Shown: piece after piece, positions 1 to 34,634 of the stretch
How the letters are laid out: every line of letters starts with the position of its first letter
Position numbering within the stretch: position 1 is the first letter of the stretch
Origin: an uncultured Pelagibacteraceae bacterium
GTDB lineage: Bacteria > Pseudomonadota > Alphaproteobacteria > Pelagibacterales > Pelagibacteraceae
Length of the DNA: 34,634 bases
Direction: 5' to 3'
Assembly (NCBI GenBank): GCA_902630945.1
Contig: CACOWV010000007.1
Span: forward strand, 1-34,634
Made by a program: the position numbers and the translations under genes
Notes under the pieces: generated by a model
Database searches by the model: none
Seen by the model: the letters and a program-made list of their open reading frames with translations, nothing else
What the model was told of the DNA's origin: nothing

Positions 1-1
1 G

Positions 2-205
2 ATCGGAGCTGGTTTAGCAGCTATTGCACTAGCAGGTGCTGGTGTTGGTATAGGAATAATTTTTGGAAACTATTTATCAGGAGCAATGAGAAATCCTTCA
101 GCTGCTCAAAAACAGTTTCCTAACTTGCTTTTAGGATTCGCACTTGCAGAAGCAACTGGATTATTTGGATTGGTTGTTGCGTTGATTATTCTTTTTGCAT
201 TTTAG
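2..205 (+). CDS. atpE: ATP synthase F0 subunit c (3' part; 5' end outside window)
   Basis: The last 67 codons of the proteolipid that forms the rotating c-ring of the F0 sector in the inner membrane. Two hydrophobic helices flank a polar loop (RNPSAAQKQFPN). Helix 1 carries the Gly-rich GAGVGIG packing motif, and helix 2 carries the proton-binding carboxylate, Glu, in LAEATGLFG (codon 149-151). Reading frame 2 runs open from the window edge to TAG at 203-205. Subunit c is normally about 75 residues, so only the start is missing. The b' gene follows at once, giving the c-b'-b order typical of alphaproteobacterial F0 operons; atpB is expected just upstream. Identification is secure. Confidence 0.95.
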   Translation: MGAGLAAIALAGAGVGIGIIFGNYLSGAMRNPSAAQKQFPNLLLGFALAEATGLFGLVVALIILFAF

Positions 206-209
206 ATTG

Positions 210-800
210 ATGATTAAAAAAATATTTTTTCAGTCAATATTTTTTAATTTTCTTTTTTTAAAGGAAATTTTTGCAGCTGAAAGTGGAGGTATGCCTCAAT
301 TAGATCCTGAGTTTTGGGTTTCCCAAATATTCTGGCTTACATTAACTTTTGGTGTTTTGTATATTGTTTTAACAAAACTTATACTTCCGAAAATAAGCAC
401 GAATTTGGAATTAAGAAAATCCCAAATACAAGAAAATATTGAGGCTGCAGATAAACAAAGAAAAGATAGCGTAAAAAAACTTAAAGAATATGATGACATT
501 GTCTTGAAGAGTAAGTTGGAGGCAAAAAATATTTTTCAGACAGCAAGAGAGAAAGCTCTTAAAGATATCAATTCAAAAAAAGAAATTTTAGAAAAACAAA
601 TTGATGATGAGATAAAAAAGGCCGAGGAAGAGATCAACATTCTTAAAAAAACTGCACCTGAAAAAATCAATAGGATTGCAATCGATACATCTTCAGAAAT
701 ACTAAAAAGCTTAATTGGAGCAGAAGTTAATAACAGTAGTATTTCAGCAATAGTTGACGATCTGTCAAAAAAAAACGTAAATAAATATTATGATAATTGA
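210..800 (+). CDS. atpF': ATP synthase F0 subunit b' (peripheral stalk)
   Basis: One of the two different stator b subunits found in alphaproteobacteria and phototrophs. It pairs with subunit b to hold F1 against the rotor. The protein has a hydrophobic N-terminus, the b'-typical stretch MPQLDPEFW, one membrane helix (about residues 33-55) and a long charged, Lys/Glu-rich coiled coil to the end (196 residues from this start). I chose ATG at 210, which follows the atpE stop; TTG at 195 or 207 in the same frame would lengthen it slightly and overlap atpE. There is no visible Shine-Dalgarno sequence. The 3' end overlaps the start of subunit b by 11 bases, so the two are probably translated together. 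Confidence 0.92.
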   Translation: MIKKIFFQSIFFNFLFLKEIFAAESGGMPQLDPEFWVSQIFWLTLTFGVLYIVLTKLILPKISTNLELRKSQIQENIEAADKQRKDSVKKLKEYDDIVLKSKLEAKNIFQTAREKALKDINSKKEILEKQIDDEIKKAEEEINILKKTAPEKINRIAIDTSSEILKSLIGAEVNNSSISAIVDDLSKKNVNKYYDN

Positions 801-1287
801 TTCAACATTTTGGGTAGCAGTTTCATTTTTTTTGTTTTTTGGGGGGCTCGTATATCTAAAAGTGCCTCAAAAAATAAATGAAATACTAAACAAACTTATT
901 TTAGATATTAAAAATGAAATAGATGAAAGTGAAAAATTAAGAATGGAAGCAAAGGTATTGCTTGAAGATGCTCAAAAAAAACTTGATACTGCTCAATCAG
1001 TAAGTAATGAAATTTTAGAGCAGGCTAAAAAAGATAGCGATAGATTAATTATTGACTTAAATGATAAATTTCATAAATCATCTGAAATCAAGAAAAATTC
1101 AGCTGAAAATAAGATCTCTCAAATGAAGGATACTGTTATAAAAGAAATCCAAAATGTATCAGTTAAGATTGCAATAGATTCTGTCAAAAAAATCATAACG
1201 ACATCCGTTGATAAATCTAAATTAGATGCACTCTTTCAAAAAAATTTAGAGGAAAGTAAAGAGGAGTTAAAAAAAATTAACTTATAA
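790..1287 (+). CDS. atpF: ATP synthase F0 subunit b (peripheral stalk)
   Basis: The second stator b subunit. A short N-terminus leads into a single membrane helix (about residues 5-24, WVAVSFFLFFGGLVYLKVP), followed by a charged coiled coil rich in Lys, Glu, Asp and Ala through residue 165. This is the usual architecture and length of bacterial subunit b. Its ATG lies inside the end of atpF' in another frame. Only 39 bases separate its stop from the phytoene desaturase gene on the same strand. I see no convincing terminator there, only an A/T-rich run, so read-through into the carotenoid genes is possible. Confidence 0.92.
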   Translation: MIIDSTFWVAVSFFLFFGGLVYLKVPQKINEILNKLILDIKNEIDESEKLRMEAKVLLEDAQKKLDTAQSVSNEILEQAKKDSDRLIIDLNDKFHKSSEIKKNSAENKISQMKDTVIKEIQNVSVKIAIDSVKKIITTSVDKSKLDALFQKNLEESKEELKKINL

Positions 1288-1326
1288 TCCTCTTACAATT
1301 TTTTTAAAAAACTATAAATTAATATA

Positions 1327-2787
1327 ATGAATTCTGTTGTAATTGGCTCTGGATTTGGAGGAATAGCTGCCGCGCTTCGTCTCAAAGCAAAAGGGCATAA
1401 TGTTACATTAATTGAGAAACATCAAGATTTGGGTGGGAGAGCGAGAGTGTTTAAAAAGAATGGTTTTATTTATGATGGCGGGCCAACAGTAATTACTGCT
1501 CCCTATTTAATTAATGAGTTATTCGAATTATTTAAAAAAGATCCAAAAGATTATATAGAACTTTTTCCCCTTAAAATTTGGTACCAATTTTTATTTGAAG
1601 ATAAAACTAAATTTAATTACTCAGGGGATGAAAATGAGATGAAAAGCCAAATTGAGAAAATAAGTAAAGATGATGTTAAGGGCTATGAAAAATTGGTCAA
1701 TTTTACAAAAAAAATATTTGATAAAGGATTTACGGAACTTGCGGATGTTCCATTTGATAGACCCTTTGTAATGATGCAACAATTACCAGCTCTTTTAAAA
1801 CTTAAAAGTTACAAATCAGTTTATTCATTGGTTTCATCCTATATAAAAAATGAAAAATTAAGAAGAATGTTAAGTATGCACCCTCTCTTGGTTGGTGGAA
1901 ATCCATTTACGACTACTTCTATTTATGGACTTATTTTATATTTAGAAAAAAAATGGGGAATTCATTATTCGATGGGGGGAACTGGAAACATAATAAAAGG
2001 TTTTGAAAAATTGATGAATGAAGAAGGAATTAATGTAATCAAAGGTAATGAGGTCACAAAAATTATTTTGGATAAAAAAAGAATTACTGGTGTTCAGCTT
2101 AATGATCAAACTATTATAAATTCTAATAATGTTATTTGTAATGCAGACCCACCTGCAGTTTATGAAAAAATGATAAATGGAGATACAAATAATTCATTTC
2201 TTTTTAAATGGAAAAAAAATCGAATGGAATATTCAATGGGATTATTTGTCTATTATTTTGGTACCAAAAAAAAATATGAAAACGTAGAACACCACACAAT
2301 AAAATTTGGAAATAAATATAAAGAACATCTGGACGATATATTTAATAAAAAAAAATTGAATAATGATATTAGTTATTATCTTCATCGTCCATCTGCGACA
2401 GATAAATCTATGGCTCCCACAGGAAAAGATTGTTTTTATGTTTTAGTTCCAGTTCCAAATAATCAGTCGAAAATTGATTGGTCAATCGAGGGTGAAAAAA
2501 TGAAAAAATTGGTGATTGATAAAATGGAGAAGGATCTAATGCCAGATTTAAAAGTAAATATCGTTGAAGATTTTTACCTAACACCAGATTACTTTGAAAA
2601 TGATTTAAATACTAAATACGGCTCTGGTTTTTCAATTCAGCCAAAATTTTCTCAGTCAGCTTATTTTAGATTTCATAACAAATCTGAAATTTATGATGGT
2701 CTTTATTTTGTAGGAGCAGGAACTCACCCTGGAGCAGGTGTACCAGGAGTGCTTTCGTCAGCAAAAGTATTAGATAAAATTTTATAA
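1327..2787 (+). CDS. crtI: Phytoene desaturase (lycopene-forming, CrtI type)
   Basis: FAD-dependent desaturase that converts phytoene to lycopene by successive desaturations at the membrane. The N-terminus has the dinucleotide-binding fold GSGFGG (residues 7-12), followed by the acidic strand end (IEK, E30) and GGRAR (36-40). The C-terminus has the family signature GLYFVGAGTHPGAGVPGV, which completes the FAD site. Its 486 residues match the CrtI family. It opens a run crtI-crtB-crtY-blh; the stop and the crtB start share one base (TAATG). No Shine-Dalgarno sequence is visible before the ATG. Related amine-oxidase-fold desaturases exist, but the crtB and crtY neighbours make this assignment firm. 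Confidence 0.95.
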   Translation: MNSVVIGSGFGGIAAALRLKAKGHNVTLIEKHQDLGGRARVFKKNGFIYDGGPTVITAPYLINELFELFKKDPKDYIELFPLKIWYQFLFEDKTKFNYSGDENEMKSQIEKISKDDVKGYEKLVNFTKKIFDKGFTELADVPFDRPFVMMQQLPALLKLKSYKSVYSLVSSYIKNEKLRRMLSMHPLLVGGNPFTTTSIYGLILYLEKKWGIHYSMGGTGNIIKGFEKLMNEEGINVIKGNEVTKIILDKKRITGVQLNDQTIINSNNVICNADPPAVYEKMINGDTNNSFLFKWKKNRMEYSMGLFVYYFGTKKKYENVEHHTIKFGNKYKEHLDDIFNKKKLNNDISYYLHRPSATDKSMAPTGKDCFYVLVPVPNNQSKIDWSIEGEKMKKLVIDKMEKDLMPDLKVNIVEDFYLTPDYFENDLNTKYGSGFSIQPKFSQSAYFRFHNKSEIYDGLYFVGAGTHPGAGVPGVLSSAKVLDKIL

Positions 2788-3638
2788 TGTCTAATAAAAG
2801 CAACTTGTCAATTTATGCTAAGTCATTTAGTTGGGCTGGTTTTTTTTTACCCAAAGAAACATATAAAAAATGTTCATCTTTATACGATTTTTGTAGAGTA
2901 GCAGATAATATTGCAGATGATAATGAGGGAATAGAAAAAAAAGAAAAAAAATTTGATGAATTTGAAAATGATTTTAATCGAAGAAACTTTAATAATTCAA
3001 TTATTAAAGACATGTGGAGTCTAATTGATGAATTCAATATATCTTTAAAAGTCGTTGAAGATTTATTAACTGGAATAAAATCAGATATTAAAAATGAGGT
3101 TAAGTTAAATTCAAAAAAAGATTTATTGATTTACTCATACAGAGTAGCTGGAACTGTTGGGTTAATGATGGCAAAAATTTTAAGAGTTAGCAAGAAAAGT
3201 TCACTTAAATCAGCTATCGATCTTGGAATTGCAATGCAACTTACAAATATATCAAGAGATGTTATTGAAGACTCTGGGAATAATCGTTTTTATATAAATA
3301 AAAATTTTAAAGATATTTCATCGACCATTAATCTTGCAGAAACTTTTTATGAAAATTCATTTTATTCAATTAAGGATATACCCTTAAGTTTTCGTTTTTC
3401 AATTCTCGTTGCTAGAAGAGTTTACAGGAAAATAGGACATAAGATACTAAACACAAAAAATTTGGAAAATTATCAAAATTCGGGGAAAATATATGTTTCA
3501 AAATTAGAAAAAATATTTGAGACTTTTCTTTCAATTTTTGACTTAATTAAACTATCATTTAAAAATGAAAAATATGATCAAGTTCAACATGATCATAATT
3601 TAATTAATGAAGAAATAAATTTAGATGAAAGAATTTGA
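2787..3638 (+). CDS. crtB: Phytoene synthase
   Basis: Condenses two geranylgeranyl diphosphates head to head into phytoene, the first committed carotenoid step. It belongs to the squalene/phytoene synthase family. The first Asp-rich Mg-binding motif is at about 33-45 (YDFCRVADNIADD) and the second in DLGIAMQLTNISRDVIED. Its 283 residues are normal for the family. The start overlaps the crtI stop by one base, and the end overlaps crtY by 14 bases, so coupled translation is likely. The substrate-making GGPP synthase (crtE) is not in the window and must be supplied from elsewhere. Confidence 0.95.
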   Translation: MSNKSNLSIYAKSFSWAGFFLPKETYKKCSSLYDFCRVADNIADDNEGIEKKEKKFDEFENDFNRRNFNNSIIKDMWSLIDEFNISLKVVEDLLTGIKSDIKNEVKLNSKKDLLIYSYRVAGTVGLMMAKILRVSKKSSLKSAIDLGIAMQLTNISRDVIEDSGNNRFYINKNFKDISSTINLAETFYENSFYSIKDIPLSFRFSILVARRVYRKIGHKILNTKNLENYQNSGKIYVSKLEKIFETFLSIFDLIKLSFKNEKYDQVQHDHNLINEEINLDERI

Positions 3639-4692
3639 CTATATAATTATTGGTGGTGGCTGTGCGGGACTATCACTAGCTTACGAACTTGAAATTAATG
3701 ATAAATTAAAAGCTAAAACTCTAGCTATCATTGAGCCAAGAGCGGAATATAAAAGAGATAAAACTTGGTCCTTTTGGAAAGTGATGTCTCATAACTTTGA
3801 TGACTGTGTGATGAAAAGTTGGAAAAATTTTACAATTAATATAACAAAAAAGACTAATCATTTAGAATGTCAGAGTTATCCATACCAAAGTATTGATAGT
3901 GGTTTATTTTATGAAAAAATTATCAATAGTTTAAAAAAAAATAAAAATATTTCGTTCTTTAAAGATATTAGTGAAATCAATCCAAAGAATTCTTTCATTT
4001 TTAATAGTGTTCCATCTATTAAAAAAAATTATCTCAACCTTTGGCAACATTTTTGTGGGGTTGAGATTGAAACTCAAAAAGATTTTTTTGACGATGAAAT
4101 TTTTAATCTTATGGATTTTGACTGCGATCAAAGAGAAAGTGTTCATTTTTTTTATACTCTTCCCTACACAAAAACTAAAGCTTTAATTGAAACAACTTGG
4201 TTATCAAAAATGAATGATAACTCTCAAAAAGATTATGACAATCAAATAAAGGATTATTTGGAAAATCATTTAAAATTAAAAGATTACAAAATAACATATA
4301 AAGAACAAGGTGCGATACCCCTATTCTATCCAACATATGAGGATACGAAAAATAAAATAAACATTGGAACTGCGGGGGGCATGACCAGATTAAGCACTGG
4401 TTATACTTTTTTAAATATTCAAGAACATAGTAAATATATTTGTAAAAATATAGAAAACATTTCAAAAGTTAAAAAATTTGAAATTAGTAAAAAATATCAA
4501 TTTTTAGATGATATTTTTTTAAGAGTTTTAAATGAAAACCCTAAAATAATGCCTGTTATATTCTTTAAAATGTTTAAGAGCTCACCAAAGACTGTTATAA
4601 AATTTTTGTCTAACAAAAGTAATTTTTTAGAGGATTTATCAATTATTTTGAAAATGCCTAAATGGACTTTCGTTAAAGCTTTATTCAGATAA
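3625..4692 (+). CDS. crtY: Lycopene beta-cyclase (CrtY type)
   Basis: Closes both ends of lycopene into beta-ionone rings, giving beta-carotene. The flavoprotein fold starts with IIIGGGCAGLSLAYELE (GGGCAG at 10-15). It is followed by the CrtY-typical stretch DKTWSFW (about 50-56) and, late in the protein, the GGMTRLSTGYTF block seen in bacterial cyclases. Its length of 355 residues is close to the usual 380-390. It overlaps crtB at its start and ends one base before blh. Context between crtB and blh supports cyclisation to beta-carotene as the substrate for retinal formation. Confidence 0.92.
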   Translation: MKEFDYIIIGGGCAGLSLAYELEINDKLKAKTLAIIEPRAEYKRDKTWSFWKVMSHNFDDCVMKSWKNFTINITKKTNHLECQSYPYQSIDSGLFYEKIINSLKKNKNISFFKDISEINPKNSFIFNSVPSIKKNYLNLWQHFCGVEIETQKDFFDDEIFNLMDFDCDQRESVHFFYTLPYTKTKALIETTWLSKMNDNSQKDYDNQIKDYLENHLKLKDYKITYKEQGAIPLFYPTYEDTKNKINIGTAGGMTRLSTGYTFLNIQEHSKYICKNIENISKVKKFEISKKYQFLDDIFLRVLNENPKIMPVIFFKMFKSSPKTVIKFLSNKSNFLEDLSIILKMPKWTFVKALFR

Positions 4693-4693
4693 A

Positions 4694-5644
4694 ATGAAAA
4701 TATTAGACAAACACACAATAGCAACTCAGTTAATAAGTTTAGTTATTGGATTATTGATATACGTTTCATTTAGCGTTGTAGAAGCAAATAATTTTACGAA
4801 TTTGATATGTTTTTTTTTAATTATTACTTTTGGTATTAGTCACGGTGCACTAGATAATTTTAAAGGGAAAAAATTAATAAATTATTTTGGTTATAAAAAT
4901 ATTATAATCTTTTATTTGTCATACATTTTAATTTCATTATTTGTAATTTTATTATGGATAATTTTTCCAACTATAACATTAAGTATTTTTTTACTTGTTG
5001 CTTGTTATCACTTTGGGAAAGAAGACACAGCTTTTTTATTGGAGAAAGAAAAGTTTTTTGAGTCTATTGGAGTAAATAGTTTTATTTATTTTTCAAAAGG
5101 ACTTTTAATAATAGTTGCTCCTCTTTATTTTCATAATGAAGAAACTTTATCTATTTTTAAATTACTTGGTGCGGACAGCTTATTTCTAATTAGGTTTCAA
5201 AATGATTTAATGTGGGAATATCATAAAATTTTAGGGTGGATTTCATTTATTGGTTATATTGTTTTTCTGTTTATAAACTTTAAAGATGGAGGTTACGAAG
5301 CAGCACACTGTTTTGATTTTATACCAATTATAATCCTTAATGCAGTGCTAACACCTTTGTTAGCATTTACAGTGTATTTTTGTTTTATTCATTCTTTTAA
5401 GCATTCTGTTTCCCTTATATATCTTTTAGATAATAAAAACTTTAATAATGGAATTAAAAAATTTTTAAGAAAAGCCTTACCTTTAACTTTGGTCACAGCA
5501 GTATTATTCATCTTAAGTGTTTTTGTTCTTACAAATTACTATGTTTTAAATGATGCTATTTTAAAGGTGATATTTATAGGTTTGGCGTCTTTAACTTTTC
5601 CGCATATATTGCTCGAATATTTAATAGAAAAAAATGAAAAATAA
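4694..5644 (+). CDS. blh: Beta-carotene 15,15'-dioxygenase, Brp/Blh family (retinal-forming)
   Basis: Integral-membrane oxygenase that splits beta-carotene into two retinals, the chromophore of microbial rhodopsins. Several hydrophobic helices carry the conserved His sites expected to hold the iron: SHGALDN, CYHFGKEDT, FIHSFKHS and FPHILLEY near the C-terminus. The length of 316 residues suits the Brp/Blh family. It follows crtY after one base and overlaps ispH by 11 bases, making the cassette continuous with the isoprenoid gene. Its presence strongly implies a proteorhodopsin-type protein in the same genome, although none is encoded here. Confidence 0.93.
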   Translation: MKILDKHTIATQLISLVIGLLIYVSFSVVEANNFTNLICFFLIITFGISHGALDNFKGKKLINYFGYKNIIIFYLSYILISLFVILLWIIFPTITLSIFLLVACYHFGKEDTAFLLEKEKFFESIGVNSFIYFSKGLLIIVAPLYFHNEETLSIFKLLGADSLFLIRFQNDLMWEYHKILGWISFIGYIVFLFINFKDGGYEAAHCFDFIPIIILNAVLTPLLAFTVYFCFIHSFKHSVSLIYLLDNKNFNNGIKKFLRKALPLTLVTAVLFILSVFVLTNYYVLNDAILKVIFIGLASLTFPHILLEYLIEKNEK

Positions 5645-6578
5645 AGAAATTAAAATTTTACTTTCTGCACCTAGAGGTTTTTGTGCTGGTGTTGAGAGAG
5701 CAATTGAAATTGTGGAGAAAGCTCTTCATAAATATGGTGCTCCAGTCTATGTGCGGCATGAAATAGTACATAATAAATTTGTTGTTGATGACCTTAAAAA
5801 AAAAGGTGCAATTTTTGTTGAAGAGTTAGAAGAGATAGATGATAAAACAAGACCAGTAATTTTTTCTGCTCATGGAGTTCCAAAAAAAATTCCTTCAGAC
5901 GCTGAAAGTTATAAAATGACATATGTTGATGCAACTTGCCCACTTGTATCAAAAGTTCATCGGGAAGCTGAAAATCTCTATAAATCAGGATACCATCTAA
6001 TATTGATAGGTCATCAAAACCATCCTGAGGTAATTGGTACAATGGGGCAGCTACCAAAAGGATCAATTGACCTTATTCAAAATGAGGAGGAAGCAGAAAA
6101 TTACAATTTTATAAAAAATAAAAATTTAGCTTTTGTTACCCAAACAACATTATCTATAGATGATACAAAAGATATAATAAACATTTTAAAAAAAAGGTTT
6201 CCAAAAATTAGAGAGCCTCATAAAGAAGATATTTGTTATGCAACAACAAATAGACAAATGGCTGTAAAAAATATTGCAAAAAATTGTGATTTATTTTTTG
6301 TAATCGGAAGTAGAAATTCCTCTAATTCAGTTAGATTAGTTGAGGTAGCAAAAAAATCTGGATGTGCTAATGCAATATTAATTCACTCTCAAAGTAAAAT
6401 ACCGTATGACTTAATTGAAAATTCTGACACAATTGGGATCTCTTCAGGAGCATCTGCACCTGAAATATTAGTTGAAAATTTCATAAAAAGTTTGAAAAAA
6501 AAATTTACAGTTTCTATAGATGAAGTCGAAATTATCAAAGAAAACGTATTTTTTAAAGTTCCAAAAAAATTAAATTAA
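5634..6578 (+). CDS. ispH: 4-Hydroxy-3-methylbut-2-enyl diphosphate reductase
   Basis: Last enzyme of the MEP pathway; it reduces HMBPP to IPP and DMAPP using a [4Fe-4S] cluster. The three cluster cysteines are visible at C17 (PRGFCAGV), C102 (DATCPLV) and C201 (DICYATTNRQ). Substrate-binding residues also appear: HEIVHN (42-47) and GHQNHPE (126-132). The 314 residues are normal. It overlaps the blh end by 11 bases, and thrB begins at the very next base after its stop. In many alphaproteobacteria ispH, thrB and rnhA are neighbours, so this trio is ancestral and the carotenoid genes are the variable part. Confidence 0.97.
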   Translation: MKNKEIKILLSAPRGFCAGVERAIEIVEKALHKYGAPVYVRHEIVHNKFVVDDLKKKGAIFVEELEEIDDKTRPVIFSAHGVPKKIPSDAESYKMTYVDATCPLVSKVHREAENLYKSGYHLILIGHQNHPEVIGTMGQLPKGSIDLIQNEEEAENYNFIKNKNLAFVTQTTLSIDDTKDIINILKKRFPKIREPHKEDICYATTNRQMAVKNIAKNCDLFFVIGSRNSSNSVRLVEVAKKSGCANAILIHSQSKIPYDLIENSDTIGISSGASAPEILVENFIKSLKKKFTVSIDEVEIIKENVFFKVPKKLN

Positions 6579-7544
6579 ATGGCTGTTTACACTAAAATAA
6601 GTAAAAGAGATATTTACTTTATAAATAAAAACTTCAGTATAGAAAATTTTGATAATTTTGAAGGTATCAAACAAGGAATTGAAAATACAAACTATTTATT
6701 AAAATCAAAAAATAAAAAATTTATTCTCACAATTTTTGAAAAAAGAGTCCTTAAAAAAGAAATTCCTTTTTTTATGAAATTAATGGATCAATTAAGTAAT
6801 CTAAACATAAACTGTCCCAAGCCTCTAAAAAATCGTCAAGGAAATTTTATTATTAAATTAAAAGATAAATCAGCATGTATAGTTACCTTTTTGAGTGGAA
6901 GAGATAAAAAAAATCTTAATTGCAAAAATTGTTTTGATGTTGGTAAGATGGTAGCTCAAATGCACCTATCAGCAAAAAATATAAAACTTTATAGAAAAAA
7001 TTCAATGGGTATCAACAATCTTCAACCATTACTGGATAGTATTAAATTTAAGTCAAAAAAATTCACTAATATAGAAAAATTTTTAAAAATTAATTTTCAA
7101 GATATTAAAAAAAAATGGCCAAAGAAATTACCCAGTGGAATAATTCATGGAGATTTATTTATAGATAATATCTTTTTTAAAAATAATAAACTATCTGGAG
7201 TAATTGATTTTTATTTTGCGGCTAATGATTATTTTATGTATGAAATTGCAATATGTGTAAATGCCCTTTGTTTCAATAAAGATAAAACAAAATTTAGTAT
7301 AAACAAAAAAAAAGTTAAAAATTTAATTAAAGGTTATGAAAGTATTAAAAAAATTTCACAAAGAGAAAAAAAATCATTAAATATTTTATGTCGTGGGGCT
7401 GCAATGAGGTATTTTCTTACTAGACTATATGACTATACAAACACTCCTAAAACAGCATTAATTAAGATCAAAGATCCTAGAGAATATTATCAAAAATTAG
7501 TAATACATAATAATTTAAAAACTTATAAAGATTATTTAAATTAA
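6579..7544 (+). CDS. thrB: Homoserine kinase (aminoglycoside-phosphotransferase fold type)
   Basis: Phosphorylates L-homoserine to O-phosphohomoserine, the substrate of threonine synthase. It is the kinase type common in proteobacteria, related to aminoglycoside phosphotransferases rather than the GHMP family. The catalytic loop is IIHGDLFIDN (H190, D192, N197) and the metal-binding Asp is in GVIDF (D210). The 321 residues match the family. The ATG directly follows the ispH stop with no gap, and the stop shares a base with the rnhA start (TAATG). Its pathway partner thrC lies about 1 kb away on the opposite strand. Confidence 0.93.
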   Translation: MAVYTKISKRDIYFINKNFSIENFDNFEGIKQGIENTNYLLKSKNKKFILTIFEKRVLKKEIPFFMKLMDQLSNLNINCPKPLKNRQGNFIIKLKDKSACIVTFLSGRDKKNLNCKNCFDVGKMVAQMHLSAKNIKLYRKNSMGINNLQPLLDSIKFKSKKFTNIEKFLKINFQDIKKKWPKKLPSGIIHGDLFIDNIFFKNNKLSGVIDFYFAANDYFMYEIAICVNALCFNKDKTKFSINKKKVKNLIKGYESIKKISQREKKSLNILCRGAAMRYFLTRLYDYTNTPKTALIKIKDPREYYQKLVIHNNLKTYKDYLN

Positions 7545-7972
7545 TGATCAAGATATATACTGACGGTTCATGTATTGGAAATCCAGGCACTGGTGGATGG
7601 GCAGCAATAATATTAAATGATGGAAAAAAAACTGAAATAAAAGGCAGTGAAAAAGATACTACAAATAATCAAATGGAGTTATTAGCACCAATAAAAGCTC
7701 TTAAGGAAATTCCTAAAGGCAGCAAAGTTGAAATTTTTACAGACTCTAAATATGTAAAATCTGGAATAACAGAATGGATACGTAACTGGAAAAAAAATGG
7801 ATGGAAAACTGCAAATAAACAAAAAGTTAAAAATATAGAACTTTGGACAGAATTAGATCTGCTAAATAGTGAATATGAAATTAGTTGGAATTGGGTAAAA
7901 GCTCACTCAACTGATAAATTAAATAATGAAGTGGATTTACTCGCTAGAGATGCTGCTAACTTAATATTATAG
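7544..7972 (+). CDS. rnhA: Ribonuclease HI
   Basis: Cuts the RNA strand of RNA/DNA hybrids, removing R-loops and primer remnants. All four catalytic carboxylates are present: D7 (IYTDGSC), E45 (NNQMELLA), D67 (FTDSKY) and D131 (EVDLLARDAA), plus the catalytic-loop His in KAHSTD (H121). At 142 residues it is slightly shorter than the E. coli enzyme. It is the last gene of this plus-strand run. Its final bases overlap the stop region of the convergent peroxiredoxin gene by six, leaving no room for a separate terminator. Confidence 0.97.
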   Translation: MIKIYTDGSCIGNPGTGGWAAIILNDGKKTEIKGSEKDTTNNQMELLAPIKALKEIPKGSKVEIFTDSKYVKSGITEWIRNWKKNGWKTANKQKVKNIELWTELDLLNSEYEISWNWVKAHSTDKLNNEVDLLARDAANLIL

Positions 7973-8452
7973 ATTTTCAAGTAAACTTTCTGCTGAAGTC
8001 AAACCACACTCTTTAGTTTCTTTCTCGACTTGAATATTTAACACTGTGAAATTTTCAATAATCATTGCATAACGATTTGATCTTATTCCCATTCCTTTTG
8101 AGTTCCTATCAACCTCTGCACCAATTGCTTTAGTAAATAATAGATATGGATCAGATAACATTTTAATTTTATCTCCAGTATTATTTATTTCTCCCCAGGC
8201 ATTCATTACGTAAGGGTCATTTGCAGATAAACAAAATATGTTTTTAATTCCCTTTGCTTTTATTTTATCTGCATTTGCTACAAAACCTGGTAGATGAAGT
8301 TTTGAACAAGTTGATGTAAATGCACCAGGTAGACCAAATAAAACTATCTTTCCATTACCAATGATTTCTCTTAATTTATTTTTTTGTGGCTCTCCATCAA
8401 CAAGATGAAAAATATCTGTGTCTGGTATTTGATCTTTTATATTTATTTTCAT
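7967..8452 (-). CDS. Peroxiredoxin, Prx5-like (AhpC/TSA family)
   Basis: Thiol peroxidase that reduces hydrogen and alkyl peroxides. The peroxidatic Cys is C49 in PGAFTSTCSKLH, the Prx5-class form of the active site. R127 in RSNRYAM is the likely catalytic Arg, and C149 (KECGL) sits where Prx5 proteins carry the resolving Cys. The 161 residues fit this class, and there is no fused glutaredoxin domain. It is the last gene of the minus-strand run that begins with rsmE/ctaC; its ATG overlaps the thrC stop (ATGA). A peroxidase at the end of a respiratory oxidase run is plausible for redox defence, but that link is inference. Confidence 0.92.
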   Translation of the reverse strand: MKINIKDQIPDTDIFHLVDGEPQKNKLREIIGNGKIVLFGLPGAFTSTCSKLHLPGFVANADKIKAKGIKNIFCLSANDPYVMNAWGEINNTGDKIKMLSDPYLLFTKAIGAEVDRNSKGMGIRSNRYAMIIENFTVLNIQVEKETKECGLTSAESLLENL

Positions 8453-9822
8453 ATTGAATTCATTACATAGCCCTTAACTTTTTCAATTTCATTAGGAAGA
8501 AGCTCGAATTTTTCTTTTCTATCATAAACATAATTGAGACTATCTGGCAAATCTTCAGTTCTTGAAATTGCATCCTCTATTGCTTGTGGAAATTTACATG
8601 GGTGAGCAGTTGATAAAACAATACAATTTTTTTCCAATCCTAGTTTTCTTGCTGCGCCAATTCCAACTGCTGTATGCGGATCAACTACTATCTTGTGTTC
8701 ATTGTTAATTATCTTTATCATTTCAACAGTTTCATTTTCATCAAGCATTTCAGATATAAAATTCTTTTTAATTTTATCTAAATCATTTTTATCAATTTTA
8801 TAGGAATTATTTTTTATTTTACTCATTACATCTTTTGTAACTTCAGAGTCACAATCTTTTACATCATATAAAAGTCTTTCGAAGTTACTTGCTATCTGTA
8901 TATCCATGCTTGGAGTGTTAGTTTCCTCAACCTTTTTTTGAGTATAGTCACCACCTGATATTGCTCTATGAAGTATGTCATTTTTGTTTGTAGCCACGAT
9001 TAATTTATCAACAGGAAGACCTAATTTTTTTGCTAAGTAACCAGCGTAAATATCTCCAAAATTACCAGTTGGAACACAAAAAGATAAAGGTTTGCCATTT
9101 CCAACTTTGAAGTATGCATAAAAATAATAAACTGATTGAGCAATTATTCTTGCCCAATTAATTGAATTTACACCTGACATATTTATTGCTTTAGAAAATT
9201 TTTCGTCATTAAACATTGCTTTTACCAAATTTTGACAGTCATCAAAATTACCATCTATAGCAATATTAAATACATTGCTATCTTCATGTATTGTCATTAA
9301 TCTTCTTTGCACTGGCGAAATTTTATTATTTGGGTGCAAAACAAAAACATTTAAGTTACTTTTTCCTTTTAGCGCATCGATAGCAGCTGCACCAGTGTCA
9401 CCTGAAGTCGCTACAATTATATTAATTTTTTTTTGATCTTGTCCTAAGTGGTATTGATAAAAATTACCTATCAATTGCATTGCTATATCTTTAAAAGCAA
9501 GTGTTGGGCCATGAAATAGTTCTAAGACTTTTAAATTTCCTAAGTTAGAGATTTTTACCACTTCTTTAGATCTGAAATTTGAATATGATTTTGAGATTAA
9601 AGAAATTAATTTATTTTTAGACATAAAGTCTCCAATGAAAGGATAAATTATTTCAGCTGCTAATTCATTATAACTTAGGCTTTTAAAATTTTCTAATTGA
9701 TCTTTTTTAAGTTGCCTAATTGATTTAGGTACAAAAAGCCCTCCATCATCTGCTAAACCTTTGAGGAAAACATCCTTAAAAGAAAAGTCTTTTTGGTTAT
9801 TTCTTGTGCTTATATAATTCAT
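8449..9822 (-). CDS. thrC: Threonine synthase
   Basis: PLP enzyme that converts O-phosphohomoserine to threonine. The PLP-binding lysine is K111 in HGPTLAFKDIAMQL, and the phosphate-binding region ATSGDTGAAA follows. The N-terminus (MNYISTRNN) and the 457-residue length are those of the long bacterial/fungal-type threonine synthase. It begins one base before the SURF1 stop and overlaps the peroxiredoxin start by four bases. SURF1-thrC adjacency is known in several alphaproteobacteria. Here thrB is nearby but points the other way. Confidence 0.96.
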   Translation of the reverse strand: MNYISTRNNQKDFSFKDVFLKGLADDGGLFVPKSIRQLKKDQLENFKSLSYNELAAEIIYPFIGDFMSKNKLISLISKSYSNFRSKEVVKISNLGNLKVLELFHGPTLAFKDIAMQLIGNFYQYHLGQDQKKINIIVATSGDTGAAAIDALKGKSNLNVFVLHPNNKISPVQRRLMTIHEDSNVFNIAIDGNFDDCQNLVKAMFNDEKFSKAINMSGVNSINWARIIAQSVYYFYAYFKVGNGKPLSFCVPTGNFGDIYAGYLAKKLGLPVDKLIVATNKNDILHRAISGGDYTQKKVEETNTPSMDIQIASNFERLLYDVKDCDSEVTKDVMSKIKNNSYKIDKNDLDKIKKNFISEMLDENETVEMIKIINNEHKIVVDPHTAVGIGAARKLGLEKNCIVLSTAHPCKFPQAIEDAISRTEDLPDSLNYVYDRKEKFELLPNEIEKVKGYVMNSI

Positions 9823-10476
9823 TTAATAATTCTTTTTTCTAAAATATAAATATAGCAAAAGAATTGAAAGCGCTAATGAAAACCAAGTAATAGCGTATTT
9901 TTTATGATTATTAGAAATATTGGCAGTAATTTTTTTTGGCTTTGGAAACTTATAGTTTCCCTCTAAATAGATAATATATTTTGAAAAATTTTTTCCTGTG
10001 AATTTCAAAATATCTTTTCTATTAAGGCTAAACCAATAATTTTCATTTAGGTCATTGTCTGGTTTAAAAATATTTTTTCGGCCTTGTAATCTTAAAGTAC
10101 CAATAATGTTATTTTGATCAACCACGTCAATCTCTTTAGAACCTTTTTTTTCAAAAGGTATCCAACCTCTATTAATTAAATAATTTTCATCTTTAATAGT
10201 GATTGGATTAATGACTTCAAATCCTGGTGTACCAGTATTATTTAAATTATAAAGGTAAATTTGTTTTTCAAAATCAATAGTGCCCGAAGTTTTAATTTTA
10301 AGAAAATTTTCTTTATTTAAATTAGAAAGTTCTACTGGAGGATTTTTTAAAGAGTTTTCAATTTCTAAAATGAGATTATTTTTCCAATTTAATCTTATAA
10401 TTTGCCAACTACCTAATGCAATGAAAACGAATATAAAAAAGATTGTAAAAACAGAAAATAAGAACTTATGTTTCAA
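9823..10476 (-). CDS. SURF1 family cytochrome oxidase assembly protein
   Basis: Membrane protein that helps insert haem into cytochrome c oxidase. It has the SURF1 layout: an N-terminal membrane helix followed by LGSWQIIRLNWK, a central soluble domain with YLINRGWIPF, and a C-terminal helix after NNHKKYAITWFSLAL. Length is 217 residues. The only sensible start is TTG at 10476, since no ATG lies early in the frame; a GGAAG element lies about 12 bases upstream. It follows ctaE after nine bases and precedes thrC with no gap. The DUF983 gene found between ctaE and SURF1 in some rhizobia is absent. Confidence 0.9.
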   Translation of the reverse strand: MKHKFLFSVFTIFFIFVFIALGSWQIIRLNWKNNLILEIENSLKNPPVELSNLNKENFLKIKTSGTIDFEKQIYLYNLNNTGTPGFEVINPITIKDENYLINRGWIPFEKKGSKEIDVVDQNNIIGTLRLQGRKNIFKPDNDLNENYWFSLNRKDILKFTGKNFSKYIIYLEGNYKFPKPKKITANISNNHKKYAITWFSLALSILLLYLYFRKKNY

Positions 10477-10485
10477 AGATAAAAT

Positions 10486-11274
10486 TTAACTTCCCCAAAT
10501 GTAGATAGCCGCAAATAGAAACAGCCATACAACGTCGACAAAGTGCCAATACCAAGCTGCTGCCTCAAAACCAAAGTGATGATCTTTATTAAAATGACCT
10601 CTTTTACCTCTAAACAAACATACAGCTAAAAATATGGTGCCTACTAGTACATGAAAACCATGAAAGCCGGTTGCCATATAAAAAACAGATCCATAAATAT
10701 GATCAGAAAAAGAGAACGATGCGTGTTGGTACTCATAAATTTGCAAAAGAGTAAAACAAAATCCTAAGATAACGGTCAACCATAACCCTTGAATAAAACT
10801 TTTTCTATCATCCTCTAAAAGAGCATGATGAGACCACGTGACTGTGGTTCCTGATAATAATAATATTAACGTATTAATTAATGGAATGTCCCAGGGATCA
10901 AAAGTTTCAATATCCTTTGGTGGCCACACATTACCTACAAATTCATTAGGAAAAAGACTTACATCAAAGTATGCCCAAAACCATGCCACAAAGAACATCA
11001 CTTCTGATGCAATAAATAAAGTCATTCCATATCTATGATGTATTTGAACAACTGGAGTATGATGTCCTTGATGTTCCGCCTCGATCACTACATCTCTAAA
11101 CCACATGTACGCTCCATAAATTAACAACGCAAAGCCAAGGTACATACCCCACGAAACATCTGTGTGAAGATAGTACACTGATCCTAAAGCTAAGACCAAA
11201 CAAGAAAATGACACATAAATTGGCCAGGGACTTGGGTCTACTAAATGGTAATCATGTTTTTTTTCACCTGACAT
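10486..11274 (-). CDS. ctaE: Cytochrome c oxidase subunit III
   Basis: Core membrane subunit of the aa3-type terminal oxidase; it stabilises subunit I and the proton entry side. The 262-residue, seven-helix protein contains family signatures: WPIYVSFSC near the start, HHRYGMTLFIASEVMFFVAWFWA, TVTWSHHALLE, and the C-terminal GFEAAAWYWHFVDVVWLFLF. The conserved Glu is in IASEVMFF. It lies between ctaG (nine bases upstream) and SURF1 in the cox operon. Also called coxC. Confidence 0.97.
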   Translation of the reverse strand: MSGEKKHDYHLVDPSPWPIYVSFSCLVLALGSVYYLHTDVSWGMYLGFALLIYGAYMWFRDVVIEAEHQGHHTPVVQIHHRYGMTLFIASEVMFFVAWFWAYFDVSLFPNEFVGNVWPPKDIETFDPWDIPLINTLILLLSGTTVTWSHHALLEDDRKSFIQGLWLTVILGFCFTLLQIYEYQHASFSFSDHIYGSVFYMATGFHGFHVLVGTIFLAVCLFRGKRGHFNKDHHFGFEAAAWYWHFVDVVWLFLFAAIYIWGS

Positions 11275-11283
11275 ATTTTTTAA

Positions 11284-11817
11284 TTATGATTGTTTATAGT
11301 AATCTGTCGAGAAAAAAGTATAAGACATAGTTACATCTTCAAGATTTTTCACTGTTGGATCATTAACCATTTCAGGATCTAAATAAAAAGTCATTACATA
11401 TGTGGCTTTTTCTCCAGCTTTTAATTCTTGTTTTTCAAAACAAAAACATCCTAATTTACTATAATATTTTCCAAAACTGGCTGGAGAAACATTAAAACTA
11501 GCTACTCCAGCTGTAGGTTCATTACTTAAGTTAACAACTTCAAATTCAATTTTATTTACCTGACCAACTTTTACATCAATAACATTGGATTTTGCTTTAA
11601 AATCCCATGGTAAATTATTTACATTCGTATCAAATCTAACACTTACAATTTTATCTAATACTATTTTTGGAGCATTTCTTGAAACTTGCGTAGTACCTCC
11701 AAAACCAGTTACTCTACAAAAAAGATCATAAAGAGGCACTGCGGCATAAGAAAGTCCAAGCATCACTAAAAAGATACCAGCTAATACTAAAGGAGTTAGT
11801 TTTTTTTTCTCAATCAT
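11284..11817 (-). CDS. ctaG: Cytochrome c oxidase assembly protein CtaG/Cox11 (copper delivery)
   Basis: Membrane-anchored copper chaperone that delivers copper to the CuB centre of subunit I. There is one N-terminal membrane helix (about 10-28), then PLYDLFCRVTGFGGT, and a periplasmic domain carrying the copper-binding CFCF pair (C124 and C126 in KLGCFCFEKQ). Length is 177 residues. Its ATG overlaps the stop of the upstream 41-residue ORF (ATGA), so the two are translationally linked. It sits nine bases before ctaE. Confidence 0.96.
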   Translation of the reverse strand: MIEKKKLTPLVLAGIFLVMLGLSYAAVPLYDLFCRVTGFGGTTQVSRNAPKIVLDKIVSVRFDTNVNNLPWDFKAKSNVIDVKVGQVNKIEFEVVNLSNEPTAGVASFNVSPASFGKYYSKLGCFCFEKQELKAGEKATYVMTFYLDPEMVNDPTVKNLEDVTMSYTFFSTDYYKQS

Positions 11818-11939
11818 ATTGCCCTTTCAAATACACCCGTATTATACAAAGTAAAAAAGAATAAAAAAATCATAAAAGCAATTATTGCTAAAGCTGTAAT
11901 TATGTTTTTTCTTTTTGTTTTTTTATCAGGTCTGATCAT
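11814..11939 (-). CDS. Small single-helix membrane protein in the cox operon, CoxF-like position
   Basis: A 41-residue ORF occupying the gap between ctaB and ctaG. It runs from ATG at 11939-11937 to TGA at 11816-11814. Both ends form ATGA overlaps: its start with the ctaB stop, its stop with the ctaG start. The N-terminus is strongly basic (MIRPDKKTKRKN), followed by one hydrophobic helix (about residues 13-34) and a short tail ending FERAI. In alphaproteobacterial cox operons a small protein often called CoxF occupies exactly this slot. I assign by position, size and topology, not by a known catalytic motif. It may help assemble the oxidase; function is inferred only. Confidence 0.75.
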   Translation of the reverse strand: MIRPDKKTKRKNIITALAIIAFMIFLFFFTLYNTGVFERAI

Positions 11940-12847
11940 AAAATCTTATCTATAAGAAAAAGTACAAAAACCAAGAATAAATATAAAATTGAAAATCCAA
12001 ATATAGATTTTGCCTTTTTAGGATTAAATTTATTTTTCTTATAATTGTAAAGCTCATAGCATAAAAAATTATAATAAAAAGTCAGTATTAAAGATGGAAT
12101 TAGAAATGCTAATCCAACAAAATCTATTAAATATGGGAAAATAATCACAGGTAACATTATTAATGAATAAATAAATATATTAATCTTTGTGCTCTCAACA
12201 CCATTTGTTAATGGAAGCATTGGAATATTAGCTTTTTTATAATCATTTGATTTGTACAAGCTTAAGGCCCAAAAATGTGAGGGTGTCCAAAAAAATATTA
12301 TTAAAAAGAAAGCAAGTGGTTCAATTGATAATGAGCCAGTTGCAATAGTCCAGCCAATCACAGGAGGAAATGCACCAGCTGCTCCACCAATAACGATATT
12401 TTGAGGTGTCCTTCTTTTTAGCCAAATCGTGTAAACAAAAACATAAAATAAAATTGTAATTAGTAGTATTAATGCTGAAAGTCTATTTGTAAAATAATCT
12501 AATGAAACAACAGAAACAATTGACAATGTAACACCAAAAATAAGCGCTTGGTTTCTATTTACTTTACCAGTTGGTATTGGTCTTAAACATGTTCTAGTCA
12601 TTAAAGCATCTAGATCTGACTCGTACCACATATTCAATGCACCAGCAGCTCCGGCACCTAAAGATACAAGTAAAATTCCGATAATTGCATCTTTTGTAGT
12701 TACAAGGTTTGGTGCTGTAAGTAAGCCAACTGCACAAGTAAAAATCACAAGTGACATTACCCTCGGTTTCATAAGCTTAAACAATTCAGAAAAATTAAAT
12801 AAATCCTCCTGAGATAAACTTCTTTTCTTTAACTTTGAATTATCCAT
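11936..12847 (-). CDS. ctaB: Protohaem IX farnesyltransferase (haem O synthase)
   Basis: UbiA-family membrane prenyltransferase that attaches farnesyl to protohaem, giving haem O on the way to haem A. The first Asp-rich motif is NMWYESDLDALMTRT followed by RPIPTGKV; later loops carry RRTPQNIVIGGAAGAFPPVIGW and WTPSHFWALSLY, all typical of CtaB. Length is 303 residues with about nine hydrophobic helices. It lies 21 bases after ctaD, and its stop overlaps the start of the small coxF-like ORF. It draws on the same isoprenoid pool as the carotenoid genes. Confidence 0.96.
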   Translation of the reverse strand: MDNSKLKKRSLSQEDLFNFSELFKLMKPRVMSLVIFTCAVGLLTAPNLVTTKDAIIGILLVSLGAGAAGALNMWYESDLDALMTRTCLRPIPTGKVNRNQALIFGVTLSIVSVVSLDYFTNRLSALILLITILFYVFVYTIWLKRRTPQNIVIGGAAGAFPPVIGWTIATGSLSIEPLAFFLIIFFWTPSHFWALSLYKSNDYKKANIPMLPLTNGVESTKINIFIYSLIMLPVIIFPYLIDFVGLAFLIPSLILTFYYNFLCYELYNYKKNKFNPKKAKSIFGFSILYLFLVFVLFLIDKIL

Positions 12848-12868
12848 CAGTTACTTAAATTTTTTTTC

Positions 12869-14506
<1,638 letters not shown>

Positions 14507-15319
14507 TTATTTACTCGCTAGTTTAAGATTATCAGTTTTAATTTTAGAATTTGCAAATTTTTCTTTTGCCTCAGATAGCCATTCTTCATATTCATCTTCA
14601 CTAACTACTTTTACAGTTATTGGCATGAATGCATGCTTAATTCCACAAAGTTCAGAACACTGACCATAATAAGTTCCTACTTTTTCAGCTTTAAACCACG
14701 TTTCGTTTATTCTCCCAGGAACAGCATCTCTTTTCACTCCAAATGATGGTAGAGCCCACGCATGCAAGACATCATTTGCTGTAATCAAAACTTTGACTAC
14801 TTTATTTACAGGAACAACTACTTCATTATCGACTGCTAGTAATCGTGGTTGATCTGCTTTTAAATCTTTTTCCTCAATCATATATGAGTCAAAAATTATA
14901 TTTTCATCTGGGTACTCATAACCCCAATACCATTGATAACCTATCGCTTTAATTGTTAAATCTGCTTTTGGTATTGCATCTTGTTTATATAAAATTTTAA
15001 ATGATGGAACTGCAATTACTATTAAAATTAAACAAGGTATTAATGTCCATAGGACTTCAACAGCTACGTTATGTGTTCTTTTTGAAGGATTTGGATTCGC
15101 TGAAGCTCGAAATCTTACACATGCATAAAGCATCAGAAATAAAACGAACACACTTATAGCTATTATAATTGGTAGTAAAAGTTTGTCATGAAAAGCAACT
15201 ATCTCTCTCATTGACTCTGAAGCTGCTTTTTGAAAACCTAGTTGCCAGTCAACAGGCTGATTAGCAAAAGCCTTTTGAGTAAGAAAAAGACTTAAAAATA
15301 TAAATAAAATTTTTTTCAT
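14507..15319 (-). CDS. ctaC: Cytochrome c oxidase subunit II (CuA)
   Basis: Receives electrons from cytochrome c at the binuclear CuA site on the periplasmic face. There is a signal peptide (about residues 1-19), two membrane helices, the aromatic electron-entry stretch QWYWGYEYP (129-137), and CuA ligands H186, C221, E223, C225, H229 and M232 (GQCSELCGIKHAFM). Length is 270 residues. It is the first cox gene of the operon; a 60-base gap separates it from rsmE upstream on the same strand, the likeliest place for the operon promoter. Also called coxB. Confidence 0.98.
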   Translation of the reverse strand: MKKILFIFLSLFLTQKAFANQPVDWQLGFQKAASESMREIVAFHDKLLLPIIIAISVFVLFLMLYACVRFRASANPNPSKRTHNVAVEVLWTLIPCLILIVIAVPSFKILYKQDAIPKADLTIKAIGYQWYWGYEYPDENIIFDSYMIEEKDLKADQPRLLAVDNEVVVPVNKVVKVLITANDVLHAWALPSFGVKRDAVPGRINETWFKAEKVGTYYGQCSELCGIKHAFMPITVKVVSEDEYEEWLSEAKEKFANSKIKTDNLKLASK

Positions 15320-15379
15320 TATAAATAGCTATATAAAGCTCTTTTAACAAAATTACACTTTAGTTTTCGCGACAATTTA
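15320..15379 (-). promoter_or_regulatory. Candidate promoter region of the cox operon
   Basis: The only gap of any size on the minus strand between rsmE and ctaC. On the minus strand TTGTTA (15345-15350) and TATTTA (15322-15327) are 17 bases apart, a possible -35/-10 pair. If real, transcription would begin at or just inside the ctaC start codon, giving a leaderless message. In this AT-rich sequence such matches arise easily, so the assignment is weak. Transcription could also simply continue from rsmE. Confidence 0.25.
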
Positions 15380-16081
15380 TCAATTAAACACATAATTTAC
15401 GATTGAAATTGTTGATATGACGGCTGTTTCAGATCTTAAAATATTTTCATTTATTTTAAAGGCTTGAACGCCTTTAAATGAAAGAATTTCCTCCCTTTCA
15501 GCCTCTGAAAAATCTCCTTCAGGGCCTATTATTATACAAACTGGTTTGTTAGAAAATTTTGATTTGTTAATATTTTTATTTTTTGAATTTAAATCTGTGA
15601 AAATTAAATTCATAGAATTTTTTTTTAAAAAACTTTTCAAATTTTGAGTACTTTCTAATGAGGGAACATTAATACGATTTGATTGTTCGCAAGCTTCTAT
15701 TATAATTTTTTGTAATCTTTCTTTATTGATCTTTCTCACAATTGTTCGATCAAATATAATTGGGAAAAATTTAGTAATACCAAGTTCTGTTGCTTTTTGT
15801 ATCATAAAATTTTGATAGTTTGATTTAATTGGTGAGAATGCTAACCATAACTCTTTAAAATTTTCTTTTTGTCTTAATTTTTTTATTATTTTAAATTCCA
15901 CAATACTTTTTGTTATTCTTAAAACTTTTGCTTCCCATTCACCATTCTTATTAAATAAAGAAAAAACTTCATTTGGCTTAACTCTCATTACTTTGGCCAA
16001 ATAATGAGACTGAAATTTGTCTAACTTATCAATCAAATCAGTTGATAATGAATTCGAAAAAAATAATCTAATATTGCTCAT
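15380..16081 (-). CDS. rsmE: 16S rRNA (uracil1498-N3)-methyltransferase
   Basis: SPOUT-class methyltransferase that methylates U1498 of 16S rRNA. The C-terminal SAM-binding knot shows IIGPEGDFSEAE and LRSETAVI, the two diagnostic motifs. The N-terminus has the RNA-binding start with HYLAKVMRVK. Length of 233 residues is normal. It starts 17 bases from the divergently transcribed HAD gene, so the two share a very small promoter region. It may be transcribed together with the cox genes downstream. Confidence 0.93.
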   Translation of the reverse strand: MSNIRLFFSNSLSTDLIDKLDKFQSHYLAKVMRVKPNEVFSLFNKNGEWEAKVLRITKSIVEFKIIKKLRQKENFKELWLAFSPIKSNYQNFMIQKATELGITKFFPIIFDRTIVRKINKERLQKIIIEACEQSNRINVPSLESTQNLKSFLKKNSMNLIFTDLNSKNKNINKSKFSNKPVCIIIGPEGDFSEAEREEILSFKGVQAFKINENILRSETAVISTISIVNYVFN

Positions 16082-16098
16082 ATGTGTTAAATTAGTTT

Positions 16099-16761
16099 AT
16101 GAAAAATATTAAAGCAATAATTTTTGATGCTTATGGAACATTGTTTGATGTAAATTCCGCTGCTGAAAAATGTAAAGACAAAATTGGGGACAGGTGGGAA
16201 GGTTTTTCAAAATTTTGGAGAACTACTCAATTAGAATACACCTGGCTTAGAAGTTTAATGAAAAGACACAAAAATTTTTGGCAAATTACAGAAGATAGCT
16301 TAGATAAATCTATGAAAGCTTTTAATATAGATCTTTCTATGAAAAACGAATTATTAAACCTATATAAAGTTCTTTCAACTTTTAAAGAAGTTCCAGAAAC
16401 ATTAAAAAAATTGAAAGAAAAAAATTTTAAATTAGCCATACTTTCAAATGGAACTCCTCTTATTTTAAATGAGTTAGTTAAAAGTAATAATTTAGATAAT
16501 CTATTTGATGATATTTTTTCGATAGAGGAAGTAGGTATTTATAAACCAGACTCAAAAGTTTATGACATGCCAATTAAAAAATATAATATTGAAAAAAATG
16601 AAGTGGTATTTTTAAGTGCTAACACTTGGGATGTTTCTGGAGGTGGTAACTATGGTTATCAATCAATTTGGGTTAATAGAAATAATGGTATCTTTGATAA
16701 CCTTGATTATAAGCCAATTAATCAAATAAAGAACTTATCAGAGCTAATAAATATTATCTAA
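16099..16761 (+). CDS. HAD-superfamily hydrolase, haloacid dehalogenase type II-like
   Basis: Contains the HAD nucleophile motif IIFDAYGTLFD (D10), the second motif LSNGT, the conserved Lys in IYKPDSKVY, and the L-2-haloacid-dehalogenase-like block FLSANTWDVSGG. This places it in the type II dehalogenase branch (220 residues, normal length). Members hydrolyse L-2-haloalkanoic acids, but many homologues in the branch have other or unknown phosphatase substrates, so the substrate is not assigned. It is divergent from rsmE. The next gene begins 78 bases later behind a strong ribosome binding site. Confidence 0.85.
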   Translation: MKNIKAIIFDAYGTLFDVNSAAEKCKDKIGDRWEGFSKFWRTTQLEYTWLRSLMKRHKNFWQITEDSLDKSMKAFNIDLSMKNELLNLYKVLSTFKEVPETLKKLKEKNFKLAILSNGTPLILNELVKSNNLDNLFDDIFSIEEVGIYKPDSKVYDMPIKKYNIEKNEVVFLSANTWDVSGGGNYGYQSIWVNRNNGIFDNLDYKPINQIKNLSELINII

Positions 16762-16827
16762 TCTGTTAATTTTACACATGTTTAAAAAAATTATTTGATA
16801 TATATCTCATGAGGGAGACAGAATTTT

Positions 16828-16834
16828 AAAGGAG
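16828..16834 (+). promoter_or_regulatory. Strong Shine-Dalgarno site for the 62-residue protein
   Basis: AAAGGAG five bases before the ATG at 16840. A match this complete is rare in the window; otherwise only groES and groEL have one. It fixes the start codon and suggests high expression. The 78-base gap upstream also holds TATATA (16799-16804) as a possible -10 and a palindrome CTCATGAG (16806-16813) whose role is unknown. Confidence 0.7.
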
Positions 16835-16839
16835 AAAAT

Positions 16840-17028
16840 ATGAGCGAAAAAAAAGAACTATCATTTGAAATTTACTCTGACTCAGAGAAAATGTTGGAAC
16901 AAATAGTTGAAAAATATGATCTTCCCGATCAATCAAAGGCTTTAAGATGTCTTTTAGATTATGTAGAAGAAAAAGAGGCTGATTGGGATGATATGTTTGC
17001 TACAACTCGTTGTAATAGATGTGGTTAA
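16840..17028 (+). CDS. Small conserved-looking protein, ribbon-helix-helix-like with C-terminal CxxC
   Basis: A 62-residue protein of unknown function. Predicted order: short beta strand (ELSFEIYS, 6-13), helix (14-26), turn with LPD, helix (31-44), acidic stretch (EEKEADWDDMF), then RCNRCG with C58 and C61; C37 lies in helix 2. The strand-helix-helix pattern resembles ribbon-helix-helix DNA-binding proteins, and the CxxC could bind metal or act in redox chemistry, but neither is shown. It is very acidic near the end, unusual for a DNA binder. It has its own strong ribosome binding site and probably its own promoter, so it is likely a real, well-expressed gene. Confidence 0.75.
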   Translation: MSEKKELSFEIYSDSEKMLEQIVEKYDLPDQSKALRCLLDYVEEKEADWDDMFATTRCNRCG

Positions 17029-17067
17029 CAATATTAATTTTAAATTAAAATAATTATTTACGCACTG

Positions 17068-17904
17068 ATGAAAATTATTGAAGTAAGTAAAATTATTGAC
17101 CCTATCCCTGCATCAGATGGTGCTGGTGTTAAACTCAAAAGAAGTATTGGTGTTGAGCCAAATTATTTTGATCCATTTTTAATGTTAGATGAGTTTGGAT
17201 CTGAGAACAGTGAAGATTATATAGCTGGCTTTCCTCCTCACCCTCATAGAGGAATTGAAACAGTAACTTATATGCTTGCTGGAGATTTTGAGCACAAAGA
17301 TAGTACTGGGGGTAAGGGTAGGATGACAGCGGGTGATGTTCAATGGATGAAAACTGGAAGTGGCATTATTCATTCTGAGATGCCTGCAATGAAAGAGGGT
17401 AAACTCCACGGATTTCAACTATGGATTAATATGCCTGCAAAATTAAAAATGAGCAAACCAGAATATATTTATATTGATGCAGACAAAATGAGTATTCATA
17501 AAGATGATGATAAACAAATCAAAGTAATAGCTGGTAAATTTGAAAATGCCGAAGGTCCTGTTAAAGGACATAACATTGAACCTATCTATTTTGATGTTGA
17601 GTTAAAAAAAGATAAAAAATTTAATCATAACGTACCCTCTACTCACAATACTTTTATCTATCTTATTAATGGTGAAATAAAAATTGGCGAAAAAAAACAT
17701 GAAAATGTTAAAAATAGTACTTTAATTTTACTATCAAGAGGTGAAAAATTAAAAGTAAAAGCTAAATCAAATTCAAAGTTCTTAATTATCTCAGGAAAAC
17801 CCATTAATGAAGAAATAGCTAGAGGTGGGCCATTTGTAATGAATACCAAGGCAGAGATCTTACAAGCTGTTCAAGATTACCATAATGGAACATTTGTAAA
17901 ATGA
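17068..17904 (+). CDS. Pirin family protein
   Basis: Bicupin metalloprotein. The metal ligands of the N-terminal cupin are visible: H58 and H60 (PPHPHRGIET), H102 and E104 (IHSEMP). The C-terminal half (from about 160) carries the second, pirin-type cupin with GPFVMNT near the end. Length of 278 residues fits. Bacterial pirins include quercetin dioxygenases and redox-responsive regulators, so the activity here is open. Its stop overlaps the start of the quinone oxidoreductase gene (ATGA), implying coupled expression. There is no visible Shine-Dalgarno sequence. Confidence 0.92.
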   Translation: MKIIEVSKIIDPIPASDGAGVKLKRSIGVEPNYFDPFLMLDEFGSENSEDYIAGFPPHPHRGIETVTYMLAGDFEHKDSTGGKGRMTAGDVQWMKTGSGIIHSEMPAMKEGKLHGFQLWINMPAKLKMSKPEYIYIDADKMSIHKDDDKQIKVIAGKFENAEGPVKGHNIEPIYFDVELKKDKKFNHNVPSTHNTFIYLINGEIKIGEKKHENVKNSTLILLSRGEKLKVKAKSNSKFLIISGKPINEEIARGGPFVMNTKAEILQAVQDYHNGTFVK

Positions 17905-18872
17905 AAGCTGTAACAATTGTCAAAAATGGAGGACCAGAAGTTTTGGTGCTTAAAGACATTAAGCTAGAGGATCCTAAGTCTGGAGAGGTTTTAATCAAAA
18001 ACAAAGCAATTGGTTTAAATTATATTGATACTTATCATAGATCTGGTCTATACCCAATTGATCTACCATCAAATATTGGAATTGAGGGCGCAGGTATAAT
18101 TGAAAAAATTGGTCCAGATGTAAAAAATTTTCAAGTTGGTGACAATGTAGCATACGCATCGATGCCAATTGGTTCATACGCAACTCATAGAATTTTTCCA
18201 ACCAAAAAATTAGTAAAAGTTCCAAAAGAAATAACATTGGAAAATGCTGTAACTTTAATGACAAAAGGTTTTACAGTTTTTTATCTTCTTCATAAAACAT
18301 ATCCTGTAAAATCTGGTGAGACTTTATTATTTCACGCTGCCGCTGGGGGTGTAGGTCAAATATTTTGTCAGTGGGCAAAAAGTTTAGGGTGCACTGTAAT
18401 TGGGACCGTTGGTTCAGATGAAAAAATTGAGATAGCTAAAGCAAATGGTTGTGCTCATGTAATTAATTATTCAAAAGAGAATTTTGCTCAAAAAGTAAAA
18501 GAAATAACGGACGGAATAGGAGTATCTGTGGTTTATGATGGTGTGGGTAAAAAAACTTTTGATGGATCAATTGAATGTTTAAAAACGAGAGGAATGATGG
18601 TTTCATTCGGAAATGCATCAGGCCCATTAAACCCATGCAATGTTACAAAATCTCTCGCACCAAAGGGGCTTTATTTAACAAGACCTAGCATAGCCCACTA
18701 TACATCGACTAGGGAAGAATTGGATGAGGCAGCAAATACAGTTTTTAAGATGTTTATTTCTCAAAAATTTAAATTAAATATTTTTAAAAAATATTCTTTA
18801 AGTGAGATAGTAAAAGCACATCAAGATCTAGAAGGAAGAAAAATTTTAGGACCAGCTATAATTATCCCTTAA
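17901..18872 (+). CDS. NADPH:quinone oxidoreductase (zinc-free medium-chain dehydrogenase family)
   Basis: QOR/zeta-crystallin-type reductase that transfers electrons from NADPH to quinones or other reactive carbonyls. Features: GLNYIDTYHRSGLYP (38-52), IGIEGAGIIEKIG, the nucleotide-binding AAAGGVGQ (146-153), and VVYDGVGKKTFD. The structural and catalytic zinc cysteines of alcohol dehydrogenases are absent, as expected. It has 323 residues. It overlaps pirin by four bases upstream and shares a TTAA with the convergent DUF2721 gene downstream. It resembles E. coli qor. Confidence 0.93.
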   Translation: MKAVTIVKNGGPEVLVLKDIKLEDPKSGEVLIKNKAIGLNYIDTYHRSGLYPIDLPSNIGIEGAGIIEKIGPDVKNFQVGDNVAYASMPIGSYATHRIFPTKKLVKVPKEITLENAVTLMTKGFTVFYLLHKTYPVKSGETLLFHAAAGGVGQIFCQWAKSLGCTVIGTVGSDEKIEIAKANGCAHVINYSKENFAQKVKEITDGIGVSVVYDGVGKKTFDGSIECLKTRGMMVSFGNASGPLNPCNVTKSLAPKGLYLTRPSIAHYTSTREELDEAANTVFKMFISQKFKLNIFKKYSLSEIVKAHQDLEGRKILGPAIIIP

Positions 18873-19273
18873 TCAACATTAACATCCATATCAGACATAT
18901 GAAGTTTTAAGGCATTTGTTGATAAATGAATTTCTCTAATAAAAAATAAAATCGATATAATCATTGATAAACAGCAAGAGCCAAAAATTAATCTAGCAAT
19001 AAAAAGTTCATTTAAATAAAGCCCAAGGACTGTCAACATATTAAATAAAAAACCAAATGCAGCAAACATAATTGTCCACCTTAGTAAAGTTATTCTTCCA
19101 CTTAAATTTAAAAACTGCTTCTTCCACTCTGGAGGTATATGTTTCTCATAAACATGTTCATCGTGTAATTCTCTTATTAATTTACTTAAAGTATGAAAAC
19201 GGTTGCTATAAACACCCATTAAAAGTGGAATTGCAGGAAACATTAATGCTGTGACTGTGTAATCTATATTCAT
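18869..19273 (-). CDS. DUF2721 family membrane protein
   Basis: Small membrane protein of unknown function. It has an N-terminal helix (TVTALMFPAIPLLMGVYSNRF), a charged cytoplasmic stretch (LIRELHDE...PPEWKKQFLNLSGRI), and two further helices (about 67-90 and 95-115), the layout of DUF2721 proteins. I chose ATG at 19273 (134 residues); a TTG at 19294 in frame would add seven residues. It lies alone between two plus-strand genes and its stop codon overlaps that of the quinone reductase (TTAA at 18869-18872). Confidence 0.75.
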   Translation of the reverse strand: MNIDYTVTALMFPAIPLLMGVYSNRFHTLSKLIRELHDEHVYEKHIPPEWKKQFLNLSGRITLLRWTIMFAAFGFLFNMLTVLGLYLNELFIARLIFGSCCLSMIISILFFIREIHLSTNALKLHMSDMDVNVD

Positions 19274-19322
19274 ACGAATCAGTTTGATTATCAATCCTGC
19301 CTGAGTTATTTACAAGTAATTT

Positions 19323-20183
19323 ATGCATCAAATAAACTTATTTATTGAACTTACTAGAATAAAAAAACCAATTGGCTATATGTTACTTTTTTGGCCATGT
19401 GTGTGGGGGTTAACTATAGCGTATAATTTTTCAGATAATCTTGAAACTTATTTTTTTTATATAATTCTTTTTTTTCTTGGATCAGTATTAATGAGATCAG
19501 CAGGTTGTATTGTAAATGATATTCTAGATAGAAAATTTGATAAAAAAGTATCTAGAACAAAAAATAGGCCAATTGCCTCTGGAAAAATTTCTGTGAAACT
19601 TGGGTTAGTTTATTCCTCAATACTTTGTTTGCTTGCATTGTTAGTTTTGATTAATTTTAATAAACTTACAATAATAATTGCATTAGCATCAATGCCTTTA
19701 GCATTTACTTACCCTTTAATGAAGAGATATACATATTGGCCACAACTATTTTTAGGCATTACTTTTAACTACGGCTTAATACTTGGATGGACATCAATTT
19801 ATAATTCAATTAGCTTAATTCCAGTAATTCTCTATACTGGGGCCATATTTTGGACACTAGCTTACGACACTATATACGGATTTCAGGATATCAAAGATGA
19901 TGAAATTATAGGATTAAAATCAACATCAATAAAATTTAAATCAAAACCAAATGTTCTTTTAATTTTATGTTACTCAATTTTTTTAATTTCTTTAATCTCA
20001 GTTGGTATTTTACTAGATATGAATAATTTTTTCTTTTTATTATCAATAATAGTTTTTATTCACATGTTTTTTCAATTAAAAAAACTTGATATAAAAGATC
20101 CCTCAAAATGCCTAGAAATTTTTAAGTCAAATAATTCATTAGGACTTTTGGTTTTTGTAACCATAATTGTAGGAAAATTCTAA
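19323..20183 (+). CDS. ubiA: 4-Hydroxybenzoate polyprenyltransferase
   Basis: Membrane prenyltransferase of ubiquinone synthesis that adds the polyprenyl tail to 4-hydroxybenzoate. The first Asp-rich motif is NDILDRKFDKKVSRTKNRP (65-83) and the second YDTIYGFQDIKDDE (about 180-193); both are diagnostic for UbiA. It has 286 residues and about eight to nine helices. It feeds the quinone pool used by the respiratory chain whose terminal oxidase lies in this window. msbA follows after seven bases on the same strand. Confidence 0.93.
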   Translation: MHQINLFIELTRIKKPIGYMLLFWPCVWGLTIAYNFSDNLETYFFYIILFFLGSVLMRSAGCIVNDILDRKFDKKVSRTKNRPIASGKISVKLGLVYSSILCLLALLVLINFNKLTIIIALASMPLAFTYPLMKRYTYWPQLFLGITFNYGLILGWTSIYNSISLIPVILYTGAIFWTLAYDTIYGFQDIKDDEIIGLKSTSIKFKSKPNVLLILCYSIFLISLISVGILLDMNNFFFLLSIIVFIHMFFQLKKLDIKDPSKCLEIFKSNNSLGLLVFVTIIVGKF

Positions 20184-20190
20184 AAAATTT

Positions 20191-21930
20191 ATGAGCAACA
20201 TAGAAATTTTAAAAAGACTTTATAAAGACTATACTAAAAAATATATTAATAAAATTCTTCTATCAGTTTTTTTTACTTTAGTACTTGCTGGAAGTACATC
20301 TGCAGTAGCCTATTTATTGGATCCAGCAATAAAACAACTTTTCATAGAACAAAATAAAACTTACGTATACTTAATTCCAGGACTTATAATTTTAGCATTT
20401 GCTTTAAAGGGGGCATCTTTATATTTAGCAAAAGTAATTATGATCAATGTATCTGAGGAAGTGAAAAAAGATGTACAGACTGATATGTTCGCATCATTAA
20501 TAAAAGCTGATACAGAATTAGTTGACAATAAACATTCTGGAAAATTTATTGGTAATTTAACTAATGATGTAAATATGATTACTGCTCTTGTAAGTACAGC
20601 TATTCTTAATTTATTTAAAGACTCTTTAACTTTAATTGGACTTTTAGGAGTAATGTTTTATCAAAATTGGAAGTTATCATTAATAGCAATTATAATGATA
20701 CCCCTTGCTAGTATTGTTGCAAGATCTCTTGGTAAAAGAATTAGTAAAGAGGCAATGAAGCAAATGAATTTTACCGGTCTCCTTACATCATATTTGATTG
20801 AAATATTTAAGAATCATAAATTGATAAAAATTTTTCAAAAAGAGGAATATGAAAAAAAACGAGCTGATAATTTCATTGAGTCTTTAAAAGAAACACAAAG
20901 AAAAATGATTATCGTAGGAGTTCGTGCTTCCCCTGTGATGGAGTTTTTTACAGGTATCATGATTGCATTTTTAATATTTATCTCAGCGAAATTAATTGCA
21001 AATAATGAACTTGAAGTAAGCAATTTTTTTTCTTTTTTAGCGGCAATGATGCTTGCATATCAACCTGTTAGATCACTTGCAACCTTAAATATAACTATTC
21101 ATCAAGGTCTTTCTGGAGCCAAAAGAGTTATACCAGTAATTGATGATAAACAAAAAATTCAAGATAAAGAAAATTCAAAAGTTCTACACGTCCACAATGG
21201 TCAAATAATTTTTGAAAACGTAGATTTTAATTATAAAATTAATGAACAGCAAATTTTAAACTCTGTGAATCTCGATATACCTGGAAAAAAAATGACAGCC
21301 TTAGTTGGCCACAGCGGTGCTGGAAAATCCACAATATTGAATTTAATACCAAGATTTTACGATCCTCATAATGGAAATATAAAAATTGATGGTCAGTCAA
21401 TTTATGAGACAAAAATTGATACTTTGAGAAAAAATATTTCACTAGTAAGCCAAGAAACAACTTTATTTGATGATTCAATTAAGAATAATATTGCTTATGC
21501 AAATTTAGATGCATCTAGCGATGAAATTGAAGAGGCTGCGAAATTTTCATTTGCAGACGAATTTATTAGTAAGCTTCCACAAAAATACGACACTTTGATT
21601 GGAGAGAATGGTATAAGACTTTCTGGGGGGGAAAAACAGAGAATTTCTATTGCAAGAGCTATTTTAAAAAAAAGTCCAATAATACTATTAGATGAAGCAA
21701 CTTCCTCTTTAGACGCAGAAACAGAAAATAAAATTCAAACAGCAATAAGTTTTTTAACTAAAGGTAGGACAACAATAGTAATAGCTCATAGACTTTCCAC
21801 AATTCTAAATTCTGATAAAATTTATGTAATAGATAAGGGTAAAGTGATCGGTGAAGGAAAGCACGATGATTTGTTAAGAACCTCAAATATTTATAAAAAC
21901 TTTTATGAAAAACAGATAAAAAAAACGTAA
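20191..21930 (+). CDS. msbA: Lipid A export ABC transporter, MsbA type
   Basis: Half-transporter that flips lipid A-core across the inner membrane. The N-terminal half has six membrane helices. The ATPase half has Walker A GHSGAGKST (from 373), the signature LSGGE (from 477) and Walker B IILLDEATSSLD (from 497), then the H-loop IAHRLST. It has 579 residues. MsbA-type exporters resemble other lipid or drug ABC exporters, but the next three genes (waaA, lpxK, lpxL-like) make lipid A export the best call. Its stop shares a base with the waaA start (TAATG). Confidence 0.9.
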   Translation: MSNIEILKRLYKDYTKKYINKILLSVFFTLVLAGSTSAVAYLLDPAIKQLFIEQNKTYVYLIPGLIILAFALKGASLYLAKVIMINVSEEVKKDVQTDMFASLIKADTELVDNKHSGKFIGNLTNDVNMITALVSTAILNLFKDSLTLIGLLGVMFYQNWKLSLIAIIMIPLASIVARSLGKRISKEAMKQMNFTGLLTSYLIEIFKNHKLIKIFQKEEYEKKRADNFIESLKETQRKMIIVGVRASPVMEFFTGIMIAFLIFISAKLIANNELEVSNFFSFLAAMMLAYQPVRSLATLNITIHQGLSGAKRVIPVIDDKQKIQDKENSKVLHVHNGQIIFENVDFNYKINEQQILNSVNLDIPGKKMTALVGHSGAGKSTILNLIPRFYDPHNGNIKIDGQSIYETKIDTLRKNISLVSQETTLFDDSIKNNIAYANLDASSDEIEEAAKFSFADEFISKLPQKYDTLIGENGIRLSGGEKQRISIARAILKKSPIILLDEATSSLDAETENKIQTAISFLTKGRTTIVIAHRLSTILNSDKIYVIDKGKVIGEGKHDDLLRTSNIYKNFYEKQIKKT

Positions 21931-23165
21931 TGTTATTTTTATATAGAATACTTATTAATTTTATCTTTTTATTATCTCCCATCATTGTCATTTATAGACT
22001 GATAAGAAAAAAAGAAGATTTAAAAAGATTTAAAGAAAAATTTTGTTTTTTTTCAAAAAATAAAATAGATGGTAAACTCATTTGGTTTCATGGTGCAAGT
22101 GTGGGGGAGTTACAGAGTATAGTCCCAATTTTAGAAAAATTTGAAAAAAATAAAAAAATCAAAAAAATTCTTGTAACTTCAAATACTCTTAGTTCATCAA
22201 AAGTTTTGGAAAAATTAAAATTAAGAAAAATCATTCATCAGTTTTTTCCGATTGATACAAATTTTCATTCTCAAAAATTTTTAGATTACTGGAAACCTTC
22301 ATCAGCTTTTTTTATAGATTCTGAAATTTGGCCGAACATGTTTATGAATTTAAAAAAAAATAAAATACCAATCACCCTTTTGAATGGAAGAATAACAAAA
22401 AAAAGTTTTCAAAGATGGAAATTTTTTAATAATTTTTCCAAAAGGATATTCAATTCATTAGACCTTTGCTTATCATCAAGTAAGAAATCAAAAAAATATT
22501 TACTTAAATTAGGAGCTAAAAAAGTAAAATTTTTTGGAAATCTAAAATTTACTCAATCAGAAAATGAAAAAATAATGATCAGTAATAATTTAAAAAAATT
22601 TATTTCTTCAAAAAAAATTTGGTGTGCATCTAGTACCCACCACACAGAAGAAAAGTTTTGTGGAATTGTTCATATGGAGTTAAAAAAAAAATATAAAAAT
22701 TTGTTAACAATAATTATTCCTCGACACATTGAAAGAACGGATGAAATTAGAGATGAAATGGTTAATTTAAATCTAAAGGTTCAAACATATGGATCAAATG
22801 AAAAAATGAAAAATAATACAGATATTTATATAGTAGACGCATATGGTAAAACTAAAACTTTTTATAGTTTATGTAAAAATGTTTTTCTAGGTGGCTCCCT
22901 TATAAATCATGGAGGTCAAAACCCTCTTGAGGCAGCTAGATATGGTTGTAGTATTTTACATGGCCCAAATGTAAATAATTTTGTGGAAATTTATAATTTT
23001 TTAAAGAAAAATAAAATTTCTCAAAAAATCAAAGGCCAAAAAAAAATGACTAGCTCACTAAAAAAATTATTAATAAAAAAAACAAATTCCAAAAAAACTC
23101 AATATAAATTAAAAGTAATTGGTCAACAAATCTTAGACACAACTTTAAAAGAGATTAAAATATAA
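21930..23165 (+). CDS. waaA: 3-Deoxy-D-manno-octulosonic acid (Kdo) transferase
   Basis: Adds Kdo from CMP-Kdo to the lipid A precursor at the inner membrane. An N-terminal membrane anchor (about 1-24) precedes the family motif WFHGASVGELQS, with catalytic Glu E60. Then come FIDSEIWPN (128-136) and the C-terminal GGSLINHGGQNPLEAARYG, which binds the CMP-sugar. It has 411 residues, normal for KdtA/WaaA. Whether it adds one or two Kdo residues cannot be read from the sequence. It lies between msbA and lpxK. Confidence 0.95.
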   Translation: MLFLYRILINFIFLLSPIIVIYRLIRKKEDLKRFKEKFCFFSKNKIDGKLIWFHGASVGELQSIVPILEKFEKNKKIKKILVTSNTLSSSKVLEKLKLRKIIHQFFPIDTNFHSQKFLDYWKPSSAFFIDSEIWPNMFMNLKKNKIPITLLNGRITKKSFQRWKFFNNFSKRIFNSLDLCLSSSKKSKKYLLKLGAKKVKFFGNLKFTQSENEKIMISNNLKKFISSKKIWCASSTHHTEEKFCGIVHMELKKKYKNLLTIIIPRHIERTDEIRDEMVNLNLKVQTYGSNEKMKNNTDIYIVDAYGKTKTFYSLCKNVFLGGSLINHGGQNPLEAARYGCSILHGPNVNNFVEIYNFLKKNKISQKIKGQKKMTSSLKKLLIKKTNSKKTQYKLKVIGQQILDTTLKEIKI

Positions 23166-23172
23166 AATATTA

Positions 23173-24135
23173 ATGAATTTTAAAAAACCAAAGTTTTGGG
23201 ATTACAAGAAAATATCTATATGGTCATTTACACTATTTCCATTTACTATTATTTATAGGTTTGTTTTTTTTATTATTAAATCTTTTAAAATCCAAAAAAA
23301 GTTTCCCATACCTATAATATGTATTGGTAATATCTATTTAGGTGGAACTGGAAAAACTCCATTGGCTATGGAAATTTTTAGAATTAATAAATCCCTTAAT
23401 AAAAATCCTGCATTTGTAAAAAAACCTTACGGTTATCTTAATGATGAAATTAAAATGTTAAAAAAAGTTGGCGAAATATTTACCTTCAAAGACAGAGTAT
23501 CTAGCATATCTTCACTGATAGATAATGAATATGATGTTGCAATTTTAGATGATGGATTTCAAGATTTTTCAATTAATCCAGATTTAACTATTTTATGCTT
23601 TAATTCAAAACAATTAATAGGTAATGGTTTTGTAATTCCATCTGGACCTCTTAGAGAAAAATTTTCATCAATAAAAAGGGCAGATTGTATTTTTATTAAT
23701 GGAAAAAAAAATTTAGAATTTGAAAATAAAATAAAGAGTATAAATTCAAAAGCAAAAATATTTTATTCAAAATATAAAATTAAAAATTCCAATAAATTTA
23801 AAAACAAAGAAATTATAGCATTTGCTGGAATTGGTAATCCTCAGAACTTTTTTGATTTATTAAGAGAAAATAATATTAATGTAATAAGAACATTTTCATT
23901 TCCAGATCACCACCATTACTCTAAAGCTGATTTTAATAAAATTTTTTCAGAAATATCCTTGTTAAAGGATAGGACAATAAAAAAACAAAATAAAAATGAA
24001 GCAATACTTCTTACAACAGAAAAAGATTATTCTAGATTAGATGATAAAATCAAAGATAATTTCAATTATGTTGATATTGATTTAGAAATTGAAGATAAAA
24101 ATGAATTTATAAGTTTGATAAAGGAAAAATTATGA
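23173..24135 (+). CDS. lpxK: Tetraacyldisaccharide 4'-kinase
   Basis: Phosphorylates the 4' position of the lipid A disaccharide, giving lipid IVA. An N-terminal membrane-associated helix (about 15-37) is followed by the P-loop GNIYLGGTGKTP (52-63), the DDGFQD motif, and SFPDHHHYSKAD in the C-terminal lobe. Length of 320 residues is normal. It follows waaA after seven bases and overlaps the acyltransferase gene by four (ATGA). Confidence 0.94.
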   Translation: MNFKKPKFWDYKKISIWSFTLFPFTIIYRFVFFIIKSFKIQKKFPIPIICIGNIYLGGTGKTPLAMEIFRINKSLNKNPAFVKKPYGYLNDEIKMLKKVGEIFTFKDRVSSISSLIDNEYDVAILDDGFQDFSINPDLTILCFNSKQLIGNGFVIPSGPLREKFSSIKRADCIFINGKKNLEFENKIKSINSKAKIFYSKYKIKNSNKFKNKEIIAFAGIGNPQNFFDLLRENNINVIRTFSFPDHHHYSKADFNKIFSEISLLKDRTIKKQNKNEAILLTTEKDYSRLDDKIKDNFNYVDIDLEIEDKNEFISLIKEKL

Positions 24136-24992
24136 AAAAAATTAAATATTTTTTTGAATTCATATTTATTATTACTTTTTTTTTTATTTTTAAAATTATT
24201 GGATATAAAAATGCATCAAATTTAGGTGAGATCATAGGAAAAAAAATTGGTCCTTTTTTTAGATCGAAATCAAAAATTCTCGAAAACTTAGAAAGTTCAA
24301 ATATTGGTAAATCAGAAAAAGAAAGGGAAGCGATAATAGAAAATATGTGGGGTAATTATGGTAGAATATTATCCGAATATGTTTTTTTAAAGAAATTTAG
24401 AGAAAATAATTTAAATGATTTTTTAGAAATTGAGGGTAGTGAAATTTTAGATCAAATAAAAAAGAAAAATGAACAAGTCGTATTTATATCAGGACATTTT
24501 AATAATTTTGAATTGATGGCAATGGAGATAGAAAAAACAAAAATCGATTTATGTGCAATTTATAGACCGCTTAATAACTCTTTTTTAAATATCATAATGG
24601 AAAATATAAGGAAAAAATATATTTGTAAAAATCAAATAAAAAAAGGGAAAAGTGGAACAAGAAATTTAATAGATTTACTTAAAAAAAATTTTTCAGTGGC
24701 TCTTATGATTGACCAAAGAGTAAGAGAAGGTGAGGCTGTAAAATTTTTTAATAAATCAGCACAAACTACTACAATTCCAGCACAACTAGTAAAAAAATTT
24801 GGATTAAGAATAGTTCCTGTTTACATTGAAAGAAAAAATAAACATTTTTTTAAAATATCTTTTAGAAATCCAATAAGATTTGGAAAAGATTCCTCAATCA
24901 AAGAAATATCTTTAGAACTTAATAAGGTATTAGAAAACATGATACTTAAAAATCCTGATCAATGGATTTGGACACATGATAGGTGGAAGTAA
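24132..24992 (+). CDS. Lipid A biosynthesis late acyltransferase, LpxL/HtrB family
   Basis: Transfers a secondary acyl chain to Kdo-lipid A. One N-terminal membrane helix is present, and the catalytic HX4E motif is HFNNFE (H122, E127). The conserved MIDQRVREGE and the C-terminal NPDQWIWTHDRWK are diagnostic of the family. It has 286 residues. A fair Shine-Dalgarno (AAAGGA) lies about eight bases upstream. It is the last gene of the lipid A run; the convergent DUF2093 stop lies one base beyond its own stop. Whether it is LpxL or LpxM is not distinguishable here. Confidence 0.92.
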   Translation: MKKIKYFFEFIFIITFFFIFKIIGYKNASNLGEIIGKKIGPFFRSKSKILENLESSNIGKSEKEREAIIENMWGNYGRILSEYVFLKKFRENNLNDFLEIEGSEILDQIKKKNEQVVFISGHFNNFELMAMEIEKTKIDLCAIYRPLNNSFLNIIMENIRKKYICKNQIKKGKSGTRNLIDLLKKNFSVALMIDQRVREGEAVKFFNKSAQTTTIPAQLVKKFGLRIVPVYIERKNKHFFKISFRNPIRFGKDSSIKEISLELNKVLENMILKNPDQWIWTHDRWK

Positions 24993-24993
24993 T

Positions 24994-25185
24994 TTATTCT
25001 TCCTTTTCTCTTTTCTGAGAAGCTTCAACGTAGGAGAAATAAGCTTCTTGTAAATCAACGTTCCAGTAATTTAGTTTTTCAAGTGGAATTTTTTTTCCTG
25101 AAATAGCACAAATTACATGATCTCCCTCTTGAAGGATTTGATAATTATTTGGTAAATATTTTATTTTAGCTAATTTTTTAAACAT
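24994..25185 (-). CDS. DUF2093 family small protein
   Basis: A 63-residue protein of the alphaproteobacterial DUF2093 family; function unknown. Recognisable core: KIKYLPNNYQILQEGDHVICAISGKKIPL, then LNYWNVDLQEAYFS, matching the family's pattern of a Cys-containing 'GxxI' turn and a YW-x4-QEAY segment. I chose ATG at 25185; an upstream in-frame start would overlap purD on the other strand and adds unlike sequence. It stands alone on the minus strand between lpxL and purD. Confidence 0.8.
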   Translation of the reverse strand: MFKKLAKIKYLPNNYQILQEGDHVICAISGKKIPLEKLNYWNVDLQEAYFSYVEASQKREKEE

Positions 25186-25206
25186 TTTTAGTCTATATAG
25201 TATTAT
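25186..25206. promoter_or_regulatory. 21-base divergent intergenic spacer with palindromic CTATATAG
   Basis: The whole space between the DUF2093 start and the divergent purD start. It contains the perfect palindrome CTATATAG (25193-25200), which reads as a -10-like element in both directions. Any -35 elements would have to lie inside the opposite gene, and a start point six to eight bases past TATAGT would fall at the purD ATG. A promoter here is therefore plausible but not shown. Confidence 0.3.
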
Positions 25207-26469
25207 ATGAAAGTTGCCGTAATAGGAAGTGGTGGAAGAGAGCATGCAATATGTACATCTTTAAAAAACTCAAAAAATGTAAGTAAAGTTTATTGTATAC
25301 CAGGAAATGCAGGAACAAATTTCATAGCAGAAAATGTTAAAATTGAATTAAATAATTTTCAAAATATTAAAGACTTTATTATTGAGAACAATATTGATTT
25401 AGTTGTAGTTGGGCCAGAAAAACCTCTTGTAGAAGGAATAACTGATTATTTGACAAGTTATGATATCAAGGTTTTTGGACCAAACAAAATAGCTTCCCAA
25501 CTTGAGGGTTCTAAAATATTTACAAAAAAATTGTGTGAAAAATATAAAATACCAACAGCAAATTTTGGTATTTTCAAAAATTATGATGAAGCAATAAAAT
25601 TTCTAAATAATTGCGATTTTCCTTTAGTCGTAAAAGCTGATGGCCTAGCTGCTGGAAAAGGAGTTTATATTTGTGAGGATAAAGAACAATCTATTTGTGC
25701 GGTGAAAGAAATATTTAATGGTAAATTTGGTAAAGCAGAAGAGATTTTGATTGAAGAATTCTTAGATGGGGAAGAAATGAGTTTTTTTATAATTTCAGAT
25801 GGAAAAAATTTCAAAACTTTTGGAACTGCTCAAGATCACAAAAGAGTTTTTGAGGGTGATAAAGGTAAAAATACTGGAGGTATGGGGGCATACTCCCCTT
25901 CAAGACTAGAAACTGAAGCGTTAAATAAAAAAATTATAGACATGATTATAAAACCTACGCTCAAAGGATTAAAAAATCTTAATACTAATTTTGTAGGTTT
26001 TTTATATGCGGGTCTTATGATAATTGATAATAAACCATTTTTAATAGAATACAATGTAAGAATGGGTGACCCTGAGTGTCAAACAATATTACCAAAGCTT
26101 AAAACTGATTTTTTAAAAATTATTGAAGCTTGTGTAAATGAAAAGTTAGATGAAATTGATTTTGAATGGAAATCAGAAAAAAGCGTTTGCGTAGTTCTGT
26201 GCTCAAAAGGTTATCCTGACTCTTATAATAATCATGTTGAGATTGAAAATTTACAAAAAATTATTCCTAATAAAAATGAATTCATTTTTCACGCTGGTAC
26301 AAAAATTGATAATTCAAAAATTTTTTCTAATGGTGGAAGAGTTCTAAACTTTGTAGTTTTATCAAAAGAATTTAAAGAAAGTAGAAAAAAAGCTCTAGAG
26401 TTAATTAATCAATTAAATTGGTCTAATGGCTTTTTTAGAAAAGATATTGGTTTCAAAGTTATAAATTAA
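25207..26469 (+). CDS. purD: Phosphoribosylamine-glycine ligase (GAR synthetase)
   Basis: Second step of purine synthesis: ATP-dependent joining of glycine to phosphoribosylamine. The N-terminal domain has IGSGGREHAIC and VVGPEKPLVEGI. The ATP-grasp domain has VVKADGLAAGKGV, EFLDGEEMSFF, NTGGMGAYSP and EYNVRMGDPE (the Mg-binding region). It has 420 residues, normal. No ribosome binding site is visible in the 21-base upstream gap. Its stop shares one base with rsmD (TAATG). Confidence 0.97.
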   Translation: MKVAVIGSGGREHAICTSLKNSKNVSKVYCIPGNAGTNFIAENVKIELNNFQNIKDFIIENNIDLVVVGPEKPLVEGITDYLTSYDIKVFGPNKIASQLEGSKIFTKKLCEKYKIPTANFGIFKNYDEAIKFLNNCDFPLVVKADGLAAGKGVYICEDKEQSICAVKEIFNGKFGKAEEILIEEFLDGEEMSFFIISDGKNFKTFGTAQDHKRVFEGDKGKNTGGMGAYSPSRLETEALNKKIIDMIIKPTLKGLKNLNTNFVGFLYAGLMIIDNKPFLIEYNVRMGDPECQTILPKLKTDFLKIIEACVNEKLDEIDFEWKSEKSVCVVLCSKGYPDSYNNHVEIENLQKIIPNKNEFIFHAGTKIDNSKIFSNGGRVLNFVVLSKEFKESRKKALELINQLNWSNGFFRKDIGFKVIN

Positions 26470-27029
26470 TGAGAATTATTAGTGGCAATTTCAAAGGAAA
26501 AAAGATTCTACTTCCAAAAGATGATAAAACAAGGCCATTACGTGATTTAGTAAAAGAATCAATATTCAATTTACTTTTACATTCAAAAAAATTTGATTTT
26601 TCAATAGATGACTCAAATATTCTAGATTTATTTTCAGGCACAGGTTCATTTGGATTAGAATGCGTATCAAGAAATGCTAGAATGGTAACCTTTTTAGAAA
26701 ATTACAGTGAAGCTATATATATTCTTAAAAAAAATATAAATATATTAAAAGTTGATAGTAGATGTAAAATTATCGAAAAGGATTGTTTTAAATTTTTTAA
26801 TTCAGAAAAGTCTTTTAGAGAAAAATTTGATGTTATTTTTATGGATCCTCCCTACAAAGAAATAAGGATTAATCAATTAATTAGTATTATTTTGGAAAAA
26901 AAAATTTTAAAAAACACCGGAATTTTAATAATTCATAGACACAAAAATGATGATATTAATCTTAGCAAAAAGCTTAAAATCTTAGATCAAAGAATTTATG
27001 GAATTTCAAAAATAATCATCGGTAATTAA
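26469..27029 (+). CDS. rsmD: 16S rRNA (guanine966-N2)-methyltransferase
   Basis: Methylates G966 of 16S rRNA. It has the N-terminal MRIISGNFKGKKI and TRPLRDLVKE signatures, SAM-binding DLFSGTGSFGLE (53-64) and catalytic DPPY (126-129). Length of 186 residues is typical. It overlaps purD by one base and shares the palindrome TTAA with the convergent pgi stop, so the two transcripts must overlap or end inside each other. Confidence 0.95.
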   Translation: MRIISGNFKGKKILLPKDDKTRPLRDLVKESIFNLLLHSKKFDFSIDDSNILDLFSGTGSFGLECVSRNARMVTFLENYSEAIYILKKNINILKVDSRCKIIEKDCFKFFNSEKSFREKFDVIFMDPPYKEIRINQLISIILEKKILKNTGILIIHRHKNDDINLSKKLKILDQRIYGISKIIIGN

Positions 27030-28189
27030 TTTTTTTTTAGAAATTTCCTAGTTTCTGTTTTAATTAATTCCACTGCTGGCTGGTCATAAGGATTAACATT
27101 AAGTGCTTTTCCTAATAAGATTGTTTCTAGTATAAAAAAAATAAATAATTCTCCCAAAGTTTCTTCATTTCTTTTTTTTATATAAAAACTTCTAAAAGGT
27201 ATTTTTTTCATTCTAAAAACTTTTTCTGTAGCATTAAACTGTGATTGTTTGATGTCATTTAAGTTTTTATTTTTTAAAAACATGTGAGATTTAAGCAATT
27301 TATTTGGATTAATTTTTTCTGAAGATTCTCCTCTAATACCAAAAAAAGTATAAAAATTATTTTTAAAACCATCGAGATATAATTGCATTAAACTATGATT
27401 ATCTCTTGGCATACTCGAAATGATTGGGAGAATTCCTTTACTTTTTTTTCCTAAGCTTTCAGCTATCAATTGTTGGTACCAAAAAAATAAATCATTTGAT
27501 GCATAATCATAATTAAGGATTATAGAATTATATTTTTTTCTTTTTATCAACAAAAGAGTATTGGAAACATTTTGAACTAATATATTAAAGAATTTCTTAT
27601 TGGTCATTAGGGAATTTAATCTTCTAAATTTTTTTGGATTAAATCCCATTAACTGCGCAGGTAACATACCAACTTCCGATAATACGGAGTATCTTCCACC
27701 AATAAAATTGTTGTGATGAATTACTTCAAATTTAAGTTTTTGTGCTAAATCCATTAAATAGCTTTTTTTATTTTCAGTTATGAAAATATTTTTTTGACAA
27801 CTATTAAACAAAACATTTGAGTTTGAAATCGTTTCAAGAGTATTTCCTGATTTTGATATAACTAAATTTATTCGTTTCTTTTTATTTTTTGTGTCAATTT
27901 TTAAATAATCAAAACTGTCTTTAAAAATAAATTTCTTTTTTATTTTTGCTCTTAAAAAATTATATATAGATCGAGAACCCAATATTGATCCTCCCATTCC
28001 TGTAATAATTACCTGATTATATTTTTTGGAATAACTTACTATTTTTTTTGAATAAGAATCTTTATAATTACTTTTTAAAGATTTAATAATTTCATTTTCT
28101 TTTTTTAATAAATTTTTCAAATAAAATAATATTTTCTTATTTGAATGATTCAGTCCAAAATTTTTAAAATTAATATTTTTTGTTAACAT
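27026..28189 (-). CDS. pgi: Glucose-6-phosphate isomerase (short form)
   Basis: Interconverts glucose-6-phosphate and fructose-6-phosphate. The family motifs are GMGGSILGSRS, SKSGNTLET (sugar-phosphate site), GGRYSVLSEVGMLPAQ (PGI signature), QQLIAESLGK with the catalytic Glu, RDNHSLMQ with the catalytic His, and the C-terminal NPYDQPAVELIKTETR with the catalytic Lys. At 387 residues it is clearly shorter than the usual 445-550, but the core is intact, so it is probably active. ATG at 28189 is chosen; a TTG directly before it is also possible. It is last in the minus-strand run. Confidence 0.92.
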   Translation of the reverse strand: MLTKNINFKNFGLNHSNKKILFYLKNLLKKENEIIKSLKSNYKDSYSKKIVSYSKKYNQVIITGMGGSILGSRSIYNFLRAKIKKKFIFKDSFDYLKIDTKNKKKRINLVISKSGNTLETISNSNVLFNSCQKNIFITENKKSYLMDLAQKLKFEVIHHNNFIGGRYSVLSEVGMLPAQLMGFNPKKFRRLNSLMTNKKFFNILVQNVSNTLLLIKRKKYNSIILNYDYASNDLFFWYQQLIAESLGKKSKGILPIISSMPRDNHSLMQLYLDGFKNNFYTFFGIRGESSEKINPNKLLKSHMFLKNKNLNDIKQSQFNATEKVFRMKKIPFRSFYIKKRNEETLGELFIFFILETILLGKALNVNPYDQPAVELIKTETRKFLKKN

Positions 28190-28194
28190 CAAAT

Positions 28195-28503
28195 TTATTT
28201 AATTTTCTCTAAAACAGATTTTTCTAATGGAGTTGGATTTGAATTTTTAATGGGTACATTAATATCAATTTTCTCACCACCTAAAGTTATTTTAATATCG
28301 TTGCTTTCATTCTTTTTTTCACCAATTATTTCTTCCTTAGGTAAAGGGAGTTCTCCATATTTTGGGGGTAAAACTAAAGGACTTTTTTTTTCTACCAGAA
28401 ATTCATCAGAACTTGATTTTTTTTTCAATGTCAGAGCATCCTTTGCAGATTGGCATGCCACTAAAATAAAAAAAATACTTAACAAATAAAAAAAATTTTT
28501 CAT
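28195..28503 (-). CDS. BamF-like lipoprotein (DUF3035 type)
   Basis: A 102-residue lipoprotein. The signal peptide ends in the lipobox LVAC (Cys17 is the lipidated residue). The mature part has SSSDEFLVEKKSPLVLPP, close to the S-P-D-E-F followed by P-L-x-x-P-P pattern of alphaproteobacterial DUF3035/BamF proteins, a subunit of the outer-membrane beta-barrel assembly complex. The rest is Pro- and Lys-rich. The start overlaps the lspA stop (ATGA). In other alphaproteobacteria a DUF3035 gene also follows ileS-lspA, which supports the call. Short motif evidence only, so moderate confidence. Confidence 0.7.
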   Translation of the reverse strand: MKNFFYLLSIFFILVACQSAKDALTLKKKSSSDEFLVEKKSPLVLPPKYGELPLPKEEIIGEKKNESNDIKITLGGEKIDINVPIKNSNPTPLEKSVLEKIK

Positions 28504-28976
28504 ATTTTGTTTTTTAAAAAAATTTCATTACATATCAATATAATTACACCAATTGTGATAAATATATCAGCTACATTAAATATAAACCAATGAAAATTTT
28601 TAATGTGAAAATCTATAAAATCTGGGACTGCTGAGTAAAATAATCTATCAAATATATTGCCTAAAGACCCACCAAATATCATCATAAATGCGAGACTTTC
28701 TAGTTTTTCAGTTTTAATAATCATCCAAAGGACAATAAAAGTTATTATGATAATTATTATAGTCAAAAAATTGTAATAATTTTTTTGATCGAAAGAGAAC
28801 AATCCAAAAGCAATACCCTCATTCCAAATCAAATTTAAATTTAAAAATGGTGTAAGTGGAATATTTATTTCTCCAAATTCTTCTGCTAGATTAATGACTA
28901 AAACTTTGGAAATTCTATCAATTAGGAAAATACTAATTATAAAAAAAATACTCCAAAAAAAATTTTTTTTAATCAT
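28500..28976 (-). CDS. lspA: Lipoprotein signal peptidase (signal peptidase II)
   Basis: Aspartyl protease in the inner membrane that removes signal peptides from prolipoproteins. Four helices; the conserved loops are NEGIAFGLF (N52), GGSLGNIFDR with VPDFIDF (catalytic D119), and FNVADIFI (catalytic D137). It has 158 residues. It starts immediately after the ileS stop and overlaps the BamF-like lipoprotein gene, so the peptidase and one of its likely substrates are translated as a pair. Confidence 0.96.
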   Translation of the reverse strand: MIKKNFFWSIFFIISIFLIDRISKVLVINLAEEFGEINIPLTPFLNLNLIWNEGIAFGLFSFDQKNYYNFLTIIIIIITFIVLWMIIKTEKLESLAFMMIFGGSLGNIFDRLFYSAVPDFIDFHIKNFHWFIFNVADIFITIGVIILICNEIFLKNKI

Positions 28977-31694
28977 TTAAGTTCCATGTCTGGAACAAGG
29001 TTCTTTACTTATTTTCCAACACACTGGACACTTATTTCCTTGAGCTTTTATTGTTTGTACTTCAATTTTATCAGAGTCATTAATTTGAGTTTCAGCAGAT
29101 GATGTAATACAAAGTTCAGAAAAATCTATACCCTCTGTAATTTTTAATTTTTCTTTATTAACTTTTAAAAGAATTGTTGCCTCTAAACTTGATCCTATTT
29201 CTTTAGAAGCTCTTTTTTCCTCAATGCTCAAATTACATAAATCTCTGATTTTAAGCAGCTCAATCCATCTTTTATTCAGTTCTAAATTTTCAAATTTTTT
29301 TGGGATTTCTAAAAAATTTTCCAAATGAATACTTTTCTTTTTTTTTGAAATAAGCTGATAAATTTCTTCAGTTGTAAACGATAGAATGGGCGCAAACCAT
29401 CTCAACAAAGCATCCAATATAATATTTAATACAACTAATGAGGATTTTCTCTTTTTAGAGTTGAAAGAGTCACAATATAATGTGTCCTTTCTGATATCAA
29501 AATAAAATGCTGATAAATCAACAGTACAAAAGTTTAATAATTCTTTGTACAAGTTATGAAAATCATAAATCTTAAAATAATTTTTAAAGTCCCTATTTAA
29601 GCAATAAATTTTATGGAGCATGAATTGCTCTAATTCAGGAAGTTCGTCTGGTTTGATATCATCTAATTTTAAATCTTCAAAATTATCATTTAAATTTCCT
29701 AATAAGTATCTGAATGTATTTCTTATTTTTCTATAAGATTCAGAATGTTGATCTAAGATAGAATAATCGATTCTTAAATCCTCTGCATAGTTTGATGATG
29801 CAACCCAAATTCTTAATATATCAGCACCATATTTTTTAAGTATATCCTCTGGAGCCATTACATTTCCAAGAGATTTTGACATTTTTAAACCTTTGCCGTC
29901 TACCACAAATCCATGAGAAAGAATTGACTCGAATGGTGCTTTGCCTCTCGTGCCACATGATTCTAATAAAGATGAATGAAACCAACCCCTATGTTGATCT
30001 GATCCTTCTAGATACATTGATGCTGGCCACTTTAAATCATCTCTCTTTTCAAGAACAAAAGAGTGAGTTGATCCACTATCAAACCAAACTTCAACAATAT
30101 CACTTAATTTTTCAAAATCTTCTGATTTATATTTATCACCTAAAAATTTTTGTGGATTATCTGAAAACCAACAATCAGAGCCCTCTTTTTCATAAATCTT
30201 AGCTATATTATCAAAAACCTTTTCATCAACTAAAATTTTATTTGTTTTTTTGTTAACAAAAATCGGTAATGGAACTCCCCATACTCTTTGTCTTGAAACA
30301 CACCAATCAGGTCTTGTTTCTATCATTGATTTTAATCTTTCTTTACCTTTACTAGGATAAAAAGTTGTGTCATCAATTGCTTTTAAAGCCTTGTCTCTTA
30401 ATTTATGACTTTCCATTGAAATAAACCATTGAGGAGTTGCTCTATGCACTAATGGAGCTTTTGATCTCCATGAATGAGGATATGAATGGACTAGCTCTCC
30501 ATTTGACAAAAGTTTTTTCTGCTCTTTAAGTTTTTCAATTACTATTGGATTAGCTTTAAAGATATGTATTCCCTCAAATAAAGATACATTTTTTGTGTAT
30601 TTTCCATCTCCGTCAACTGTTTCGATTGCTTTTATACCGTTATTTAAACATAAATTAAAATCATCAGGTCCATGACTTGGTGCGCAATGAACAATTCCTG
30701 TACCCTGTTCAGTAGTGACAAATTGTGCCTGTAGCATAGGTATATCATATTTATATCCTAGATCAAAAAAGGGATGACTACATATGGTCCCTTTAAAATC
30801 CTTACCTTTAAACTTTTTTAAATTTTTAAAATTTTTAATGCTACAATCATTAATCACCGATTCTAATAATGCCTCAGCAAGAACAATTTTTTTGTCTTTA
30901 AAATTTCCATCATCATTTATCTCAATTAATATGTAATCTAAGCTTTCATTATAAGCTAAGGCTTTGTTAGCTGGAATAGTCCATGGGGTGGTTGTCCAAA
31001 TTATTACATCACTATTTGTTAGATCTTTTATATTTGATGATTTTACTGAAAATGAAGCATAGATTGTATCCGACTTATGATCTTGATATTCTACCTCTGC
31101 GTCAGCTAAAGCTGTTTTTTCAACTGTAGACCACAAAACAGGCTTAAAACCTCTGTACAAACTCCCCTCTTTCAAAAACTTTCCAAGTTCTCTTACAATT
31201 TGTGCCTCTGCATCATAGCTCATTGTAGAATAATAATTTTCCCAGTCCCCCACTACGCCTAAACGCTTAAATTGGTCTTTATGAATGTCAATCCACTTTT
31301 CTGCAAACGCTCTGCATTCTTTTCTAAATTCTACTATTGGAATTTCATTTTTATTTTTTTTGTTTTTTTTATATTGTTCTTCAATTTTCCACTCTATCGG
31401 TAATCCATGACAATCCCAGCCTGGAACATAAACTGAGTCTTTACCATCCATTTGGTGAAATTTTACAATTATATCTTTTAAAATTTTATTTAATGCGGTC
31501 CCCATATGGATATTTCCGTTTGCATATGGAGGGCCATCATGGAGAATAAATTTTTCTTCTCCTTTTCTCGATTTTCTTAATTGATCATAAAGATTTATAT
31601 TTTTCCAAAGTTCTAAGATTTTTGGTTCTCTGATGGGTAAATTTGCTTTCATAGAAAAAGCTGTTTTAGGAAGATTAATTTGGGATTTGCTCAT
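28977..31694 (-). CDS. ileS: Isoleucyl-tRNA synthetase
   Basis: Class I synthetase that charges tRNA-Ile. ATP-binding motifs: HMGT within PPYANGNIHMGT (HIGH equivalent, 55-66) and KMSKS (about 604-608). The editing domain lies between. The C-terminal zinc knuckle CPVC...C..H (C889, C892, C900, H903) marks the bacterial zinc-containing type. It has 905 residues, slightly compact. It lies two bases after ribF and directly before lspA; the ribF-ileS-lspA order is widely conserved in proteobacteria. Confidence 0.98.
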   Translation of the reverse strand: MSKSQINLPKTAFSMKANLPIREPKILELWKNINLYDQLRKSRKGEEKFILHDGPPYANGNIHMGTALNKILKDIIVKFHQMDGKDSVYVPGWDCHGLPIEWKIEEQYKKNKKNKNEIPIVEFRKECRAFAEKWIDIHKDQFKRLGVVGDWENYYSTMSYDAEAQIVRELGKFLKEGSLYRGFKPVLWSTVEKTALADAEVEYQDHKSDTIYASFSVKSSNIKDLTNSDVIIWTTTPWTIPANKALAYNESLDYILIEINDDGNFKDKKIVLAEALLESVINDCSIKNFKNLKKFKGKDFKGTICSHPFFDLGYKYDIPMLQAQFVTTEQGTGIVHCAPSHGPDDFNLCLNNGIKAIETVDGDGKYTKNVSLFEGIHIFKANPIVIEKLKEQKKLLSNGELVHSYPHSWRSKAPLVHRATPQWFISMESHKLRDKALKAIDDTTFYPSKGKERLKSMIETRPDWCVSRQRVWGVPLPIFVNKKTNKILVDEKVFDNIAKIYEKEGSDCWFSDNPQKFLGDKYKSEDFEKLSDIVEVWFDSGSTHSFVLEKRDDLKWPASMYLEGSDQHRGWFHSSLLESCGTRGKAPFESILSHGFVVDGKGLKMSKSLGNVMAPEDILKKYGADILRIWVASSNYAEDLRIDYSILDQHSESYRKIRNTFRYLLGNLNDNFEDLKLDDIKPDELPELEQFMLHKIYCLNRDFKNYFKIYDFHNLYKELLNFCTVDLSAFYFDIRKDTLYCDSFNSKKRKSSLVVLNIILDALLRWFAPILSFTTEEIYQLISKKKKSIHLENFLEIPKKFENLELNKRWIELLKIRDLCNLSIEEKRASKEIGSSLEATILLKVNKEKLKITEGIDFSELCITSSAETQINDSDKIEVQTIKAQGNKCPVCWKISKEPCSRHGT

Positions 31695-31696
31695 TA

Positions 31697-32626
31697 TTAT
31701 TTTTCTTTAGCTTTTAATAAATCAGTTTTAATTTGTTTTCTAAGTTGATTGACATTTTTGAATTTTTTTTCTTTTCTTATAAATCTTTTAAATTCTACTG
31801 TTAAATACTTATTATAAAGATTTCCAGAAAAATTAAATAAATGTACCTCTAGTAATATTTTTTTTCCATTAAATGTTGGTCGGTAACCTAAATTTGCAAT
31901 CCCTTTAAAATAATTGGCCTTACTGAGCTTTTTGACTCTGACTGCATAAACTCCAGGACAAGCTAAAACATAATCTTTAATATCTAGGTTAGCAGTTGGA
32001 AATCCAATTTTTTTTCCAAGCTGCTTACCTTTTTGAACTTTACTATGAATAGACCAATTTCTGTTCAGAATCTTATTTGCCTTTTTTAATTTACCTTTTT
32101 GTAATAAACTTCTTATTAAAGAAGATGAAGCTATTTTTTTATTAGCCAATAAAGGTTTGGGTTTAATGACCTTATAACCAAATGAAGTTTCAAATTTAAT
32201 TAACTGATTAACGTTACCCTCTCTCTTATTTCCAAACCTAAAATTATTACTTACGAAAATAAATTTTGGTTTTAATTTTTTGCCAAGTATCTCTTTTATG
32301 AAGGATATAGATTTTATTTTTGAAAATTTTCTATCAAACTTTTTTGTAATTACAAAATCGACATTTAGACTTTTTAGGTGATTAATTTTTTGTTCTAAAC
32401 TAGATATTCTAAAATTTTTTAATTTATGATCAAAAAACATTTTTGGCATTGGTTCAAAAGTAAGTACACCAATTTTTGATGAATATTTCTTTTTATATTT
32501 TTTAGCTAACAAAAATAATTTTTGATGTCCTTTATGAATTCCATCAAAATTACCGATTAAAATAATTGAATTTTTATGACGGGTCTCAATATTAAAATTT
32601 TTATATATTTTTGATGTAGCTACCAT
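31697..32626 (-). CDS. ribF: Bifunctional riboflavin kinase / FAD synthetase
   Basis: Makes FMN from riboflavin and FAD from FMN. The N-terminal adenylyltransferase domain has IGNFDGIHKGH (24-34). The C-terminal riboflavin kinase domain has GKKIGFPTANLD (204-215) and YRPTFNGKK with EVHLFNF. It has 309 residues, normal. Its ATG lies inside the end of the HAD gene upstream (seven-base overlap). It supplies FAD needed by CrtI and CrtY, among many others. No FMN riboswitch is visible, as expected with no free leader. Confidence 0.95.
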   Translation of the reverse strand: MVATSKIYKNFNIETRHKNSIILIGNFDGIHKGHQKLFLLAKKYKKKYSSKIGVLTFEPMPKMFFDHKLKNFRISSLEQKINHLKSLNVDFVITKKFDRKFSKIKSISFIKEILGKKLKPKFIFVSNNFRFGNKREGNVNQLIKFETSFGYKVIKPKPLLANKKIASSSLIRSLLQKGKLKKANKILNRNWSIHSKVQKGKQLGKKIGFPTANLDIKDYVLACPGVYAVRVKKLSKANYFKGIANLGYRPTFNGKKILLEVHLFNFSGNLYNKYLTVEFKRFIRKEKKFKNVNQLRKQIKTDLLKAKEK

Positions 32627-33438
32627 TTTAGTTCTGATTGAATATAATTACAAATTACCTCATAAGATTTTGAAACATTATCTATTCCCTTTTCTTTAAT
32701 TTCATTTTTATGAATTCCATTTGTAATCAATAATGAGTCATAATTTAGAAGATTCGCACCTTTAATATCTGTATTTAAATTATCACCTATAGAGAGAATT
32801 CTTTTATTTTGGTTATTGGTCGATTGGTTATAAACTTCAGGATACGGTTTCCCAAAATAAACAACTTCTCCTCCCATTTTTTCAAAAACCATTGCAACGG
32901 AACCTGCACAAAATTCTCGGGTATTTCCTCTATCTACGATTAAATCTGGATTTGTACAAATCATTTTTTTTTCAATATTTTTTTCAAATAAATCTTTATA
33001 ATATTTTAAATCTTCATTATGATCATCAAATAATCCAGTACATAAAATATATTCACATTTTTTTATATTTTTCGATCTCATTTTTTCAAAATCTTTAAAT
33101 AAATCAAAATCTCTTGGTGGGCCTACATGAAAAAAAAGTTTGTTTGATAAATTCTTTCTCAGATAAATTAAGGCAGCTTCACCAGAAGTAAAAACATGAT
33201 CTCTAATTTCTTTTTCCATACCTAGTTTTTCTAAAAAAGATTTAACTGCAAAATTAGGTCTGGGTGCATTTGTAAGTAAGATGAAATCTTTTCCTTTTTT
33301 TGTTATTTCATTTAGAGCTTTGATTGCCTCAGTATGTAAAGAAACTCCATTGTGTACTACCCCCCATAAATCGACATAAAATAGTTGATAATTGTCCACT
33401 ATTGAGTTCAGCCCTTCTTTATCTAAATTTTTTGTCAT
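32620..33438 (-). CDS. HAD-superfamily hydrolase, class IIA (TIGR01459-like)
   Basis: Phosphatase of the HAD IIA subfamily related to NagD. The nucleophile motif is YVDLWGVVHNG (D23), followed by motif II LLTNAPRP, a cap domain, the Lys in YFGKPYPEVYN, and IGDNLNTDIKGANL (metal-binding Asp residues). It has 272 residues. This alphaproteobacterial family often lies next to ribF. A role in flavin or nucleotide metabolism is possible but not established. It is the first gene of the run, reading away from groES across a 124-base gap. Confidence 0.87.
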   Translation of the reverse strand: MTKNLDKEGLNSIVDNYQLFYVDLWGVVHNGVSLHTEAIKALNEITKKGKDFILLTNAPRPNFAVKSFLEKLGMEKEIRDHVFTSGEAALIYLRKNLSNKLFFHVGPPRDFDLFKDFEKMRSKNIKKCEYILCTGLFDDHNEDLKYYKDLFEKNIEKKMICTNPDLIVDRGNTREFCAGSVAMVFEKMGGEVVYFGKPYPEVYNQSTNNQNKRILSIGDNLNTDIKGANLLNYDSLLITNGIHKNEIKEKGIDNVSKSYEVICNYIQSELKW

Positions 33439-33508
33439 TAAATTAATCTATAAACCATAAAACCCTTAAATTCCTTTATTTTTTAACTAACTTAATTTTT
33501 AACTATAT

Positions 33509-33536
33509 CTTGAAATAGTAAGCCCAATCTCTATAT
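33509..33536 (+). promoter_or_regulatory. Heat-shock (RpoH-type) promoter of groES-groEL
   Basis: CTTGAAA (33509-33515) followed after 15 bases by CTATAT (33531-33536), close to the alphaproteobacterial RpoH pattern CTTG-N17/18-CYTATnT. It lies about 27 bases before the groES start in the 124-base gap between the divergent HAD gene and groES. No CIRCE operator (inverted TTAGCACTC/GAGTGCTAA) is present, so HrcA control is unlikely. Nothing else is recognised in the gap. Confidence 0.5.
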
Positions 33537-33551
33537 GAAGAGCATACTAAT

Positions 33552-33557
33552 AAGGAG
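33552..33557 (+). promoter_or_regulatory. Shine-Dalgarno site of groES
   Basis: AAGGAG five bases before the groES ATG at 33563. One of the three full Shine-Dalgarno matches in the window and consistent with high expression. Confidence 0.8.
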
Positions 33558-33562
33558 AATTT

Positions 33563-33853
33563 ATGAAATTTAGACCGTTACATGATAGAGTTTTAATAGA
33601 AGTCCTAGATAGCAGTGAAAAAACTGCTGGTGGAATAATCATACCTGATACAGCTCAAGAAAAACCACAGGAAGGTAAAGTGGTTGCAGTAGGTGGTGGT
33701 GCAAAAACTGAAGATGGAAAAACAATTCCGATGGATGTCAAAGTTGGAGACAAAGTTTTATTTGGCAAATGGTCAGGAACTGAAGTCAAAATTAATGGCA
33801 AAGAATACAGTATAATGAAAGAGTCTGACATTATGGGTATTTCAAGTAAATAA
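33563..33853 (+). CDS. groES: Co-chaperonin GroES
   Basis: Ten-kDa cap of the GroEL chamber. It starts [13 protein letters not shown] and contains the mobile-loop stretch [20 protein letters not shown] (19-38), then [23 protein letters not shown] and the ending ESDIMGI. Its 96 residues are standard. It has a strong ribosome binding site and sits 23 bases before groEL in the classic operon. Confidence 0.98.
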
Positions 33854-33858
33854 TTTAA

Positions 33859-34634
<776 letters not shown>

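What the first reader, a model, noticed from the sequence alone, without database searches (positions are those of the whole stretch)
790..6578. Retinal-synthesis cassette lodged between ATP synthase F0 genes and ispH
crtI-crtB-crtY-blh runs in the same direction directly after atpF (39-base gap, no clear terminator) and overlaps ispH. It thus joins three parts of one possible light-energy route: IPP/DMAPP supply, retinal synthesis, and the proton-driven ATP synthase. Neither crtE nor a rhodopsin gene is present, so the retinal must serve an opsin encoded elsewhere. Co-location could allow co-expression, or it may only mark an insertion point between two conserved blocks.
Basis: partly seen in the sequence, partly recalled or inferred. 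Interest (0 to 1): 0.6.

Follow-up and report, generated by a model that had tools for sequence, protein, structure and literature searches.

The report
SAR11 retinal genes at fixed locus
In the ocean's most abundant bacteria, the four genes that make the light-absorbing pigment retinal sit at one fixed spot between the ATP-synthase genes and a pigment-precursor gene, and in this genome the last of the four has apparently been swapped in place for a very different version shared with a distant cousin.

Summary
In detail: atpB'-atpF-crtI-crtB-crtY-blh-ispH-thrB-rnhA, all on +, 39-base gap atpF/crtI, 11-base overlap blh/ispH. The organism is SAR11 (Pelagibacteraceae). The site is an old fixed locus: the order recurs in 80 of 80 named SAR11 loci and in 19 of 19 loci from four genera, as far as contigs reach. 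One congener, G030, lacks the cassette; ispH there follows an equally long, similar spacer. Three members of another family of the order have atpF next to thrB and no cassette.

Two points beyond the finding. (1) In this genus the atpF-crtI spacer holds conserved promoter-like boxes (27 of 28 spacers), so crtI may have its own transcription start; many other SAR11 loci have short spacers without boxes. (2) The window's blh is probably a replaced allele: median 51% identity to 18 close relatives whose 13 other compared genes have medians of 76-98%, but 95% in a distant SAR11 cell, AG-439-C18.

No rhodopsin was found in this 69%-complete assembly; 28 of 36 genus relatives have one. Retinal for proteorhodopsin is the ordinary role. 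Co-transcription with atp genes is untested.

The parts
195..800 (+). atpB' (F0 subunit b'); left block; start codon uncertain
   Evidence: Pfam ATP-synt_B 57 bits; conserved neighbour
790..1287 (+). atpF (F0 subunit b); left block
   Evidence: Pfam ATP-synt_B 63 bits
1288..1326 (+). atpF-crtI spacer with promoter-like boxes: CTTAC at 1292-1296 and CTATAAATTA at 1312-1321; box TATAAA ends 8 nt before the crtI ATG
   Evidence: sequence, positions; boxes in 27 of 28 known-genus spacers, 60 of 63 spacers of 33 nt or more, 22 of 1203 background ATGs
1327..2787 (+). crtI, phytoene desaturase
   Evidence: TIGR02734 513 bits, cut-off 238
2787..3638 (+). crtB, phytoene synthase (C-terminal part, after about residue 174, matches no profile)
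   Evidence: Pfam SQS_PSY 126 bits over residues 11-170
3625..4692 (+). crtY, lycopene cyclase
   Evidence: Pfam Lycopene_cycl 145 bits
4694..5644 (+). blh, beta-carotene 15,15'-dioxygenase; divergent allele
   Evidence: TIGR03753 193 bits, cut-off 95; median 51% to 18 flank relatives, 95% to L076
4590..5590 (.). approximate extent of the replaced segment against the nearest relatives (resolution about 100-200 nt)
   Evidence: nucleotide identity to the best of four relatives 54-79% here, 80-90% over most of the rest of the 790-7544 stretch, lowest elsewhere 74%
5634..6578 (+). ispH, HMBPP reductase; right block
   Evidence: TIGR00216 325 bits
6579..7544 (+). thrB, homoserine kinase; right block
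   Evidence: TIGR00938 303 bits
7544..7972 (+). rnhA, ribonuclease H; right block
   Evidence: Pfam RNase_H 157 bits

Best explanation
This is the SAR11 retinal-synthesis cassette at its family-wide home, between the F0 ATP-synthase genes and the ispH-thrB-rnhA block. CrtB joins two GGPP to phytoene, CrtI makes lycopene, CrtY makes beta-carotene and Blh cleaves it to retinal (from family knowledge). GGPP must come from a prenyl synthase elsewhere; the IspA-like gene beside dxs on contig C8 is the candidate. The retinal loads a proteorhodopsin encoded at another locus. In this genus the spacer after atpF probably carries the start point of a transcript running crtI to rnhA, since the genes overlap or nearly touch; read-through from atp is not excluded. 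The home is fixed but the alleles are not: the inner genes crtB, crtY and above all blh are replaced in place by recombination between SAR11 lineages, and the window carries a replaced blh. Shown: gene identity, synteny, allele mosaic. Inferred: enzyme activity, promoter, opsin partner, homologous recombination as the route.
For: Profiles. Order kept in 26 of 27 regions from genus relatives (exception L065, where thrB and rnhA pieces lie inverted at a contig end), 80 of 80 named SAR11 loci, 19 of 19 loci of four genera; the sets overlap in part. Boxes. G030: atpF, 39 nt, ispH. Rhodopsin in 28 of 36 genus relatives and in the genome of L076. Mosaic: window blh outlier among 14 compared genes; L076 closest to L081/L079/L112 in ispH and thrB but to the window clade from about 2590 to 5590, 90-96% against 50-84%; AU tests reject window blh with its flank relatives (p 2e-7) and window with L076 for ispH and thrB. 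blh pair window/L076 dN/dS 0.12.
Against: No rhodopsin in the own assembly. No dedicated CrtE: the C8 enzyme fits the FPP-synthase model best and falls below every cut-off. The consensus scan lists no promoter in the spacer; boxes of A and T could have another role; the pattern occurs once in the window where shuffles give 0.32 on average. Conflicts between well-supported splits do not single out the cassette: crtB, crtY, blh 0.55-0.56, but atpF 0.52, rnhA 0.50, crtI 0.41. rnhA also has many low-identity pairs (54 of 403), so in-place exchange is not confined to retinal genes. No transcript data.
Confidence: 0.8

Rival explanations
1. The cassette belongs to one atp operon: ATP-synthase and retinal genes are co-expressed from the atp promoter as a light-energy unit.
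For: Same strand, no terminator-like site in the gap. 37 of 100 SAR11 loci have spacers under 33 nt without boxes, 23 of them with an AGG/GGA/GAG motif, leaving little room for a separate promoter. In HTCC7211 an ATP synthase subunit C gene and the rhodopsin gene are both in the table of genes with most start-site reads (PMC5069720, passages).
Against: In the window's own genus the spacer has conserved boxes. Selection for the neighbourhood is not shown; G030 keeps rhodopsin and the atp-ispH neighbourhood without the cassette.
Confidence: 0.3
2. The location is historical only: the cassette landed there once in the SAR11 ancestor and stays by inertia and strong synteny conservation, without functional coupling.
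For: SAR11 genomes are highly syntenic (PMC7318151, passage). In three genomes of another family atpF is followed by thrB and ispH lies elsewhere, so the neighbourhood itself changes between families.
Against: Overlapping genes from crtI to rnhA and the spacer boxes suggest at least one shared transcript with ispH.
Confidence: 0.4
3. The divergent blh is not an exchange but an ancient allele kept by descent in a few lineages (or accelerated evolution in the window's lineage).
For: The blh tree holds many deep SAR11 types with unresolved order.
Against: The window and L076 share it at 95% while their ispH and thrB are 73% and 55%, with dS 0.19 and sharp edges: acceleration in one lineage cannot give that.
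Confidence: 0.1
4. Assembly artefact: single-cell or metagenome chimera joins foreign blh to this contig.
For: Draft assembly of 28 contigs, 68.7% complete.
Against: Reported contamination 0.01%; the reading frames and both overlaps are intact; the same allele sits in the same place in an independently named assembly, AG-439-C18.
Confidence: 0.05

Closest known systems
Marine proteorhodopsin-associated crtEIBY-blh retinal pathway
   Same: crtI, crtB, crtY and blh in one direction, same chemistry expected
   Different: no crtE and no rhodopsin gene beside it; seated between F0 atp genes and ispH
Replacement flexible genomic islands exchanged by homologous recombination, including the Ca. Pelagibacter O-chain cluster (PMC4033161, PMC2217521; passages)
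   Same: exchange in place between conserved flanks in SAR11
   Different: there gene content differs between strains; here the same four genes stay and only alleles change; segment about 1 to 3 kb
Widespread recombination among distantly related SAR11 (PMC7542561; passages)
   Same: the general process
   Different: that paper's text holds no mention of rhodopsin, carot- or retinal (word search); here one named locus with edges
Rhodopsin-bearing prokaryotes without known retinal genes (PMC7734400; passages)
   Same: G030 and most examined genomes of family f2 have rhodopsin without detectable blh
   Different: G030 is a member of a genus where most examined genomes have the cassette

Membership tests
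Brp/Blh beta-carotene 15,15'-dioxygenase | profile above curated cut-off | tested here: met
   TIGR03753 193 bits, cut-off 95.25; Pfam BCD 191.5 bits, cut-off 28
Brp/Blh beta-carotene 15,15'-dioxygenase | conserved histidines of the active site (spacing recalled from the 66A03 Blh work, not from a call) | tested here: met
   H50, H106, H233, H237, H304 invariant in 10 SAR11 sequences; the recalled pattern is His, about 57 residues, His, then two His four apart
Brp/Blh beta-carotene 15,15'-dioxygenase | multi-helix membrane fold | tested here: inconclusive
   all-helical AlphaFold2 model, mean pLDDT 76.6, pTM 0.76, 10 sequences; no fold search made; no PDB sequence match at E up to 1
Brp/Blh beta-carotene 15,15'-dioxygenase | makes retinal from beta-carotene | not testable with these tools
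   needs an assay
crtEIBY-blh proteorhodopsin retinal cassette | crtI, crtB, crtY, blh in one run | tested here: met
crtEIBY-blh proteorhodopsin retinal cassette | crtE in the cassette | tested here: not met
   none between atpF and ispH; own genome has two prenyl synthases, both on contig C8, neither above the CrtE cut-off
crtEIBY-blh proteorhodopsin retinal cassette | rhodopsin gene adjacent | tested here: not met
   no PF01036 match in the own assembly
crtEIBY-blh proteorhodopsin retinal cassette | rhodopsin in the same genome | tested here: inconclusive
   absent from a 68.7% complete assembly; present in 28 of 36 genus relatives
Replacement flexible genomic island | exchange between conserved flanks | tested here: met
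Replacement flexible genomic island | different gene content in different strains | tested here: not met
   same four genes in all loci that hold them

The most novel reading that the evidence does not exclude
The inner retinal genes are a standing allele-exchange locus: SAR11 populations share a pool of deeply different Blh (and CrtB, CrtY) alleles that are swapped into a fixed atpF-ispH home across lineages, decoupled from the host tree, and perhaps selected for matching retinal supply to the host's rhodopsin or light niche. The whole set can also be lost cleanly back to atpF-spacer-ispH while rhodopsin is kept, which would make such cells dependent on retinal from elsewhere.
Probability: 0.25. 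Interest if true: 0.65.

Novelty: new variant of a known kind. Interest (0 to 1): 0.42.

Why it matters
Rhodopsin light use by SAR11 matters for the energy budget of the surface ocean, and it depends on retinal. A fixed chromosomal home for the retinal genes makes presence or loss easy to score in any SAR11 genome, and the spacer gives a definite place to test whether retinal synthesis is expressed with the ATP synthase or on its own. The exchanged alleles mean that a blh or crtY tree should not be read as a SAR11 tree, and that blh-based surveys may mis-assign hosts. A congener with rhodopsin but no cassette raises a testable question about retinal scavenging.

Tried and rejected
Rejected: that the cassette is a private insertion. 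Rejected: a blh-free Diox1 route in relatives; PF03055 has 0 of 61 matches, while 2 of 14 control genomes rang. Rejected as a discriminating test: conflicts of well-supported splits, which are about as common for atpF and rnhA as for the cassette genes. The consensus promoter scan found 42 sites against 53 expected, none in the spacer. tRNA and Rfam scans of the window found nothing. A DNA search of the own genome with a relative's rhodopsin neighbourhood found nothing, without positive control and with 40 of 148 candidates scored. In one search atpF, ispH and thrB were used to choose the close pairs, so their zero counts below 65% say nothing; the fair comparisons there are crtI (0 of 403) and rnhA (54 of 403) against blh (55) and crtB (36) and crtY (4). 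The AU groups and the 18 relatives were named after identities had been seen. In one search the script stopped with an error after the correlation table; the neighbour lists were made again.

Literature: ten searches. In their listings and in the passages that I read I saw no statement that SAR11 retinal genes lie between atpF and ispH, nor of blh exchange. Subscription papers and supplements were not available, so it may be in print; the order would be visible in any annotated SAR11 genome.
Full report
Observation. The window is contig C7 of a genome of 766,095 bases in 28 contigs, 68.7% complete. crtB and crtY are supported by Pfam but fall below the NCBIfam equivalog cut-offs, and the part of CrtB after about residue 174 matches no profile.

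Who it is. The window's genome shares its genus code with a genome that is AG-439-C18, an uncultured Pelagibacteraceae cell.

How general the site is. Of 61 genomes (own, 36 of the genus, 24 of another family, f2), 28 have blh, all of them in the window's genus (28 of 37) and none of the 24 of f2. In the wider order 221 of 297 genomes have it, and the rows listed with a match are of the window's family. I fetched 27 regions from genus relatives: 26 keep the full order as far as the contig reaches; in L065 thrB and rnhA pieces lie inverted at a contig end. All 80 named loci keep it, 65 of them over all nine genes. All 19 loci of a further draw over four genera keep it. The sets overlap: L206 is the genome of L076, and contig lengths suggest further repeats. 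By place, 27 genus genomes including the window's have atpF and ispH on one contig; 26 have the cassette between them and one, G030, does not.

G030 and the other family. In G030 (83% complete, 100 contigs) the order is atpB'-atpF-39 nt-ispH-thrB-rnhA. It has a rhodopsin but no blh, and its only lycopene-cyclase match is a 22-bit N-terminal one, below the cut-off. As relatives with more divergent atpF (G008, G032, G035) have the cassette, loss is more likely than an ancestral empty site, but this rests on one draft genome. In f2, three loci examined have thrB after the F0 genes, and ispH lies elsewhere. A direct ancestral state for SAR11 cannot be read from this.

The spacer. In 28 spacers of known genus members (window, 25 regions, G030, G004) the length is 38 to 52 nt and 27 have a T[AG]TA[AG]A box ending 7 to 10 nt before the start codon; the exception, L061, has TATAAG. 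Over all 100 spacers measured, 60 of 63 of at least 33 nt have it and 0 of 37 shorter ones; 22 of 1203 ATGs of the window have such a box by chance or function. In aligned distinct spacers, columns of the boxes are nearly fixed while those outside vary. The distance fits a -10 box with a start at or near the ATG, that is a leader of almost no length; an upstream CTTAC lies about 16 nt before the box. This is an inference: the consensus scan lists no promoter there, related loci are not independent, and the T and A runs may have another role. Short spacers more often have an AGG-like motif (23 of 37 against 5 of 63). In genus g7 tblastn matches of atpF and crtI lie about 290 to 300 nt apart. 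So coupling to the atp genes may differ between SAR11 genera.

Gene packing. Over the measured loci crtI/crtB, crtB/crtY and crtY/blh have medians of -1, -14 and +1 nt; blh overlaps ispH in 95 of 106 loci and is 149 to 159 nt away in 11 (start codons chosen by rule). One transcript from crtI to rnhA is plausible, not shown.

The replaced blh. Of 14 window genes comparable in at least 12 of 18 chosen relatives, 13 have median identities of 76 to 98% and blh has 51%, highest 55%. With L076 it is the reverse: blh 95%, ispH 73%, thrB 55%. Along the DNA the window keeps 80 to 90% to the best of four relatives except for about 4590 to 5490, where it falls to 54-79%, with lesser dips outside (lowest 74%). 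L076 matches L081, L079 and L112 at 84-90% through ispH and nearly all of thrB, but from about 2590 to 5590 it matches the window clade at 90-96% and those three at 50-84% until the end of blh; within most of crtI the two cannot be told apart. A blh tree joins window and L076 (support 100) on a long stem among several deep SAR11 types whose order is not resolved. AU tests reject window blh with 11 flank relatives (p 2.1e-7) and window with L076 for ispH (p 3e-48) and thrB (p 6e-7). Between the two blh genes 50 of 948 bases differ, dS 0.19, dN 0.024, ratio 0.12, as in a working gene. The simplest reading is two exchanges: a foreign blh into the window's clade, and a segment from crtI's 3' part to blh from that clade into the line of L076. 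The first donor is unknown.

How common. Over 80 non-redundant loci (of 89 with all eight genes), identity of each gene was correlated with the mean of the flank genes: atpF 0.84, crtI 0.82, crtB 0.65, crtY 0.52, blh 0.37, ispH 0.86, thrB 0.86, rnhA 0.81 (resampling intervals of crtB, crtY and blh lie below those of the others). Part of this may come from the narrow spread of blh identities among far pairs. Among 403 close pairs, blh is under 65% in 55, crtB in 36, crtY in 4, crtI in 0, but rnhA in 54. Split conflicts do not single out the cassette. So exchange in place is well supported for the named cases and likely frequent for blh and crtB, but it is not unique to retinal genes.

Function. 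Rhodopsin: 50 of 61 genomes (28 of 37 in the genus, 22 of 24 in f2). The rhodopsins that I read show by eye the D, T, E pattern and the lysine of light-driven proton pumps (pattern recalled). GGPP: the own genome has two prenyl synthases, both on C8, one beside dxs; the latter scores best with the FPP-synthase model, 248 bits against a cut-off of 275, and 178 against 460 for CrtE. Which enzyme gives GGPP is open. IspH supplies IPP and DMAPP to all isoprenoids, so its place beside crt genes is suggestive only.

Known or new. The pathway and its pairing with proteorhodopsin are known (PMC5864233, PMC2889829; passages). SAR11 recombination is known (PMC7542561, passages). I saw no report of this locus or of blh exchange in ten searches, which cover open papers only. 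I rate it a new variant of a known kind with modest interest.

Noticed in passing
L165 4223-4915 (G037) and family f2: 22 of 24 f2 genomes have rhodopsin, but 0 of 24 have blh or Diox1/RPE65, and their lycopene-cyclase matches are N-terminal only, best 28.8 bits: rhodopsin without known retinal genes.
   Followed up: partly
L166 3914-4681 (G030): A congener with rhodopsin but neither blh nor a full lycopene cyclase found in an 83% complete assembly.
   Followed up: partly
window 7544-7972: rnhA also shows low identity in 54 of 403 close pairs: possibly another gene exchanged in place.
   Followed up: no
window 3300-3638: The C-terminal part of CrtB matches no Pfam or NCBIfam profile; crtB appears as two pieces in L111 and L188.
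   Followed up: no
L055, L062, L063, L067-L071, L102, L107, L152: blh and ispH are 149-159 nt apart instead of overlapping (11 of 106 loci).
   Followed up: no
L080, L079, L050: These three share a blh clade (support 100); L080 has window-like flanks (ispH 87%, thrB 82% to the window) while L050 does not (atpF about 53%): a second likely exchange.
   Followed up: partly
G000:C8 (L177 3468-6250): dxs stands beside an IspA-like synthase, the likely but unproven source of the prenyl precursor.
   Followed up: partly
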